From: Variovorax paradoxus | Lineage (GTDB): Bacteria > Pseudomonadota > Gammaproteobacteria > Burkholderiales > Burkholderiaceae_C | Assembly: GCF_024734665.1 (NCBI RefSeq) | Contig: NZ_CP102931.1 | Coordinates: forward strand, 556,001 to 620,000 | DNA length: 64,000 nucleotides | Reading direction: 5' to 3' | Shown here: in pieces, positions 1 through 64,000 of the stretch | Layout of the letters: each line of letters begins with the position of its first letter | How positions within the stretch are numbered: the first letter of the stretch is position 1 | Program-made: the position numbers and the translations under genes | The notes under the pieces: model-generated | What the model was told of the DNA's origin: nothing | What the model saw: only the letters and a program-made list of their open reading frames with translations | Database searches by the model: none

Positions 1-350
1 AGCGCCACGATACGCACCGCGTGGTCGTCGATGCAGTAGTGCAGCGCGCCTTCGGCCGGCAGGTACGCGTGGTCCGCGAAGGCCGCACGAAAGTTCTCGC
101 GGTGGTCGTGGTTGCCGGGAATCACGAGGTACGGAATCGTCAGCTTCGCGAGCAGGTGCCGCACCTGTGCGTATTCCTCGGGCCGGCCGTCGTCGACAAG
201 GTCACCGGTCAGCAGCACCAGGTCGGGCTTGCGGTCGAGCGCGTGCAGGTGGTCGATGGCTTCCTCGAACATTCGGTTCGAATCGGCCACGCCCTGGTAG
301 AGCTGGCCGGCGGGGCGGACGTGGGGGTCGGAGATCTGTGCGATGAGCAT
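1..350 (-). CDS. Metallophosphoesterase, GpdQ/CpdA-like (3' part cut by window edge)
   Basis: The first 116 residues of a calcineurin-like phosphoesterase lie on the minus strand and run off position 1. The translation begins MLIAQISDPHVRPAGQLYQG and shows three metal-binding blocks of the family in order: ISDPHV (D-x-H), GDLVDDG (GD) and GNHDHR (GNHD). Related enzymes (GpdQ, CpdA/Icc) hydrolyse phosphodiesters such as glycerophosphodiesters or cyclic AMP with two divalent metals in the cytoplasm. The spacing of the blocks and the phrase GRPEEY resemble GpdQ. The start at 350 is the only ATG that opens directly on the first beta strand. The real substrate cannot be told, because the C-terminal half is missing. 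Confidence 0.85.
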   Translation of the reverse strand, partial: MLIAQISDPHVRPAGQLYQGVADSNRMFEEAIDHLHALDRKPDLVLLTGDLVDDGRPEEYAQVRHLLAKLTIPYLVIPGNHDHRENFRAAFADHAYLPAEGALHYCIDDHAVRIVA

Positions 351-388
351 GCCGCATCATCAAGCACGATCCGTTCCCTCCGGTGGAT

Positions 389-1060
389 TCAGATGCCGAC
401 GAACTCGGCCACGTCGGCCAGCGGCGCGCGCTCGGTCACCAGCGCATCGAGCGGTCGGCTGCGGTCGGCATAGCCGATGGACATGCCCGTGAACAGCATG
501 CGCTCGGGCGGCAGGGCGATGAACTGGCCGATGGTCTGCGGGTAGATCGCCCAGCACTCCTGCGGGCAGCTGTCGAGCCCTTCTCCGCGCAGCAGCAGCA
601 TCACGTTCTGCAGCATCATCCCCAGGTCGGACCACTGTGGCGGGCCCATGCGGCGGTCGACGCTGCAGAACAGCGCGAGCGGCGCGCCGAAGAACTGGTA
701 GTTGCGCGCAAACCATTCGCGGCGCGCGGCCTTGTCTTCGCGGGGAATGCCCAGGCGCGCATACATCGCCTCGCCCACGGCGAAGCGGCGGTCGCGGTAT
801 GGCGCGACAAGCTCGCGCGGGTAGATGTCGTACTCGCTGCCTTCGCCGGTGGGCGCCTCCTGCACGCGCGTGCGCATGATCGCCTTGAGCTCGGCGAGTT
901 TTTCTCCACCCACCACATGCAGGTGCCACGGCTGCAGGTTTCCGCCCGAAGGCGCGCGCAGCGCCTGCTCGACGACGCGGCGGATGACATCGCCGGGCAC
1001 CGGCGTGTCGAGAAAGTCGCGCACCGAGCGGCGGGTGGCGATGGCGTCCTGAACGTTCAT
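389..1060 (-). CDS. Nitroreductase family protein
   Basis: 223-residue FMN-dependent oxidoreductase of the nitroreductase family, which reduces nitro groups, quinones or enones with NAD(P)H. The N terminus MNVQDAIATRRSVRDF carries the RRSxR FMN-phosphate motif, followed by APSGGNLQPW, the usual second flavin-contact block. The C-terminal part has a flavin-site-like stretch (GLDSCPQE). I chose the ATG at 1060 over an ATG at 1084 because an AGAGGA ribosome-binding site lies about 10 nt upstream of it. The gene is divergent from the acyl-CoA ligase gene across 122 bp that hold back-to-back promoter-like boxes, so both may answer to one signal. Substrate unknown. Confidence 0.88.
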   Translation of the reverse strand: MNVQDAIATRRSVRDFLDTPVPGDVIRRVVEQALRAPSGGNLQPWHLHVVGGEKLAELKAIMRTRVQEAPTGEGSEYDIYPRELVAPYRDRRFAVGEAMYARLGIPREDKAARREWFARNYQFFGAPLALFCSVDRRMGPPQWSDLGMMLQNVMLLLRGEGLDSCPQECWAIYPQTIGQFIALPPERMLFTGMSIGYADRSRPLDALVTERAPLADVAEFVGI

Positions 1061-1082
1061 GCAAAAGTCCTCTTGAAGGGCC

Positions 1083-1157
1083 ATGCTAGGGGCAACCCTC
1101 GAACGACCTCAATCGTCCGTTCCGACGATGCGGCGCCGAGTGGCGGCTGCCTAGCAT
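1083..1157. promoter_or_regulatory. Back-to-back promoter-like boxes between nitroreductase and ligase genes
   Basis: An 8-bp perfect inverted repeat, ATGCTAGG at 1083-1090 and CCTAGCAT at 1150-1157, places a TAGCAT hexamer as a plausible -10 box for each divergent gene, about 20-30 nt before its start codon. Leftward, TTGAGG (complement of 1107-1112) sits 18 bp from TAGCAT, a fair -35 match. Rightward no good -35 box is visible. The symmetry may alternatively be a regulator site. Confidence 0.4.
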
Positions 1158-1182
1158 CGCCCCAGCGTACAGGAGACAAAAC

Positions 1183-2823
1183 ATGTTCGGATTGATGCAA
1201 GACCGCCCGCTGCTGATCTCGTCGCTCATCGACCACGCGGCCACCTTCCACCCGCATGCCGAAGTCGTGGGTCGCACGGTGGAGGGGCCGGTGCATCGCA
1301 CCAACTACGCGGAGATACAGCGCCGCGCCAAGCAGGTGGCCAACGCGCTGAAGACGCTGGGCATCGAACCCGGCGACCGCGTGGGCACGCTCGCGTGGAA
1401 CACGTACCGCCACCTGGCGCTGTACTTCGGCGTGTCGGGTTCGGGTGCGGTGCTGCACACGGTGAACCCGCGGCTATTTCCGGAGCAGATCGACTACATC
1501 GTCAACCACGCCGAAGACGAGGTGCTGTTCTTCGATGCCAACTTCGCTCCGCTGGTCGAGAAGCTCGCCCCCGGCCTGAAGTCGGTGCGCGCCTTCATCG
1601 CGATGACCGACCGTGCCCACATGCCCACCATCGACGTGCCCAACCTGCTGTGCTACGACGAGCTCATCGGCGCGCAGAGCGAGACCTACGCCTGGCCCGA
1701 GTTCGACGAACGCACCGCCTCGTCGCTTTGCTACACATCGGGCACCACCGGTAATCCGAAGGGCGTGCTGTATTCGCATCGCTCCACGGTGCTGCACTCG
1801 CTGATGGAATGCGCGCCCGACACCTTCGGCGTCAACTCGCAGATGACGCTGCTGCTCGCGGTGCCCATGTTCCACGCCAACGCATGGGGCATGCCGTATG
1901 CGGCCGCGATGACCGGCATGAAGCTCGTCATGCCCGGCCCGCACATGGACGGCCAGAGCCTGTACGAGCTGATGCGCGACGAGAAGGTCGGCTTCTCGCA
2001 GGCCGTGCCGACCATCTGGCTCATGCTGTTCCAGTACTTCGACGCGCACCCCGAAATCGACACGCGCGCCATTGGCCTGAAGCGCATCGGCGTGGGTGGT
2101 GCGGCCACGCCGCGCAGCATGATCGAACGCTTCGAGCGCGACTTCGGCGCCGACTTCGTGCAGGGCTGGGGCATGACCGAAACCAGCCCCATCGGCGTGA
2201 TCGGCAACCTGCTGCCCAAGCACCTGTCGATGCCGAAGGAAGAGCAGATGCGCGTGAAGATGCGCCAGGGCCGCGGCGTGTGGGGCGTGGAGCTGAAGAT
2301 CGTCGGCGAGGACGGCCAGCGCCTGCCGCACGACGGCAAGGCCTTCGGCCATCTGCACGTGCGCGGCCCGTGGATTGCGAGCGGCTACTTCAAGAGCGAG
2401 GGCGGCCCGGTGCTCGACGCCGAGGGCTTCTTCCCGACAGGCGACGTCGCCAATATCGACGAAGACGGCTACGTGCAACTGGTCGACCGCGCGAAGGACG
2501 TCATCAAATCGGGCGGCGAATGGATTTCTTCCATCGACCTGGAGAACGCCGCGAGCATGCACCCGGCAGTGGCCGAAGCGGCGGTGATCGGCATCGCGCA
2601 TCCGAAGTGGCAGGAGCGTCCGCTGCTCATCGTGGTGAAGCGTGCGGGTGTCGAAGTCACGCGCGAGGAACTGCTCACTTTCCTTGCACAGCGCGTCGTG
2701 AAGTGGTGGCTACCGGAAGACGTGGTCTTCGTCGACACGCTGCCGCATACAGCCACCGGCAAGCTGCTGAAGACCAAGCTGCGCGAGCAGTTCAAAGGTT
2801 ACGTTGCGACGACATCTGTTTGA
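1183..2823 (+). CDS. Acyl-CoA ligase (AMP-binding; long/medium-chain or methylthiopropionate type)
   Basis: 546-residue adenylate-forming enzyme that activates a carboxylic acid to its acyl-CoA through an acyl-AMP. The phosphate loop [12 protein letters not shown] lies near residue 183, the GWGMTETSP block near 326, and the hinge region [31 protein letters not shown] near 427. The C-terminal catalytic lysine is in [10 protein letters not shown]. Length and the opening [16 protein letters not shown] fit the AlkK/DmdB branch (medium/long-chain acyl-CoA or 3-methylthiopropionyl-CoA ligases). An AGGAG site 8 nt before the ATG supports the start. The gene stands alone, so the acid is not indicated by its neighbours; the enoyl-CoA hydratase is 7 kb away. 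Confidence 0.9.
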
Positions 2824-3041
2824 CGGTTTGATGACTTGTTAGATTTTTCTGTGGACAACTCTGTGAGTTGTGGGTGGAGGCGCAGAGGCGAAGCGAGGAT
2901 TGGCGTGGCTTCCCACCACGTTGCCTGTTGAATAGGCAGCCCGTCGATGGGGGAGGCCGAAAGGCATAGGGTGGGTGCGTATGTATACAAACAGGAGGGG
3001 CGATCGGCGTCGACTCCCTCCTATAACTGGACACCGCGAAA

Positions 3042-3539
3042 CTAGCTGGTGCCCCGCGCCAGCTGAGCCCGCCCGAACGGCGTGATGCGCCGGATCACCG
3101 CCAGCTCCTGTGGCTCGCGGCTCTCCTTCCACGCCAGCACCGGGCTGATCGCCGCATCGACGAACCCGGCCTGCTTCAGCGCCTCGATGCAGTTGATCTC
3201 CTGCGCGTCGTCCACGCGAAGCGGGAATGTCGAACGCTCGATCATGCGCAGGTAGTGCAGCGGTTCGATGCCCATGCGTGCCGGCTTCGGTGGGGCGTCG
3301 GTGTTGCTGGCGCTGCGACCGCGCAGGTTGTCGATCTCGGCGTGCCCCTCGTCGGTGATGCAGACCACCAGCGCCGCCTGCGCCAGCCTGTAGCTGCCCC
3401 CGGTGTCGAAAGCAGGGTCGATGGCGGCCTCGATCAGGCCGGTTGCTTTCAGGACGGAAACGCGTCGCACGTCCTGCGCGTCCGTCACGTGCATCGGCAG
3501 GCGAGCGTGTTCCAACTGAAGAAGGTAACTGAGCGGCAC
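3042..3539 (-). CDS. Hypothetical protein with internal duplication
   Basis: 165 residues from a GTG start at 3539, chosen because AGGGGA lies about 8 nt upstream; the reading frame is open to 3638 but without a comparable site. The protein is built from two copies of one ~60-residue unit: LSYLLQLEHARLPMHVTDAQ followed by VLKATGLIEAAIDP, and LHYLRMIERSTFPLRVDDAQ followed by ALKQAGFVDAAISP. The shared pattern is L-x-YL-x(3)-E-x(4)-P-x-x-V-x-DAQ ... LK-x-x-G-(LF)-(IV)-(ED)-AAI-x-P. No signal peptide, membrane segment or metal motif. Each unit could be a small helical, winged-helix-like fold, which is only a guess. Function unknown. Flanked by about 220 bp on the ligase side (2824-3041) in which nothing was seen. 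Confidence 0.6.
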   Translation of the reverse strand: MPLSYLLQLEHARLPMHVTDAQDVRRVSVLKATGLIEAAIDPAFDTGGSYRLAQAALVVCITDEGHAEIDNLRGRSASNTDAPPKPARMGIEPLHYLRMIERSTFPLRVDDAQEINCIEALKQAGFVDAAISPVLAWKESREPQELAVIRRITPFGRAQLARGTS

Positions 3540-3691
3540 CGAAGATCCCCTGTCTACGTTTTCCCCGGCCCTCAAAGCCGCGTCATGCCGTCCAGCCAAA
3601 GCAGGGGCGGCAAGAACGCCCCCCGACTTCCTGGACAACTCATGCGCCTCGGACCAATCCAGCCCGCGAGGGTGTTGGTCGAGAAGGGTGT

Positions 3692-3717
3692 GAATTGTGA
3701 ATATTTGTCAACAATTC
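3692..3717. promoter_or_regulatory. AT-rich dyad, possible operator
   Basis: GAATTGT at 3692-3698 and ACAATTC at 3711-3717 form a 7-bp inverted repeat with a 12-bp AT-rich centre, inside a 270-bp non-coding stretch between the duplicated-unit protein gene and pcuC. The complement strand reads TTGACA inside the dyad, 150 nt upstream of the GTG start at 3539. It could be an operator for that gene; no cognate regulator is next to it. Confidence 0.3.
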
Positions 3718-3809
3718 TTGTAGGACGGCCGGTCGAGCGCCATCACCGAAACAGGGTATTTCCTCTGGCCGGGTTCTGGGGGTTCAGAGAAAGCAGTCGA
3801 CGCGCTTGC

Positions 3810-4286
3810 TCAGTGCTTGTGACCGCCGTGTCCCGCGGGCTGCGCAGAGGCATTGAGCGCCCGCACTGGCGCTTTCACTTCGACGGATTCACGCTTGCCG
3901 TCCTTGCCTTCGAACACCAGCGTGAGCGGCACGGTGTCGCCTTCCTTCACCTGCTGCTTGAGGTCAAGCAGCATCACGTGATAGCCACCGGGCTTGAGCT
4001 CGACGTTCTTGCCCGCGGGCAGGTCGAGCGCGGGGACCTGGCGCATGCGCATCACGTTGTCCTGCATGGCCATTTCGTGCACCTCGACGACGGGCGTGAC
4101 GGGCGAGCTTGCCGAGACCAGTTTGGTGTCTTTCGCGGCGCTGAGCTGCATGAATGCGCCGGTGGCCTTCTGTTGCGGCACGGTGGCGCGCACCCAGGCG
4201 TCCTTGACGGTGACCTGGGCGTGGGCGTGTGCGGCGAGCAATGCGGCGGTGGCGATGAGGAGGGTGCGTGCGATGGGGTTTTTCAT
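3810..4286 (-). CDS. pcuC: Periplasmic copper chaperone PCu(A)C
   Basis: 158 residues with a signal peptide (MKNPIARTLLIATAALLAAHAHA, cleavage after AHA) and a PCu(A)C domain. The copper-binding set is present: H in EVHEMAMQDNVMRMRQV and the later H and M in GGYHVMLLDLK, matching the family pattern H-M-x(10)-M-x(21)-H-x-M, plus a His-rich tail ending GHGGHKH. These proteins deliver Cu(I) to the CuA site of cytochrome c oxidase, often together with a SCO protein. The SCO gene lies 33 nt upstream on the same strand, so the two form an operon. An AGGAGA site precedes the ATG. Confidence 0.92.
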   Translation of the reverse strand: MKNPIARTLLIATAALLAAHAHAQVTVKDAWVRATVPQQKATGAFMQLSAAKDTKLVSASSPVTPVVEVHEMAMQDNVMRMRQVPALDLPAGKNVELKPGGYHVMLLDLKQQVKEGDTVPLTLVFEGKDGKRESVEVKAPVRALNASAQPAGHGGHKH

Positions 4287-4319
4287 GAATGAAATCTCCT
4301 GGAGTTGAAGTGATGGAAG

Positions 4320-4937
4320 TCAGGCGGATGCGGTCTGAAGGATCTGGCGAAGGTCTTGCGCGCATTCTTCCGCGCTCTGTTCGTGGCGCAGCACGAGGCG
4401 GATCTTTCCCTTCGGGTCGAACACGTAGCTGAAGGCCGAGTGGTCCATGGTGTACGAGGAGCCCGTGGGCACTTTCTTGTAGAACACCTTGAAGTCTTTC
4501 GCGGTCTCGCTGGTTCGCTGCATGTCGCCATAGAGGCCGATGAAGCTGGCGTCGAAGGCCTGCGTGTAGGCCTTGAGCACGACAGGCAGATCACGCTCGG
4601 GGTCGACGGTGACGAAGATCACCTGCAGGCGCTCGCCGTCCGCGCCGAGCAGTCGCTTGATTTCTGCCGCGCGCACGAGTGCTGTGGGGCACACGTCGGG
4701 GCACTGGGTGAAGCCGAAGAACATCATCACGGCCTTGCCTTTGAAGTCGGCCAGCGTGCGTTCATGGCCGTCCGCGTCGGTCAGGCGGAAGTCCTGCGCG
4801 TATCTGGCGCCGGTGATGTCGACGCCGTTGAAGCTGGCGGGCAGCACCTTGTCGCAGGCTGCGAGGGTCGTGAGTGCGGCGAGGCTGCCGACGGACAGCA
4901 GCAGGAAGCGCCTTGTTGGATGGGGTGTGTGGATCAT
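4320..4937 (-). CDS. SCO1/SenC-family lipoprotein
   Basis: 205 residues. The N terminus MIHTPHPTRRFLLLSVGSLAALTTLAAC is a lipoprotein signal with lipobox LAAC, so the protein is probably anchored in a membrane facing the periplasm. The thioredoxin-like domain carries the copper-binding CPDVCP motif and the distant histidine in SSYTMDHSAFSYV. SCO proteins reduce and metallate the CuA centre of cytochrome oxidase. I chose ATG 4937 rather than 4982 because GAGAGC lies just upstream and the signal sequence then starts normally. It stands between pcuC and a DUF2946 gene in one leftward copper-handling operon. Confidence 0.9.
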   Translation of the reverse strand: MIHTPHPTRRFLLLSVGSLAALTTLAACDKVLPASFNGVDITGARYAQDFRLTDADGHERTLADFKGKAVMMFFGFTQCPDVCPTALVRAAEIKRLLGADGERLQVIFVTVDPERDLPVVLKAYTQAFDASFIGLYGDMQRTSETAKDFKVFYKKVPTGSSYTMDHSAFSYVFDPKGKIRLVLRHEQSAEECAQDLRQILQTASA

Positions 4938-5053
4938 TGAAAAAGCTCTCTTCGGCACAGGTGCGGGTGCCGATGGATTCATTGCAGGAACACACGCGAT
5001 GGGCGAGCCTCGACCGAGGCGGCAGCATCACGCGCGCAAGAACTGAAGAAGCG

Positions 5054-5458
5054 TCAGGAGAGCGAAGGAGGCCCGCGCGCCGGCAAGGGCGCCGCAGTGA
5101 CCGCGGCGATGTGCGCGGACGGAATCGGCTGGACTGCGCGAGCCAGCGGCATGAGCGCGGGCAGCTCGACGATGGGTGTTGTCGCGGGCGGGGCTCCGTT
5201 GAGCACGCACAGCGGGCAGTCCATGTGGCCCGCGCCCATCTCTTGCGCGCCGTCGTCGGTGTGCACGATGGCTTTCACCGAGCCGGCGTTCGAGCAGACC
5301 AGTTCCACGGTCTGCGGATGCACGACTGGCGAGGCGATGGCCGCGCCGAGCGACAGCGCGAACCACAGCAGCACCCAGCGGATCAGGTCCACGCCCGGAC
5401 ACCGCAGGCCCGCTCGGGCGGCGGGCGGGTTCGGTGTGGCGAGGGAAGGCGCGAGCAT
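5054..5458 (-). CDS. DUF2946 family protein
   Basis: 134 residues with a hydrophobic stretch near residues 25-43 (LIRWVLLWFALSLGAAIASP) and the GHMDCPLC block plus an upstream CSNAG that mark DUF2946. Such proteins are commonly found beside copper-transport and SCO/PCuAC genes; the Cys/His pairs suggest metal binding, but no activity is established. No clear ribosome-binding site precedes ATG 5458; a GTG further in, just before the hydrophobic stretch, is an alternative start. The gene is the first of the leftward copper operon, 116 bp before the SCO gene. Confidence 0.75.
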   Translation of the reverse strand: MLAPSLATPNPPAARAGLRCPGVDLIRWVLLWFALSLGAAIASPVVHPQTVELVCSNAGSVKAIVHTDDGAQEMGAGHMDCPLCVLNGAPPATTPIVELPALMPLARAVQPIPSAHIAAVTAAPLPARGPPSLS

Positions 5459-5490
5459 CGGCGCGGATTATCGGTCAGCATGCTCGGTAA

Positions 5491-5530
5491 AGAAAAAATC
5501 CTTGTAAGTCATTGACTCACAAGGCTTTTT
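5491..5530 (-). terminator. Intrinsic terminator of tRNA-Met
   Basis: Ten-base arms 5500-5509 and 5515-5524 (CCTTGTGAGT with ACTTACAAGG read on the minus strand, one G-U pair) close a 5-nt loop and are followed on the minus strand by a run of T (complement of 5492-5498). The plus strand also has TTTTT at 5526-5530, so it may work both ways. Confidence 0.8.
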
Positions 5531-5538
5531 CGTTTTGT

Positions 5539-5615
5539 TGGTGGCTCTTCACGGACTCGAACCGCGGACCTGTGGATTATGATTCCATCGCTCTAACCGA
5601 CTGAGCTAAAGAGCC
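5539..5615 (-). tRNA. tRNA-Met (CAT), elongator type
   Basis: 77 nt including an encoded 3' CCA (complement of 5539-5541). Read on the minus strand it starts GGCTCTTTAGCTCAG and folds as a cloverleaf: 7-bp acceptor stem GGCTCTT/AAGAGCC, D arm closed by GCTC/GAGC, anticodon loop ATCATAA with anticodon CAT, and T arm CGCGG-TTCGAGT-CCGTG. The first acceptor pair is G-C, so it is not an initiator tRNA; a lysidine-modified tRNA-Ile(CAT) is the main alternative. Confidence 0.93.
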
Positions 5616-5669
5616 GTCAGTGCTGATTTGCACCGAGCCCAAAATTATAGCCCAGGCTGAGGGCCCAGT

Positions 5670-7178
5670 TCAACCACCCGCGGGCAACTTGCCCAATTCT
5701 TCGGAAACGAGCCGCACGATCAGCTTGTCCAGCGTCTGCACCGAGTAGTTGCCGACGTCGTGCACCGTCTGCGTTCCCGGGCCGCTCGCCGGGTTGGTCG
5801 CTTCCCTGTAGGTCAGGAACACGAAGCGTCCGCCGGTGTACTGCGCGATCTGGCGCTGGATGTATTCGCCCTGCTTGTCGAGCCCCGAGGCGCCCACGCT
5901 CAACACCTTGATGCCCTTGCCCAGCGCGGCGACCATGTCGTCGTCGTAATGCGGGCCGCCGTAGTCGAGGTGCGGCGGAGCGTCGGCCAGCAGCACCACG
6001 AGGCGCGTGGTGCCGTTGCCGCGCCAGCTCATCTTGTGGATGGTTTCGTTCAGGGCCTCGTTCATCGCCTCGGGGTAGTCGCCGCCGCCTGCAGCACGCA
6101 GCGCATCGAGCACGCCCTGGAAGGCGTTGAGGTCGTTGGTGAAGTCGTGGCGGCGCACGAGAAATTCGTCGGTGCGGTCGCGATACGCCACCAGGCCAAA
6201 GCAGGTGTCGGGGCGGCTCGGCAGTTTGGCGACCTGGTCGGCGATCGTGCGCAGGGTGGTCTTGAGCTTCGCGATCTCGTCGTCCATCGAGCCGGTGGCA
6301 TCGATCAGGAAGACCAGGTCGAGCCGGGCGCGCGCGGGCACGGCGCCCTTGCCGTCGAGTACGACGTCGATGGCGTTCTTCTGGCCACGCTGCAGGAAGG
6401 CGGTGCTCTGGCGGCCGTTCTTGCGCACGGTCACTTCGTACACCGGGCTCTGCGCCTTGTCGAAGGCGTTCGGATGCAGCCATGCGCGCCCGCCCGCATC
6501 GGTGCGGGCCCACATGGCGGCGCCGTTCGCGGCCTGCACGGCCACTTCGGCATCGGGCACGACTGCGCCGCGCGCGTCGCGCACCTGGAGCAGGTAGCGC
6601 GCGCTGATGTCGCGCTCGCGGTGAACGACCTGGGTGCGGCCGCGAAAGGCCAGGTATTCGCTGAAGTCGGCGTTGTCGTCGACCATGCCGGCGGTGACGG
6701 GCTCGTTGGCGGGGCGCGGGGCCTGGGCTGGCGGCTGGAGGCCGCCGCTTATGCGTGCCGCGGGGGCTGCCGGTGTAGCGGGTGCCGGTGGAACTTCCGC
6801 GATGGCGGCGTCGGCGCGGGCCTCCGCTGCGGGAGCCGGCATGGATTTCGCCGCCGAAACCGAAGGCGCCACAGGGCGACGCAGCGAGTAGTCCTTCAAC
6901 GCATCGGTGCCCGCGGGTTCGCGCCGGAATTCGGAAACGCGCGCCATGCCCGGTGTCTCGTAGGTCTGGACCGGCCTCGCGCAGTGCGTGGCCGACGGCG
7001 CCTCGAAGTTCGGCACCGTCTGCGCTACCTGCAAGCGGCTGTCGGGTGCGGGCGTGGGCCAGCGCGTGGCGCCGGCAACGGCAGGGGGCTCGGTGGCGCC
7101 GCAGGCGGTCAGGAGCAGTTGGGCGCACAGCAGCACGACGAGCGGGCGGCGAAACCTGGGAACGAAAGCTTGGGTCAT
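5670..7178 (-). CDS. Von Willebrand factor A domain lipoprotein
   Basis: 502 residues. The N terminus has a lipoprotein signal ending LLLTAC-G. Residues of roughly 20-190 are Ala/Pro-rich and probably disordered. A carboxypeptidase-regulatory-like stretch follows (YLLQVRDARGAVVPDAEVAV). The C-terminal half is a vWA domain with the metal-ion-dependent adhesion site DATGSM (in LVFLIDATGSMDDEI), followed by LADAPPHLDYGG. This predicts a cell-envelope protein that binds a partner through a metal. ATG 7178 has GGAG upstream and opens on the signal peptide; the longer frame is not needed. It is divergent from an ECF sigma factor gene, which suggests one envelope-sensing unit. Confidence 0.82.
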   Translation of the reverse strand: MTQAFVPRFRRPLVVLLCAQLLLTACGATEPPAVAGATRWPTPAPDSRLQVAQTVPNFEAPSATHCARPVQTYETPGMARVSEFRREPAGTDALKDYSLRRPVAPSVSAAKSMPAPAAEARADAAIAEVPPAPATPAAPAARISGGLQPPAQAPRPANEPVTAGMVDDNADFSEYLAFRGRTQVVHRERDISARYLLQVRDARGAVVPDAEVAVQAANGAAMWARTDAGGRAWLHPNAFDKAQSPVYEVTVRKNGRQSTAFLQRGQKNAIDVVLDGKGAVPARARLDLVFLIDATGSMDDEIAKLKTTLRTIADQVAKLPSRPDTCFGLVAYRDRTDEFLVRRHDFTNDLNAFQGVLDALRAAGGGDYPEAMNEALNETIHKMSWRGNGTTRLVVLLADAPPHLDYGGPHYDDDMVAALGKGIKVLSVGASGLDKQGEYIQRQIAQYTGGRFVFLTYREATNPASGPGTQTVHDVGNYSVQTLDKLIVRLVSEELGKLPAGG

Positions 7179-7314
7179 GAAAGCACTCCGGGTTGTTGGG
7201 TGCAGGCTGATACGGCCGGCCACCGCCAGCGGGGTTGAGCCTCGTCGACTTTTTTTGCCACCCCGAACCCCGGTGCGGTCCGCCGCCCGTACAAGCTGGG
7301 GTGAAAATCCTTCG

Positions 7315-7980
7315 ATGTCCGCGCTTCCCCGCGCCCCTTCCGCCAAGAACGCCCCCGAGCGCCAGGCCATGCCCGACGACCAGTTGATGCTGGCCTACGC
7401 ACAAGGCGACGCCGCCGCGTTCGACGTGCTCTACGCGCGCCACGAAGGCGGACTGTTCCGCTTCGTCAAGCGGCTGCTGGGCGCGCGGCTCGTGGCGCAG
7501 GCCGACGAGGTGTTCCAGGACACGTGGGTGCGGATCATCTCGGCGCGCGACAGCTTCTCGCCACAGGGCGCGACGTGGCGCACCTGGGCCTTCACCATTG
7601 CGCACAACCTGGCGATGGACCGGCTGCGCGTGAGCGGGCGCGAAGTGACGCTCGATGCGCACCCGGACGACGACAGCGACCCCGTGCCCACGCTCGACCG
7701 CGGCGTGCGCGGGGCCGTCGATGCGGCGGCGCATCCGTCGGCCGAAGAGCTGGCGTTCTGGCGCGCCGCGGGTCGTCGCTTGCTGGCCTGCCTCGATGAA
7801 CTGCCGGCTGAGCAGCGAGCCGCGTTCCTGCTGCACCATGAGGACGGCCTGACCGTCGAGGCGCTGGCCGCGAGCCTGGAGATTGGCTTCGAGACCGTGC
7901 GCAGCCGCCTGCGCTATGGCTTGCAAAAACTGCGCGGCTGCATGGAGCGCTATCTGTCGGTGCTGGAGCAACGGGCATGA
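7315..7980 (+). CDS. ECF-type RNA polymerase sigma factor
   Basis: 221 residues. Region 2 is clear (DDQLMLAYAQGDAAAFDVLYARHEGGLFRFVKRLL, then ADEVFQDTWVRIISARDSF and TWAFTIAHNLAMDRLR), and region 4 is a helix-turn-helix (LPAEQRAAFLLHHEDGLTVEALAASLEIGFETVRSRLRYGLQKLR). Such factors direct RNA polymerase to stress or envelope genes and are usually held by a partner anti-sigma protein. The next gene starts inside its stop codon (ATGA) and encodes a single-pass membrane protein, the expected place for the partner. Start ATG 7315 chosen; ATG 7369 is an alternative. Confidence 0.9.
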   Translation: MSALPRAPSAKNAPERQAMPDDQLMLAYAQGDAAAFDVLYARHEGGLFRFVKRLLGARLVAQADEVFQDTWVRIISARDSFSPQGATWRTWAFTIAHNLAMDRLRVSGREVTLDAHPDDDSDPVPTLDRGVRGAVDAAAHPSAEELAFWRAAGRRLLACLDELPAEQRAAFLLHHEDGLTVEALAASLEIGFETVRSRLRYGLQKLRGCMERYLSVLEQRA

Positions 7981-9224
7981 GCGGCAACAACACCGAATTC
8001 GACGACGACAACGGCGATCTGCGCGACCCCGCGCTGCGCCGCGCGCTGGACCATGCACCCGACAGCGAGGCAACGCCCGATCCGCGCACGCGCGCCGCGA
8101 TCCTGAAGATGGCGCACAACCTGGCTCCTGCGTCGGTGACAGCGAGCCCTGCCGCCAATAGCGCGAGCGCCGCATCGTGGTGGCGACGCCTTTTCGGCGG
8201 TGGCGGTGAGCCGCGTGCGCGCATGCCGTGGAACGCGGCTTTCGCGACGGTGCTGGTGGCTGGCTTCGTGGCGGTGCTGTGGCATCGCGAGCCAGTGCCT
8301 GATGTGCGACTCGATGGTGAAGCGCGTGTGGGCGGGGCGACTGCGCAAGCGCCGGCGCCGGTTGCACCACCTGCACCGGCACCAGCTCAATCGGCCGCGG
8401 AGGTTGCGACTTCAGCCGAAGCACCGGCGGCCGCCGCTGCGCCGCCGCCAGCCGTCGCAAAAGCGCCCGCAGCACCTGCAGCCGAGCAACGCGCCAAGGC
8501 CCCGGTCGCGCGCGACTCTTCTTCCCCCAAGAAGGCCGCTGATGCGGCGAGTGCAGATGCCCCCCAGCGAGCTGCGCCGCAGCCATCTCTCAAGCAGGCA
8601 GCCCCTGCGCCCGCCGCGCCTGTGCCGGCCGCTCCCGCCGAGCCGGCCGTGCCTTCTACGCCGCCTGCCGTCGTGGCCGAGCAATCCGCACCCGCGCCCG
8701 TCGTTCGCGATGAACGCCGCGAAGCGCGCGTGGAAAACGAACGGCGAAGTGCTTATGCGGCAGGAGCGCCCGCAGCGGCAGCACCACCGCCACCAGCCGC
8801 CGCGCCCGCGAACCAGGACAACGCCAGCGCTGAACTTTCCGGCGGACTGAGTTCGACCGCGCCTGGCGCTGCCGCCAAGGCCATGACAAGGTCTCGGAGC
8901 GCGGCAACGTCCTTCTCCGCACTCGAGCGATGGACGTCTTTCAACTTCACGCGTTCAGGCGCCAGCGTGCGCCACGAGCGCGGCGACATCGAAGGCCTGC
9001 CGGCGCTCGTGAGCACCGTGGCGCGTTCGGCCACGACGCCCGATGAACCACTCGCCGCACCGGTCGAGGCGCGGCTTGAGCTGTACCGAGGCAATGCGCT
9101 GCTCGCCGTGCTGGAAATCGCCGGCGGCCAGGTGCGCTGGACATCGCAGCCCGGCGGCGCGGCTCTCGTCGGCACGCCGCCGGCGCAGGCGCTCGACGCG
9201 CTGCGCTCGCTGCTTACGCGCTGA
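7977..9224 (+). CDS. Ala/Pro-rich single-pass membrane protein, putative anti-sigma factor
   Basis: 415 residues overlapping the sigma factor gene by 4 nt. Residues 1-75 are an acidic to neutral cytoplasmic part with no zinc-finger Cys/His set, followed by one membrane segment (AAFATVLVAGFVAVLW, about 84-99). Residues 110-290 are almost only Ala, Pro and charged residues and should be extended in the periplasm. The last 110 residues are a more ordinary folded stretch (FSALERWTSFNFTRSGASVRHE onward). Translational coupling and topology fit an anti-sigma factor, but no known anti-sigma domain is recognised. It ends 5 bp before the convergent enoyl-CoA hydratase gene. Confidence 0.7.
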   Translation: MSGNNTEFDDDNGDLRDPALRRALDHAPDSEATPDPRTRAAILKMAHNLAPASVTASPAANSASAASWWRRLFGGGGEPRARMPWNAAFATVLVAGFVAVLWHREPVPDVRLDGEARVGGATAQAPAPVAPPAPAPAQSAAEVATSAEAPAAAAAPPPAVAKAPAAPAAEQRAKAPVARDSSSPKKAADAASADAPQRAAPQPSLKQAAPAPAAPVPAAPAEPAVPSTPPAVVAEQSAPAPVVRDERREARVENERRSAYAAGAPAAAAPPPPAAAPANQDNASAELSGGLSSTAPGAAAKAMTRSRSAATSFSALERWTSFNFTRSGASVRHERGDIEGLPALVSTVARSATTPDEPLAAPVEARLELYRGNALLAVLEIAGGQVRWTSQPGGAALVGTPPAQALDALRSLLTR

Positions 9225-9229
9225 TCAGA

Positions 9230-10009
9230 TCAGGCGTTCTTGAAATCCGGCGCGCGCTTGTTGAGGAAGGCGTCCATGCCTTCCTTCTGGTCGACGGTGG
9301 CGAACAGCGCGTGGAACAGGCGGCGCTCGAACATCACGCCGTCGCTCAGGCCACTTTCGAAGGCGCGGTTGACCGATTCCTTCGCCGCCATCACCGAGAT
9401 CTGCGAGTAGCCGCAGATGATCAGCGCCGCGCCCAGCGCCTCATCGGCGAGCTTTTCGAAGGGCACCACGCGGCTCACGAGGCCGGCGCGCTCGGCTTCG
9501 GCGGCGTCCATCATGCGGGCCGTGAGCACCATGTCCATGGCCTTGCTCTTGCCCACCGCGCGCGGCAGGCGCTGCGTGCCGCCGGCGCCGGGGATCACGC
9601 CGATCTTGATTTCGGGCTGGCCGAACTTGGCGTTGTCGGCCGCGATGATGAAGTCGCACATCATCGCCAGCTCGCAGCCGCCGCCCAATGCGAAGCCGGC
9701 CACCGCGCCAATCACGGGCTTGCGGATCGAGCGGATGGCTTCCCAGTTGCGCGTGATGTAGTCGCCCTTGTAGGTGTCGATGAAGCTGTACTTGGCCATC
9801 GCCGCGATGTCGGCGCCGGCCGCGAAGGCGCGCTCGCTGCCCGTGAGGATGATGCAGCCGATGGCGTCGTCCGCATCGAAGGCCTTGAGGGCCTGGCCCA
9901 GCTCGGTCATGAGCGCGTCGTTCAACGCATTCAGGGCCTTCGGACGGTTGAGGGTGATGATGCCGACCTTGCCTGCTTCGGTCCGCACTTCGATGTTTTC
10001 GTAGCTCAT
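9230..10009 (-). CDS. Enoyl-CoA hydratase
   Basis: 259 residues of the crotonase family, adding water to 2-enoyl-CoA in beta-oxidation or amino-acid and aromatic breakdown. The oxyanion-hole segment is [12 protein letters not shown], and the two catalytic glutamates are in [11 protein letters not shown] and in the [19 protein letters not shown] block, both intact, so a true hydratase rather than an isomerase is likely. Length is normal for the family (about 257-262). A CGGAGA site lies just before the ATG. It stands alone, with no dehydrogenase or thiolase beside it, so the pathway cannot be assigned. Confidence 0.92.
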
Positions 10010-10107
10010 GGTGTCTCCGGGGGAAGGGGAAGAAAAACGCGCTTCACTATACCCAGCATGGCCGGCGCGGGTGGCGGGGCATTGCGAGTTCCCATAGAGT
10101 GCCCGCC

Positions 10108-10443
10108 ATGAGTTCCAACTACGCCTACCTGTTCGTCGCCATCGTGGCCGAAGTGATCGCCACCAGTTTTCTCAAGGGGTCCGAAGGCTTCACCCGGCTG
10201 TGGCCCACGCTGGCCTCGGTGGTGGGCTATGTGATCGCGTTCTTCTTTCTCTCGCTCACGCTGCGCACCATCCCCACGGGCATCGCCTATGCGATCTGGT
10301 CCGGCGTGGGCATCGTGCTGATCTCGCTGGTGAGCTGGCTGTGGTTCGGGCAGAAGCTCGACGGGCCGGCCATTGCGGGGCTCGCGCTGATCATCGCGGG
10401 CGTGGTGGTCGTGAACGTGTTTTCGAAGTCGGTTTCCCACTGA
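10108..10443 (+). CDS. emrE: Small multidrug resistance (SMR) efflux protein, EmrE type
   Basis: 111 residues and four hydrophobic segments, the standard SMR build. The membrane-embedded glutamate is in [13 protein letters not shown] (position 14 in EmrE numbering), and [19 protein letters not shown] is the conserved signature of the small multidrug pumps, nearly identical to E. coli EmrE. It works as an antiparallel dimer exchanging protons for cationic drugs or guanidinium-like compounds across the inner membrane. The [10 protein letters not shown] motif favours EmrE over the SugE/Gdx branch. Start ATG 10108 gives the usual family length. Confidence 0.9.
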
Positions 10444-10474
10444 GCGACCCTGCTCGGCGCACGTGGCTTTTAGT

Positions 10475-10489
10475 TGAGAATTGTTCTCA
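10475..10489. promoter_or_regulatory. Fur-like box overlapping a promoter
   Basis: TGAGAATTGTTCTCA is a 15-bp dyad (arms TGAGAA/TTCTCA), resembling the 7-1-7 arrangement of Fur boxes. A TAGAAT hexamer at 10492-10497 is a good -10 box placed so that the dyad would lie between -35 and -10, a repressing position. Transcription would start near 10504, which fits the ATG at 10517. Confidence 0.5.
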
Positions 10490-10516
10490 TCTAGAATGCC
10501 CGCCATGGAGTTCCCG

Positions 10517-11104
10517 ATGCAAGAACATGCCGTGTTGCTGCGGGCCTATGCCCGCGTGCAGGAGCGCTGCTCGCGCCTGCTGGTCGAGCAGGCCGCGCTC
10601 GTCGAAAGGCTCGAAGCGCAGATCGTGCGTTTGCGTGGCGCGCTGGTGGCGCGCGACTCGGCCATTGCCATCGTGCGCGAAGAGCTCGCAGTGCGTGCCG
10701 CCACGGGCGGTGCGCTGCCGAAGCGGCTGAGCGCGCTGCTGTCGCCGGGCAGCAAGCGCCACCTGAAGACGCCGCCCGAACCGCAGGCGCCCGCCGACCT
10801 GCGCGAGAAGGCTGTGCTGTGCGTCGGCCATGAAGACGAGGCGCCTTCGCTCGCGCGCCAGCTGGTCGAGATTGCCGGTGGCCGCTACCTGCACCACGAC
10901 GGTGGCGACGACGCGGACGATCCCGCGCTCGAAGCCAGCCTGCGCGCCGCCGACCTCGTGATCTGCCAGACCGGCTGCGTGAGCCACGGCGCCTACTGGC
11001 GTGTGCAAGACCACTGCCGACGCACCGGCAAACCCTGCGTGCTGGTCGGTGAGCCGCAGCCGATGCTCTTCGTGCGGCACCCGACTACGGCAGAAAACGC
11101 CTAG
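10517..11104 (+). CDS. DUF2325 domain-containing protein
   Basis: 195 residues. Residues 1-60 are a predicted coiled coil (ERCSRLLVEQAALVERLEAQ); the C-terminal DUF2325 part starts near residue 90 (KAVLCVGHEDEAPSLARQLVEIAGG) and contains HHDGGDDADDPALEASL and DLVICQTGCVSHGAYWRVQDH with two cysteines. The domain looks like a nucleotide-fold half but its role is unknown. Earlier in-frame ATGs at 10496 and 10505 overlap or abut the -10 box and have no ribosome-binding site; ATG 10517 has GGAG 6 nt upstream. The Fur-like box suggests iron control. Its TAG stop overlaps the TAG of the convergent M61 gene inside one CTAG. Confidence 0.72.
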   Translation: MQEHAVLLRAYARVQERCSRLLVEQAALVERLEAQIVRLRGALVARDSAIAIVREELAVRAATGGALPKRLSALLSPGSKRHLKTPPEPQAPADLREKAVLCVGHEDEAPSLARQLVEIAGGRYLHHDGGDDADDPALEASLRAADLVICQTGCVSHGAYWRVQDHCRRTGKPCVLVGEPQPMLFVRHPTTAENA

Positions 11105-12948
11105 CCGGCCAACCAGCCCGCCACCTTCGTGGCGTCGTGCGAGAACAGGCGCCAGGTGGTCACGCCGACAGGCAACACCAGCGGCAGCCTGATCAGCTTG
11201 CGGTCGCGCGCCACGATGGCCGTGCACTTCGCGGCATCGCCCAGGTACAGCGCCAAGTCGTCGAGCTTGGCGATGCGCCAGGCCTGCGCAGCCTGCTGCT
11301 GGCCCTTCTTGCCGACAGCGGGCAATTCGATGCCGATCCACTCGTCGTTTGCGGAGAAGCCGGCCTTCTCGGCCGCGCCGCCGCGCAACACCACCTTCAC
11401 CTGCACGCTGCCATTGGCCTCGGCCACGCGCAGGCCCAACGCCTGCGCCTGCTGCGACGGGTCCTCCAGCGTGGCCACGCCGTGCGCGCGCAGCAATTGC
11501 GCGAGCGGAAGCTCCTCGGTCGAATGCACCCAGCGCGCCAGCTCCAGCGCATACGAGCGGCCGCTCACGGCCTCGAGCGCCGCTGCAATGTCGGCCTCGC
11601 TGATGGGCCCGCCACTGCTTTGCGTCCACAGGTGGCGCATCACGTCGTCGAGCGAACCCTTGCCTTCATGGCGCAGCGTGAGGTCGAAGCACAGCGCCAC
11701 CAGCGCGCCCTTGGTGTAGTAGCTCACCGTGCTGTTGGGCGTCTGCTCGTCCTGGCGGTAGTACTTGACCCAGGCGTCGAAGCTCGCGTCGGCCACCGGC
11801 TGCACCAGGCGGCCCGGCGTCTGCATGACCTGGTTGATGGTCTTGTTCAGCAGGCGCAGGTAGGCTGCGTCGTCGATGCGACCGGCGCGGCGCAGCAGCA
11901 GGTCGTCGTAGTAGCTGGTGAAGCCCTCGAAGAACCACAGCAGCTGCGTGTAGTTCTCCTGGCTGTAGTCGTAGCGCGCGAACTCGGCCGGCCGCATGCG
12001 CTTGACGTTCCAGGTGTGGAAGTACTCGTGGCTGATGAGGCCCATCAGCGTGGTGTAGCCATCGGGCTGCTTCTTCTTTTCGCCGCGCTGCGGAAGGTCG
12101 CGGCGGTTGCAGATCAGCGCGGTGGAATGGCGGTGTTCGAGCCCGCCGTAGCCGTCGTCGACCGCATTGAGCATGAACACGTAGCGGTCGATCGGCGGCT
12201 TCGGCCCGCCGCGCTTGCCGACCTTGTCGCCGTGCCAGAAGCGCATCTCGGCTTCACAGATCGCCTTGGTGTCGGCAATCAGCTTCTCGCCGTCGAACGA
12301 GGCCGCGGCACCGGCAACCACGAAGCGGTGCGGCACGCCGCAGGCTTCGAATTCGGCGCTCCAGAAAGCGCCCAGCTCGACCGGACTGTCGGCCAGCTCG
12401 TCGTAACCCGAGGCCTGGTAGCTGCCGAAGCCTTGCTTGTCGGCCTTCAGCGGAACGAGGGCAGTGGCGCACGACCAGCGCGCGGCGTCGTCGGCCAGCT
12501 TGGGCGCGACGATCTCCAGCGCATGCGGCGCCTCGGTCTGGCCTTCGACGCGCAGGCACACGCTGGTGCCGTTGAAGAAGCCGCGCTCGGCGTCGAGCCA
12601 GGCAGTGCGCACCGAGTTGTCGTACGCGCAGACCTGGTAATGCAGCACCAGCGGCTGGCCGGGCGTGCATTCAACGAGCCAGCTGCATTTGTCGAGCTGC
12701 ATCAGCGCCGGCTTGCGGCGGCCCTGCGTGGCGCGCAGGCCCTGCAGGTTCTTGGCGAATTCGCGCACCAGGTAGCTGCCCGGAATCCACACCGGCAGCG
12801 ACACGTGCTGCTGCGCGGCGGGCGCGTCGATGGTGAGCGTCACGCTGAACAGATGCGCGTGCAGGTCCGCGCATTCGACGCGATAGCGCACGCCCGCCAC
12901 GGGTGCGGCGACAGCGGCGGCGCGCCGCGAAACGGTCTTCGTCGCCAT
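11101..12948 (-). CDS. M61 family glycyl metallopeptidase with PDZ domain
   Basis: 615 residues. The zinc site HEYFHTWNVKRMRP, with the third ligand in FFEGFTSYYDDLLLRR, is the M61 signature. An N-terminal beta-rich part (VRYRVECADLHAHLFSVTL) precedes it and a PDZ-like part follows near residue 500 (GLRVAEANGSVQVKVVLRGGAAEKAGF). Family members release N-terminal Gly/Ala from peptides. No signal peptide is visible after the start MATKTVSRRAA. The start at 12948 shares one base with the stop of the dsbC-type gene (TGATG), so the two are translationally coupled, with dsbC first; the frame open upstream to 13176 is only the shadow of dsbC. Confidence 0.9.
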   Translation of the reverse strand: MATKTVSRRAAAVAAPVAGVRYRVECADLHAHLFSVTLTIDAPAAQQHVSLPVWIPGSYLVREFAKNLQGLRATQGRRKPALMQLDKCSWLVECTPGQPLVLHYQVCAYDNSVRTAWLDAERGFFNGTSVCLRVEGQTEAPHALEIVAPKLADDAARWSCATALVPLKADKQGFGSYQASGYDELADSPVELGAFWSAEFEACGVPHRFVVAGAAASFDGEKLIADTKAICEAEMRFWHGDKVGKRGGPKPPIDRYVFMLNAVDDGYGGLEHRHSTALICNRRDLPQRGEKKKQPDGYTTLMGLISHEYFHTWNVKRMRPAEFARYDYSQENYTQLLWFFEGFTSYYDDLLLRRAGRIDDAAYLRLLNKTINQVMQTPGRLVQPVADASFDAWVKYYRQDEQTPNSTVSYYTKGALVALCFDLTLRHEGKGSLDDVMRHLWTQSSGGPISEADIAAALEAVSGRSYALELARWVHSTEELPLAQLLRAHGVATLEDPSQQAQALGLRVAEANGSVQVKVVLRGGAAEKAGFSANDEWIGIELPAVGKKGQQQAAQAWRIAKLDDLALYLGDAAKCTAIVARDRKLIRLPLVLPVGVTTWRLFSHDATKVAGWLAG

Positions 12949-13670
12949 CAGCTGGACGAAGCGGCGAGTTGCTTCTCGACCTGCTCTGCGGGAATGGCGC
13001 CGGGCGTGCGCGTGCCGTCGCTGAAGATCAGCGTGGGCGTGCCGGTGATGTTGTACTTGCGGCCGAACTCGACGTTGCGCTGCAGCGCGGTCACGTCGCA
13101 ATTGCCCGTCGCGGTGGTGGGACGGGTGCTCGATTCCATCCAGTCGCCCCAGGCCTTGCCCTTGTCCTTGCTGCACCAGATGTCGCGCGACTTGATGTTC
13201 GAATCGGGGCCCAGCACCGGGTACAGGAACAGGTACACGGTGACGTTGTCGACCGTCTTCATGTCCTTCTCGAAGCGCTTGCAGTAGCCGCAGTTCGGGT
13301 CTTCGAACACCGCGAGCTTGCGCTTGCCGTTGCCGCGCACGATCTTGATCGAGTCCTTCAGCGGCAGCTGGTCGAAGGCGACGGCGCTGAGCTTTTCCAC
13401 GCGCTCTTCGGTCAGGTTCTTGCGCGACTTCACGTCGATCAGGTTGCCCTGGATGAGGTAGTTGCCCTGCTCGTCGGTGTAGAAGATCTGCGAGCCGTTC
13501 ACGCGCACTTCGTAGACACCCGGAATCGGCGACTTCGACACTTCGTCGATGGCCGGGAACTGCGGAATGCGTGCGGGCAGGTTCTTGCGGATCTCGGCTT
13601 CGCCGGCTGTGGCGGCCACGACCGCGCCCAGCGTGCAGGCGGCGAGTAGAAGGTTGCGTACGAGTGTCAT
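12948..13670 (-). CDS. dsbC: DsbC-type thiol:disulfide interchange protein
   Basis: 240 residues with a signal peptide (MTLVRNLLLAACTLGAVVAATAG) so it acts in the periplasm. The N-terminal part resembles the DsbC dimerisation domain (IPGVYEVRVNGSQIFYTDEQGNYLIQG), and the thioredoxin-like domain has the active site CGYC in FEDPNCGYCKRFEKDM and the cis-proline loop TGTPTLIFSDG. DsbC dimers isomerise wrong disulfides and are kept reduced by DsbD. It is coupled to the M61 peptidase gene downstream, an arrangement that suggests joint periplasmic or peptide quality control, though the peptidase lacks a signal peptide. Confidence 0.9.
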   Translation of the reverse strand: MTLVRNLLLAACTLGAVVAATAGEAEIRKNLPARIPQFPAIDEVSKSPIPGVYEVRVNGSQIFYTDEQGNYLIQGNLIDVKSRKNLTEERVEKLSAVAFDQLPLKDSIKIVRGNGKRKLAVFEDPNCGYCKRFEKDMKTVDNVTVYLFLYPVLGPDSNIKSRDIWCSKDKGKAWGDWMESSTRPTTATGNCDVTALQRNVEFGRKYNITGTPTLIFSDGTRTPGAIPAEQVEKQLAASSS

Positions 13671-13719
13671 CGGGAGATCCGTTGGTTCGGTTCTAAATCT
13701 AAAAGAGGTGCGGGTCGTG

Positions 13720-14847
13720 TCAGGCCTTCAGGCCCATGGCCTGCGCCGTGATCCAGCGCTTGACGAGGCGCGTGCGGTCGAAGCCGCGCATGCCCCAGTT
13801 GCGCAATGCAGGAAGCGGACCCAGGTTGTGCGCGAAAAGCTGCTGCAATCCGTCGGTCGCCAGGCTCATCTGCAGCACGTCGGCGCGGCGGGCGCGTTCG
13901 TAGCGGCGCAGCAGGCGTGCATCGCCCACGCTGCGCCAGTAGTCGCGGTTCTTGATCACGTCGGCCAGCGCGGCCGCATCGGCCAGGCCCAGGTTCAGGC
14001 CCTGGCCCGCCAGCGGATGCACCGTGTGGGCTGCATCGCCCGCCAGTGCCCAGGAGCGGTTCGGCTGCCCGGGCATGGCGCCGGTCCAGCGGTCGGCGAT
14101 GGCGCGGGCCAGCGGCCAGGCGCCACGCTCGCTCGTGAGCTTGAGCGCGCCGAGCGCGTTGTGGCTGGCGTCGGTGATGGCTGCGTTGAATTCGTCGTTG
14201 CCCTGCGCGAGCAGTTCGGGCGCGCGCAGCTGGTCAACTGACCACACCAGCGCGACCGTCTTGCCGTGCGCGCCGCCGAGCGGCAGCAGCGCGAGCACCT
14301 CGCCCTTGTCGTTGAACCACTGGCGCGCGATGCCGTCGTGCGACTGCTCGGCCTCCAGGCGCGCCGCGATCGCGTGTTGCGGATAGCGCGTGACCTCGTA
14401 GCTCACGCCGAGGGCTTCGCGCGTGGTGCTGGCCTTGCCTTCGCACACCACGGTGAGTGGGGCGGCCACGGGCTCGGTCACCACTTCGATCAGGGGCTGG
14501 AAGCGCACCGCGTCGGCCAGTTGCTGCTCGAGCGCGGGCACGTCGACGATCCAGGCCAGCGCATCGACCTTCTGGCGCGCGGCGCTGAACTGCACCCGCC
14601 CGCCTTCGTCGCCATGCACGAGCATTTCGCGCACGGCCGTGGCATGGGCCGCATCGGGCCAGGCGCGCAGCGATTCGAGCAGCGTGCGGGAGGCGGTGTT
14701 GAGCGCGTAGGCGCGGATGTCTTCCTTGCCCTGCATGGCCGGCGGCACCACCAGCGCGACGCGCACACGCTCGCGCGCGAGCAGCAGGGCCAGCGTACGG
14801 CCAACGATGCCGGCGCCGCGAATGCAAACTTCAGGGGGGAGGGCCAT
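13720..14847 (-). CDS. UbiH/UbiF/COQ6-family FAD monooxygenase
   Basis: 375 residues. The dinucleotide-binding motif GAGIVG lies at residues 10-15 and the second FAD motif GDAAHTVHPLAGQGLNLGLADAA is complete. Members hydroxylate the ring of ubiquinone precursors using NAD(P)H and O2. The usual position is one of UbiH, UbiF or UbiI; which one cannot be told from sequence alone, and no other ubi gene is nearby. Start ATG 14847 is followed by the beta strand EVCIRGAG; the frame open further up to 15000 overlaps the divergent gene. It follows dsbC on the same strand across 49 bp. Confidence 0.85.
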   Translation of the reverse strand: MALPPEVCIRGAGIVGRTLALLLARERVRVALVVPPAMQGKEDIRAYALNTASRTLLESLRAWPDAAHATAVREMLVHGDEGGRVQFSAARQKVDALAWIVDVPALEQQLADAVRFQPLIEVVTEPVAAPLTVVCEGKASTTREALGVSYEVTRYPQHAIAARLEAEQSHDGIARQWFNDKGEVLALLPLGGAHGKTVALVWSVDQLRAPELLAQGNDEFNAAITDASHNALGALKLTSERGAWPLARAIADRWTGAMPGQPNRSWALAGDAAHTVHPLAGQGLNLGLADAAALADVIKNRDYWRSVGDARLLRRYERARRADVLQMSLATDGLQQLFAHNLGPLPALRNWGMRGFDRTRLVKRWITAQAMGLKA

Positions 14848-14965
14848 CAAAGGATTGTAGGAGTTGCCCGCCAGCCCGCGCCTGGCGCCTTTCCCCCGGG
14901 GCGCCAAGGTCTTCCGGCTGCCGCGATGCGGGACAATTGCGGCCGAATTCCAAGGAACCCCCACC

Positions 14966-15847
14966 GTGTCCCAGCCCGCTTTCGACCTCGAAGCCACCAT
15001 CGCGCGCCTGTTCGTCTACCCGGTCAAGTCCTGCGCCGGGGTCGAGCTTCCCGAAATGCTGCTGACCGAGACGGGGCTGGAGTTCGACCGGGCCTGGATG
15101 GTGGTCGACGCCCAGGGCGAATTCGTCTCCCAGCGGCAGCTGCCGCGCATGGCGCTGATCAAGCCGCAGATGAAGCACATGGAAGTGGTGCTGCGCGCCC
15201 CCGGCATGCTGGCGCTGCACCTGGCCTTCGATCGGGTCGAGGAGCCGGTGCGGGTGCGCGTGTGGAACGACGACGTGGCCGCCTACGACATGGGCGACAT
15301 CGCCGCGCAGTGGTTCAGCGACTTTCTCTCCGAGCCCGGCAAGCCACAGACCCTGCGCCTCGTGCGCTTCGACCCCGAGCACAAGCGCCTGTCGAGCATG
15401 AAGTGGACCGATGGCGTCGAGGCGCAGACCCAGTTCGCCGACGGCTACGCGCTGCTGGTGGCAAGCGAAGGCTCGCTGGCCGAGCTCAACGAACGCCTCG
15501 CGGCGCAGGGCCACGGGGCAGTGGGCATCGAGCGCTTCCGTCCCAACATCGTGCTGGCGGGTATCGAGTCGCACGACGAGGACCGGGTCGATGCGCTGCA
15601 CATCACGACCGGCGAAGGCGAGGCTGAGCTGCGCCCCGTCAAGCCCTGCACGCGCTGCCCGATTCCCGACATCGATCCGGCCACGGCCCTCAGCAGCCCG
15701 GAGGTTGGCGACACGCTGCGCACCTACCGCGCCGACGTGCGCGTGGACGGCGGCATCACCTTCGGCATGAACTGCATCGTGATCCAGGGCGTGGAGCACA
15801 TGCTCAAGGTCGGGCAGGCGGTGGGCGCGAACTACAAGTTCGAATGA
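14966..15847 (+). CDS. MOSC domain protein, YcbX type
   Basis: 293 residues from a GTG start with AAGGAA upstream. The N-terminal beta-barrel MOSC_N domain (IARLFVYPVKSCAGVELPE) is followed by the MOSC domain with VASEGSLAELNERL, GIERFRPNIVLAG and the conserved KPCTRCPIPDID, whose cysteine binds the molybdenum cofactor. Relatives (YcbX, YiiM, mARC) reduce N-hydroxylated compounds. E. coli YcbX has a C-terminal ferredoxin domain; this protein ends just after the MOSC domain, so an external electron donor would be needed. Confidence 0.85.
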   Translation: MSQPAFDLEATIARLFVYPVKSCAGVELPEMLLTETGLEFDRAWMVVDAQGEFVSQRQLPRMALIKPQMKHMEVVLRAPGMLALHLAFDRVEEPVRVRVWNDDVAAYDMGDIAAQWFSDFLSEPGKPQTLRLVRFDPEHKRLSSMKWTDGVEAQTQFADGYALLVASEGSLAELNERLAAQGHGAVGIERFRPNIVLAGIESHDEDRVDALHITTGEGEAELRPVKPCTRCPIPDIDPATALSSPEVGDTLRTYRADVRVDGGITFGMNCIVIQGVEHMLKVGQAVGANYKFE

Positions 15848-15849
15848 CC

Positions 15850-15866
15850 AGCGCCAGGCCGGCGCT
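15850..15866. terminator. Small hairpin between convergent MOSC and rbsD genes
   Basis: AGCGCC (15850-15855) and GGCGCT (15861-15866) make a 6-bp stem between the two stop codons. No T-tract follows in either direction, so it is at best a weak shared terminator. Confidence 0.3.
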
Positions 15867-16259
15867 TCAGAACTTCACGCCGGCAATCAGGATGATGTTG
15901 GCGTAGGGCGTGCACTCGCCCGTGCGCACGACGGCGCGGGCTTTTGCGCTGCGGCGCTTGAATTCTTCGTGCGACACCGTCTGCGGCGCGATGCCCAGCG
16001 ACTGCGGATACCAGCCCGGCAGCTTCTTCGCATCGCCCAGCGCCTCGTCGGCCACAACGATGCTTTCCACCTGCATTTCCGACAGCACCGCCTGCAACAC
16101 GTCGGTGAGCTGCGGCACGCCGCGTGCCACGGCGAGGTCGATGCGGCGCGGGCCGTCGGGAATCGGCAGGCCGGCGTCGCCGAGCACGAGCATGTCGCCA
16201 TGGCCCAGCGAGGCGATCACATGGGACAGTTCGGCGTGCAGCAGGGGAGAGCGTTTCAC
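15867..16259 (-). CDS. rbsD: D-ribose pyranase
   Basis: 130 residues. RbsD interconverts the pyranose and furanose forms of D-ribose so that RbsK can use it; it forms a ring-shaped decamer in the cytoplasm. Diagnostic stretches are ISxLGH-like VIASLGHGDMLVLGDAGLPIP with the catalytic His, and the C-terminal VRTGECTPYANIILIAGV, nearly the E. coli sequence. The GTG start at 16259 overlaps the rbsK stop by 4 nt (GTGA), so rbsD is the last, translationally coupled gene of the operon. Confidence 0.95.
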   Translation of the reverse strand: MKRSPLLHAELSHVIASLGHGDMLVLGDAGLPIPDGPRRIDLAVARGVPQLTDVLQAVLSEMQVESIVVADEALGDAKKLPGWYPQSLGIAPQTVSHEEFKRRSAKARAVVRTGECTPYANIILIAGVKF

Positions 16260-17224
16260 AGCTTGATCCAGTCGGGAGGCAGGGGGCTGCGCAGCACGGC
16301 GTCGCGCTGCGGAATGGAGGGCTGGGCGCCGGGCTGCTGGATGCACAGCGCGGCAGCGCGGATGCCCAGGCGCACGGCTTCATCGAAGGACTGGCCTTCG
16401 CCCAGCGCGACTGCGAGCGCGCCCAGGAAGGTGTCGCCGGCGGCCGTGGTGTCGACCGCCTGTACCTTCGGCGCGGGATGGTGGCGCGCGCCGTCGGCAT
16501 CGACTGCCACGGCGCCGCGCGCGCCGAGCGTGACGACTACGCGCGCAATCCCCTTGGCGCGCAGGGCCTGACCGGCCTGAGCGGCTTCCTGCGGGCTGTC
16601 GGCCGACTGGCCGCACAACGTCTGCGCCTCGATTTCATTGACGACCAGCGTGTCGATCTGCGGCCAAAGCGGTTCGGCTATCGCCTGCACCGGCGACGGG
16701 TTGAGCAACACCTTGCAGCCCGCACCATGCGCCACCGCGATGGCGCGCGCGACCTGGTCCATCGGTGTCTCGAACTGCGTCACGAGGAAGGCCGCGCCCT
16801 GCACCTGCTGCTTCAGCGCGGCTTCGTCGATCTCGAGCCGGGCATTGGCGCCGGGAATCATCACGATGCGGTTCTGGCCGCTGTCCTCCACAAGGATCAG
16901 CGCCGTGCCGGTCGGCTCGCCCGCCACGGTGCGCAGCGCGGCGGTGTCGATACCGTCGCGCTCCAATGCCTGGCGCAGCGACTGGCCGTGCGCGTCGTCG
17001 CCGACGCAGCCGATCATTTGCACCTGGCCGCCTTCGCGCGCGCAGCTCACGGCCTGGTTGGCGCCCTTGCCGCCCGGAATGTTGGCGATCGAATGGCCCA
17101 GCAGGGTCTCGCCCGCGGCCGGCGCGTGCGGCACACGCAGCACCAGGTCCATGTTGAGGCTGCCGAGCACCACGATGCGCGGCGCCTGGGAGGAACTGGT
17201 GGAAGAAGAAGGCTTCAGGCTCAC
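16256..17224 (-). CDS. rbsK: Ribokinase
   Basis: 322 residues, PfkB family; phosphorylates ribose to ribose 5-phosphate. LGSLNMDLVLRVP opens the fold, GGKGANQAVSCAR binds substrate, and DTTAAGDTFLGALAVALG holds the catalytic aspartate and anion hole. About 15 extra Ser/Pro/Ala residues precede the fold compared with E. coli RbsK. The start is GTG, overlapping the rbsR stop by 4 nt. Position between rbsR and rbsD supports the ribose assignment, since PfkB sequences alone do not fix the sugar. Confidence 0.93.
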   Translation of the reverse strand: MSLKPSSSTSSSQAPRIVVLGSLNMDLVLRVPHAPAAGETLLGHSIANIPGGKGANQAVSCAREGGQVQMIGCVGDDAHGQSLRQALERDGIDTAALRTVAGEPTGTALILVEDSGQNRIVMIPGANARLEIDEAALKQQVQGAAFLVTQFETPMDQVARAIAVAHGAGCKVLLNPSPVQAIAEPLWPQIDTLVVNEIEAQTLCGQSADSPQEAAQAGQALRAKGIARVVVTLGARGAVAVDADGARHHPAPKVQAVDTTAAGDTFLGALAVALGEGQSFDEAVRLGIRAAALCIQQPGAQPSIPQRDAVLRSPLPPDWIKL

Positions 17225-18312
17225 GGGGTGCGGGACTTTCGGGTTTCCGTTGAAGGCGTTTCGGTCGCGACAGGAGCTGCGGGCTCGCGGAAGCTCGCGT
17301 GCCGCGCGGTCGAGGCGCGCACGCGCAGCTCGGGCTGCAGCACCACCTTGCGCGCATCGCGCCGCTTGCCGCCGACGCGTTCGAGCAGCATGTCGACCGC
17401 CAGCGCGCCGATGCGCTCCTTGGGCTGCGCCACGGTGGTGAGCGGGGGGCTTGTGTAGGCCGAGAGTTCGATGTCGTCGAAGCCGACGATCGAGAGTTCG
17501 TCGGGCACCCGCACGCCGCTTTCATGCGCGGCACGCAGCGCGCCGATGGCCATCAGGTCGTTGCAGACGAACACGGCCGACGGCTTGCGCTCGGTGCGAA
17601 GAATGGCGTGCATTGCCTCGTAGCCGCCCTGGCTGGTGAAGCCGCCGCGCCACAGCAGCGCTTCGGCATTCGCGATGTCGGGTGTTGCGCCAGTTTCGGC
17701 CAGCGCCATGCGCCAGCCTTCGATGCGCTGCTCGCTCGGCATCACGCCCACCGGTCCGCCGATGCAGGCAATGCGCTTGTGGCCCAGCGACAGCAGGTGC
17801 CGCACCGCGAGCAGGCCGCCCTGCATGTGCGCGGTTTCCACCAGGTCGCAGGCCGGGTCGGCGATCTCGCGGTCGACCAGCACCGTGGGCATGCGCAGGC
17901 CGCGCAGCTGCTTCATGAGGGAGTCGTCGTCGCCCGCGCCGGTCGACACCACGATCAGCCCGTCAATGCGGCGTTCGGCCAGCACCTGCAGGTAGACGCT
18001 CTGGCGGTGGGGCTCGTCGTCGGTGTTGCACAGCACCAGCGTGTAGCCGGCGCCGAAGCAGCGGTCCTCCACGATGCGCACGATTTCGGCGAAGTAGGGG
18101 TTCGAGCTGTTGGGAATCAGCATGCCCAGCGTCGAGGTGGTGTTGCTCTTCAGGCTGCGCGCCATCGCGTTGGGCACGTAGCCCAGCTCGCGGATGGCGA
18201 GCTCCACGCGCTCGCGCACCTTGGCGCTCACGTGGCGGGTGTCGTTGACCACGTGCGACACGGTGGTGACGGACACATCCGCCTTGAGTGCGACGTCTTT
18301 GATGGTGGCCAT
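17221..18312 (-). CDS. rbsR: LacI-family ribose operon repressor
   Basis: 363 residues. The N-terminal LacI helix-turn-helix is canonical (MATIKDVALKADVSVTTVSHVVNDTRHVS) with the hinge helix NAMARSLKSN; the rest is a periplasmic-binding-protein-like sensor. The last ~25 residues form a Thr/Arg-rich tail absent from E. coli RbsR. The gene lies inside the operon, between the transporter and rbsKD, so the repressor would control its own synthesis. The palindrome at 22000-22019 upstream of rbsB is the expected operator. AGGAAA precedes the ATG. Confidence 0.92.
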   Translation of the reverse strand: MATIKDVALKADVSVTTVSHVVNDTRHVSAKVRERVELAIRELGYVPNAMARSLKSNTTSTLGMLIPNSSNPYFAEIVRIVEDRCFGAGYTLVLCNTDDEPHRQSVYLQVLAERRIDGLIVVSTGAGDDDSLMKQLRGLRMPTVLVDREIADPACDLVETAHMQGGLLAVRHLLSLGHKRIACIGGPVGVMPSEQRIEGWRMALAETGATPDIANAEALLWRGGFTSQGGYEAMHAILRTERKPSAVFVCNDLMAIGALRAAHESGVRVPDELSIVGFDDIELSAYTSPPLTTVAQPKERIGALAVDMLLERVGGKRRDARKVVLQPELRVRASTARHASFREPAAPVATETPSTETRKSRTP

Positions 18313-18348
18313 GGCTTTTCCTGTTCCTGGTGGGGCGGGATTCTGTCG

Positions 18349-19344
18349 TCAGGCCAGACGGCGGTCGGCACGGCGCTGGCGCAGGGTGTCGATGATGACC
18401 GCCACCACAATCACGGCACCGGTGATGATGCGTTTGCTCGGCTCGCTCGCGCCAACCTGCGCAAGGCCCGCTTCGAGCACCGCGATGATCAGCACGCCGA
18501 AGAAGGTGTTGATCACCGAGCCGCGGCCGCCCATGAGGCTGGTGCCGCCGATGACCACGGCAGCGATCACCTGCAGCTCGATGCCGACGCCGGCGTTCGG
18601 GTCGGCTGCTTCGAGGCGCGCCGATTGCATCAGGCCCGCGAGGCCGGCCAGCAGCCCGGTAACGGCGAACACGATGATGCGGATGGGGCGCGGGTCGACG
18701 CCCGCCAGGCGCATGGCTTCTTCATTTGTGCCGATGCCCACCACATGGCGGCCGAATACCGTGCGCGTGAGCACCATCTGCCCGATGACCACCAGCACCA
18801 CCGCCAGCACGAAGGCGGCCGAGATGCCGCCGATCCACGGCGCGGCCAGGCCCGAGATGGCGTCGCCCACATATTGCGTGCGCGAATCGGTCACGAGGTA
18901 GGCGCCGCCGCGCACCGCTTCGAGCATGCCCAGCGAAACGATGAAACTTGGCAGCCGCCATGCGACCGACACCGCGCCCGTGACCGTGCCGCAGATGAGC
19001 CCGGTAACGAGGCCGAGCACCGCGGCCACCGGCACCGAGAGCTTCCATTCGAGGATCGCCGCCGCCGTGACGGCCGCGCTCAGCGCCAGCACCGAGCCGA
19101 CTGAAAGATCGATGCCCGCGATGATCAGCACGAAGGTCATGCCGACCGCCATCACCGCCAGCGCGGGAATCTCGTTCGCGATGGAGACGAAGGTCTCGCG
19201 CGTCAGGAAGTATTCGCTCAGCGAACCGAAGAGCGCGATCATGCCCACGAGCACGACCGTCAGGCCCAGGTAGGTGCCGAGCTGGCCCTTGAGTGCGGAG
19301 GGCGAGGCCGGCAGGTTTTGTTTGGTGGAGGCTTCGGCGTTCAT
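18349..19344 (-). CDS. rbsC: Ribose ABC transporter permease
   Basis: 331 residues with about ten hydrophobic segments, the BPD_transp_2 fold of sugar permeases. Marker stretches are IANEIPALAVMAVGMTFVLIIAGIDLSVGS and VIGGTSLMGGRGS. It forms the homodimeric channel that RbsA drives and RbsB feeds. ATG 19344 overlaps the rbsA stop by 4 nt (ATGA); the open frame above it is the shadow of rbsA. Confidence 0.93.
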   Translation of the reverse strand: MNAEASTKQNLPASPSALKGQLGTYLGLTVVLVGMIALFGSLSEYFLTRETFVSIANEIPALAVMAVGMTFVLIIAGIDLSVGSVLALSAAVTAAAILEWKLSVPVAAVLGLVTGLICGTVTGAVSVAWRLPSFIVSLGMLEAVRGGAYLVTDSRTQYVGDAISGLAAPWIGGISAAFVLAVVLVVIGQMVLTRTVFGRHVVGIGTNEEAMRLAGVDPRPIRIIVFAVTGLLAGLAGLMQSARLEAADPNAGVGIELQVIAAVVIGGTSLMGGRGSVINTFFGVLIIAVLEAGLAQVGASEPSKRIITGAVIVVAVIIDTLRQRRADRRLA

Positions 19345-20933
19345 TGTGTGTCGGCGGTGACCGGGGTCGAATCGGAAACGGGAGATACCGTCGGCGGGCT
19401 GGCGGCGCGTCCTGTCGCGTCGCTGAATGCTGCGGCCAGCAGCGATTGTTCGGTCCACTCGCCGCGCTCGAACACCGCGACCAGCCGGCCGGCGCTCATC
19501 ACGCCGATGCGGTCGCACATGGCCATCAGTTCGCGCAGGTCGCTCGACACCATCAGCAGCGCCTTGCCGGCGTCGGTCATGCGGTCGAGTTCGGCGTACA
19601 GGTCGGCGCGCGCGCCCACGTCCACGCCGCGCGTGGGTTCGTCGAGCAGCAGCACCTTGCATTCGCGATGCAGCCAGCGCGCGAACACCACCTTCTGCTG
19701 GTTGCCGCCGCTGAGCGTGGCCACCGGTTGCTCGATGCTGCGCGAGCGGATGCGCAGCAGTTCCACCAGCTTCTGCGCAATGCTGCGCTCCTTGGCGCGC
19801 TGCAGCCAGCCGGCGTGCGAGATCGCGCCCAGGTCGCTCAGCGTGGCGTTGACGCGGATCGATTGCGTCAGCAGCAGGCCTTGCGACTTGCGGTCTTCCG
19901 TGACGAGGCCGATGCCCGCGCGGATGGCCTGCATCGGCGAGCGCCAGCCCTTGCGCGCGTGCTGCGTGGGCTGGCCGTTTTCATAAAGGGTGATTTCGCC
20001 GCGGTCGGCGCGGTCGGCGCCGAACAGCAGCCGCACCAGTTCGGTCCGGCCCGAGCCGACCAGACCGGCCAGGCCCATGACTTCGCCCGCATGCAGGTCG
20101 ATGTCTACGTCGCGCACGACCTGCGCCCGGCCGATGCCGCGTGCGCTCAGCAGCACGGGCCCGGCCACGCGGCGGTCGCGGCCTTCATGCTCGTGCACCG
20201 CGCGGCCGACCATGCGCTGCACCAGTTCGGATTCGCGCACGCCGGCCATGGCGCGCACGTCCACCAGCCGGCCGTCGCGCAGCACGGCCACGCGGTCGGC
20301 GATGCGCTGCAATTCTTCGAGGCGGTGCGACACATACACGATGGCCACGCCGCGCGTCTTCAGCAGCTCGATCTGCTCGAACAGGTGCGAGGTTTCGCGC
20401 GGGGTGAGCATGGCGGTGGGCTCGTCGAGCACCAGCACGCGCGTGTCGTCCTGCAGGTTGCGCGCGATCTCCACCATCTGCTGCTGGCCGATGCCCAGCC
20501 GAGCCACGGGTGTGGCCGGGTCGATGTTCTCCATGCCGATCTTGGCGAGCTGGCGCGCGGCCAGCTCGTGCAGCTTGCTGCGGCGGATCCAGCCGGTCTT
20601 GTTGGGCAGCCGGTCGAGCAGCAGGTTCTCGGCCACCGACAGCGTGGTGACGAGGCCGAGTTCCTGCATGACCATGCGCACGCCCAGCCGCTCGGCGTCG
20701 CGGCGCGAGCCGGGCGCAAAGGGCTTGCCGTCGAGCAGCATCTGGCCGCGCGTGGGCTGCACCAGCCCGCAGACGATTTTCGACAGCGTGCTCTTGCCGG
20801 CGCCGTTCTCGCCCGTGAGGGCCAGCACTTCGCCGGCATTGAGCACGATCGAGACGTCGTCCAGCACCGGCGCCGCATAGTCCTTGCCCATGGCGCTCAG
20901 CGAGAGCACGGGCATGGCCGTTGTGAGATTCAT
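19341..20933 (-). CDS. rbsA: Ribose ABC transporter, duplicated ATPase subunit
   Basis: 530 residues carrying two ATPase halves. First half: Walker A GENGAGKST, a modified signature LGIGQQQMVEIARNL, Walker B VLVLDEPTAML. Second half: degenerate Walker A LVGSGRTEL, signature LSGGNQQKVVFARWL, Walker B VLLLDEPTRGVDVG. A degenerate second Walker A is normal for this sugar-importer class. The C-terminal ~25 residues are Ser/Thr/Pro-rich. It ends inside the rbsC start and follows rbsB by 38 nt. Confidence 0.94.
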   Translation of the reverse strand: MNLTTAMPVLSLSAMGKDYAAPVLDDVSIVLNAGEVLALTGENGAGKSTLSKIVCGLVQPTRGQMLLDGKPFAPGSRRDAERLGVRMVMQELGLVTTLSVAENLLLDRLPNKTGWIRRSKLHELAARQLAKIGMENIDPATPVARLGIGQQQMVEIARNLQDDTRVLVLDEPTAMLTPRETSHLFEQIELLKTRGVAIVYVSHRLEELQRIADRVAVLRDGRLVDVRAMAGVRESELVQRMVGRAVHEHEGRDRRVAGPVLLSARGIGRAQVVRDVDIDLHAGEVMGLAGLVGSGRTELVRLLFGADRADRGEITLYENGQPTQHARKGWRSPMQAIRAGIGLVTEDRKSQGLLLTQSIRVNATLSDLGAISHAGWLQRAKERSIAQKLVELLRIRSRSIEQPVATLSGGNQQKVVFARWLHRECKVLLLDEPTRGVDVGARADLYAELDRMTDAGKALLMVSSDLRELMAMCDRIGVMSAGRLVAVFERGEWTEQSLLAAAFSDATGRAASPPTVSPVSDSTPVTADTQ

Positions 20934-20971
20934 GGCGGCGGATGCTGTCAACGTCTGCTCTTTCTGGTTGC

Positions 20972-21925
20972 TTACTTCGAGTCTTTGGTGACCAGCACCA
21001 CGTCGGTCTTCACTTCGGCGGGCATCTCCGACTGCTTCTTCTTGTCGGCGATGGCCTTCAGTGCGGTCTCGATGCCGAACACGGCTTGCTTGGCGGCGAA
21101 CTGGTCGGCTGTGGCGAGCACGCGGCCGTCCTTCAGCATCGGCTTGATGGCGCCGATGTTGTCGTAGCCCACCACCAGCACCTTGCCGGTCTTGCCCGCG
21201 GCCTTGACCGCAGCCACGGCGCCCAGCGCCATGCTGTCGTTGCCGGCGAGCAAGGCCTTCAGGTCGGGGTGCTCGCGCATCATGCCGGCGGCCACGGTGT
21301 TGCCCTTGTCGATTTCCCACTGGCCGGACTGCACGCCCACCACCGTCACGCCGGCGGCCTTCATTGCGTCCTGGTAGCCCAACGTGCGCTGCTGCGCATT
21401 GAAGGTGGTCGACACGCCTTCGATGATGCCGACCTTGTCGCCCGACTTCAGCTCCTTGGCCAGCGCGTCGCCCACCAGCTTGGCGCCGGCGCGGTTGTCG
21501 GGGCCCACGAACGGCACCAGGATGCCCTTTTCCTTCAGCGCGGCACCGTCGAGCTGGTTGTCGATGTTGACGACCAGGATGCCCTTGTCGATGGCCGCCT
21601 TGATCACCGGCACCAGCGCCTTCGAATCGGCCGGCGCGATGACCAGCGCGTTGATCTTCTGCGCCACCATCTGCTCGACCATCTTGATCTGGGCGGCGGT
21701 GTCGGTCTCGTCCTTGATGCCGTTGGCCACCAGCGTGTACTGGGCGGCATTGGCCTTCTGGTGCGCCTTGGCGCCGTCTTCCATGGTGCGGAAGAACTCG
21801 TTGGCCAGCGACTTCATGACCAGCGCGACCTTGGGCTTGTCCTGGGCGAAGGCGGGTGTTCCGGCGATGGCGCCCAGCAGCGTGAGAGCGGCGGCGCTTT
21901 GCAGGGTACGGCGGGTGAACTTCAT
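20972..21925 (-). CDS. rbsB: Ribose-type periplasmic binding protein
   Basis: 317 residues with a signal peptide (MKFTRRTLQSAAALTLLGAIAGTPAFA-Q). The mature part is a type I periplasmic binding protein: KVALVMKSLANEFFRTMEDG at the start, NALVIAPADSKAL, VNIDNQLDGAAL and LKALLAGNDSMALGAVAAVK. It captures the sugar for RbsAC. First gene of the operon, with AGGAG 9 nt before its ATG. It is somewhat divergent from E. coli RbsB (for example VNIDNQ instead of VTLDRQ), so a ribose-like sugar or polyol is possible; rbsK and rbsD argue for ribose. Confidence 0.9.
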   Translation of the reverse strand: MKFTRRTLQSAAALTLLGAIAGTPAFAQDKPKVALVMKSLANEFFRTMEDGAKAHQKANAAQYTLVANGIKDETDTAAQIKMVEQMVAQKINALVIAPADSKALVPVIKAAIDKGILVVNIDNQLDGAALKEKGILVPFVGPDNRAGAKLVGDALAKELKSGDKVGIIEGVSTTFNAQQRTLGYQDAMKAAGVTVVGVQSGQWEIDKGNTVAAGMMREHPDLKALLAGNDSMALGAVAAVKAAGKTGKVLVVGYDNIGAIKPMLKDGRVLATADQFAAKQAVFGIETALKAIADKKKQSEMPAEVKTDVVLVTKDSK

Positions 21926-21999
21926 GGTGAATGTCTCCTGAGGTGGTTGATCAGAACGGTGCGCCGGTCTTTGCCGGGGGCTCTGATGTTAGCTGAGGG

Positions 22000-22019
22000 A
22001 AACGTTTGCGCAAACGTTT
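22000..22019. promoter_or_regulatory. LacI-family operator for the rbs operon
   Basis: A perfect 20-bp palindrome, AAACGTTTGC followed by its exact complement GCAAACGTTT, stands 74 bp before the rbsB start. It contains two copies of AAACGTTT, the core of the E. coli RbsR site, and a central TTGCGCAA, so it is the evident RbsR operator. Downstream on the minus strand TAACAT could be the -10 box, with the palindrome covering the -35 region. Confidence 0.85.
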
Positions 22020-22133
22020 GCCAGTCGGTGCTAACCCTGAGGTTTCGAGCAGGCAAATGCGAGCTCGAAGACCTGCCGGACGGGCCTGCAACCATGCTCG
22101 CCTAAAATCGCCGGTTACCCAAGAGGACCTCCC

Positions 22134-23225
22134 ATGAGTTTGCAATGCGGCATCGTCGGCCTGCCCAACGTCGGTAAATCCACCCTTTTCAATGCGTTGA
22201 CCAAGGCCGGCATCGCGGCGGAAAACTATCCGTTCTGCACCATCGAGCCCAATGTGGGCGTGGTGGAAGTGCCCGATCCCCGGCTCGCGCAACTGAGCGA
22301 GATCGTCAAGCCCGAGCGCGTGGTGCCCGCCATCGTCGAGTTCGTCGACATCGCCGGCCTGGTGGCTGGTGCCAGCACCGGCGAAGGCCTGGGCAACAAG
22401 TTTCTGGCGCACATCCGCGAGACCGACGCCACCGTCAACGTGGTGCGCTGCTTCGACGACGAGAACGTGATCCACGTGGCCGGCAAGGTTGACCCGATCT
22501 CCGACATCGAAGTGATCCAGACCGAACTCTGCCTGGCCGACCTGGCCACGGTCGAGAAGGCGCTGCACCGCCACACCAAGGTGGCCCGTTCCGGCGACAA
22601 GGACGCGCAAAAGCTGGTCGGCCTGCTCGAGCGCTGCCAGGCCGCGCTGAACGAGAACACGCCGGTGCGCGCGCTCGACTTCACCAAGGAAGAGTTGCCG
22701 CTGGTCAAGAGCTTCACGCTCATCACTGCCAAGCCTGCGATGTTCGTGGGCAACGTGGCGGAAGACGGCTTCGAGAACAACCCGTATCTCGACCGCCTGC
22801 GCGAATATGCCGCCAAGCAGGGCGCTCCGGTTGTCGCCATCTGCGCCAAGATCGAAGCCGACCTGGCCGAGATGGACGACGAAGACAAGAAGATGTTCCT
22901 CGCCGAGATCGGCCAGGAAGAGCCGGGCCTGAACCGCTTGATCCGTGCGGCCTTCAAGCTGCTGGGCCTGCAAACGTACTTCACCGCCGGCGTGAAGGAA
23001 GTGCGTGCATGGACCATCCACATCGGCGACACCGGCCCGCAGGCGGCCGGCGTGATCCACGGCGACTTCGAGAAGGGCTACATCCGCGCCCAGACCATCG
23101 CGTTCGAGGACTACATCGCCTTCAAGGGCGAGCAGGGCGCGAAGGACGCGGGGAAGATGCGTTCGGAAGGCAAGGAATACGTCGTCAAGGATGGCGACGT
23201 GATGAACTTCCTGTTCAGTTCGTAG
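22134..23225 (+). CDS. ychF: Ribosome-binding ATPase YchF (OLA1 type)
   Basis: 363 residues, the usual length. The P-loop GLPNVGKST, switch [20 protein letters not shown] and NVAE in place of the NKxD guanine motif are all typical of YchF, an Obg-class protein that prefers ATP and binds ribosomes. The C-terminal TGS-like part runs from [13 protein letters not shown] to [20 protein letters not shown] precedes the ATG. It starts 115 bp after the rbs operator and is transcribed away from it. Confidence 0.96.
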
Positions 23226-23231
23226 GGGGCA

Positions 23232-23266
23232 ACACCTGAGGCCCGGCGGAGCCGGTTCCTCGGTGT
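23232..23266. repeat. Long imperfect hairpin after ychF, possible REP-like element
   Basis: Nested complementary arms ACACC/GGTGT, GAGG/CCTC and CCGGC/GCCGG fold around the triloop GGA. No T-tract follows, so it is either a Rho-type or REP-like stem-loop or an unusual terminator for ychF. Copy number elsewhere in the genome cannot be seen from here. Confidence 0.45.
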
Positions 23267-23347
23267 CTCGCGAAAAGAGCTTCGCGATTTTCTTGATGTT
23301 GTTGGGTAGACTGCGCGCGCCCTATTTTTCCTGCAAGGCCCGCCTTC

Positions 23348-24022
23348 ATGCTCACCGTCCACCACCTCAACAACTCGCGCTCGCAGCGTGTGCTCTGGCT
23401 GCTCGAAGAACTCGAGCTGCCGTACGAGATCGTTCACTACCAGCGCGATCCGCAAACCAGTCTGGCGCCTGCTTCGCTGCGGGCCATTCATCCGCTGGGC
23501 AAGTCACCGGTGGTAACGACGGATGACGGACTCACGCTCGCGGAATCGGGCGCGATCATCGAAACGCTCATCGAGCGCTACGGCCACGGCCGCCTTGCGC
23601 CTGCGGCCGGTTCGCCGGAGGCGCTGCGCTATCGCTACTGGCTGCACTTTGCCGAAGGCACGGCGATGTCGCCGTTGCTGCTCAAGCTGGTGTTCGATCG
23701 CATCGAGACGAGCAAGATGCCTTTCTTCGCGAAGCCGATCGCCAAGGCGATCTCGGCCAAGGCGAAGTCGGCGTTCATCAACCCGAACATCGCAAGCCAC
23801 CTGAACTACATGGAAGCCGAACTCGGCAAGAGCGAGTGGTTCGCCGGCGATGCGTTCACGGGCGCGGACATCCAGATGAGCTTCGTGGCCGAAGCTGCGC
23901 AGGCGCGCGGCGGGCTCGATGCGAAGCGGCCGAAGCTGATGGCGTACCTGGAGCGAATCCACGCGCGTCCCGCGTACAAGCGCGCGCTCGAACGCGGCGG
24001 CCCCTACGCCCTGTTGAACTGA
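23348..24022 (+). CDS. Glutathione S-transferase
   Basis: 224 residues. The thioredoxin-like N-terminal domain has the motif SRSQRVLWLLEELELPYEI near residue 10 (Ser/Arg-rich catalytic region of beta/zeta-like classes) and the glutathione-binding HPLGKSPVV and AESGAIIETLIERYG; the C-terminal helical domain follows. Such enzymes conjugate glutathione to electrophiles or reduce peroxides. Its TGA stop lies back-to-back with the stop of the convergent yqaA gene, with no base between (TGATCA). Confidence 0.9.
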   Translation: MLTVHHLNNSRSQRVLWLLEELELPYEIVHYQRDPQTSLAPASLRAIHPLGKSPVVTTDDGLTLAESGAIIETLIERYGHGRLAPAAGSPEALRYRYWLHFAEGTAMSPLLLKLVFDRIETSKMPFFAKPIAKAISAKAKSAFINPNIASHLNYMEAELGKSEWFAGDAFTGADIQMSFVAEAAQARGGLDAKRPKLMAYLERIHARPAYKRALERGGPYALLN

Positions 24023-24487
24023 TCAGAAGATCTGCAGCAGCGCCACCGTCATGGTGATGTAGCGCAGAAACTTGCCCACGGTCATGTAGGCAACGCATGG
24101 CCAGAACGGCAGCTTGAGCCAACCTGCGACCGCGCACAGCGGGTCGCCCACCAGTGGCAGCCAGCTCAACAGGCAGGCCTTCGGGCCGAGCCGCTCCAGC
24201 CAGCCCAGAACACGCACATGATGTTTCGAGTGCGAGTATTTGTCGGCCACCTTGTGCGCGCCGTAGCCCATCCACCAGTCGACCGCGCCCCCCAGCGTGT
24301 TGCCTATGGTCGCCACCGCGATGGCCGGCCAGAACATGTCGGGGTTGAGCTTGAGCAGCCCGAAGAGAAAGGGCTCGGAGCCCACCGGCAGTAGCGTCGC
24401 GGAGACGAACGCCGCCACGAACAAGGTCGAGAGACCGTACTGCGGCAGCGCCAGCAGCGCCATGAGGGAGTCGAGCCAGGCTTGCAT
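24023..24487 (-). CDS. YqaA family membrane protein (DedA/VTT-like)
   Basis: 154 residues with a VTT/SNARE-associated-type fold: hydrophobic segments around LFVAAFVSATLLPVGSEPFLFG, AIAVATIGNTLGGAVDWWMG and the C-terminal KFLRYITMTVALLQIF. The conserved GxN-x-LGG-x-xD-W and a positive KYSHSKHH loop match YqaA. DedA-superfamily members move lipid carriers across the inner membrane; YqaA itself is unassigned. ATG 24487 opens directly on the first helix; the longer frame would add 31 hydrophilic residues. Confidence 0.8.
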   Translation of the reverse strand: MQAWLDSLMALLALPQYGLSTLFVAAFVSATLLPVGSEPFLFGLLKLNPDMFWPAIAVATIGNTLGGAVDWWMGYGAHKVADKYSHSKHHVRVLGWLERLGPKACLLSWLPLVGDPLCAVAGWLKLPFWPCVAYMTVGKFLRYITMTVALLQIF

Positions 24488-24584
24488 AAGGTCGGCGCAG
24501 TATAGGCAGCGCTTGCTTCGCAACCCCGCAGGAGAAAGCCCCGGAATGCACCGGTGTTTGTACGGGTACCCAGGGCGCAAATCG

Positions 24585-24599
24585 TTTCAGTCGCTGAAA
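24585..24599. promoter_or_regulatory. Dyad overlapping the dusB-fis promoter
   Basis: TTTCAG-TCG-CTGAAA is a perfect 6+3+6 dyad. A good -10 box TACAAT follows at 24611-24616, 46 bp before the dusB ATG, which puts the dyad over the -35 region, where no normal -35 box is visible. This is what an operator or an activator site would look like; Fis autoregulation is one possibility. Confidence 0.4.
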
Positions 24600-24661
24600 T
24601 GCGGCGTGGCTACAATCGTGCCTCATTTTTCAGCAGCCGAACGCGCACGCTCCTCTTTCCA

Positions 24662-25726
24662 ATGACCTTGCAGATCGGCACCCACACGCTGGAAAACCGC
24701 CTGTTCGTCGCGCCCATGGCCGGCGTGACGGACCGGCCCTTCCGCATGCTGTGCCGCGAACTCGGCGCCGGTTATGCGGTCAGCGAGATGGTCACGTCGC
24801 GCAAGGAGCTCTGGGGCACGCTCAAGACATCGCGCCGCGCGAACCATGATGGCGAACCGGGCCCCATTGCGGTGCAGATTGCCGGCACCGATGCGGCCAT
24901 GATGGCCGAGGCCACGGTCTACAACATCGAGCGTGGTGCGCAGATCATCGACATCAACATGGGCTGTCCGGCCAAGAAGGTCTGCAACAAGTGGGCAGGC
25001 TCGGCGCTGATGCGCGACGAGCCGCTGGCGCTTGAAATCGTGCAGGCCGTGGTCGATGCGGCGCAGCCTTTCGGCGTGCCGGTCACGCTCAAGATGCGCA
25101 CCGGCTGGAGCCAGGAGCACCGCAACGCAGTGAAGCTCGCGCGCGATTTCGAATCGGCCGGCGTGCAGATGCTCACGGTGCATGGCCGCACGCGCGAGCA
25201 GGGCTACAAGGGCTTTGCCGAGTACGACACCATCGCCGCCGTGAAGGCCGCGGTGCGCGTGCCGGTGGTGGCCAACGGCGACATCCGCTCGCCCGAGAAG
25301 GCACGCGACGTGCTTGCGGCCACCGGCGCCGACGCGGTGATGATCGGCCGCGCCGCGCAGGGCCGCCCGTGGATCTTTCGCGAGATCGCGCACTTCCTGG
25401 AAACGGGCACGCATCGCGCGCCGCCGCTGGTCGCCGAAGTGCGCCGCTTGCTGCTCGACCATCTCGTGGAGCACTATGCGCTCTACGGCGACTACAGCGG
25501 TGTGCGCACGGCGCGCAAGCACATCGGCTGGTACGTGCGCACGCTGCCCGACGGCGAAGCGTTCCGCGCACGCATGAACACCATCGAGGACTGTGCCGAG
25601 CAGCTGCGCGCGGTCGGCGACTATTTCGACGGGCTGGCGGACCGCATGGATCGCATGCCCGTGCAGCACCTGGCGGACGAAGAGGCGTCGTCGGGTGAAG
25701 AGGAGGCGGCTTGCGCCGTCGATTGA
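24662..25726 (+). CDS. dusB: tRNA-dihydrouridine synthase B
   Basis: 354 residues. Reduces specific uridines of the tRNA D-loop with NADPH and FMN. The opening IGTHTLENRLFVAPMAGVTDRPFR is the FMN-site signature, the catalytic cysteine lies in NMGCPAKKVCNKWAGSALM, and GRTREQGYKGFAEYD and GADAVMIGRAAQGRPWIF complete the TIM barrel. The C-terminal helical domain has the RKHIGWYV motif. A C-terminal tail rich in Glu (EEASSGEEEAA) is unusual. The gene precedes fis with 17 nt between, the classic dusB-fis operon. Confidence 0.96.
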   Translation: MTLQIGTHTLENRLFVAPMAGVTDRPFRMLCRELGAGYAVSEMVTSRKELWGTLKTSRRANHDGEPGPIAVQIAGTDAAMMAEATVYNIERGAQIIDINMGCPAKKVCNKWAGSALMRDEPLALEIVQAVVDAAQPFGVPVTLKMRTGWSQEHRNAVKLARDFESAGVQMLTVHGRTREQGYKGFAEYDTIAAVKAAVRVPVVANGDIRSPEKARDVLAATGADAVMIGRAAQGRPWIFREIAHFLETGTHRAPPLVAEVRRLLLDHLVEHYALYGDYSGVRTARKHIGWYVRTLPDGEAFRARMNTIEDCAEQLRAVGDYFDGLADRMDRMPVQHLADEEASSGEEEAACAVD

Positions 25727-25743
25727 AAAAAAGAGAAGAAGCA

Positions 25744-25980
25744 ATGAGCAAGAAACATATCGAGGACTGCGTGCGCACCAGTCTGGACAGCTACTTTCGC
25801 GATCTGCGTGGCACCGAACCCGACGGCATGTACGAAATGCTCGTGCGTGTGGTCGAGAAACCCCTGCTCGACGTCGTGATGACGCGTGCGGAAGGCAATC
25901 AATCCAAGGCCGCGCAATGGTTGGGCCTGAATCGCAACACGCTTCGCAAGAAGCTCGTTGAACACAAACTTTTGAAATAA
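25744..25980 (+). CDS. fis: DNA-binding protein Fis
   Basis: 78 residues, shorter than the 98 of E. coli, as usual in betaproteobacteria. The C-terminal helix-turn-helix [20 protein letters not shown] is nearly invariant; the N-terminal part ([16 protein letters not shown]) gives the dimer helix. The beta-hairpin that contacts Hin-type invertases in E. coli is largely absent. Fis bends DNA and shapes growth-dependent transcription. The ATG at 25744 follows a purine-rich AGAGAAGAAG site; purH starts 16 nt after the stop, so the three genes may be cotranscribed. Confidence 0.95.
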
Positions 25981-25996
25981 CTCCACGGCATATCCA

Positions 25997-27604
25997 ATGG
26001 CCCAGACCGCACTCATCTCCGTTTCCGACAAGACCGGCATTCTCGAATTCGCCCAGGCGCTGCATGCGCTGGGCATCAAGCTGCTGTCCACCGGCGGCAC
26101 TGCCAAGCTGCTGGCCGATGCCGGCCTGCCCGTCACCGAAGTTGCCGACCACACCGGCTTTCCGGAGATGCTCGATGGCCGCGTGAAGACGCTGCACCCG
26201 AAGATCCACGGCGGCCTGCTCGCGCGCCGCGACCTGCCCGCGCACGTGGCGGCCATCAAGGAACATGGCATCGACACCATCGACCTGCTGGTGGTCAACC
26301 TGTACCCGTTCGAAGCCACCGTGGCCAAGCCCGGCTGCACGCTCGAAGACGCGATCGAGAACATCGACATCGGCGGCCCGGCCATGGTGCGCAGCGCGGC
26401 CAAGAACTGGAAGGACGTGGGTGTGCTGACCGACGCGTCGCAATACGCCGTGGCGCTCGCCGAGCTCAAGGCCGACGGCAAGCTCAGCGACAAGACCAAG
26501 TTCGCGTTTTCGGTGGCAGCGTTCAACCGCATCGCCGACTACGACGGCGCCATCAGCGACTACCTCTCGGCCATCGATTTCGATGCCAGCATCGGCCAGC
26601 CCGCGCCCAAGCGCTCGCTGTTCCCCGCGCAAAGCAACGGCCGTTTCGTGAAGGTGCAAGACCTGCGCTACGGCGAGAACCCGCACCAGCAGGCCGCGTT
26701 CTACCGCGACCTGCATCCGGCGCCCGGTTCGCTCGTGTCGGCCAAGCAGCTGCAGGGCAAGGAGCTGAGCTACAACAACATCGCCGACGCTGATGCCGCG
26801 TGGGAATGCGTGAAGAGCTTCGACGTGCCGGCTTGCGTGATCGTGAAGCACGCCAACCCCTGCGGCGTTGCCATCGGCAAGGATGCTGCCGAGGCTTACG
26901 GCAAGGCTTTCAAGACCGATCCGACCTCGGCCTTCGGCGGCATCATCGCCTTCAACCGTCCGGTCGATGGCGCGACGGCTCAGGAGATCTCCAAGCAGTT
27001 CGTCGAAGTGCTGATGGCGCCCGATTACACACCCGAGGCATTGGAGCTGTTCCAGGCGACCAAGAACCGGCAGAACGTGCGCATTCTCAAGATATCGCTG
27101 CCGCCGGGCGGCGCGAGCGACTGGGACAACGGCCGCAATGCGATGGACGTGAAGCGCATCGGCTCAGGCCTGTTGATGCAGACCGCCGACAACCATGAGC
27201 TCGCGGCCAGCGACCTCAAGGTGGTCAGCAAGAAGCAGCCCACGCCGCAGCAGCTGCAAGACCTGCTGTTCGCATGGAAGGTCGCGAAGTACGTGAAGAG
27301 CAACGCGATCGTGTTCTGCGCCAACGGCATGACCATGGGCGTGGGCGCGGGCCAGATGAGCCGCCTCGATTCGGCGCGCATCGCCAGCATCAAGGCCGAG
27401 CATGCCGGCCTTTCGCTGAAGGACACGGCAGTGGCCAGCGACGCCTTCTTCCCGTTCCGCGACGGCCTCGACGTGGTGGTCGATGCGGGCGCGAGCTGCG
27501 TCATCCAGCCGGGTGGCTCGATGCGCGACCAGGAAGTGATCGATGCCGCCGACGAGCGCGGCGTGGTGATGGTGCTGTCGGGCGTGCGTCACTTCCGCCA
27601 CTGA
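25997..27604 (+). CDS. purH: Bifunctional AICAR transformylase / IMP cyclohydrolase
   Basis: 535 residues, the last two steps of IMP synthesis. The N-terminal MGS-like cyclohydrolase domain ([32 protein letters not shown]) runs to about residue 150; the transformylase domain follows with [11 protein letters not shown], where the catalytic Lys-His pair lies, and [18 protein letters not shown] near the end. All expected blocks are present and the length is normal. It follows fis closely and ends 33 bp before a convergent gene. Confidence 0.97.
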
Positions 27605-27637
27605 TCGGCGGAACGCGGGGTTCGGCGGCCGCGAGAC

Positions 27638-28120
27638 TTACTCGTGGTTGCCGAAGCGGTATTTCAGCTGGAAGGTGATGGCGCCGTACAGCCGGTTTTT
27701 GATCGTCGGTACGTAGGCGATGTTGAGGCCCCAGTTCTTGCCTTCGATGGCCGCCACCGGAAGGATGGCCGGGAACCAGTTGCCGTTGCGGTAGTTCGGG
27801 TAGCCGTCGAAGCCGCCGACCACGGCGCCGAACTTCACGCCATAGAACTCGAAGGGCAGCGCGTACAGGCCCACGTAGTTCGACTGCCGGCGGTCGCTGT
27901 TGCGGAAGGTGCCCGCAGTGACGCGGAAGGTGTCGTTCAGCGGGTACTCGAAGCCCAGCCCCTGGTTGACGTTCTCCAAGCCCTTGCCGCCGTCGAAGTG
28001 CGCCGAATAGAAGCCTGGGTTGATCCAGATGTTCTTCGGATCGAAGGACTCTTGCGCTGATGCGAAGCCGGGAATGAGAAGAGCGATGCTCAGGACCGGC
28101 AACGTGCGCAGGGAGTTCAT
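27638..28120 (-). CDS. Small outer-membrane beta-barrel-like protein
   Basis: 160 residues with a signal peptide (MNSLRTLPVLSIALLIPGFASA-QE). The mature part is rich in aromatic, Gly and Asn residues in short alternating strands (IWINPGFYSAHFDGGKG, FRVTAGTFRNSDRRQSNYVG, AITFQLKYRFGNHE), with a C-terminal strand near YRF, as in an eight-stranded barrel. Size and the Tyr/His/Phe-rich start recall PagP-like lipid A acyltransferases, but I cannot identify catalytic residues with confidence. It starts 3 nt after the hemL stop and so is probably cotranscribed with hemL. Confidence 0.6.
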   Translation of the reverse strand: MNSLRTLPVLSIALLIPGFASAQESFDPKNIWINPGFYSAHFDGGKGLENVNQGLGFEYPLNDTFRVTAGTFRNSDRRQSNYVGLYALPFEFYGVKFGAVVGGFDGYPNYRNGNWFPAILPVAAIEGKNWGLNIAYVPTIKNRLYGAITFQLKYRFGNHE

Positions 28121-28123
28121 GGG

Positions 28124-29404
28124 CTAGGGCGTCCTGAAGATTTGTCTTGCGGCTTCGATGGTGGCGGCGATGTCGTCGTCGCTGTGGGTTGCGCTCACGA
28201 AGCCTGCTTCGTAAAGCGCGGGGGCAATATACACGCCGCGATCGAGCAAACCGTGAAACAACGCATTGAATTTCGCGTTGTCGGTTGTCATCACGGTGGC
28301 ATAGTTTTGCGGCAGGTCCTTCATCAGGAAGAAGCCGAACATGCCGCCTTCGCTGTCGGCATTGAAGGGCTGGCCTTCGGCTGCTGCGGCGGCCTTCAGG
28401 CCGTCGACCAGCGTGCGCGTTTTCTTGCCGAGCGCTTCATAGAAGCCGGGCTTGGCGATTTCCTTCAACGTGGCGAGGCCACAGGCCGTGGCCACCGGAT
28501 TGCCCGACAGCGTTCCCGCCTGGTAGACCGGACCCAGCGGCGCGAGCTGTTCCATGATCGCGCGCGGCCCGCCGAAGGCCGCCAGAGGCATGCCGCCGCC
28601 GATGACCTTGCCGAGAACAGTGAGGTCGGGCTTGATGCCCAGCACGCCTTGCGCGCCGTGCAGGCCCACGCGAAAGCCGGTCATCACCTCGTCGAAGATC
28701 AGCAGGGCGCCGTGTTGCGTGCAGAGTTCGCGGCAGCGCTTGGCGAACTCGGGCGTGGCGCGCACGAAGTTCATGTTGCCGGCAATGGCTTCGATCATCA
28801 GGCAGGCGATGTCGTTGCCGTGCAGTGCGAAGGCTTCTTCGAGCTGCTGCAGGTTGTTGTACTCGAGCACGATGGTGTGCTGCACCACCTCGGGCGGCAC
28901 GCCGGCCGATGTCGGGTTGCCGAAGGTGGCGAGGCCGGAGCCGGCCTTTACCAGCAGTGCGTCGGCGTGACCGTGGTAGCAGCCCTCGAACTTGATGATG
29001 CTCTTGCGGCCGGTGGCGCCGCGCGCCAGGCGCAGCGCGCTCATGGCGGCTTCGGTGCCCGAGCTTACGAGCCGCACCATCTCCATAGACGGCACCAGCG
29101 CGAGGATGGCCTCGGCCAATTCGATTTCGCGCTCGGTCGGCGCGCCGTACGAGAAGCCTTCGAGCACGGCCTTCTGCACCGCCTCGACCACGGCAGGGTG
29201 GCCATGGCCCAGGATCATCGGGCCCCAGGAGCCGATGTAGTCGATGTAGCGCTTGTCGTTGGCGTCCCAGAAGTAGGCGCCCTGCGCGCGCTGGATGAAG
29301 CGGGGCGTGCCGCCCACGGCCTTGAAGGCGCGTACGGGCGAGTTGACGCCCCCGGGGATCACGGCGCGGGCGCGCTCGAAAAGAATGTCGTTGCGGTCGG
29401 TCAT
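28124..29404 (-). CDS. hemL: Glutamate-1-semialdehyde 2,1-aminomutase
   Basis: 426 residues, converts glutamate 1-semialdehyde to 5-aminolevulinate, the entry to tetrapyrroles. Class III aminotransferase blocks are complete: [17 protein letters not shown] at the N terminus, [27 protein letters not shown] and [16 protein letters not shown], whose lysine binds PLP. The length is normal. The start shares one base with the thiD stop (TGATG), so hemL is coupled to thiD. Confidence 0.97.
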
Positions 29405-30366
29405 CAGTGTCGGGTGTCGTGTGGGGGGAGGGCGAAGTCCGGTGCGGCGTCCGGGTCTTCATCGTCTTCGTCGTCCTCGGGCTCGGCCCAGAACAGGCGG
29501 TCGGGCAGCACGTGGCCCATGCCGGGGCGAAAGCCCGCGTCGAGGCAGCGGTCCATGTAGGCCAGCGCCTCGGTGGTCGCGGCCACGAGGTCGGTGCCGC
29601 TCGCCAGCAGGGCGGCCAGCGCGGCCGACAGGGTGTCGCCGGCGCCGGCAAAGACGGCTTCGAGCCGTTCGTACTTCTCGTTGGCGAGCACCGACTGCGG
29701 CGAGGCCAGAACGTTGTCGATGAACTGCTCGGGCAGCACCATGCCGGTTACCAGCGTGTAGGGCACGCCGAACTCGCCGGCGGCCTTCGCAATGTCGCGC
29801 GCGCCGGGCGGACGCTCGCCGTTCCAGTCCGGAAGCAGCCAGCGCCACAGAGTACTGTGGTTTCCAACCAACACCGTCGTCTGAGGCAAAACAAGTTCCC
29901 GAAAAGCGTCCAGATAGGGCTCGATCAGGTTCTCGTCCCACCACGAAAGGTTGGGCATGTAGGCCACCACGGGCACCTCGGGATAGTCGGCGGCGGTCTC
30001 GGCGATGGTGCTCAGGGCCTCGGGGGTACCGGCAAAGCCCACCTTGATCAGCTGGACTTCCACGTCCTCCAGGATGGCGCGCGCCTGCTCGGCGATGGCC
30101 TCCTCGTCGAAGGGAAAGTGGTCGAAAATCTCGGCCGTGTCCCTGGCGTAGGCGCCTGTGACGACGGGCAGGACGTGTGCGCCCACCGACGCCATGGCGA
30201 GGGCATCGGCGCCCAGCCCGCCCGCCCCGCTGGGGTCGCTGGCGTTGAAGACCAGCACGCAGGGGGGATTCAGGTCGCGTTCGGCCAGCTCGCCTTCATC
30301 CTGCGAGGGGTCGTTAAGATCGCCCGGTTTGCGGGTTTTGTCTGCTGGAAGTAAGTAGATGGTCAT
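29404..30366 (-). CDS. thiD: Hydroxymethylpyrimidine/phosphomethylpyrimidine kinase
   Basis: 320 residues, phosphorylates HMP and HMP-P for thiamine synthesis. The ribokinase-like start [21 protein letters not shown] and the anion-hole block [20 protein letters not shown] are clear. It is about 50 residues longer than E. coli ThiD: a hydrophilic N-terminal extension of ~35 residues with [16 protein letters not shown] and an acidic C-terminal tail ([17 protein letters not shown]). A second ATG close to the fold is not present, so the extension may be real. It is divergent from the rubredoxin gene. Confidence 0.88.
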
Positions 30367-30477
30367 ACGCCGGGCGGAATCCCCTGGATGGTGGCATAGG
30401 CGCGACGTTTACCGTCTGCCAGTGAGATACGCATAGATACACTCGTTGCATTTAATGAACAAGGACTTTAAGCTCCG

Positions 30478-30648
30478 ATGAATACGAAAACTTGGATGTG
30501 CCTGATTTGTGGGTGGATCTATGACGAAGCGGTTGGTGTACCGGAAGACGGCATCGCGGCAGGCACGGCCTGGGCCGATGTGCCGATGAACTGGACCTGT
30601 CCTGAGTGCGGTGCGCGCAAGGAAGACTTCGAAATGGTTGAAATCTGA
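30478..30648 (+). CDS. rubA: Rubredoxin
   Basis: 56 residues. The two iron-binding knuckles CLICGW and CPECGA are spaced as in all rubredoxins, with the signature [14 protein letters not shown]. One iron on four cysteines carries single electrons in the cytoplasm, for example to alkane hydroxylases or oxygen-detoxifying enzymes. The gene lies 84 bp before pilG, a placement known from other Burkholderiales, and is divergent from thiD. AGGAC lies 12 nt upstream of the ATG. Confidence 0.95.
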
Positions 30649-30732
30649 AAGCATGGCATAGATAGAGCTACGCGGTCTGCGTCGATGTTCGGCGCGGCGG
30701 GCTTCCAAGTCTCATGAGCAGGAGCGTTTGCA

Positions 30733-31131
30733 ATGGGCCCGAATGGATCAGGTTACAAGGTGCTTGTCATCGACGACAGCAATACCATCCGGCGCAGTGC
30801 CGAGATTTTTCTGAAGCAGGGTGGGCACGAGGTTCTTCTTGCGGAGGACGGCTTCGACGCGCTCTCCAAGGTTAACGACCACAAGCCGCATCTGATTTTC
30901 TGCGACATCCTGATGCCGCGGCTCGACGGCTACCAGACCTGCGCCATCATCAAGCGCAACGCCCATTTTTCCAACGTTCCGGTCGTCATGCTGTCTTCGA
31001 AAGACGGTGTATTCGACAAGGCCCGCGGCCGTATGGTCGGATCGCAAGACTACCTGACCAAGCCTTTCACCAAAGACCAGCTGCTGCAGGCCGTGCAGCA
31101 GTTTGGCATCGTTCAACAGGAAGTGCAGTAA
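30733..31131 (+). CDS. pilG: Twitching motility response regulator PilG
   Basis: 132 residues, a lone receiver domain. Acidic pocket DD at 14-15, phosphoacceptor D58 in LIFCDILMPRLDGY, and K110 in YLTKPF. In the Pil-Chp system PilG acts with the extension motor of type IV pili. The N-terminal MGPNGSGYKVLVIDD matches PilG. AGGAG is upstream. The TAA stop overlaps the pilH ATG (TAATG), so the two regulators are coupled. Confidence 0.93.
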   Translation: MGPNGSGYKVLVIDDSNTIRRSAEIFLKQGGHEVLLAEDGFDALSKVNDHKPHLIFCDILMPRLDGYQTCAIIKRNAHFSNVPVVMLSSKDGVFDKARGRMVGSQDYLTKPFTKDQLLQAVQQFGIVQQEVQ

Positions 31132-31496
31132 TGCCTATTCGCAAAATCCTCGTCGTCGACGACTCCAAGACGGAACTGGTGTTCCTGACCGACCTCCTCC
31201 AGAAGAACGGCTTTGCCGTCAAGACGGCTGAAAACGCCGACGACGCCATGCGCCGCCTGGAAGAAGACCACCCCGACCTGATCCTCATGGACGTCGTGAT
31301 GCCCGGCCAGAACGGCTTCCAGCTCACGCGCGCCATCGCCCGTGACCCGAAGTACGCGGCGATCCCGATCATCCTGTGCACCAGCAAGAACCAGGAAACC
31401 GACCGCGTCTGGGGCATGCGCCAGGGCGCACGCGACTACATCGTGAAGCCGGTCAACGCAGCCGACCTGATGTCCAAGATCAGCGCGCTGAACTGA
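31131..31496 (+). CDS. pilH: Twitching motility response regulator PilH
   Basis: 121 residues, again a lone receiver domain. Phosphoacceptor D54 in LILMDVVMPGQNGFQ, Thr in LCTSKNQETDRVWGMRQGA and Lys in YIVKPV. The QETDRVWGMRQGA stretch is typical of PilH, which probably acts as phosphate sink or retraction-side regulator. It follows pilG with a one-base overlap and leads to pilI after 19 nt. Confidence 0.93.
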   Translation: MPIRKILVVDDSKTELVFLTDLLQKNGFAVKTAENADDAMRRLEEDHPDLILMDVVMPGQNGFQLTRAIARDPKYAAIPIILCTSKNQETDRVWGMRQGARDYIVKPVNAADLMSKISALN

Positions 31497-31515
31497 GCGA
31501 AAGCCTGCCGAGTCC

Positions 31516-32049
31516 ATGGCGAATCGCGATGCTCTGAGAGCCTTCCAGTCCCGGCTGGCGAGCCGCCTGCAGGCCGCTCGCACGACGGGCGTGGCCGCCA
31601 CGTGGCTGGCGGTCGAGGCGGGCGAGGGCAAATACCTCTTTCCGCTGGGACACGCCGGCGAAATCTTTCCCTGGACGCCGCCACAGCCCGTGCCTTACAC
31701 GGAGCCGTGGTTCCTCGGCGTTGCCAACCTGCGCGGCGGCCTCTACGGCGTGGTGCAGCTGTCGGCATTCGCCTCCGGCGTTCCAGTCGCGCTGGCCGCC
31801 ACCGAGGCGGCGCGCATCCAGTCGCGGCTCGTTGCTTTCAACGAGCTGCTCGAAGTCAACTGCGCATTGCTGGTCGATCGACTGGCGGGGTTGCGGGGGG
31901 CGGAGGCCTTCACGGCGTCCGAGCCTCCTGGCGCAGAAGCACCTGCCTGGCATGGGCATCTGTTTACCGATGCAGCGGGGGAGCGCTGGCAGGAAGTCAA
32001 CCTGCAAGCGCTTTCGCAGCAACCCCAGTTTTTGAGTATTGGTGCGTAG
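31516..32049 (+). CDS. pilI: CheW-like adaptor PilI
   Basis: 177 residues with a CheW domain from about residue 35 (YLFPLGHAGEIFPWTPPQPVPYTEPWFLGVANLRGGLYGVVQL). It links the receptor PilJ to the histidine kinase. Position and the PWFLGVANLRG block support PilI rather than flagellar CheW. No clear ribosome-binding site precedes the ATG, so coupling to pilH translation may matter. Confidence 0.9.
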   Translation: MANRDALRAFQSRLASRLQAARTTGVAATWLAVEAGEGKYLFPLGHAGEIFPWTPPQPVPYTEPWFLGVANLRGGLYGVVQLSAFASGVPVALAATEAARIQSRLVAFNELLEVNCALLVDRLAGLRGAEAFTASEPPGAEAPAWHGHLFTDAAGERWQEVNLQALSQQPQFLSIGA

Positions 32050-32091
32050 TGCTCCCGCACGCCGTACCGGAAACCACCTGAAGGACCGACC

Positions 32092-34404
32092 GTGAGCTCG
32101 ATCGCCGACAAGTTCAAGAAATTACTGCCCGTGAACAACGGGAACGACAAGGCCCGCGTCGATGGCTCCGGTTCCACGATATCGCTTGACGATGTCGACA
32201 CCGTCCAGGTTCCGGACGAGAAAACCGTGCGCCTCGCCAGGAAAGGTGCCGCGACCACGGACACCAGCTTCGGCGAGCTCGACCTGCCGGGCGGCGGCGA
32301 CGCCGCCAACGAGCCGGGCGCCACGGCTGCCGAAGCGGTGCCCGACACCACCGGCGGCCGCGCGGGCTCCAACCCGGCGAGGCAGCAGCGGATCCTGGCC
32401 ATCCTGCTGGCCGTCGTGGTGCTGTTGCTGCTGCTGGTTGCAGGCTCCGCCATTCTTCGCGCGGAACGCCTGGCGCAGCAGGTGGCGGCCACCGGCCAGT
32501 CGCTGATGCAGTCGCAGCGTCTTGCCAAGTCGATCTCGCAGGCCCTCGTTGGCAGCGCCTCGGCGTTCGTCGAAGTGAAGGACAGCGCCGACGACCTCTC
32601 GCGCCGCGTGCAGGGCCTGACCAACGGCGACGACTCGTTGCGCCTGGAACGCGTGGGCAACCAGTACGACGAGGAGATGAACAAGATCAATCCTCTCGTC
32701 ACCCGCGCCGACGCCAGCGCCAAGGCCGTGCTGGCCCAGCGCCAGATCCTGACGCAGGTGGGTGCCGCTCTGCGCGACATCAACCAGCAGTCGTCCACGC
32801 TGCTCGAAATGACGGAAACCGTCGCGTCGCTGAAGATGCAGCAGAACGCCACGCTGCCTGAAATCTCGGCCGCCGGCCAGCTCGTGATGCTGACGCAGCG
32901 CATCGGCAAGTCGACCAACGAGTTCTTCACGGTCGAGGGCGTGAACCCCGACGCCGTGTTCCTGCTGGGCAAGGACCTGAACACCTTCCAGGAAACCACC
33001 CGCGGCCTGCTCGACGGCAACGCGCAGCAGCGCTTCCCCGGTTCGAAAGACCCGCAGACCCGCCAGCAGCTCGAAGCCATCCTGAAGACCTACGAGCAGA
33101 TGCGCACACAGGCTTCGGCCATTCTGGGCAACCTGCAGGGTCTGGTGGCGGCGCGCGAAGCGCAGGCTTCCATCCTGACCGACAGCGAGCCGCTGCGTAA
33201 GTCGCTCGGCGACCTGCAGGAAAAGCTCTCCGCACGCACCGGCCTGGGCGCCGGCACCATCGTGCTGCTGTTCGTGCTGTCGCTGGCCGCCCTGGCACTT
33301 GCCGGTGCCATCGGTTTCGTGCAGGTGCGCGAAGGCCGCGAACGTGCCGCCGTCGCCGAACGCGAACGTCTGGCTGCCGAGCAGGCTTCCGACGAAGCCG
33401 GCCGCGTGAACAACGCCAACCAGGCCGCCATTCTTCGGCTGATGAACGAACTGCAGACAGTGGCCGAAGGCGACCTGACGCAGGAAGCCACCGTGACCGA
33501 GGACATCACCGGCGCTATCGCCGACTCGGTGAACTACACGGTGGAAGAACTGCGACTGCTGGTGGGCAACGTGCAGAACACGGCTACCCGCGTGGCGCAG
33601 ACGACGTCGCAGGTGGAAAGCACCTCGACCGAGCTGCTCGCCGCCTCGACCGAACAGCTGCGCGAAATTCGCGAAACCGGCCAGTCGGTGCTGACCATGG
33701 CCGAGCGAATCAACGGCGTGTCTACCCAGGCGCAAGAGTCCGCCACGGTGGCGCGCCAGTCGCTGCAGGCTGCATCCTCGGGTCTGCAGGCCGTGCAGAA
33801 CGCCATTGGCGGTATGAACTCCATCCGCGACCAGATCCAGGAAACCTCCAAGCGGATCAAGCGCCTGGGCGAATCCTCGCAGGAGATTGGCGAAATCACC
33901 GAGCTGATCTCGGACATTACCGAACAGACGAACGTGCTGGCCCTGAACGCCGCCATCCAGGCCGCATCGGCCGGTGAAGCCGGACGAGGCTTCTCGGTGG
34001 TGGCGGAAGAAGTTCAGCGACTGGCCGAACGCTCCGCAGACGCTACGCGCCAGATCTCGGCGCTGGTGAAGGCGATTCAGACCGACACCCAGGATGCCGT
34101 GGGCGCCATGGAGCGCTCCACGCAGGGTGTGGTCGAAGGGGCCAAGCTGTCCGACAACGCGGGTACCGCGCTGTCCGAGATCGACCGCGTGTCGCGCCGA
34201 CTCGCCGACCTGATTGAGCAGATTTCGCAATCCGCCTCCCGCGAAGCCGATTCGGCCAACGTGGTGGCCGCGAACATCCAGCACATTTTTGCCGTGACGG
34301 AACAGACCGGAGAAGGTACGCGCACCACCGCCCAGCAGGTGCGCGAACTGTCGCAGATGGCCGAAGAGCTGCGTCGTTCGGTGGCTCGTTTCAAGATTGC
34401 CTGA
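32092..34404 (+). CDS. pilJ: Methyl-accepting chemotaxis receptor PilJ
   Basis: 770 residues from a GTG start with AAGGA upstream. Residues 1-100 are a cytoplasmic Ser/Gly/Asp-rich part, then membrane segment 1 (about 101-125), a PilJ-type helical periplasmic domain with paired TLLEMTETVASLK- and ISAAGQLVMLTQRIGKS-like units, membrane segment 2 (about 386-410), a HAMP-like part, and the signalling coiled coil with the hairpin tip ITEQTNVLALNAAIQAASAG at about 605-625. The receptor senses surface contact or pilus signals for twitching. The long N-terminal cytoplasmic extension is unusual but common in Burkholderiales PilJ. Confidence 0.93.
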   Translation: MSSIADKFKKLLPVNNGNDKARVDGSGSTISLDDVDTVQVPDEKTVRLARKGAATTDTSFGELDLPGGGDAANEPGATAAEAVPDTTGGRAGSNPARQQRILAILLAVVVLLLLLVAGSAILRAERLAQQVAATGQSLMQSQRLAKSISQALVGSASAFVEVKDSADDLSRRVQGLTNGDDSLRLERVGNQYDEEMNKINPLVTRADASAKAVLAQRQILTQVGAALRDINQQSSTLLEMTETVASLKMQQNATLPEISAAGQLVMLTQRIGKSTNEFFTVEGVNPDAVFLLGKDLNTFQETTRGLLDGNAQQRFPGSKDPQTRQQLEAILKTYEQMRTQASAILGNLQGLVAAREAQASILTDSEPLRKSLGDLQEKLSARTGLGAGTIVLLFVLSLAALALAGAIGFVQVREGRERAAVAERERLAAEQASDEAGRVNNANQAAILRLMNELQTVAEGDLTQEATVTEDITGAIADSVNYTVEELRLLVGNVQNTATRVAQTTSQVESTSTELLAASTEQLREIRETGQSVLTMAERINGVSTQAQESATVARQSLQAASSGLQAVQNAIGGMNSIRDQIQETSKRIKRLGESSQEIGEITELISDITEQTNVLALNAAIQAASAGEAGRGFSVVAEEVQRLAERSADATRQISALVKAIQTDTQDAVGAMERSTQGVVEGAKLSDNAGTALSEIDRVSRRLADLIEQISQSASREADSANVVAANIQHIFAVTEQTGEGTRTTAQQVRELSQMAEELRRSVARFKIA

Positions 34405-34438
34405 CCCACAAGATAGATAAGAACGGCGAGCACCCAAC

Positions 34439-37400
34439 GTGTCGATTCAAACCCCTGCCACGGCCCCCCTCGCCGGCAACGTGCCGGCCACCGAAGACCT
34501 CGGGCCGCTGGCCTGGGTGCTGGGAGAAATCCAGAAATCCCTCGACGGTGTAGGCAAGTCGCTGCGGCGCTTCGTGCGCGACGTGGACGCTGCGGCCGAG
34601 CCCGAGGCCGGCCCGTTGCAGATGGCCCGCCAGCAACTGCACCAGGCCGTTGGCGCGCTGCAGATGGTGGGGCATGCCTCGCCCGCGCTGGTGCTTGGCG
34701 CCATCGAGTTCGCGGTGCAGGGCTTCATCGCCGAACCGCAGCGCTGCACCGATGCCGCGGTGGTCAAGATCGAGCGTGCCGGCTTCGCCGTCACCGATTT
34801 CCTCAACGCCCTGCTGGCCGGCAAGCCCGTGTCGTCGGTGGCGCTGTTTCCCCAGTATCGCGACGTGCTGGAGCTCGTCGGCAACGAGCGCGTTCACCCG
34901 GCCGACCTGTGGAGCACCGTCTGGCGCTGGGTCGAGATCAAGCCCGCGCCGACGCAGGCCGCCATCGCCTATGACCCGGCCGTGCGCTCGAAGCTCGACC
35001 GCGAAGTGCTGCAACTCGTCAAGACCGGCGACGTGCAGGCCGCCCGGCGGTTGCATGCGCTGTGCCTGGGGCTCGGCCGCGGCGCATTGCTGCCCCGCGT
35101 CGCCAGCTTCTGGACCCTGGCCGCCGGCTTCTTCGAAGCGCTGGCCACCGGGTTGATCACGCCCGACTCCTACGTCAAGCGCGCCGCCTCGCGCGTGCTG
35201 CTGCAGTACGCCACGCTCGCGCGCGGCGACAGCCTCGTGTCCGACCGTCTCGGGCAAGACCTGCTGTTCTTCTGCGCGCAGGCCGTACCCGCCGCCAGCG
35301 ACGACGCGGCCACGCTGCGCACCGTGCGCAGCGCCTGGGGCATCGCTGGCGAACAGCGCATCGACTACACCGTCGAGCAGTTCGGCCGCTTCGATCCGCT
35401 GGTGCTGCAACAGGCGCGCAAGCGCATCGAGACCGCCAAGGAAATGTGGTCGGGCCTCTCGGGCGGCGACATCACCCGCACGCGCCAGGTGGCCGACACC
35501 TTCGCGCAGCTCGGCGAATCGCTGCAGAAGCTGCACCCGCCGAGCCTGCCGATGGTGCAGGCGCTGACCCATTCGGTCGAAGCCTCCGTGCGCTCCGGCC
35601 AGGCCCCGGGCACCGAACTCGCGATGGAAGTCGCCACCTCGGTGCTCTACCTGGAAGCCGCGCTCGAAGACCTGGACCCCAGCGATCCGCAGCTCACCTC
35701 GCGCACCCTGCAACTGGCGGGCCGCATCGAACGCGTGCGCGCGGGCGGCCATTCCGAGCCGCTCGAGCCGTGGATGGAAGACCTCTACCGCCGCGTGAGC
35801 GACCGCCAGACCATGGGTACTGTGGTCGACGAACTGCGCAGCCACCTGAGCGAACTCGAGAAATCGCTAGACCAGTATTTCCGCCGCCCGGCCGAAAAGG
35901 GCCTGCTGCGCACCGTGCCGACGCAACTCCTGCAGATGCGCGGTGTGTTCTCCGTGCTCGGCCTCGACCAGGCCGCGCTCACCGTGCAGCGCATGCGCGA
36001 CGACGTCGAGGCGATGCTCGTCAGCACCTCGCCAGCCGAAGAAATGGCCGGCTTCGACGCGCTGGGCAACAACCTCGGCGCGCTGGGCTTCCTGATCGAC
36101 ATGCTGGGCTACCAGCCCGCACTGGCCAAGCGCCTGTTCGTGTTCGACGCCGAAGCCGGCGAACTCAAGCCGCTGATGGGCCGTCAGGCCACCGACAGCG
36201 CGGTTGCCGACGGCGCTGCGCCGAGCCCGGCGCCGGTCGCCCAGGCCGTGCTCAGCATCGAGGAGGTCGACGCACAGATCGCCTCGAAGCTCGCCGCTCT
36301 CGCCACGCCCAACCGCAAGGCCAAGGTTTCGCCGATCGAGGAATTCAGCAGCAAGGCCGACAGCTGGACGAACAAGATTTCCGGTCCGTCCGCGCTGCCC
36401 GACACCGAAGTCACCGAGCTCGAAGAAGACGACCTGCAGAACATCTTCCTCGACGAGGCCCGCGAGGTGGTGCAGAACGGCCTGGCCGCCATTGCCGAAC
36501 TCGCCAGCTACCCGGACGACACCGAAGAACTCACGATCCTGCGTCGTGCCTTCCACACGCTCAAGGGCAGCTCGCGCATGGTCGGCCTCACCGACTTCGG
36601 CGACGCTGCCTGGTCGCTCGAACAGGTGCTCAACACCTGGCTGGCCGACCAGCGTGCCGCCACGCCGGAACTGCTCTCGGCCACCGAACGCACGATGAAG
36701 GACTTCAGCCAGTGGGTCGAGGCCATCGCCTCGGGCTCTGCGCACGGCTGGCAATCGGCACCGTTCAGCCGCGTGGCCAACGCGCTGCTGGCCGGCGAGC
36801 CCGTGCCCCCGCCGGTGCGCGTGGCCGATGCGGAGGCCCTGGCGGTCGCCGCGCGCCACATCGCGGCCGAAGCGCCTCACTCCGCGCCCGCACCGCTCGA
36901 GGTTGCGGCGCCGGTGGCGGCGCAGCTGCCGCCCCTGCAACTGCCCGATCTGCCGGACCTGTCGCTCATCTCGGAAGCACCCGCACCCGCACCGGTCGCA
37001 GCGCCCGAGGTGCCGTTCGAAACTGTGGCTTGGCAAGAGCCCGAGAAGGCTGCCACGCCCGAGCCCGACGACGATTTCGCATCGACCGACTTCATCGATT
37101 TCGAAGCGAAGCAGACCACCGAGCCTGCAGCGCTTGAAGCCTTGCCGAGCGGCGAGGAGTTCGATTTCCTGGCGCCCCCTGCGAAGACTCCAGCGGCCGC
37201 CGAGCCGGAGCCGGCAGAGCCCGCTCCAGTCATCGAATCGATCGAGGCCACCGTGCCGACCACGGCCGGCCTGCCCGACCTGGACTGGGAGCCCGAGCCG
37301 CTGCCCGTGCAGGCTGCTGCTGTTGTTGCAGCCGAGCCCGAAGTCATCGAAGCCGCGGCACTGCCGCTGCACGAAGAAGAGCCAGAAGAGCCGGTCGCCG

Positions 37401-40400
37401 CACCCGAGCCGCAACCGGTGGCCGAAGCAGAACCGGAGCCCGAGCCCGAACTGCCTGCCCTGGCGGTTGCCGAAGAAGTGGTCGTGCCCATCTTCGAAGC
37501 ACCCCCGGTGCCCGAAGAAGCGCAGATCCTCGTTGCCGACAAAGAAACAGAAGCAGAAGCGCCCGAACCCGTCGTGGCCGCTGCGCCCGTCGCGCCGCAG
37601 GAAAGCGCCGAAGACCAGGTCAAGGTCATCGGCCCGCTGCGCATCGGCATTCAGCTCTACAACGTCTACCTCAACGAGGCCGACGAGTGGTCGCGCCAGC
37701 TCGCCACCGACGTCGGTGAATGGGCGCTCGAATCGCACGAACGCCTGCCCGACTCGACCGTCGCGCTGGCCCACTCGCTGGCCGGCAGCTCGGCCACGGT
37801 CGGCTTCCACAGCCTGTCGGGCATGGCCCGCCTGTTCGAAGCCGCGCTGCAGCATCTGCAGATGCAGGGCAGCGGCACGCGTGAGCAGGGCATGGTGCTG
37901 GTGGCCGCGGCCGACGAGCTGCGCCGCCTGCTGCACCAGTTTGCCGTCGGCTTCCTGCGCGATCCGGCCGAAGGCACGCTGCAGGCGCTGCGCGACATCG
38001 CCAATTCGCCGATGCCGACCGAAGTTGCCATGCGCGCCGAAGTCCGGCCGCTACAGCAGGTGGTGGTCAGCGAATCTGTCGCCGACGTGGCGCTGGACGA
38101 TTCCGAAGACGCCATCGACCTGGCCGACGCGGTCGACGTCGACCTGTTCCCGATCTTCGAGGAAGAGGCTGCCGAACTGCTGCCCCAGCTCGGCGAGGCG
38201 TTGCGCCAATGGGCGCATCACCCCGACGACAGCGCGCCGCGCGCCTCGGTGCTGCGCACGCTGCACACGCTCAAGGGCAGCGCGCGACTGGCTGGCGCCA
38301 TGCGCCTGGGCGAGCGCGCGCACCGCATGGAGTCCGAGATCGAAGTCCTGGGCTCCCAGGGCGCGGAACGGGCCGACATCGAAAAGCTGCTGACGCGCCT
38401 CGACGCCCTGCAGGCCACCTTCGACGCGCTGCGCGCGGCCGACGATGCCACGCAGGTCGAGCTGGCCCAGATCGTGGCCGCGGCCACCGCGACCGCATCC
38501 GCCGCCCAGCTGCTGCAGGTGGCGCCCGAAGCCGGCGTGCCGGCGAACGACGAAACCGCCGCCCCCGTGGCGAGCCTGGAAGACGAAGAGTCCGTCGCTG
38601 CCGCACCGGCTGCACCCACGACGCTGCAACCGCGCCCCGCGCCCGCACTGCTCACGCCTCTGCGCGCGGCAACGGGCCAGGCCGTGCGCATTCGCACCCA
38701 GCTGCTCGACCGCCTGGTCGCGCAGACCGGCGAGGTCATCATCACGCGTTCGCGCCTGGAAGCCGAACTCGGCCAGCTGCGCGGATCGCTGTCCGACCTC
38801 ACGGGCAATCTGGACCGCCTGCGCCAGCAACTGCGCGACATCGAAGTGCAGGCCGAAAGCCAGATGCAGTCCCGCCTGGCGCAAGCCAAGGACTCGCAGC
38901 AGGGCTTCGACCCGCTGGAGTTCGACCGCTTCACCCGCGTGCAGGAACTCACGCGCATGATGGCCGAGTCGGTGAACGACGTGGCCACCGTGCAGCGCAC
39001 GCTGCAAAAGACGGTGCAGGCGACGGAAGACGACCTCAGCGTGCAGGCGCGCCAGACGCGCGAACTGCAGCGCGGCCTGCTGCGCACGCGCATGGTGGAG
39101 TTCGAAGGCATCTCCGACCGCCTCTATCGCGTGGTGCGCCAGGCCTCCAAGGACACCGGCAAGCAGGTGCGCCTGGACATCGTCGGCGGCTCCATCGAAA
39201 TGGACCGCGGCGTGCTGGACCGCATGACGCCCGCCTTCGAGCACTTGCTGCGCAACTGCGTGGCCCACGGCATCGAAGATTCGGCTGTGCGGGAGAAGGC
39301 CGGCAAGGACGCCAGCGGCCTGATCGTCATCGACCTGCACCATGAAGGCAACGACGTCTCGGTGAGCTTCCGCGACGACGGCGCCGGCCTCGACAACAAG
39401 CGCATCGCCGAGCGCGCCCGCGCTCTCGGCCTGCTGGGCCACGACCAGGAACTGTCGGCCGAAGAAGCCACCGAGCTGATCTTCAAGCCCGGCTTCTCGA
39501 CGGCGGGCCAGGTCTCCGAACTGGCCGGCCGCGGCATCGGCATGGACGTGGTGCGCGCGCAGATCGCGGCGCTCGGCGGCCGCATCGAAACGCACAGCAA
39601 CCCGGGCCAGGGCACCACCTTCAAGCTGGTGCTGCCGCTGACCACCGCCGTGACGCACGTGGTGATGCTGCGCGCGGGCGAGGTGTCGGTCGGCGTGCCA
39701 TCGAACCTGGTGGAACTGGTGCAACGCGTGGGAGGAACCGACCTCGAGGCCGCCTACCTGCACAACAGCCACCCCTTCGGCCACGAACAGGTGCCGTTCT
39801 ATTGGGCCGGCGCGCTGCTGCAGGCCTCGACCCGCAGCGAACATGCGGGCGCCAAGAACAACACGATCGTGGTCGTGCGAAGCGCCGCGCAGCGCGTGGC
39901 CCTGCACGTGGACGAAGTGCTGGGCAACCAGGAAGTCGTGGTCAAGAACCTCGGCCCGCAGCTCGCGCGGCTGCCCGGTCTGGCCGGCATCTCTGTGCTG
40001 GCTTCGGGTGCGGTGGCGCTGATCTACAACCCGGTGGCGCTGGCCGCGGTGCACGGCGAGCAGGCGCGCCAGCGCCAGGCCGCCGCGCTGGTGGCGCCGG
40101 CGCATGCCGCATCGGCCACGGCCGAGCAGGGTGGCGCACCGCAGGAGCCGTTGCCGGTGCTGGCCCCGGTGGCGCCGCAGATTCCGTTGGTACTGGTGGT
40201 GGACGACTCCATCACCGTGCGTCGCGTCACGCAGCGTCTGCTGCAGCGCGAAGGCTATCGCGTGTCGCTCGCGGCCGACGGCCTGCAGGCGCTCGAACGG
40301 CTGCAGCAGGAACGTCCGGCGGTGGTGCTGTCGGACATCGAGATGCCGCGCATGGACGGCTTCGACCTGGCCCGCAACATCCGCGCCGACGCCGCACTGG

Positions 40401-40570
40401 CCGAGCTGCCGATCATCATGATCACCTCGCGCATCGCCGAGAAGCACCGCGACTATGCGCGCACGCTGGGCGTGAACCACTACCTCGGCAAGCCGTACTC
40501 GGAAGAGGAACTGCTGCGCCTGGTGCGTGCGTACACGAGCGAGTCGACAACGCTGGCGGCCGCCGCCTGA
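34439..40570 (+). CDS. pilL: Pil-Chp hybrid histidine kinase (PilL/ChpA)
   Basis: 2043 residues from a GTG start. Three phosphotransfer (Hpt-like) units are visible: H706 in HTLKGSSRM, H1112 in HSLAGSSATV and H1276 in HTLKGSARL. An acidic Pro/Ala/Glu-rich linker of about 250 residues (815-1065) separates the first two. A CheA-type dimerisation and ATPase core follows: N box HLLRNCVAHGIEDS near 1600, G boxes DDGAGLD near 1646 and GRGIGMDVV near 1698; then a CheW-like part and a C-terminal receiver domain with D1966 in VVLSDIEMPRMDGF. It receives the PilJ signal and phosphorylates PilG and PilH. The N-terminal 700 residues resemble a PilL-N-type helical region. Last gene of the cluster. Confidence 0.93.
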   Translation: MSIQTPATAPLAGNVPATEDLGPLAWVLGEIQKSLDGVGKSLRRFVRDVDAAAEPEAGPLQMARQQLHQAVGALQMVGHASPALVLGAIEFAVQGFIAEPQRCTDAAVVKIERAGFAVTDFLNALLAGKPVSSVALFPQYRDVLELVGNERVHPADLWSTVWRWVEIKPAPTQAAIAYDPAVRSKLDREVLQLVKTGDVQAARRLHALCLGLGRGALLPRVASFWTLAAGFFEALATGLITPDSYVKRAASRVLLQYATLARGDSLVSDRLGQDLLFFCAQAVPAASDDAATLRTVRSAWGIAGEQRIDYTVEQFGRFDPLVLQQARKRIETAKEMWSGLSGGDITRTRQVADTFAQLGESLQKLHPPSLPMVQALTHSVEASVRSGQAPGTELAMEVATSVLYLEAALEDLDPSDPQLTSRTLQLAGRIERVRAGGHSEPLEPWMEDLYRRVSDRQTMGTVVDELRSHLSELEKSLDQYFRRPAEKGLLRTVPTQLLQMRGVFSVLGLDQAALTVQRMRDDVEAMLVSTSPAEEMAGFDALGNNLGALGFLIDMLGYQPALAKRLFVFDAEAGELKPLMGRQATDSAVADGAAPSPAPVAQAVLSIEEVDAQIASKLAALATPNRKAKVSPIEEFSSKADSWTNKISGPSALPDTEVTELEEDDLQNIFLDEAREVVQNGLAAIAELASYPDDTEELTILRRAFHTLKGSSRMVGLTDFGDAAWSLEQVLNTWLADQRAATPELLSATERTMKDFSQWVEAIASGSAHGWQSAPFSRVANALLAGEPVPPPVRVADAEALAVAARHIAAEAPHSAPAPLEVAAPVAAQLPPLQLPDLPDLSLISEAPAPAPVAAPEVPFETVAWQEPEKAATPEPDDDFASTDFIDFEAKQTTEPAALEALPSGEEFDFLAPPAKTPAAAEPEPAEPAPVIESIEATVPTTAGLPDLDWEPEPLPVQAAAVVAAEPEVIEAAALPLHEEEPEEPVAAPEPQPVAEAEPEPEPELPALAVAEEVVVPIFEAPPVPEEAQILVADKETEAEAPEPVVAAAPVAPQESAEDQVKVIGPLRIGIQLYNVYLNEADEWSRQLATDVGEWALESHERLPDSTVALAHSLAGSSATVGFHSLSGMARLFEAALQHLQMQGSGTREQGMVLVAAADELRRLLHQFAVGFLRDPAEGTLQALRDIANSPMPTEVAMRAEVRPLQQVVVSESVADVALDDSEDAIDLADAVDVDLFPIFEEEAAELLPQLGEALRQWAHHPDDSAPRASVLRTLHTLKGSARLAGAMRLGERAHRMESEIEVLGSQGAERADIEKLLTRLDALQATFDALRAADDATQVELAQIVAAATATASAAQLLQVAPEAGVPANDETAAPVASLEDEESVAAAPAAPTTLQPRPAPALLTPLRAATGQAVRIRTQLLDRLVAQTGEVIITRSRLEAELGQLRGSLSDLTGNLDRLRQQLRDIEVQAESQMQSRLAQAKDSQQGFDPLEFDRFTRVQELTRMMAESVNDVATVQRTLQKTVQATEDDLSVQARQTRELQRGLLRTRMVEFEGISDRLYRVVRQASKDTGKQVRLDIVGGSIEMDRGVLDRMTPAFEHLLRNCVAHGIEDSAVREKAGKDASGLIVIDLHHEGNDVSVSFRDDGAGLDNKRIAERARALGLLGHDQELSAEEATELIFKPGFSTAGQVSELAGRGIGMDVVRAQIAALGGRIETHSNPGQGTTFKLVLPLTTAVTHVVMLRAGEVSVGVPSNLVELVQRVGGTDLEAAYLHNSHPFGHEQVPFYWAGALLQASTRSEHAGAKNNTIVVVRSAAQRVALHVDEVLGNQEVVVKNLGPQLARLPGLAGISVLASGAVALIYNPVALAAVHGEQARQRQAAALVAPAHAASATAEQGGAPQEPLPVLAPVAPQIPLVLVVDDSITVRRVTQRLLQREGYRVSLAADGLQALERLQQERPAVVLSDIEMPRMDGFDLARNIRADAALAELPIIMITSRIAEKHRDYARTLGVNHYLGKPYSEEELLRLVRAYTSESTTLAAAA

Positions 40571-40593
40571 CGCGCGGTTTTCAGGCAGCGATA

Positions 40594-40621
40594 AAGAAAA
40601 GGGCCTTCGGGCCCTTTTCTT
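40594..40621. terminator. Bidirectional UUCG-hairpin terminator
   Basis: A 12-bp stem (40594-40605 with 40610-40621) is closed by the tetraloop TTCG. A-rich and T-rich stem ends serve as T-tracts on both strands, so it can end pilL transcripts on the plus strand and phr transcripts on the minus strand; the phr stop codon starts inside it. Confidence 0.88.
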
Positions 40622-42119
40622 ATTTCTGCAGTGCCTTCGCCCGCGCCACCCCGTAGCGCTGCAGTGTCTTCTCGCGCGCCTCGGCGTGGTCCACCACCGG
40701 CTTCGGGTACGTCTCGCCGAGCTTGATGCCGGCCGCTTCCAACTCCACCGGCGACGCCAACCACGGCGCATGGATCGCCGCATTCGACAGCCCCGCCAGC
40801 TGCGGCAGGTAGCGGCGGATGAACTTGCCCTCGGGGTCGAAGCGCTCGCTCTGCGTCACCGGGTTGAAGATGCGGAAGTAGGGCTGCGCGTCGCAGCCGC
40901 TCGAACTGGCCCACTGCCAGCCGCCGTTGTTCGACGCCAGCTCGAAGTCGTTCAGGTGCAGCGCGAAGTAGGCCTCGCCGCGACGCCAGTCCAGCCCCAG
41001 GTCTTTGCACAGGAAGCTCGCCACCACCATGCGCAGGCGGTTGTGCATGTAGCCGCTCTGGTTGATCTGCAGCATGGCCGCGTCCACCAGCGGGTAGCCG
41101 GTGCGGCCCTGGCACCAGGCGTCGAACAGCTGGTCGGCGTGCTTGCCGTGGTGCCAGGCGATCTTGTCGTACTCGGGCCGGAAGCTCTTCGACTCGCCGC
41201 CCCTGTGCACGTGCGGAAAGTGCACCAGGATCTGGAAGTAGAACTCGCGCCAGATCAGCTCGCTCAGCCAGGTCGTCGCCCCGGCGTTGCCCTGCAGCGA
41301 GAGCTGGTGCGCCAGGCTGGCCATCTGCCGGATCGACACCGTGCCGAAGCGCAGGTGCACGCCCATGTAGCTGGGCCCGCGCACCGCAGGGAAGTCGCGC
41401 GCCTCGTGGTAGCGGTCGATGCGCTCGAAGAAATCCTCGAACAGCAGGCCCGCGCCGCGCGTGCCGGTGGGGATCTCCAGCGCCGAGAGGTTGCTCTTCT
41501 CGAAGCCGATCTCCCGCAGCGTCGGCACCGGCTCGCCATAGGCCTGCGGCGAGGGCGCCAGCGCATCGGCATGGCTGCGCACCGGATACGACTTGAGAAA
41601 GAACGCATCGACCTTCGCCAGCCAGGCCCGCTTGTAGGGGGTGAACACCGTGTAAGGCTGATCGGTCTTGGTCATGACCTCGTCGCGATCGAAGACGGTG
41701 GAGTCCTTGTAGGTGTGGAACGCCACGCCGGCATTGGCCAGCGCGCCGAACACCTTGGCGTCGCGCTCCAGCGCGTCGGGCTCGTCGTCGCGGTTGGCGA
41801 ACACCGCCTGCACGCCGAGTTCGCGCGCCAGCGCGGGAATCTCCTGCACCGCCGCGGCATGCCGCACGACCAGCCCGCCGCCCAGCGCGCGCAGTTCGGC
41901 CTCGAGCTCCACCAGCGATTCGCGGATGAATTCGACCCGCCGGTCGACCGTGGGCAGGGCGTCGAGGATGGCCTTGTCGAAGACAAAAACGCAGACCACC
42001 TGGCGGCAGGCCCGCAGCGCGCGATACAGGGCCGCGTTGTCGTCCACCCGGAGGTCACGGCGGAACCACATGAGCCCTTTGGGATAGGTCTTGTCAACGG
42101 CCAGTAAAATCGGGGGCAT
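40620..42119 (-). CDS. phr: Deoxyribodipyrimidine photolyase
   Basis: 499 residues. The N-terminal photolyase domain opens GLMWFRRDLRVDDNAALYRAL, which binds the antenna cofactor; the FAD-binding domain has the trio TGYPLVDAAMLQINQSGYMHNRLRMVVASFL, WRRGEAYFALHLNDFELASNNGGWQW and the C-terminal NPVTQSERFDPEGKFIRRYLPQL, as in class I CPD photolyases, which split pyrimidine dimers with blue light. Start uncertain: ATG 42119 abuts the divergent gene, while ATG 42071 has AAGGG close by and would avoid overlap with that gene's promoter box. Confidence 0.93.
   Translation of the reverse strand: MPPILLAVDKTYPKGLMWFRRDLRVDDNAALYRALRACRQVVCVFVFDKAILDALPTVDRRVEFIRESLVELEAELRALGGGLVVRHAAAVQEIPALARELGVQAVFANRDDEPDALERDAKVFGALANAGVAFHTYKDSTVFDRDEVMTKTDQPYTVFTPYKRAWLAKVDAFFLKSYPVRSHADALAPSPQAYGEPVPTLREIGFEKSNLSALEIPTGTRGAGLLFEDFFERIDRYHEARDFPAVRGPSYMGVHLRFGTVSIRQMASLAHQLSLQGNAGATTWLSELIWREFYFQILVHFPHVHRGGESKSFRPEYDKIAWHHGKHADQLFDAWCQGRTGYPLVDAAMLQINQSGYMHNRLRMVVASFLCKDLGLDWRRGEAYFALHLNDFELASNNGGWQWASSSGCDAQPYFRIFNPVTQSERFDPEGKFIRRYLPQLAGLSNAAIHAPWLASPVELEAAGIKLGETYPKPVVDHAEAREKTLQRYGVARAKALQK
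42105..42110 (+). promoter_or_regulatory. Likely -10 box for the yqgE-ruvX-pyr operon
   Basis: TAAAAT lies 10-36 nt before the two candidate starts of yqgE. No convincing -35 box was found at the right distance (TTGTCA is only 8 bp away). If it is used, transcription begins near 42117, making ATG 42120 leaderless and ATG 42141 the more ordinary start. Confidence 0.4.
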
Positions 42120-42719
42120 ATGGCCGCCGATTCTGCCCCGATGAACCTTACGCATCACTTTTTGATAGCGATGCCCGGGATGGAAGACAAAACTTTCAAC
42201 CGCAGCGTCGTGTACCTCTGCGAACACAGCGAGCGCGGTGCGCTCGGCCTGGTAATCAACAAACCCAGCGACATCAACCTCAAGGTGCTGTTCGAGAAAA
42301 TCGAGCTCCACCTGGCCCGCCCCGAGCTGGGCGAAGCCCCCGTCTTCCAGGGCGGCCCGGTGCAGACCGAACGCGGCTTCGTGCTGCACGAGCCGGTCTT
42401 CACCCAGGCCGAGAAGCCCGAGGAATCGGTCTACGCCTCGACCATGACCATTCCCGGCGGGCTCGAAATGACCACTTCCAAGGACGTGCTGGAGGCCCTG
42501 GCCACTGGCGCCGGCCCGCGCAAGGTACTGGTCTCGCTGGGCTACGCGGCCTGGGGCGAAGGCCAGCTCGAATCGGAACTGGCCGAAAACAGCTGGCTTA
42601 CCGTGGGCGCCGACCCGGCCGTGATCTTCGACACCCCGATCGAGCAGCGCTACGACAGGGCGCTGCTGCTGCTGGGCCTCGAGGCGTGGAAGCTGTCGCC
42701 GGACGCCGGACACGCATGA
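42120..42719 (+). CDS. YqgE/AlgH family protein
   Basis: 199 residues as drawn; the ATG at 42141 (MNLTHHFLIAMPGM) gives 192 residues and matches E. coli YqgE exactly at its N terminus, so it may be the true start. Conserved stretches are SVVYLCEHSERGALGLVINKP, GGPVQTERGFVLH and LGYAAWGEGQLESELAENSWL. The family (UPF0301) is paired with ruvX/yqgF in many proteobacteria; its function is unresolved despite the old AlgH link to alginate control. The stop overlaps ruvX by 4 nt. Confidence 0.93.
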   Translation: MAADSAPMNLTHHFLIAMPGMEDKTFNRSVVYLCEHSERGALGLVINKPSDINLKVLFEKIELHLARPELGEAPVFQGGPVQTERGFVLHEPVFTQAEKPEESVYASTMTIPGGLEMTTSKDVLEALATGAGPRKVLVSLGYAAWGEGQLESELAENSWLTVGADPAVIFDTPIEQRYDRALLLLGLEAWKLSPDAGHA

Positions 42720-43183
42720 GCGCAGCCGCCATGCCAGACGCTCCCGCTCCCTCCGCTTCTTCTCCCGTTCCCGCTGCTGCCGCTGTTCCCGTTCCCGCCC
42801 ATTTCCAGACCTTCCTGGCCTTCGACTTCGGCCTGAAGCGCACGGGCGTGGCCAGCGGCAACCGGCTGCTGCAGACGGCCACCCCGCAGCCCACCATCAA
42901 GGCCGAGGGTGACGCCCGCTTTGCGCAGGTAGAGGCGCGCATCAAGGAATGGCAGCCCGACGCCCTGGTGATCGGCGTGCCCTACCACCCCGACGGCGCC
43001 CCGCACGAGAACACCCGCCGCGCGCAGAAGTTCGCGCGCCAGCTGCGCGGCCGTTTCAACCTCCAGGTGTTCGAGGTCGACGAGCGCTACAGCACCACCG
43101 AGGCTCTGTCATCGGGCGCGCGTGATGCCGACGCTGCTTCGGCCTGCATCATCCTGGAGCAATTTTTGAGGAGTCTCCCGTGA
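42716..43183 (+). CDS. ruvX: Putative Holliday junction resolvase / pre-16S rRNA nuclease YqgF
   Basis: 155 residues. RNase H-like fold with the motifs FLAFDFGLKRTGVASGN, PDALVIGVPYHPDGAPHENT and VFEVDERYSTTEAL plus the C-terminal DADAASACIILEQFL. It carries an N-terminal Ala/Pro/Ser-rich extension of about 25 residues before the fold. YqgF is involved in 16S rRNA 5' maturation and has resolvase-like structure. ATG 42716 overlaps yqgE, and the stop overlaps the pyrR GTG (GTGA). Confidence 0.93.
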   Translation: MSAAAMPDAPAPSASSPVPAAAAVPVPAHFQTFLAFDFGLKRTGVASGNRLLQTATPQPTIKAEGDARFAQVEARIKEWQPDALVIGVPYHPDGAPHENTRRAQKFARQLRGRFNLQVFEVDERYSTTEALSSGARDADAASACIILEQFLRSLP

Positions 43184-43677
43184 GTTCAATTCCCGATGCC
43201 GAAGCGCTCTACACGAAGCTGCTGGCCGGCGTGAAGGCGCTGATGCGCCCTGAGACGAAACTGGTGGGTATCACCTCCGGCGGCGCCTGGCTGGTCGAAC
43301 GCCTGCAGAAAGACTTGGGACTGCCCGGCGCGCCCGGCATCATCTCGTCGGCCATGCACCGCGACGACTTCGCGCGCCGCGGCCTCTCGGCGAGTGCGCA
43401 GACCGTGCTGCCCTTCGATGTGAACGGCACCGACGTGCTGCTGCTCGACGACGTGCTCTACACGGGCCGCACCATCCGCGCGGTGCTCAACGAGCTGTTC
43501 GACTTCGGCCGCCCAGCCAGCGTGCGCCTCGCGGTGCTGGTGGATCGCGGTGGACGCGAACTGCCCGTTGCCGCCGACTTCGCCGCTACCACGCTCACAT
43601 TGCCAAACACTCAACTGCTTGCCCTCGCGCGCGCCAACGATGGTGCCTTCAGCCTCAAGGTGGAGGAAAACAAGTAA
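43180..43677 (+). CDS. pyrR: Bifunctional pyr operon regulator / uracil phosphoribosyltransferase
   Basis: 165 residues with a type I phosphoribosyltransferase fold; the PRPP loop is [21 protein letters not shown]. PyrR of Gram-positives attenuates pyr mRNA; in betaproteobacteria the protein is found in the same place but its RNA-binding role is less certain, and no attenuator is visible in the 4-nt overlapping junctions here. GTG start inside the ruvX stop; stop shares one base with pyrB (TAATG). Confidence 0.9.
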
Positions 43678-44639
43678 TGCTCTACAAGCGAAATCCGCAG
43701 CTCAACAAGAACGGCGAGCTGATCCATCTGCTGTCGATCGAAGGCCTGCCCAAGGACATCGTCACGCACATCCTCGACACCGCCGCCAACTTCACGAGCG
43801 TGAGCGACCGCGAGGTGAAGAAGGTGCCGCTGCTGCGCGGCAAGAGCGTGTTCAACCTGTTCTTCGAGAACAGCACCCGCACCCGCACCACCTTCGAGAT
43901 CGCGGCCAAGCGCCTCTCGGCCGATGTCATCAACCTCGACATCGCGCGCTCCTCGGCCACCAAGGGCGAGTCGCTGCTCGACACCATCGCCAACCTGAGC
44001 GCCATGGCGGCCGACCTATTCGTGGTGCGCCACAGCGAGTCGGGCGCGCCCTACCTGATCGCGCAGCACGTGGCGCCGCACGTGCACGTGGTGAACGCCG
44101 GCGACGGCCGCCACGCGCACCCGACGCAGGGGCTGCTCGACATGTACACGATCCGCCACTACAAGAAAGACTTCACGAACCTCACGGTCGCCATCGTCGG
44201 CGACGTGCTGCATTCGCGCGTGGCGCGCTCCGACATCCATGCGCTCACCACGCTGGGCTGCGCCGAGGTGCGCGTGGTCGGCCCGAAGACGCTGGTGCCG
44301 AGCGACATGGCCGGCATGGGCGTGCGCGTGTGCCACACGCTCGAAGAGGGCATTAAGGACTGCGACGTCGTCATCATGCTGCGCCTGCAGAACGAGCGCA
44401 TGAGCGGCGCGTTGCTGCCGTCGTCGCAGGAGTTCTTCAAGACCTTCGGCCTTACGCCCGAGAAGCTGCAGCTGGCCAAGCCGGACGCCATCGTGATGCA
44501 CCCGGGCCCGATCAATCGCGGCGTTGAGATCGACTCCGCCGTGGTCGACGGCAAGCAGAGCGTGATCCTCCCGCAGGTCACTTTCGGCATCGCCGTGCGC
44601 ATGGCGGTGATGAGCATCGTGGCAGGTAACGAAGCATGA
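43677..44639 (+). CDS. pyrB: Aspartate carbamoyltransferase catalytic chain
   Basis: 320 residues. The carbamoyl phosphate site [19 protein letters not shown] and the later [22 protein letters not shown] blocks are complete, so it should be active in the first committed step of pyrimidine synthesis. Length is that of the class whose catalytic trimers pair with a dihydroorotase-like subunit. No pyrI regulatory gene is present; the pyrC' gene overlaps its stop (ATGA), the Pseudomonas-like pyrBC' arrangement. Confidence 0.95.
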
Positions 44640-45919
44640 ACACACTGATCACCAACGGCCGCGTCGTCGACCCCGCATCGGGCATCGACAAGAAGGCCGA
44701 CATCGCCATCGCCGACGGCAAGATCGCCGGCATCGGCAGCATCCCCGCCGGCTTCAAGGCCGAGCGCACCATCGACGCCGCGGACTGCATCGTCGCCCCT
44801 GGTCTCGTCGATCTTGCCGCGCGTCTGCGCGAACCAGGCTACGAGCACGAAGGCATGCTCGAAAGCGAAATGGCCGCGGCCATTGCCGGCGGCGTCACCA
44901 GCCTCGTGTGCCCGCCCGACACCGACCCCGTGCTCGACGAACCCGGCCTGGTCGAGATGCTCAAGTTTCGCGCCGAGAAGCTGCAGTGCGCGCGCCTGTT
45001 TCCGCTCGGCGCGCTCACGCGCAACCTCGCTGGCGGCGTACTGACCGAGATGGCCGAACTCACCGAGGCCGGCTGCATCGGCTTCAGCCAGGCCGACGTG
45101 CCGCTGGCCGACACGCAGGTGCTGCAGCGCGCGCTGTCGTACGCCAGCACCTTCGGCTACACCGTGTGGCTGCGTCCGCAGGACCGCGACCTCGGCAAGG
45201 GCGTTGCAGCCAGCGGCCCGCTCGCCACGCGGCTCGGCCTCGCGGGCGTGCCCGTGTCGGCCGAGACGATCGCCATCTTCACCATCGTCGAGCTGATGAA
45301 GGCCACCGGCGCGCGCGTGCACCTGTGCCGCATCTCCAGCGCCCGCGGCGTGGCGCTGGTGCGCGAAGCCAAGGCGCAGGGCCTGCCGCTCACCTGCGAC
45401 GTCAGCATCAATTCGCTGCATCTTGTCGACACCGACATCGGCTACTTCGACAGCCGCGCGCGCCTGAACCCGCCGCTGCGCCAGCAGGGCGACCGCGAGG
45501 CGCTTTCTGCCGCGCTGGCCGACGGCACCATCGATGCGCTGGTGTCCGACCACACGCCGGTCGAGGCCGACGCCAAGACGCTGCCCTTCGCCGAGAGCGA
45601 AGCCGGCGCGACCGGGCTCGAACTGCTGCTGCCGCTCGCGCTGCAATGGGGCGAGCGCAGTGGCGCGGGCGTGGCGCGCGCCATCGAGGTCATCACCTCC
45701 GCGCCGGCACGCCTGCTGGCCGCCGAAGACGCGGGCACCGGCATCGGCCGCCTGGTGGAAGGCGGCGTGGCCGACCTGTGCATTGCCGACCCCGGGCTCG
45801 AATGGCAGGTGCTGCCCGATGCGCTCAAGAGCCAGGGCAAGCACACGCCGTTCGCCGGCTATCCGATGCAGGGCCGCGCGCGGCACACGCTGGTGGCAGG
45901 CCGGGTCGTGCACGGCTGA
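44636..45919 (+). CDS. Dihydroorotase-like protein PyrC', metal site lost
   Basis: 427 residues, dihydroorotase/allantoinase fold. Active enzymes of this class have D-x-H-x-H-L-R-x-P-G; here the site reads [10 protein letters not shown], so both histidines are gone. The stretch normally HAED reads LRPQDRDL, the HHL block reads SLHL, and DHAPH reads DHTPV. It is therefore almost surely not a dihydroorotase. In Pseudomonas the equivalent inactive PyrC' is needed for assembly and activity of aspartate carbamoyltransferase, and the 4-nt overlap with pyrB fits equal synthesis of both chains. A true pyrC should lie elsewhere. Confidence 0.9.
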
Positions 45920-45946
45920 CAGACAGAAAGAAAGAACGACGCCCCG

Positions 45947-46693
45947 ATGGTTCATTCGTTGAAAGCCTGCTGGCGCCTGCTGCACGCGGTGGGGCATGCG
46001 CTGGTCGGCTGGTGGACGATTCGCTTCACCTTTCCCAGCCTCGAGCAGGCAGAGCGCAATGCGCGCGTGCAGGCGTGGTCGAAGCGCATGCTCGAGATCA
46101 TGGGCATCACGCTCAAGGTGCAAGGCACTCCGCCGCCCGAGGGGCCGGTACTGCTCATTTGCAATCACCTCTCGTGGCTCGACATCACCTGCCTCCATGC
46201 GGCGCGCCATGTGCGCTTCGTGTCGAAGTCGGACGTCAAGAACTGGCCGCTGATCGGCACGCTTTCCAACGGCTCCGGCACGCTCTACATCGAGCGCGAA
46301 CGCCGCCGCGACGCGCTGCGCGTGGTGCACCACATGACCGAGGCGCTGCGCAACGGCGATTTGATCGGCGTGTTTCCCGAAGGCACGACCAGCGACGGCC
46401 GCGGCCTGCTGCCGTTCCATGCCAACCTGCTGCAGGCAGCCATTTCCTCGGGTGCACCCGTGCTGCCCGCCGCGCTGCGCTTTGCCGATGCTGCTACCGG
46501 CGAGACCAGCCAGGCTCCGCGCTACATCGACGACGACAGCCTCGCCGCGTCGCTGTGGAACACCCTGCGCGCGCCGCCACTGCTGGCCATCGTGCGCTTC
46601 GGCGAGCCGCAGGACCCGCACGGCCGCGAGCGCCGCGCCTGGGCGCAGTCGCTGCATGAAGACGTGCAGCAGTTGCGCCGCGAAACACACTGA
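45947..46693 (+). CDS. plsC: 1-acyl-sn-glycerol-3-phosphate acyltransferase
   Basis: 248 residues. The acyltransferase motif H-x(4)-D is NHLSWLDI, followed by RERRRDALR and the FPEGTTSDGRGLLPFH glycerol-phosphate-binding block. It makes phosphatidic acid at the inner membrane; one N-terminal hydrophobic segment (LLHAVGHALVGWWTIRFTF) may anchor it. It starts 27 nt after pyrC' and is the last gene of the operon. Orphan plsC paralogues that acylate other lysolipids are an alternative. Confidence 0.88.
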   Translation: MVHSLKACWRLLHAVGHALVGWWTIRFTFPSLEQAERNARVQAWSKRMLEIMGITLKVQGTPPPEGPVLLICNHLSWLDITCLHAARHVRFVSKSDVKNWPLIGTLSNGSGTLYIERERRRDALRVVHHMTEALRNGDLIGVFPEGTTSDGRGLLPFHANLLQAAISSGAPVLPAALRFADAATGETSQAPRYIDDDSLAASLWNTLRAPPLLAIVRFGEPQDPHGRERRAWAQSLHEDVQQLRRETH

Positions 46694-46726
46694 AGTCAAA
46701 AAAAAGCGCTCCTCGAGGGAGCGCTT
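46694..46726 (-). terminator. Intrinsic terminator for leftward transcription
   Basis: Arms AAGCGCTCC (46704-46712) and GGAGCGCTT (46718-46726) close a 5-nt loop. A run of eight T follows only on the minus strand (complement of 46698-46705), so it terminates the leftward repeat-protein gene, whose stop is 147 nt upstream. It could still act weakly after plsC. Confidence 0.8.
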
Positions 46727-46873
46727 AACGACGCAGGAATGCGCCGTGAGGAGGAACCGGGAGCCCTTCGGCAAATGCTGCCTGCCGAAGACCTTCAAGC
46801 CTCCACTTTGACCGCGTGCGCGGCCCGTGCCTGCGGGATAAGGCAGGCCGGGCGCGTCGGTGCTTGCCTACAT

Positions 46874-49800
46874 TCAGCCCAGCAGGCCGTGCAGGATGTT
46901 GGTGACCGGGCTCACCACGTGGCTCACCGTCTGCTCGACCTGGCTGGTGATCGGCGTCACCACTTCGGTCAGGCCCGAGCCGACGGCATGGCCCGCGCCT
47001 TCGACCACGCTGGCCACCGTGTCGACCACCGGCGCCACGACACCCGTGGCCCCGGCCAGGATGTCCGTTGCCGGAGCCGCGGCGTGGGAGACCGTGCTGC
47101 CCGCGGTCTCGACTGCCGGAGCGACTGCGTCGCCCGCCGGCTGCAGGACGTTGGCCACGGCGCCGTCGCCGCCCAGTGCGCCGAGCAGACTGCCGACGAG
47201 ACCGTCCGCGCCCAGCAAGCCGCCGACCAGGCCGTCGCCGCCCAGGAGGTTGCCCACGATGCCGTCTTCGCCGAGTACGCCGCCGAGCAGGCCGCCACCG
47301 CTGCCACTGCCGCCGCCAAGTACGCCGCCAAGGAGGCCATCGTCACCCAGGACACCGCCCAGGAGACCGCCGTCGCCGCCGGTCACGCCGCCGAGCACGC
47401 CACCCAGCAGGCCGTCGTCACCCAGGACACCGCCCAGGAGACCGCCGTCGCCGCCGGTCACACCGCCGAGTACGCCACCCAGCAGGCCGTCGTCGCCCAA
47501 GACACCGCCAAGGAGGCCACCGTCACCGCCGAGTACGCCGCCCAGCAGACCGCCTTCGCCCAAGACGCCACCGAGGAGGCCACCGTCGCCGCTGAGTACG
47601 CCACCCAACAGGCCGTCGTCACCAAGGACACCGCCGAGGAGACCACCGTCACCACCGAGTACGCCGCCCAGCAGACCGCCTTCGCCCAGGACACCGCCGA
47701 GGAGACCGCCGTCGCCGCCGAGCACTCCGCCCAGCAGGCCGCCATCACCCAGGACCCCGCCGAGGAGGCCGCCATCGCTGCCAAGCAGACCGCCCAACAG
47801 ACCACCGTCGCCCAGCACGCCACCGAGCAAGCCGCCATCACCGCCCAGCAGGCTGCCGAGCGGGCCTTCGGCGCCGAGAAGGCCGTCGTCGGCCAGAACA
47901 CCGCCCAGCAGGCCGTCGTCACCGAGAAGGCCGCCAAGCAAGCCGTTATCGCCCAGCACGCCGCTGAGCAGGCCGCCATCTCCTCCGAGCAAACCGGCCA
48001 GGGGTGTCTCGCTCAGCAGGTCGCCGACCACGCCGTCGGGTCCGAGCAGACTGTCGACCAGCCCGCCTCCGCCGAGCAGGCCGCCGGTGAGGCCGTCGCT
48101 GCCCAGCAAGCCGGCGAGCGAGCCGTCGCCGCCGAGCACGCCGCCCAACGGGCCATCGTCGCCGAGGAGGCCGCCAACACCACCGAGCACGCCGCCAAGC
48201 AAGCCACCGTCGCCGCCGAGCAGGCCACCCAGCAGACCGTCGTCACCCAGCACGCCGCCGAGCAGGCCGCCGTCGCCGCCGAGTACGCCGCCAAGCAGGC
48301 CATCATCGCCCAGGACGCCGCCGAGGAGACCACCGTCGCCGCCGAGCAGGCCACCCAGCAGACCGTCGTCACCCAGCACGCCGCCGAGGAGGCCGCTGTC
48401 ACCGCCGAGCAGGCCACCCAACAGGCCGTTGTCACCCAGGACACCACCGAGCAGACCGCCGTCACCTCCAAGCAGACCGCCAAGGAGCCCGTCATCGCCC
48501 AGCAGTTGCCCGATCAGACCGTCTTCGCCGAGCACGTTGCCCAGCAGGCTGCCGTCGCCCAGCAGGCCTTCGAGCACCTGTCCGACCACGCCGTCGGTGC
48601 CGACCAGTTCGTCCACGAGGCCGTCGATGCCAAGGCCGGTGGTCACGCCGCCGAGCAGGCCTTCGCTGCCGAGCACGTTTTCGAGGATGTTGCTCAACGC
48701 ATCGGTCAGGTAGTCGACCTGGCCGATCAGCGACCCGACGAGCGCGTCTGTCAGGCCATCGCCCAGCAGGCCGTCCACCACGGGGGTGAGCACGCCGCCG
48801 ATGTTGACGGCCAGGTTGTCGACGGTGTTGTCCAGCGGATCGAAAGCGTTCGGGTCGTCCGGCCTGAACTCGTTGCCCGCGATCGGCGAGAGCACGTCGT
48901 CCAGCAGATCCGTGAGGCCGTCGGCCGCGGGCATCAGCGATGCCAATGTGCCGGAGGAACTGGCGGCGACGCTTCTTGCCGCGGCGGCGCTGCCACCTCC
49001 GAGGCCGAGGACGTTGTCCAGGGAGCCGAGCAGATGGCCGGCGAGGCTGTCGCCTGGATCGAGCAGGTGGTCTGCATCAGCGTCTGCATCGGCGTCCGCG
49101 TCCGCGTCGGCATCAGCGTCCGCATCGGCATCGGCATCGGCGTCTGCATCGGCGTCTGCATCCGCATCCGCATCCGCATCCGCATCCGCATCCGCATCCG
49201 CATCAGCGTCAGCGTCAGCGTCAGCGTCAGCGTCAGCATCACCGTCCGCATCCGAGTCTGCATCTGCATCCGCATCTGCGTCGGCATCGCTGTCGCCAAC
49301 ACCCGGAACGAAGAACGGAACCGCGCCGCCGTCGCTGCCGCCGCCACCGCTCAGCGCCGCGCCGAGCGCGACGGCACCCAGTGCGCCGAGCGCGAATTCA
49401 CCCAGGCCGATGCCGCTGCCGGCGGCGGTCTTCTTGCTCACCGCAAGCGCTGCGGCTTCCGCGTCGCTGTCGGGCGAAGTCACTTCCAGGTCGCCCGAGG
49501 CCACGTCTACATTCACCTGCTCGAGGCCGCTGGCCAGCTTGGTCGTGCTGATGGTGGCGTCGGTGCCGCCCGTGAAGACGCCGGACAGCGGCGCCTTGTT
49601 GGTGGCCGATCCGGGAAAGAGAACGTTGGCGTGGCCGTCCTGCGGAACGATCACGCGGTCGCCGGCCATCAGCGCCTGGCTGCCGTCGACGGGAATCGAG
49701 ACGCCGTCGCGCATGAGGACCGTGCCGGGCGTGGCATTCGAAAGCGATCCGATGCCGGCCGGTGCCGCGGGCTGAACTGCGGCGGCGCCAGTCCCCATGG

Positions 49801-49900
49801 GGGCAATCGGCTTCACTGTCGCCTGGGCGATGACCACCGGCGCAGCACCGTTGTCGGCGCCTCCGGCGATCGAAGAAATCGATGCATTGGCATCCGTCAT
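46874..49900 (-). CDS. Giant-repeat surface protein candidate with Asp-Ala linker and Gly-Leu repeats
   Basis: 1008 residues, with GAGGAG 7 nt before the ATG. Residues 1-50 are Ala-rich; 55-130 ([31 protein letters not shown]) resemble the retention module of LapA-like adhesins, which hold the protein in its outer-membrane exporter. A Gly/Ala hydrophobic stretch follows ([17 protein letters not shown], about 158-174). Residues ~203-276 are almost pure Asp-Ala alternation. Residues ~433-910 are 10-11-residue repeats of type [21 protein letters not shown]. The C terminus (~915-1008) is Val/Thr/Ala-rich and helical in look, without RTX nonapeptides. There is no Sec signal peptide. Type I secretion or a collagen-like bacterial surface class are options; function unknown. 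Confidence 0.8.
47170..48600. repeat. Minisatellite-like repeat tract coding Gly-Leu-rich units
   Basis: About 1.4 kb of imperfect tandem repeats inside the 1008-residue gene. The common period is 30-33 bp, paired into a 63-bp doublet (21 residues). Units near 47300-47700 are more alike than those near 48500, and two copies carry the insert [11 protein letters not shown] in a row. Antisense frames stay open throughout because of composition. Confidence 0.85.
49071..49293. repeat. Hexanucleotide repeat coding Asp-Ala
   Basis: More than 30 degenerate 6-bp units (GATGCG, GACGCT, GACGCC and similar on the coding strand) encode DADADA with rare S or G. Change in copy number would keep the frame and only alter linker length. 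Confidence 0.9.
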
Positions 49901-50308
49901 GGCAGTCTCCTCGGTGGTGGGACTTACTGACGGGGCAACTTGCGTGCCGCATCTTCGTGATGCATCGAGCGCGCAGGCGCCGAACGTGCAAGCTATTGAT
50001 TCATATGAATTTTTTGCCGGATCGGTGCCGCGACGGGTGTCGGCGAAAGCCCTTTGCTGAGCGCTCTTCGGCGCTTGTTACGTAGCGTTGTTACGCGCTG
50101 GGGTCGTAACGAATGCTCGCGTAATGGCAGGTGGCCGGGTTGCTTGCGGGTCCGGCTCATGCAAAGCCAATGCACCCGCCGAAGGCTTCGGCTGTGGATT
50201 GTGCTACCCGACCGGATCACACTGGAGATGCGCATGGGCGTGGCGCATTTCTTCACCATACGCTGCCGCGCCTCGTGAGTTCGGGCATCGATAACTAGCG
50301 CACACCGG
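49901..50308. promoter_or_regulatory. Upstream region of the repeat-protein gene
   Basis: 408 bp without a convincing gene. It holds an AT-rich palindrome ATTCATATGAAT (49999-50010), about 100 bp before the repeat-protein start, and two direct copies of TTGTTACG (50075-50082 and 50088-50095, 13 bp apart) with an inverted CGTAAC at 50105-50110. The repeat copies look like a two-site regulator target. Confidence 0.35.
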
Positions 50309-50482
50309 ATGATCGCCACCCTGGAGGAGCTGCAGTTTCTTCAGAAGATGCCGGTCAAGGGCAAGTACGCCGTCGCACCCAAGCTGGTTGGATTGGCGAT
50401 CACGCTGGAGGACGTCGCGTCGATGGTGCGGACACTGACGACATATGCAAATCGCATCGAGTGGGCGATCCATCCCAGGTGA
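50309..50482 (+). CDS. Hypothetical small protein
   Basis: 57 residues, MIATLEELQFLQKMPVKGKY at the start and IEWAIHPR at the end, with a balanced helical composition and no signal peptide or membrane segment. No ribosome-binding site is clear. It lies between the repeat-protein promoter region and a LysR gene convergent to it, 33 bp from that gene's stop. It might be the remnant of a longer gene. Coding status is uncertain; an 89-residue frame on the other strand at 50204-50473 is less protein-like. Confidence 0.35.
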   Translation: MIATLEELQFLQKMPVKGKYAVAPKLVGLAITLEDVASMVRTLTTYANRIEWAIHPR

Positions 50483-50515
50483 GATCTGGGCGGATGCAGC
50501 CCCTTGAGTCGATCC

Positions 50516-51424
50516 TCACGACTCACGTGCTCCCGTTGTTTTTGACTCGTTCCCGACGATGTCGCGAACGAGCTCCAGGAATCCGATCGCGATTCTGGGC
50601 GCATCAGGCAGGTAGACAGCAGTGATCAGCAGCGGCGGGGCTCGAAACGGGCGAAGCACATTGGAAGGGTGTGGTCGATGTGGGTTCCTGATCATCGACG
50701 CGGGGACGAATGTGCAGCCAATTCCGATAGCGCTCAAAACGAGCATGGTGGAGCGACTGAACACCAGCGCCCCGATCTTTGGTTCCATGCCCTGCAGACG
50801 GAAGGCTTCGCGAATGATGTCGTGGCCGTGCGATGACCACATCGGGTCGCCGAGCAGAAGTTCCTGGTCGGTGAAATCCTGGCAATCGAGCGTGTCTTTC
50901 TCCGCGAGCGGATGGCCGCTGCGCATCGCCGCCAGCCAACCGTCGGACCACAACACCTCCGTCAGCAGCGACTCCGACAGGTCGACGACCGGCAGAATCA
51001 GGGCCAAGTCGAGCTCCCGTCGCTGGAGCGCCGCTACCAGTGCGGAAGATGAGTCTTCGACCAGGTGCACCTGTGTTGCGGGATACCGCTCCTTGTGTGC
51101 GGCAAGAAAATGCGTGAGCCGGTTGGTGACGGCCTCTTCGCACACACCGAGCCGCAGCTCACCGCCTTGGCCACGCGCTGCGCTTGCGGCTTGCGTAATG
51201 GCGCTCTCATGCATCTGCAACATTCGTTTGGAAGCTGCCAGATATTCCACGCCCGCCGGCGTCAACCGGAAGGTCGCGTTGCCCTTCCGCTCGATCAGCC
51301 TTGTACCCAGCTCGCGCTCGATGACTCCGGCGTGAGACTTGAAGTGCGGCCAGGCTGATGGCGCGTCGCCTCTTTCGAGTGCCTGAGCAAACTCGATGAA
51401 GTAGTGGAGCTGGCGCAGATTCAT
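50516..51424 (-). CDS. LysR-type regulator with shortened helix-turn-helix
   Basis: 302 residues. The effector domain is ordinary LysR (ELRLGVCEEAVTNRLTHFLAAH, VDLSESLLTEVLWSDGW). The DNA-binding end is odd: MNLRQLHYFIEFAQALERGDAPS goes straight to AWPHFKSHAGVIERELGTRL, about five residues shorter than the standard helix-turn-helix, and the usual S-QPALS core reads AWPHFKSH. DNA binding may be altered or lost. It starts inside the stop of the upstream LysR gene (ATGA). Confidence 0.85.
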   Translation of the reverse strand: MNLRQLHYFIEFAQALERGDAPSAWPHFKSHAGVIERELGTRLIERKGNATFRLTPAGVEYLAASKRMLQMHESAITQAASAARGQGGELRLGVCEEAVTNRLTHFLAAHKERYPATQVHLVEDSSSALVAALQRRELDLALILPVVDLSESLLTEVLWSDGWLAAMRSGHPLAEKDTLDCQDFTDQELLLGDPMWSSHGHDIIREAFRLQGMEPKIGALVFSRSTMLVLSAIGIGCTFVPASMIRNPHRPHPSNVLRPFRAPPLLITAVYLPDAPRIAIGFLELVRDIVGNESKTTGARES

Positions 51425-52326
51425 GTGGACGAATCCGGTCGTTGCGAGGATGCCAGTCGGAGGCCGACCCTCTCGGAGGCCTCGTTCAACGGGTGATCTG
51501 CGGCGGGGGCCGGGGCAACCACGCCGATCTCGAGGCTGGGTGCAAGAAAGGGCACCATGCTCATGCCAGGCAGGTCGAGGAGCCGGAGTGATTCGGGCAC
51601 GAAGGCAATTCCTCTGCCGGTTGCGGCAAGCACCATCATCGTCGAGCGATGCTTGGCGCGAACGACGCTGGGGGCCGGCATCCCGCTCTGACCGAACGCT
51701 TGCTCAATGAGTTGAAGGCCGGCGCCGGGCTCATCTCTTTCCCCGAGGATGAGCGACTCATTGGTCAAATCAGCCGGACTCAGTTGCGAGCGATTTGCGA
51801 GGCGATGCCCAGCGGGCAGCACCGCAAGCCAGGACTCGGCCCAACGATGTACGACTTGCAGCCCCTGAAGATCCATCATCAGCGGAACGAAGGCGAGATC
51901 GATCACTCCTGCACGGACAAACTGCACGAGCTCTGCGGGCGGCAACTCGACAAACCGCAGCATCAGGTGGTCCAGCTGTGCACACGCGCCAAGCGTATGC
52001 CACACCGGACTCCCAGTGGCTACATCCTCGCAAAGCCCGATCTTGACGACTGCTGTGTGCCCGTTTGCGACATCCAGTGCCGACTGCCGGGCCATGCGCA
52101 ACTGGACGACCAGTTGCTGGGCTGCAGGCAGGTAGCAAGCGCCTGCAGCGGTCAAACCAACGATGCGGTTCTGATGACGCTGGAGGAGTTCGAAGCCGAG
52201 CTCCGTCTCCAGGACCTGGAGTTGCACGCTCACCGCAGGCTGCGTCACACCAAGGCGTTTGGCTGCCAAACGAATGTTCAATTCGGCGGCGACCACAACA
52301 AAGGTCTCGAGGCGGCGAAGCTCCAT
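51421..52326 (-). CDS. LysR-type transcriptional regulator
   Basis: 301 residues with a standard N-terminal helix-turn-helix (MELRRLETFVVVAAELNIRLAAKRLGVTQPAVSVQLQVLE) and a periplasmic-binding-like effector domain (VVKIGLCEDVATGSPVW). It is divergent from the SnoaL-like gene, so it probably controls the SnoaL-ABC operon. Its stop overlaps the second LysR gene by 4 nt, so the two regulators are made together. ATG 52326 starts on the helix-turn-helix; the frame open to 52461 is not needed. Confidence 0.9.
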   Translation of the reverse strand: MELRRLETFVVVAAELNIRLAAKRLGVTQPAVSVQLQVLETELGFELLQRHQNRIVGLTAAGACYLPAAQQLVVQLRMARQSALDVANGHTAVVKIGLCEDVATGSPVWHTLGACAQLDHLMLRFVELPPAELVQFVRAGVIDLAFVPLMMDLQGLQVVHRWAESWLAVLPAGHRLANRSQLSPADLTNESLILGERDEPGAGLQLIEQAFGQSGMPAPSVVRAKHRSTMMVLAATGRGIAFVPESLRLLDLPGMSMVPFLAPSLEIGVVAPAPAADHPLNEASERVGLRLASSQRPDSST

Positions 52327-52473
52327 TTGCCATCCAGCAGGCGGGCGGGTCCGCCAGGTTATCGCGTCATAAGAATGCAGATGTTGCCCCCGGACGCCCC
52401 CCGCCCATAACCTTCGGCAGCTGGCTTTACCCCATGAGGCCGGCCATTCTAGTAACCACATTCAAGGAACCCA

Positions 52474-52902
52474 ATGAGCCCCAAGGAAATCGTCGAGGCG
52501 TGGCACGTCACCTGGCGTACGGACGTGGCCGAAGCAAACAAGCTCTACCTCGCGGAGAACGTCAAGGTGCTGCTTCCGGGCGCGAAGGCCGTCGTCGGTT
52601 GGGAGGCGGCAAACGCGCATTTCCTGCGCGTCGCCGCAGGCCTGAATGCCCAGACCCTGATCATGGATCCCGCCTATATCGTTTCGATCAGCGAGGGCAA
52701 CAAGGTCGCGCGCCGATTCTGGTTGGACATCGAATCGACGGACGGCAGGAAGTGCGAGATGTTCGTCTTCAACTTCTACATCGTCGAAGACGGAAAGATC
52801 GTTCATTTCGAGGAGCACTTCGACACCTACGCGCGTGCCGGCAGCACGGACCTGTCCGCGTACCGCAAGGACCATGACCCGAAGGCCTGGATCATCCACT
52901 GA
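52474..52902 (+). CDS. SnoaL/NTF2-like protein
   Basis: 142 residues with a cone-shaped NTF2-like fold predicted from MSPKEIVEAWHVTWRTDVAEANKLYLAENVKVLLPGAKAV and the C-terminal FYIVEDGKIVHFEEHFDTYARA. Families with this fold include isomerases, hydrolases and binding proteins; no catalytic residue is certain. AAGGAA lies 11 nt upstream. It is the first gene after the LysR pair, 44 bp before the ABC ATPase gene, so probably acts on the compound the transporter brings in. Confidence 0.75.
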   Translation: MSPKEIVEAWHVTWRTDVAEANKLYLAENVKVLLPGAKAVVGWEAANAHFLRVAAGLNAQTLIMDPAYIVSISEGNKVARRFWLDIESTDGRKCEMFVFNFYIVEDGKIVHFEEHFDTYARAGSTDLSAYRKDHDPKAWIIH

Positions 52903-52946
52903 GTCCCGCGTCTACCACGTCGAGCACCACGAGGCATTGAAAGCAC

Positions 52947-54101
52947 ATGAAGACAGCGCGCAATGAGCAGTCCCCCGGCCTGCAGGCCATGGAAGAGGGT
53001 CCGGCGGTGGGAAGCGTCGGACCCGGTGCCGTCGAATTTCGAGGTGTGAGCAAGATCTACGACGGCGTGCCGGCTGTCGAGAACGTGGACCTGAAAATCA
53101 ACCCCGGGGAGTTCGTTTCGCTCCTCGGACCCAGCGGTTCGGGCAAGTCCACGCTGCTGATGATGTTGGCAGGATTCACGGATGTGACCTCCGGGACCAT
53201 TCTGGTGGACGGCCAGCGTCTGGACCGGGTCCCTCCGAATCGTCGCAACCAGGGCATCGTGTTTCAGAGTTATGCGCTGTTCCCGCATATGTCGGTCCGG
53301 GAAAACGTGGAGTTCCCTCTCAAGGCGCGCGGCGTTGGCGTTGCTGCTGCGAAAAAGCTGGTCGATGCGGCGTTGGATCGGGTGCGCATGTCGACGTTTG
53401 CCAATCGGCGACCGGCGCAATTGAGTGGAGGTCAGCAGCAGCGCGTGGCCCTGGCGCGCGCGACCGTCTTCGACCCCCCGCTGATACTGATGGATGAGTC
53501 ATTGAGTGCGCTTGATCGCAAGCTCCGGGAAGAAATGCGCGTCGAGATCAAGGACCTTCACCTCGAGCTCGGCAAGACGATCATCTACGTGACGCACGAC
53601 CAGCAGGAAGCGCTCACCATGTCGGATCGCATCGTAGTTTTGCGAAACGGCAAGATCGCCCAGGTTGGCAAGCCGCTGGACGTCTACGAATCGCCCAGCG
53701 ACTCGTATGTCGCGGGTTTTGTCGGAGATGCCAATTTCATCTCGGGCGTGGTCGGCCTGGCCAGCCGCGGTGTCGTCGATGTCGTCACGCAGTCGACGCG
53801 CATGCAAGTGCATTCGGACCTGAAGTGCGCGGAGGGGGACAAGGTTGTAGCCATGGTCCGCCCCGAAGCCATTCAGCTCGGCCCTCGCGGCATGCACGTT
53901 GGCGACAGGGAATGCACCACCTTGCCTGGGATCGTCGGGCAGGTTGCATTTCTGGGGGATGCCCACGAGTACCACGTCAAGGTCGACGACCAGGTGATCG
54001 TTGCCAAGATTCCTCGCTCTTTCAACAACGTTCTGCACCAGCGGGGTGCCGCGGTCGAAGTGAGCTTTGCCATGGACGATGTCCATCTGTTCAACGCCTG
54101 A
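52947..54101 (+). CDS. ABC transporter ATPase, spermidine/putrescine (PotA) type
   Basis: 384 residues. Walker A LLGPSGSGKST, Q-loop VFQSYALFPHMSVRENVEFPL, signature LSGGQQQRVALARAT and Walker B LILMDESLSALDRKL (a Ser replaces the usual Pro after DE), then switch His in YVTHDQQEALTMSD. A TOBE domain follows (about 280-384). It drives the permease encoded 1.1 kb downstream. About 30 extra residues precede the fold (KTARNEQSPGLQAMEEG). Confidence 0.92.
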   Translation: MKTARNEQSPGLQAMEEGPAVGSVGPGAVEFRGVSKIYDGVPAVENVDLKINPGEFVSLLGPSGSGKSTLLMMLAGFTDVTSGTILVDGQRLDRVPPNRRNQGIVFQSYALFPHMSVRENVEFPLKARGVGVAAAKKLVDAALDRVRMSTFANRRPAQLSGGQQQRVALARATVFDPPLILMDESLSALDRKLREEMRVEIKDLHLELGKTIIYVTHDQQEALTMSDRIVVLRNGKIAQVGKPLDVYESPSDSYVAGFVGDANFISGVVGLASRGVVDVVTQSTRMQVHSDLKCAEGDKVVAMVRPEAIQLGPRGMHVGDRECTTLPGIVGQVAFLGDAHEYHVKVDDQVIVAKIPRSFNNVLHQRGAAVEVSFAMDDVHLFNA

Positions 54102-54125
54102 AGCCCCATCAAGGAGAAGCCCCTC

Positions 54126-55190
54126 ATGAACATCGTTGTCCGTTGGTCAGTGATTGCAATCGCAATTTCCACCCTGGCTGTATCTGCCCAAGCACTCACC
54201 GTGGTCGTCGGGGGAGGGCTGCAGGGAGACAGCGCCATCAAGGCCTTCGTCGAACCATTCGAAAAGGAAACCGGCATCAAGGTCAACGTGGTGCGCGACC
54301 AGGCGACAACCGCAAGCGTGAAGCTGAAGGCGCAAAGCGGCAACATGGACTTCGACGTGGCGGGCTTCTCACCGGCGGGAGGGACGATGCTGTCCAGGAG
54401 TGCGCTACTGGAACCCATCGACTACGCACGCTTCAACAAGGCCGTGATCGACAAATTGAGCCCGGAGTCCAGGAAGCCGTGGGGCGTGCAATTCATCTAC
54501 TACTCCTGGGTCCTGGGGCTGGACGCATCCAGGTATCCCGCCGGCAAGCCTGCACCCGCCAGCTGGACGGATTTCTGGAACGTCGAGAAATTTCCGGGCA
54601 CCCGCGTGCTGCAGAACGGGGAGCTGGGCAGTCAAGGCCCCTTCGAGGAGGCACTGCTCGCGGACGGCGTGCCCATGGACAAGCTCTATCCGCTCGATGC
54701 AGACCGAGCGTTCCGTAGCCTGGACAAGATCAAGCCGCACATCCGCAAGTACTGGAAGGTAGGCAGTGAACAGATGCAGATCTTCTCGAGTGGCGGTGCG
54801 GCGTTGGGCATGGGCTTCGACGGCCGTTTCACTGCGCTGTCTCAGTCGGGCAAGCCAATGAAGATCGTCTGGAACCAGGCAAAGATGACCGGCCTGTACT
54901 GGATCATTCCCAAAGGAGCCAAGAACGTTGGCGAGGCTCACAAGTTCATCGAGTTCACGCTGAATCCCGAGCGCCAGGCAGCGTACGTCACGTTGACCGG
55001 CTACAGCCCCGCCAATCCGGATGCGTTCAACTTCATCAGCAAGGAGATGGCGGACACGATGGTGACCAGTCCTCAGAACCGCAAGCACGCCTACATGGTG
55101 AATGACGCGTGGTACTCCGAAGTGGGACCCGATGGCAAGAGCAACGGGGAGCGTCTGGCGCAGCGCTGGAATGAATGGATCACGAAGTAA
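54126..55190 (+). CDS. Extracellular solute-binding protein (PotD/family 1 type)
   Basis: 354 residues with a signal peptide (MNIVVRWSVIAIAISTLAVSAQA, cleavage before LTVVVGG). It is a type II binding protein with ETGIKVNVVRDQATTASVKLKA, KPWGVQFIYYSWVLGLD and NPERQAAYVTLTGYSPANPDAF, found in importers for polyamines, sulfate-like anions or iron. Ligand not assignable. GGAG precedes the ATG, 24 nt after the ATPase gene. Confidence 0.9.
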   Translation: MNIVVRWSVIAIAISTLAVSAQALTVVVGGGLQGDSAIKAFVEPFEKETGIKVNVVRDQATTASVKLKAQSGNMDFDVAGFSPAGGTMLSRSALLEPIDYARFNKAVIDKLSPESRKPWGVQFIYYSWVLGLDASRYPAGKPAPASWTDFWNVEKFPGTRVLQNGELGSQGPFEEALLADGVPMDKLYPLDADRAFRSLDKIKPHIRKYWKVGSEQMQIFSSGGAALGMGFDGRFTALSQSGKPMKIVWNQAKMTGLYWIIPKGAKNVGEAHKFIEFTLNPERQAAYVTLTGYSPANPDAFNFISKEMADTMVTSPQNRKHAYMVNDAWYSEVGPDGKSNGERLAQRWNEWITK

Positions 55191-55214
55191 TCGCGTTCTC
55201 TCGCGGACAACACC

Positions 55215-56999
55215 ATGACGCTATCTCGCACCTCGATGCTTCGCCTGGCGGTAGCTCCTGCCGCCTTGTTGATGATCGGATTCTTCTTCTATCCGCTGCT
55301 GCGCATCGCTGGGTTGAGCGTGCACTTACCCGAATTTTCGCTGCGCGAGTACACAGCGGCGTTCAACCCGATCAACGTTGGCATTGCAGTCAAGACGTTC
55401 ACCATCGCCGGGACTGTGACGCTTGCCTGCCTCGTGCTCGGTTATGCGCTAGCCGCTTGCCTGGCGCAAACCCGGGGCAGGGTGAAGCAGGTGGTTGCGC
55501 TTTGCATCATTGTTCCGTTCCTGACGAGTTTTCTTGTCCGCACTTATGCCTGGGTCGTCCTCCTGGGTGACCAAGGCGCATTGAACGGCGCGCTGCTCGG
55601 CATGGGCCTGATCAAGGAACCGTTCGAATTGCTCTACAGCCGAACCGGCATGTACATCGGCATGATCCACGTCATGCTGCCCCTGATGGTCCTGCCGATC
55701 TATTCGGCGATGCAGGCCATTGACCCGATGTTGTGGCGCGCCGCCCGGGGACTTGGCGGCGGCGGGCTGCGAACGTTTCTGACTGTCTATCTACCGCTGA
55801 CCATGCACGGGGTCCGCAGCGGTTGCATCCTGGTCTTCGTCCTTTCGCTGGGCTTCTACATTACGCCGGCGATGTTGGGCGCTTCGCGCGACGTCATGTT
55901 GGGCAACCTGATCGCCACCAACGTGGAAACCACCCTGAATTTCGGCTTCGCCGCCGCATTGGCTTTGGTGCTGCTGGGTGCAACTTTGGTGATCTACGCC
56001 TTCCTGCGTCTCGTCGGCGCGGGAGCCGCTGCACCCGACGGTCGGCGGCCTGCGTTCTCGCGCTGGCTGGGTGACAGGGGTGAAGCAATCGGCGCACGCC
56101 TCTTTGGCGGCGGTACACCCGCCGTTGCATGGAGCGGGGCGGGCTGGCGGGCTGGTTCGGGCCGATCAGAGGGGCGGTGGAAGGGCGCGGGCCGCCTTGC
56201 TCTGTTCAGCTTCGGGTTCCTGGCCTGCGCCTATCTGGTGGCGCCGAGTGTGGTCGTGGCCATCGTTTCATTCAACGATGGCGACAATCTTGCGTTTCCT
56301 CCGACCCATTGGTCACTGCGCTGGTTCAGATTCCTGCTCGCCGACGCGCAATGGGCGGCGGCAGCGGTGACGAGCGTGAAGATTGCCTTTGCCAGCACGG
56401 TGCTCACGCTGGTTCTCGGAACCGCGGCAGCCTACGGCGTTGCGCGTCTGAACCACAGGAGGGAGGGGCGAGTCATCTACGCGCTGGCTCTGGCACCGAT
56501 GGTGGTGCCCTCCGTGGTGACCGCGCTGGGCGCATTCGCCGTGTTGTCCGACATCGGCTTGTATGGAACGCTCACGGGCGTCATCACCATGCACGTGTGC
56601 CTCAGTATTCCCTTGGTGCTCGTCGTCATGGTGGCGTCCTTCTCGGGCTTCGATCCTCGGCTCGAGATGGCGGCGCAGAGCCTGGGCGCTTCCCGCATCC
56701 TCACATTCAGGCGTGTGATGCTGCCGATTCTCGCGCCCGGCCTGATGTCGGCCGCGATGCTGGCGTTCCTGCACTCGTTCGACGACGTGGTCATGACCAG
56801 CTTCATCGCCGGGACCAAGGTGGTGACCATTCCCCTCAAGATGTGGGAAAACATCCGCAACCAGGTCGACCCGGCTGTGGCCGCGTTGTCCACGCTGCTC
56901 ATCCTGCTGCCCTTCATTGCGCTGGTGGTACGCCGAGGCACTCAGGCTGGCGATGTTCGTGCCGGGGCCGCATCAACGCCTGCCTCGGTCGCACACTGA
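55215..56999 (+). CDS. Fused ABC permease (PotB-PotC type in one chain)
   Basis: 594 residues containing two complete binding-protein-dependent permease domains. Domain 1 (about 1-265) has the EAA loop WRAARGLGGGGLRTFLTVYLPLTMHG; domain 2 (about 330-594) has MAAQSLGASRILTFRRVMLPILAPG. A polar Gly/Arg/Ala linker of about 60 residues (268-328, with RWLGDRGEAIGARLFGGG) joins them. In most relatives these are two genes. The fusion fixes the heterodimer in one polypeptide. The gene starts 25 nt after the binding-protein gene. Confidence 0.88.
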   Translation: MTLSRTSMLRLAVAPAALLMIGFFFYPLLRIAGLSVHLPEFSLREYTAAFNPINVGIAVKTFTIAGTVTLACLVLGYALAACLAQTRGRVKQVVALCIIVPFLTSFLVRTYAWVVLLGDQGALNGALLGMGLIKEPFELLYSRTGMYIGMIHVMLPLMVLPIYSAMQAIDPMLWRAARGLGGGGLRTFLTVYLPLTMHGVRSGCILVFVLSLGFYITPAMLGASRDVMLGNLIATNVETTLNFGFAAALALVLLGATLVIYAFLRLVGAGAAAPDGRRPAFSRWLGDRGEAIGARLFGGGTPAVAWSGAGWRAGSGRSEGRWKGAGRLALFSFGFLACAYLVAPSVVVAIVSFNDGDNLAFPPTHWSLRWFRFLLADAQWAAAAVTSVKIAFASTVLTLVLGTAAAYGVARLNHRREGRVIYALALAPMVVPSVVTALGAFAVLSDIGLYGTLTGVITMHVCLSIPLVLVVMVASFSGFDPRLEMAAQSLGASRILTFRRVMLPILAPGLMSAAMLAFLHSFDDVVMTSFIAGTKVVTIPLKMWENIRNQVDPAVAALSTLLILLPFIALVVRRGTQAGDVRAGAASTPASVAH

Positions 57000-57157
57000 A
57001 GCAGCGCCAACTGCGCAGGGCAACTCTTCAAGAGTGCCGCCCAGACATGTCATTTGTCGCAACCCCTTCGGCGCGCTGATTCGTCTGCCGGAGACACAAG
57101 CCGGACGCCAGTCGTTTCGGGGGATTTCGGCCGATTCCATCAATTTGAAAAACGGAT

Positions 57158-57180
57158 TAATCGATCTAAACATTCGATTA
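57158..57180. promoter_or_regulatory. Dyad operator upstream of fumarylacetoacetase gene
   Basis: TAATCGA (57158-57164) and TCGATTA (57174-57180) form a perfect 7-bp dyad with a 9-bp AT-rich centre, 66 bp before the fahA start, in the only AT-rich stretch of this region. TTGAAA at 57145-57150 could be a -35 box, though no good -10 box was found at the matching distance. It is a good candidate binding site for one of the LysR or another regulator. Confidence 0.55.
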
Positions 57181-57245
57181 TGCGGATCACGATTCAAAAA
57201 ATACATTAGCTCTGATGGTCACACCACACATCCGCGCCGAACCCC

Positions 57246-58571
57246 ATGACTCAACTCAATGCCACTCATGATCCGGCGCGTCGCAGCTGGGTGGAAGCTG
57301 CGAACCTGCCTGCCCATGACTTCCCCGTGCAGAACTTGCCCTTGGGCGTTTTTGCGACGCCCGATCATCCGCCGCGCGTGGGGGTCGCGATAGGAGATCA
57401 TCTGCTCGATCTTGCCGAGGCAAACAGGGCCGGGTTCTTCACGGGCGATGCCAGGGAGGCAGCGAACGCCACTGCGAGTGGTTCGCTCAACCAGCTCATG
57501 GCGCTGGGTTCAATTGCCAACTCGGCGCTACGCGCGCAAGTGTTCGAGATGCTGGCTGAAGGCGGCGCCCTGTCCGCGCGCGCGCAAGCTCAGGCTGGCA
57601 GGTTGTTGCTGCGCAATGACGCAGTGGCGATGCAGTTGCCTTGCACCATCGGAGGCTATACCGACTTCCTCACATCGTTCGATCACTTGTTTCGCGCGCG
57701 CCGAAGCACGCACCCCGAAAATCCGGTTCCCGACGCCTTCTTCCACTTGCCGCTTGCCTACAACGGCCGCGCGAGTTCGGTGAGGGCCAGCGGGCACGAT
57801 GTTGTGCGTCCCAACGGACAGTCCAGAGGCGCTGACGGGACGATGTACTTCGGGCCGGCGAAAGCACTGGATTTCGAACTGGAACTCGGTGCGTTCGTCG
57901 GGCCGGGAAATGCCCTAAGCCACCCCGTTCCCGTGCATGCGGCGCAGGAGCAACTGTTCGGATACTGCCTGCTCAACGACTGGTCCGCGCGCGACATCCA
58001 GCGATGGGAAACGACACCACTGGGCCCTTTCCTGGGCAAGAGCTTTTGCTCGGTCATATCGCCCTGGGTTGTCTCTGCAGAAGCTCTTGCGCCTTTTCGT
58101 GTGCCGGCGCGGGCAAGGACTGCAGATGAGCCCGGCGTCATGCCCCATCTCCACGACTCCGTCGACGCCACGCGGGGCGGGCTCGACTTGCAACTCGAGG
58201 CGTGGCTGACGAGCGCGAACATGCGATCTGCCGGCTTGCCGCCGTTGAACGTCACTTGGACCAATGCCAAACATCTGTACTGGACCTTCGCGCAGATGGT
58301 CGCGCACCACACCTCGAATGGCTGTGATCTCAGGCCGGGCGATCTGATTGGCAGCGGGACCGTATCGGGGCCCGACCTGGCCAGCCGAGGATGCCTCGCG
58401 GAGTTCCAGGAGCCACTGCATCTGCCGGACGGAACGGCCCGGCAATGGCTGATCGATGGCGATGAGCTCGTCTTCAAAGCGCGTGCCAGCAAGGATGGAT
58501 ACGTGCCGATCGGATTCGGCGAATGCCGATCGCGGATCTTGCCTGCGGCTCCCTGGCCAGCAGCGCGCTAG
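57246..58571 (+). CDS. fahA: Fumarylacetoacetase
   Basis: 441 residues, hydrolyses fumarylacetoacetate to fumarate and acetoacetate, the last step of tyrosine/homogentisate breakdown. N-terminal SH3-like part (NLPLGVFATPDHPPRVGVAIGDHLLDL), then the catalytic domain with YTDFLTSFDHLF (metal Asp, general-base His retained), PLAYNGRASSVRASG and RPNGQ, LGAFVGPGN and SARDIQRWE. The residue after the catalytic His is Leu rather than Ala, and a Phe replaces Tyr in DFYxS, which is unusual. No maleylacetoacetate isomerase or homogentisate dioxygenase is next to it, so it may act on another acylpyruvate. Confidence 0.85.
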   Translation: MTQLNATHDPARRSWVEAANLPAHDFPVQNLPLGVFATPDHPPRVGVAIGDHLLDLAEANRAGFFTGDAREAANATASGSLNQLMALGSIANSALRAQVFEMLAEGGALSARAQAQAGRLLLRNDAVAMQLPCTIGGYTDFLTSFDHLFRARRSTHPENPVPDAFFHLPLAYNGRASSVRASGHDVVRPNGQSRGADGTMYFGPAKALDFELELGAFVGPGNALSHPVPVHAAQEQLFGYCLLNDWSARDIQRWETTPLGPFLGKSFCSVISPWVVSAEALAPFRVPARARTADEPGVMPHLHDSVDATRGGLDLQLEAWLTSANMRSAGLPPLNVTWTNAKHLYWTFAQMVAHHTSNGCDLRPGDLIGSGTVSGPDLASRGCLAEFQEPLHLPDGTARQWLIDGDELVFKARASKDGYVPIGFGECRSRILPAAPWPAAR

Positions 58572-58622
58572 TTCTCAGAAGTTTCGTTCTCAAATTCAAA
58601 TTCAAATAGACAGGAGACAAGG

Positions 58623-59564
58623 ATGAAATCAACAGTCGTATTTCTTGCGCTTTTTGCAAGCGCGATTCACGCTGGCGCCCAGAACTATCCGGCGCAACAA
58701 CCGATCCAGGTGATCGTGCCGTTCTCCGCCGGAGGAGCGGTGGACGGCATGGCGCGAGTTTTCAGCCGGGCGATCGCCACGCAGCTCGGTGCCCAGGTGG
58801 TTGTCATCAACAAGGAGGGCGCGGGTGGGACGATCGGCTTCTGGCAGGTCGCCAGAGCGGCACCGACCGGCTACACCCTGGCTTTCGGTCCGTCCACACC
58901 GGTGACCAGCGGCTCGATCCTGTTGAAAGGACCCAAGTACGACACGCTGATGCCGGTCTGCCAGACGCATGAAAATGTCATGACGGTGGTCGTCAGCGCC
59001 GACTCGCCGATCAAGTCCATTCAGCAGTTGATCCAGATGGCCAAGGCCGATCCGGGAAAGATCGCCTATGGCGCCGCCGGGCAGGGCACTGTGCCGCATC
59101 TGTCCGCCGAGCATTTTGCGCAAGCGGCAGGCCTGAAATTCAACGCCATCGCGTATCGCGGAGACAGCCCCATGCTCGTGGACTTGATTGGCGGCGCCAT
59201 CCAGTTTGGCGTGTCCTCTGCCGCGGCCGCCGGAGCAAACGACAAGCTGCGGGTGCTCGCAGTTTTTGCGGAGCAACGGCAAGACCGCTATCCCGATGCG
59301 CCGACCTTCAAGGAATTGGGCATCGCTTCGCTGGCACCGGGCCTGAACGGTCTGTGGGCCCCCAAGGGGACTTCTCCAGCCGTTGTCGAAACACTGGCCA
59401 AGGCTTGCGAGGTCGCCGTGCAGTCGAAGGAGTTTCGCGACACCGCCAGGACGCTGTCGCAACATCCTGCCTATCTCGGCAGCCAGCAATACCTTCAGCG
59501 CGTCAGTACCGACTTCCAGGCGCTGGAAAAGGTGATTCGATCGCTCCATCTCAAATCCGAATGA
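58623..59564 (+). CDS. Bug/TctC-type tripartite transporter binding protein
   Basis: 313 residues with a signal peptide (MKSTVVFLALFASAIHAGAQ). The typical Bug start follows: PIQVIVPFSAGGAVDGMARV, then VVINKEGAGGTIGFWQVARA and the C-terminal APKGTSPAVVETLAKACEVA. Bug proteins bind carboxylates (often aromatic or dicarboxylic acids) in the periplasm. No tctA/tctB membrane genes are nearby, so it either borrows another transporter or has a sensor role, as many Bug orphans in Burkholderiales. AGGAG precedes the ATG. Confidence 0.9.
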   Translation: MKSTVVFLALFASAIHAGAQNYPAQQPIQVIVPFSAGGAVDGMARVFSRAIATQLGAQVVVINKEGAGGTIGFWQVARAAPTGYTLAFGPSTPVTSGSILLKGPKYDTLMPVCQTHENVMTVVVSADSPIKSIQQLIQMAKADPGKIAYGAAGQGTVPHLSAEHFAQAAGLKFNAIAYRGDSPMLVDLIGGAIQFGVSSAAAAGANDKLRVLAVFAEQRQDRYPDAPTFKELGIASLAPGLNGLWAPKGTSPAVVETLAKACEVAVQSKEFRDTARTLSQHPAYLGSQQYLQRVSTDFQALEKVIRSLHLKSE

Positions 59565-60130
59565 CGAATGCCCAACCGGAAAATCACATGAACACGCCCC
59601 ATCGCTCCATACGCCGGATCGTCACAGGCCATGACGCCGAAGGCCGCTCCTGCATCGCAGAAGACGCTTCAGCACTCAATGTGCGCACCGTGGAGTCCAG
59701 GCCGGGGTTTCAGGCAGTCAATCTGTGGTGTACGACGTCGTCGCCAACATCCATCGAAGCCGCGGACGGGTTGAACCACCTGCAGGGCATAGCGCCTCCA
59801 CCACGAGGAACCGTCTTGAGGATCATCGACCTGCCGCCCGAATCGAAGGACCCGGAGGAAACGCGGCGGCGGATCCAGGCTACGTTCGGCAAGATGTTCG
59901 ACGATGCGCATCAAGACGACGCCGGGACAAAGAAGCATCCAGGCATGCATCGGACAACAACGGTCGACTACGCGCTGATCCTCGAGGGTGAGGTTGTCGC
60001 GGTCCTGGATACGCAGGAAGCCACGCTTCGAGCTGGCGACGTTCTCATCCAGCGCGGCACGAACCATGCGTGGGCCAATCGCTCGGACGCTGTGGCCCGC
60101 ATCGCTTTCATCCTCATCGACGGGGCCTGA
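59561..60130 (+). CDS. Cupin domain protein
   Basis: 189 residues from ATG 59561, which overlaps the Bug gene stop (ATGA); ATG 59588 with a weak GGAAA site is an alternative giving 180 residues. The second half is a cupin: HPGMHRTTTVDYALILEGEV and GDVLIQRGTNHAWANRSD. Only some of the usual His/Glu metal ligands of motif 1 are visible (first His and a Tyr/Asp in place of the second), so metal binding is doubtful. Related proteins are often encoded with aromatic degradation genes. Coupled with the Bug protein and probably the fumarylacetoacetase. Confidence 0.82.
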   Translation: MTNAQPENHMNTPHRSIRRIVTGHDAEGRSCIAEDASALNVRTVESRPGFQAVNLWCTTSSPTSIEAADGLNHLQGIAPPPRGTVLRIIDLPPESKDPEETRRRIQATFGKMFDDAHQDDAGTKKHPGMHRTTTVDYALILEGEVVAVLDTQEATLRAGDVLIQRGTNHAWANRSDAVARIAFILIDGA

Positions 60131-60511
60131 GCCGTCGAGCAGACGGATCATGAAAGCAGCCCTGGCCGCCGAGGTCACGGCATTTGATTCCGGATGGTTG
60201 CACGCTCATGACTGGCGGCACGACGCCCTGAGACGCAGTTGCCCGCTTCCCCGTGAGGTTCCAAGCTGAGTTCGGTGAAGGGAGAGGGTTTGCCTTCTGA
60301 ATAGCGCAGCACGATTGCAATTGCCGATCCGGCAACTAAGCATTCGAAATATTGCGCTGGTAGCACTAGCGCATCGCCCCTACGATGAATCGCCCCCCAT
60401 GTCGGATGCATAAAGAACTCGCGCTGAGGAGACTTGTGGGTAGTCGGCGCATATTGAGCCTCCTCCTGCCGATTGCGACAGGGCAGGCCTTTCAAGGAGT
60501 CAAAGCACACG
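60131..60511. other. Non-coding stretch before the PLD-like gene
   Basis: 381 bp in which no credible gene was found. It contains a dyad GCGCT (60354-60358) and AGCGC (60368-60372) and an AAGGAG ribosome-binding site for the next gene at 60496-60501. Other frames are antisense-like shadows. Confidence 0.4.
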
Positions 60512-60964
60512 ATGGTTTTCGGCGACGACAGTTTCGGCTTCGCGTTCTCCTGCAACGACGCGAAGATGTCCATTTGCGTCAGCACCTGGAGCAGGCGCCT
60601 GGCCCAGATCGGGCGCGTAGTCGGCCCCATCCTGATCATGTCCGGATCACTTCCGGGCCCGGACTACATCTCGCAGATTTTGGGAAAGCGCCCCAGGGAC
60701 ATATTCATCATCGCAAACGCCGATGCCAACAGGGAGGCGAGGATGCTCAAGCTCCGCTTTCCCGATGTACGCATCGCACTGCATCGCAACACTAACGCCA
60801 AGGTTGTGCTTGTGGCGCCGGACACAGTCTGGGTTTCCAGTGCTGACTTCGGCAAGACGACGCAGATCGAATCAGTCATCGGCCTGCATTCGAACAACGT
60901 GTTCGAAAGAACGCGGGAAACTATTTTCAAGAAAGTGTGGGTGGACGCCTGCGAAATCGCCTGA
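60512..60964 (+). CDS. Phospholipase D-like fold protein, active site incomplete
   Basis: 150 residues. ATG 60512 has AAGGAG 10 nt upstream. The C-terminal half, LHRNTNAKVVLVAPDTVWVSSADFG followed by ESVIGLHSNN, resembles the region around the HKD motif of phospholipase D-fold proteins (K and D present, His replaced by Asn), so catalysis is doubtful. The N-terminal half (ILIMSGSLPGPDYISQILGKRP, DIFIIANADANREARML) is Rossmann-like. No signal peptide. It is alone between two unrelated operons; similar proteins occur in mobile or phage-related settings. Coding use fits the window. Confidence 0.6.
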   Translation: MVFGDDSFGFAFSCNDAKMSICVSTWSRRLAQIGRVVGPILIMSGSLPGPDYISQILGKRPRDIFIIANADANREARMLKLRFPDVRIALHRNTNAKVVLVAPDTVWVSSADFGKTTQIESVIGLHSNNVFERTRETIFKKVWVDACEIA

Positions 60965-61114
60965 GATCGACGCCTTGTCGTGCCAGTTCGAACGTGTCCG
61001 CGAGTGCACAACTTCGGTAGCGTCTCACCCAGCCGCTTCTTCGCCACCGTTGCCGGGGCCCGGCATGTCAATTTTCTTCAAGACAGGCGTTTTCCGCGCT
61101 GCAAGAATGGCTTC

Positions 61115-62008
61115 ATGCGAGAAGACGGACATCGTGAGGAAGTACCGAAGGCCGATGGCCCTCGATCCCGGAATGCGGCCCAGGACGACGCGCGCTTTTT
61201 CACTTCCGGGTGCATCACAGGCGAGGAGCGAGTGGATTGCCTGACCGCAACTTTCAGGAAGCACCGCTATGCGCTGCATGCGCACGAGACTTTCGTCATC
61301 GGGGCGATCACGTCGGGCTGCGGCACCCTGTGGCTTCAGGGCACACGGCAGCGCGCCGGCCCGGGAGACCTGACACTGCTCAACCCGGAGGATGTGCACG
61401 ATGGGGCGCCACATGACGCCAAGGGCTACAGCTACCGGGTGACTTACCCTTCCGCGTCGCTCGTTCGGGGCCTCGCGGCCGAGATCGCGGGCCGCGAAGT
61501 CCAGCCGCATTTCCGATGCCGGGTGATCCGGGACCCCGCCGCGGCCACTCGCCTGGTGGCCGCGCACCGGGAACTGGAGACGTACGGCTGGTCGCTGGGC
61601 ACGCAGGAGTCTCTCCTGCTGGCCTATGCCTGCTGCCTCGAACGACATGCCGAGGGCTTCAGCCCCGAAGCCCTGAGAGGGCGGGAGCAACGGCGAGTGT
61701 CCAGAATCAAGTCGCTGCTGAACGAGCAAGCCACGTCGAACGACGTGTGCCTGGCCGACCTCGCCGGTGAAGTCGGCGTGAGCCGGTTCCACCTGATCCG
61801 CATGTTCCGCAGTGAAGCAGGGACGACACCGCACGCCTATCTGGTCGGCCGCCGCATCGAGGCGGCAAAGCGTCGCTTGCGCCAGGGAGAAGCGCCGATC
61901 TCCGTTGCGTCGGCGACCGGCTTTGCGGACCAGGCCCACTTGACGCGCGTCTTCAAGGCCAGAGTGGGCGTGACCCCCGGCGCCTACAGGGACGGGGTGT
62001 CGAAATGA
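61115..62008 (+). CDS. AraC-family transcriptional regulator
   Basis: 297 residues. The N-terminal cupin-like sensor (FRKHRYALHAHETFVIGAITSGCGTLW) is typical of AraC proteins controlling amino-acid exporters; the C-terminal pair of helix-turn-helices is clear (DVCLADLAGEVGVSRFHLIRMFRSEAG and APISVASATGFADQAHLTRVFKARVGVTPGAY). ATG 61115 starts before the sensor; the frame open upstream to 60980 is not supported by a ribosome-binding site. The azlC gene starts inside its stop. Confidence 0.9.
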   Translation: MREDGHREEVPKADGPRSRNAAQDDARFFTSGCITGEERVDCLTATFRKHRYALHAHETFVIGAITSGCGTLWLQGTRQRAGPGDLTLLNPEDVHDGAPHDAKGYSYRVTYPSASLVRGLAAEIAGREVQPHFRCRVIRDPAAATRLVAAHRELETYGWSLGTQESLLLAYACCLERHAEGFSPEALRGREQRRVSRIKSLLNEQATSNDVCLADLAGEVGVSRFHLIRMFRSEAGTTPHAYLVGRRIEAAKRRLRQGEAPISVASATGFADQAHLTRVFKARVGVTPGAYRDGVSK

Positions 62009-62745
62009 GGCAGCCCGTGGGCCCCGCGTCTTCGCTGGCCACCGCCGCCGAAGGCGCAAAGGACATCCTGCCTGCGGTGATGGTCGCGGTTCCGATCGGT
62101 CTGCTGCTCGGCGCCCTGTGCAGGTCCAAGGGCATTCCGGCGGCGGAGGCCGGATGGATGTCCCTCCTCGTCAACGCGGGCGCATCGCAGTTTGCGGCAG
62201 TGCAACTGTGGGCGAACGACGGGCCAAGGCTGGGGCCCATCCTGCTGTCCACTTTGCTGATCAATGTGCGCCACGCGCTGATGAGCCTGACCCTCGTTCC
62301 CAAGCTGGCGAAGGCCGGCATGACGCGCCTGCGCATGCTCGTCGCGCTGGCCTTTCTCACCGATCCGACGTGGGGATTCGCAGAGCAGCGTGCGCGCGCG
62401 GGCCTGCCCGTCACCTGGTCCTATTGGATGGGCCTGGCGCTCACCTTCACGGCGGCGTGGACTGGTGCGACCATTGCCGGCGCGTGGCTGGGCGCCTATC
62501 TCGGGGATCCGCGGCAGATCGGCGCGGACTTCGCGCTGGCGGCATTGTTCATCGGCATGACGGCCAGGTTCTGGGCGGGGTGGCGGCGCACCGGTCTTGC
62601 CATTGCCGCCAGTGGCCTGTCGTCGGCAGCCGTGTTCCATACCCTCGGTGCACCCTGGCACGTGATTGCCGGTGCCGTGGCCGGCATTGCGGCGGCGTAC
62701 TTCACGGCGCAGCCGGAGGAACCTCGGGAGCAGAAGTTCGCATGA
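62005..62745 (+). CDS. azlC: AzlC family branched-chain amino acid exporter, large subunit
   Basis: 246 residues with about seven hydrophobic segments (ILPAVMVAVPIGLLLGAL, AGWMSLLVNAGASQFAAVQLW, LSTLLINVRHALMSLTLVPKL). AzlC with AzlD forms the LIV-E type exporter of branched-chain and related amino acids. The start overlaps the AraC gene stop and the stop overlaps azlD, each by 4 nt (ATGA), so regulator and transporter are one unit. Confidence 0.92.
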   Translation: MRQPVGPASSLATAAEGAKDILPAVMVAVPIGLLLGALCRSKGIPAAEAGWMSLLVNAGASQFAAVQLWANDGPRLGPILLSTLLINVRHALMSLTLVPKLAKAGMTRLRMLVALAFLTDPTWGFAEQRARAGLPVTWSYWMGLALTFTAAWTGATIAGAWLGAYLGDPRQIGADFALAALFIGMTARFWAGWRRTGLAIAASGLSSAAVFHTLGAPWHVIAGAVAGIAAAYFTAQPEEPREQKFA

Positions 62746-63065
62746 CGTTCCACGTGACAACACTCGAGGCGATTGTTGCGATGGCCGTCGTCACCTATCT
62801 CACGCGAGTCGTAGGCATGCTGGTGATGCGTTGGGATCGATTCTCCGTCCGGGGCCGGGCGAGAGCGGCCCTGGATGCCATTCCGCCAGTCATGTTCGTG
62901 ACGATCATCGCTCCGACCCTGCTTGTCACCGGCTGGCCTGAAACGTTGGCGGGCTTGCTGGCGGCTGCGGCCTCGGTCCGCCTTCCGCTCCTGGGAACGA
63001 TCCTTGTGGGCGTCGTTGCGGTGGCTGTGTTGCGTCTTGGCCTTGGCGTGCCAGGTGTTCCATGA
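62742..63065 (+). CDS. azlD: AzlD family exporter small subunit
   Basis: 107 residues, four hydrophobic segments, with YLTRVVGMLVMRWD, ALDAIPPVMFVTIIAP and the Gly/Val-rich C terminus. The size and pairing with azlC are as in other bacteria. The ATG and stop both overlap neighbouring genes by 4 nt. A longer frame through 62118 is a shadow of azlC. Confidence 0.93.
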   Translation: MTFHVTTLEAIVAMAVVTYLTRVVGMLVMRWDRFSVRGRARAALDAIPPVMFVTIIAPTLLVTGWPETLAGLLAAAASVRLPLLGTILVGVVAVAVLRLGLGVPGVP

Positions 63066-63541
63066 GCGAGGGCGTGATGAGTCCGGCCGTACTCTCCTTC
63101 CTGACATCGAACAATGCGATCTTCACCGTTCATGAGCATGGCCCTGTGGTCACTTTCCGGGAGGCGCAGTTATCGCTTCCCTTCGATCCCGACGCGATGG
63201 TCAAGAGCCTTGCCTTCCGTCTCCCGGGTGACCGATATGCGATTGCTGCGATGCGGGCGGCCGAGCGCGCGGATTACAAGAAGATCGCTGACGCGCTTGG
63301 CGTGAAGAGAGCAGACCTCCAGATGGCGACGGATGCGGAACTGGTGCAGGCCCTGGCGATGGTTCCGGGCGGAGTAGCCCCCTTGCCAATCAACAACGCG
63401 CAGGTGGTGATAGACCTCGGAGTTACGGCGATGGAAGCGATCTATTGCGGCACTGGGCGCAATGATTCGACGCTGGAGATCCGCAGCGCCGAACTCCTCC
63501 GGGTAAATCGTGGTGCGCTGCGTGACCTCGTAAAGCGGTGA
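63062..63541 (+). CDS. YbaK/EbsC family aminoacyl-tRNA deacylase
   Basis: 159 residues of the INS/YbaK fold, which hydrolyses mischarged tRNA in trans (for example Cys-tRNA-Pro or Ala-tRNA-Pro) or related small thioesters. Conserved MVKSLAFRL holds the catalytic lysine, GDRYAIAAM and VPGGVAPLPINN the lid region. Overlap of its start with azlD (ATGA) puts it in the amino acid export operon, suggesting that both handle a misused amino acid. Confidence 0.85.
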   Translation: MSEGVMSPAVLSFLTSNNAIFTVHEHGPVVTFREAQLSLPFDPDAMVKSLAFRLPGDRYAIAAMRAAERADYKKIADALGVKRADLQMATDAELVQALAMVPGGVAPLPINNAQVVIDLGVTAMEAIYCGTGRNDSTLEIRSAELLRVNRGALRDLVKR

Positions 63542-63739
63542 TCGTCTGCAGACGACGCGATCCGAAAGTCTCGTAGCGGCACGAGACCTCGGCGCACACG
63601 AAATCGCTGCGTGCCCAAGCTCTCAGCCTTGAACTGGACGGCGTGAGAACGTGAGGGAGTCCAAAGAACATCACGGCACTCACGATCGGCAAGCGAAGAC
63701 CATCATTCGCCAGACTTGGGTAGCCGCTGCGGGCACCCG

Positions 63740-63774
63740 CGCCGCACCAGGAACCGATGATTCCTGGCGCGGCG
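63740..63774 (-). terminator. Hairpin after the autotransporter-like gene
   Basis: Fourteen-base arms 63740-63753 and 63761-63774 with a 7-nt loop and a single mismatched/G-U position stand 6 nt after the stop of the gene to the right. No T-tract follows, so it may end transcription with Rho or act as a stabilising stem. Confidence 0.5.
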
Positions 63775-63779
63775 TCCCT

Positions 63780-64000
63780 TTACCACTTCATGCGCAGCCC
63801 GATCGAGCCCTGCAGGGAGGTCTTCACATCCGTCGCGCCGCCCGAGGCCCACAGCTTGCCGATTTCGCCGTAGATGCTGGTGGTCTGGTTCAGCGCCAGG
63901 GTGAGACCCCCGGCCAGTTCGCTGACAGTGGAGCCGGTGCGGCTCGTGATGTCAGTCGTGGCGGCAGGTCCGATGAAGCGGGCGACGTCGGCGCCGCCGC
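63780..64000 (-). CDS. Autotransporter-type outer membrane barrel (C-terminal end only)
   Basis: The last 73 residues of a protein that begins beyond the window. They alternate polar and apolar residues in barrel strands (LALNQTTSIYGEIGKLWASGG, SLQGSIGLRMKW) and end in an aromatic W just before the stop, like the final strand of autotransporter translocators recognised by BamA. The passenger is not visible. Confidence 0.8.
   Translation of the reverse strand, partial: GGADVARFIGPAATTDITSRTGSTVSELAGGLTLALNQTTSIYGEIGKLWASGGATDVKTSLQGSIGLRMKW

Follow-up and report, generated by a model that had tools for sequence, protein, structure and literature searches.

The locus considered here raises the question of how a long Gly-rich repeat protein, devoid of any recognizable Sec signal and encoded away from any secretion genes, would leave the cell of Variovorax paradoxus, and what it would become once outside. 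The window, i.e., the whole stretch of DNA that was analysed, comprises 64,000 nucleotides (positions 556001-620000) of a single-contig genome of 7.29 Mb. In a plasmid collection, its nearest DNA relatives belong to Variovorax. The original prediction, made from the letters alone, had recognized in it a protein of Gly-Leu-Asp repeats with a retention-module-like N terminus, as known from the LapA/BapA adhesins, and had taken the combination for a possible new class of surface or biofilm polymer. The reading preferred here, to which a probability of roughly 0.7 can be attached, is that of a type I-secreted, channel-anchored surface fibre exported in trans. The features on which the discussion relies are the following:

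46874..49900, minus strand: Gly-Leu-Asp repeat open reading frame of 1008 residues, an orphan member of a type I secretion-linked gene family
49934..49949, minus strand: sigma-54-like (-24/-12) element CGGCAC-N5-TTGCC, starting 49 bp ahead of the ATG
49907..49912, minus strand: ribosome-binding site GAGGAG, read directly, six bases ahead of the ATG
residues 1-50: Ala/Pro-rich start of the protein
49481..49750, minus strand (residues 51-140): N-terminal beta domain of predicted retention-module-like fold (AlphaFold2 and Foldseek)
49343..49414, minus strand (residues 163-186): conserved hydrophobic Gly/Ala/Leu segment, from the alignment of 18 Variovorax N termini
49070..49294, minus strand (residues 203-277): Asp-Ala linker, delimited by composition, a putative tether in an outer-membrane channel
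48569..49069, minus strand (residues 278-444): conserved pre-repeat region, LLDPGD ... DPNxFDPxDN ... QVDYLTD, from alignment
47180..48568, minus strand (residues 445-907): Gly/Leu/Asp repeat array of 10/11-residue units (21-residue doublet), from autocorrelation and tandem repeat finder
46877..47179, minus strand (residues 908-1008): Val/Thr/Ala-rich tail ending [11 protein letters not shown], a candidate uncleaved export signal
46698..46726, minus strand: terminator-like hairpin followed by a T run, between the repeat gene and plsC, read by eye from the sequence

The open reading frame at 46874-49900 represents a genuine gene that has been conserved, and the 1008-residue frame initially proposed is thereby borne out. 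The minus-strand frame was chosen because of homology, the repeat array being also open in other frames as large ORFs. An artefact of a low-complexity frame is ruled out by the recurrence of the N domain, which 52 of the 101 Variovorax genomes carry within an open frame (26 of those 52 more than once), and by its dN/dS, which over 74 codons amounts to 0.19-0.29 when five close orphan copies are taken for comparison and to 0.19-0.46 across all ten copies compared. In addition, the gene possesses a good ribosome-binding site.

The protein consists of successive regions of distinct composition, most of which had been correctly perceived from the letters, apart from small differences in their limits. 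Inspection by eye agrees that no Sec signal is present. The pattern GTVLMRDG...[10 protein letters not shown] corresponds to residues 59-89, and the Asp-Ala linker, first given as 74 residues, counts 75 (38 D, 34 A, 2 S and 1 G). The hydrophobic segment 163-186 occurs in a more diverged form in an alignment of 28 rows, and falls in a low-confidence part of the AlphaFold2 model. Neither the whole protein nor two long relatives gave any Pfam match, and none was found for residues 279-408 taken separately. NCBIfam matches to Sdr/Clf adhesins and to TolA were discarded, being far under the cut-offs and covering the Asp/Ala linker.

The N-terminal domain occupies a central position in the argument. 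An AlphaFold2 model built from 27 sequences predicts a beta domain at about residues 51-140 (pLDDT 84-96), the remainder of the 200 residues being of low confidence. Among 350,542 PDB chains, Foldseek ranked first the entry 5ix9, a 'Cell surface anchoring domain' (probability 0.99, TM-score 0.66 on the target, rmsd 2.4, 67 columns, E 0.37), none of the 266 matches to the model reaching E < 0.001. Since 5ix9 is also found by a profile built from 17 LapA retention modules that had been collected by means of NF033682 (E 1.7e-34), the modelled fold of the N domain resembles that of a bona fide retention module. The domain looks like a retention module by fold, not by sequence. Profile searches against the retention-module and FecR-like families were carried out and returned nothing: neither NF033682 nor FecR was matched when the whole protein and 28 N domains were scanned with Pfam and NCBIfam, and hhalign aligned the N domain with the LapA modules at a probability of 1.9%, so that sequence membership in the LapA retention modules has to be rejected. 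Similarly, the N-domain profile retrieved nothing below E 0.2 from the PDB sequences. Weak matches occurred among the 28 N domains, to SiiEA, from a BapA-related adhesin (4 domains, best E 0.016), Cupin_3 (6, best 0.005), RibLong (4) and TrkA_C (3). The single sub-cut-off NF033682 match in the genome (E 8e-6) concerns a protein other than that of the window. The retention-module guess consequently holds as far as the fold and the genetic association of the family with type I genes are concerned, but fails at the level of sequence.

What retention modules do, and which consensus LapG recognizes, is dealt with in the available part of PMC13090378. In the window protein, as in three other rows of the 18 aligned N termini, the motif TAAG can be seen by eye, and no DP stands ahead of it in the window protein; some AAG, including LAAG, VAAG and KAAG, occurs in 13 of the 18 rows and none in the other 5. 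The LapG family (PF06035) gave no match in the genome at E <= 0.01, a search which a diverged protease could escape and which, as a control, detected the family in Caulobacter vibrioides. LapG-controlled release thus appears unlikely, and because no protease of this family was found in the genome, the window protein would probably be held constitutively or freed by a protease other than LapG. The same result speaks to some extent for a fully released type I matrix polymer, the N domain of which would serve in targeting or bind a chaperone while the array assembles in the extracellular matrix: in a genome where no LapG family protease was found the classic hold-and-release circuit is not evident, and the resemblance to retention modules does not reach significance by sequence. 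Such a released polymer is nevertheless rather unlikely in view of the match of the N-domain fold to a cell-surface anchoring domain, of the long Asp/Ala or Asp/Ser linker, which is expected of a channel-spanning tether, and of the Pal-like lipoprotein found in the linked cluster described below.

The array itself, initially estimated at about 480 residues, covers about 463 residues, including 204 G, 135 L, 50 D and 35 V. Autocorrelation peaks occur at lags of 10, 11, 21 and 42 residues, and the tandem repeat finder reports periods of 63 and 126 bp among others. The structure of the repeats, the prediction of which had been suggested as a check, was modelled on residues 279-1008; the model suggests that each 10/11-residue unit forms one short helix and one turn, at the low confidence indicated by a mean pLDDT of 48.6. 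It also renders as helical the Val/Thr/Ala-rich tail, which was indeed found at residues 908-1008. The Gly-rich repeats, the type I linkage of the family and the GPT triplets that follow the N domain in one relative from another genus (L103) recall a collagen-like or a classical RTX adhesin. For the window protein this assignment is extremely improbable, as neither repeats nor domains correspond: bacterial collagen-like proteins have Gly-rich tandem repeats in common with it, but its own repeats are not G-x-y, the longest strict run being of 5 triplets; GGxGxDxUx nonapeptides are absent (one is present in the paralogue discussed hereafter), and Pfam recognizes nothing. The G-x-y run and the nonapeptide count rule out canonical collagen and RTX, in accordance with the initial description.

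The C-terminus had been described as showing no evident secretion signal, a statement weakened by the observation that the terminal LHGLLG is exactly conserved in 40 of the 45 Variovorax members, a set in which two members (L012 and L080) are identical in length and ends, probably representing the same plasmid, and two others (L010 and L011) are near-identical. The ends of the relatives outside Variovorax are unlike those of the LHGLLG family. Cysteine is absent in 42 of the 45 members. From this conservation, we infer that the LHGLLG-ending tail could act as an uncleaved export signal.

The information on the export route lies outside the window. No type I secretion genes flank the window gene, and the initial remark that secretion genes are missing nearby is correct for its immediate neighbourhood; a complete type I set occurs, however, 3' of a paralogue in the same genome. 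The earlier reader missed these genes because they lie beyond the window, and the argument drawn from their absence therefore falls. The paralogue, a 1511-residue ORF at G000:C1:678841-683376, 73 kb from the window gene, shows the same layout and the same C-terminus as the window protein, with 81% identity to it over residues 1-277. It is followed on the same strand by genes for a Pal-like lipoprotein (which passes TIGR02802), a GH/MurF-like protein, an ABC protein, an HlyD protein (which passes TIGR01843) and a TolC protein, with a convergent gene for a sigma-54 activator. The ABC and TolC proteins have NCBIfam type I models as their best matches, with scores under the cut-offs. The ABC/HlyD/TolC genes stand about 82 kb from the window gene.

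This arrangement recurs throughout the genus. The repeat gene is linked to the cluster in 24 of 40 Variovorax regions, which are not a random sample, the first 20 having been picked for long ORFs, whereas in the other 16 no such link is seen over the 16-20 kb read; for three of the linked regions (L077, L083 and L085) the sequence read stops inside HlyD or TolC. All 25 linked Variovorax loci (the paralogue locus and the 24 regions) contain the Pal-like gene, and none of the 16 unlinked regions does. These 16 regions belong to 15 genomes, every one of which contains the exporter ATPase. Linkage was also observed in other genera (L118, L119, L122, L123, L124, L223 and, for the exporter only, L222). 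Taking the 101 Variovorax genomes together, the exporter ATPase (E <= 1e-100) is found in 51, the repeat gene in 52 and both in 50, a co-occurrence with a Fisher p of 3e-25 when the relatedness of the genomes is ignored. In the sole ATPase-only genome (G061), the repeat gene is cut at a contig end. The repeat gene is present with no ATPase match in a fragmented genome (G099), and in another (G031) it stands at its usual place with no cluster within 16 kb and an ATPase relative elsewhere of only 33% identity. Outside Variovorax, an ATPase relative of 56-74% identity occurs in all ten N-domain carriers of the family sample, although two of the ten ATPase genes look damaged, one by a single in-frame stop (G116) and the other by its division into two frames (G179). 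In one region the 3' end of the repeat gene (L085:5652-8390) lies in a different frame from its relatives and looks broken or mis-assembled.

The orphan position of the window gene invites the suspicion that its product is not exported at all and represents a duplicate that is decaying or stays inside the cell, kept at the inner membrane by segment 163-186, which is membrane-like by eye. No secretion genes accompany the gene, and the genome G031, with no cluster within the 16 kb read, keeps a repeat gene (L220, about 6100-8200). The protein encoded there lacks both the acidic linker and the pre-repeat region, through what may be a natural loss or an assembly collapse, and this would rather fit a loss of function following the loss of the exporter. 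Taking further into account that unlinked copies recur in 15 genomes, retain the promoter element and in most cases the C-terminus, and have an N domain under purifying selection, a non-exported orphan is quite improbable, and export in trans of a functional fibre by the apparatus encoded next to the paralogue is preferred.

The element CGGCAC-N5-TTGCC ahead of the gene is one which we take to be sigma-54-like, according to the consensus of such promoters. The pattern [CT]GGCAC-N5-TTGC occurs upstream of 44 of the 45 Variovorax family genes, starting 46-52 bp before the start codon, and the exception (L081) carries GGCAT. In the window, GGCAC-N5-TTGC is found only once on both strands; the chance expectation, estimated for one strand from all the loci read, family promoters included, is 0.008 per 250 bp. 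A stricter derived pattern has three matches in the 7.29 Mb genome, namely both family genes, by construction, and one intragenic site, and a reversed control pattern has none in the whole genome. The intragenic match (L219, G000:C1:1139177) is located inside a long frame that looks FHA-like by eye, and is probably due to chance. In the other genera, a looser pattern was found within 250 bp upstream of 7 of 17 starts, i.e., 7 of 7 outside and 0 of 10 inside a genus with many copies per genome. The activator adjoins the exporter in 21 of the 24 linked regions (in the remaining three the sequence read stops short of it), and is closest to the PDB entry 7vbs (E 1.5e-186). We infer from these associations that the family genes would be controlled by sigma-54 and the neighbouring activator. 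By analogy with regulators such as BerB of Burkholderia cenocepacia, as described in the available part of PMC5552954, a link of this activator to c-di-GMP may be guessed at.

Other observations concern the surroundings of the cluster. The GH/MurF-like fusion gene (L009:14089-17205, i.e., G000:C1:684089-687205) has a MurF-like C-terminal half. The first 550 residues or so of its product, for which the glycosidase label relies on weak GH88/GH76 matches, are more widely kept, several loci matching that part only, and many carrier genomes encode relatives of this N-terminal part, with about 50-56% identity, in further long ORFs. A locus resembling tad/flp pilus genes by eye adjoins the exporter cluster in L013:8000-20000; in V. 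paradoxus EPS, the tad locus matters for surface motility, according to the available part of PMC7494200. Finally, an open frame of 2733 residues (G000:C1:4206066-4207955) shows two HCBP_related (PF06594) matches above the cut-off, and perhaps encodes a separate RTX-type substrate of type I secretion.

The distribution of the N domain extends beyond the genus. It was found in at least 13 of the 250 sampled genomes of the family to which the window belongs, in at least 9 of 141 genera, that of the window included, and in at least 3 of the 399 sampled genomes of the order (two genomes of the same genus and a third with a weak, partial match), these counts being lower bounds with up to 12 or 8 candidates scored per genome. 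The named carriers are Variovorax, Xenophilus, Xylophilus, Hydrogenophaga and Comamonas, and one other genus contains up to eight copies per genome. In this multi-copy genus (L103, L120, L121 and L125-L131), a common N domain is followed by different C-terminal parts, among them collagen-like GPT triplets and linkers rich in Pro or made of Thr-Gly. In many members of the family the N domain is followed by a long linker of Asp/Ala or Asp/Ser.

The mechanism proposed for the window protein would operate as follows. The orphan gene would be switched on from the same type of promoter as the paralogue, and its product, with the uncleaved C-terminus serving as export signal, would rely in trans on the ABC/HlyD/TolC exporter whose genes lie 3' of the paralogue. 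The N-terminal beta domain would fold in the periplasm into a plug that the TolC-like channel would not let through, the channel itself would be occupied by the hydrophobic segment together with the Asp/Ala linker of 75 residues, and the Gly-Leu-Asp array and the tail would be displayed outside the cell. The export route appears well supported by the comparative evidence. Retention by a plug is suggested by the fold and the linker, and a surface location with a role in biofilms would follow from this scheme. Of the surface or biofilm polymer first imagined, it is thus the export that has become plausible, the polymer itself being a conjecture.

With respect to known systems, the LapA/BapA adhesins (NF033682 retention_LapA; 5ix9) come closest, by the lack of a Sec signal (by eye), the predicted 5ix9-like N-terminal beta fold, the flexible linker, the long repetitive passenger and the linkage of the family to ABC/HlyD/TolC genes. 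In contrast to these adhesins, the window protein has no NF033682 match, [T/A/P]AAG is exact in only 4 of the 18 N termini, no LapG family member was found in the genome, and the passenger is made of Gly-Leu-Asp instead of RTX repeats. The orphan position of the copy, from which export in trans is deduced, the Pal-like and GH/MurF-like partners and the sigma-54-like element are further differences. The DDxP proteins of Variovorax and other bacteria are also modular repeat proteins, mostly encoded contiguously with type I genes and often devoid of recognized retention modules, according to the available part of PMC7730722. Their repeats, compared here by their description in that part of the source, consist of 136-215 or 243-304 residues ending in DDxP versus the 10/11-residue Gly/Leu/Asp units of the window protein, and RTX clusters are reported there for two Variovorax examples. 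A literature search retrieved no paper recognized as describing the Gly-Leu-Asp repeat family, and the term 'type I secretion' is absent from the main text, as far as available, of two papers on V. paradoxus EPS, which deal with the genes for swarming and biofilm and with the transcriptome.

It is tempting to extend these results to a surface polymer system peculiar to a single bacterial family, in which one type I channel would serve two separately placed fibre genes under a dedicated sigma-54 promoter, a sequence-novel plug would act independently of LapG, Asp-Gly turns would perform an RTX-like folding with calcium, and the Pal-like and GH/MurF-like partners would attach either channel or fibre to the peptidoglycan. 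As a whole, this extended scheme is doubtful, if conceivable, and the association of a GH/MurF-like gene that travels with an adhesin exporter is unexplained. Owing to its clear promoter element, exporter and set of partners, the family is directly amenable to testing by gene removal. If the preferred reading is true, the type I adhesins that plug their own channel would reach beyond the retention modules recognizable by sequence and beyond the RTX passengers, and perhaps beyond the control of LapG too, in a genus associated with plants and soil.
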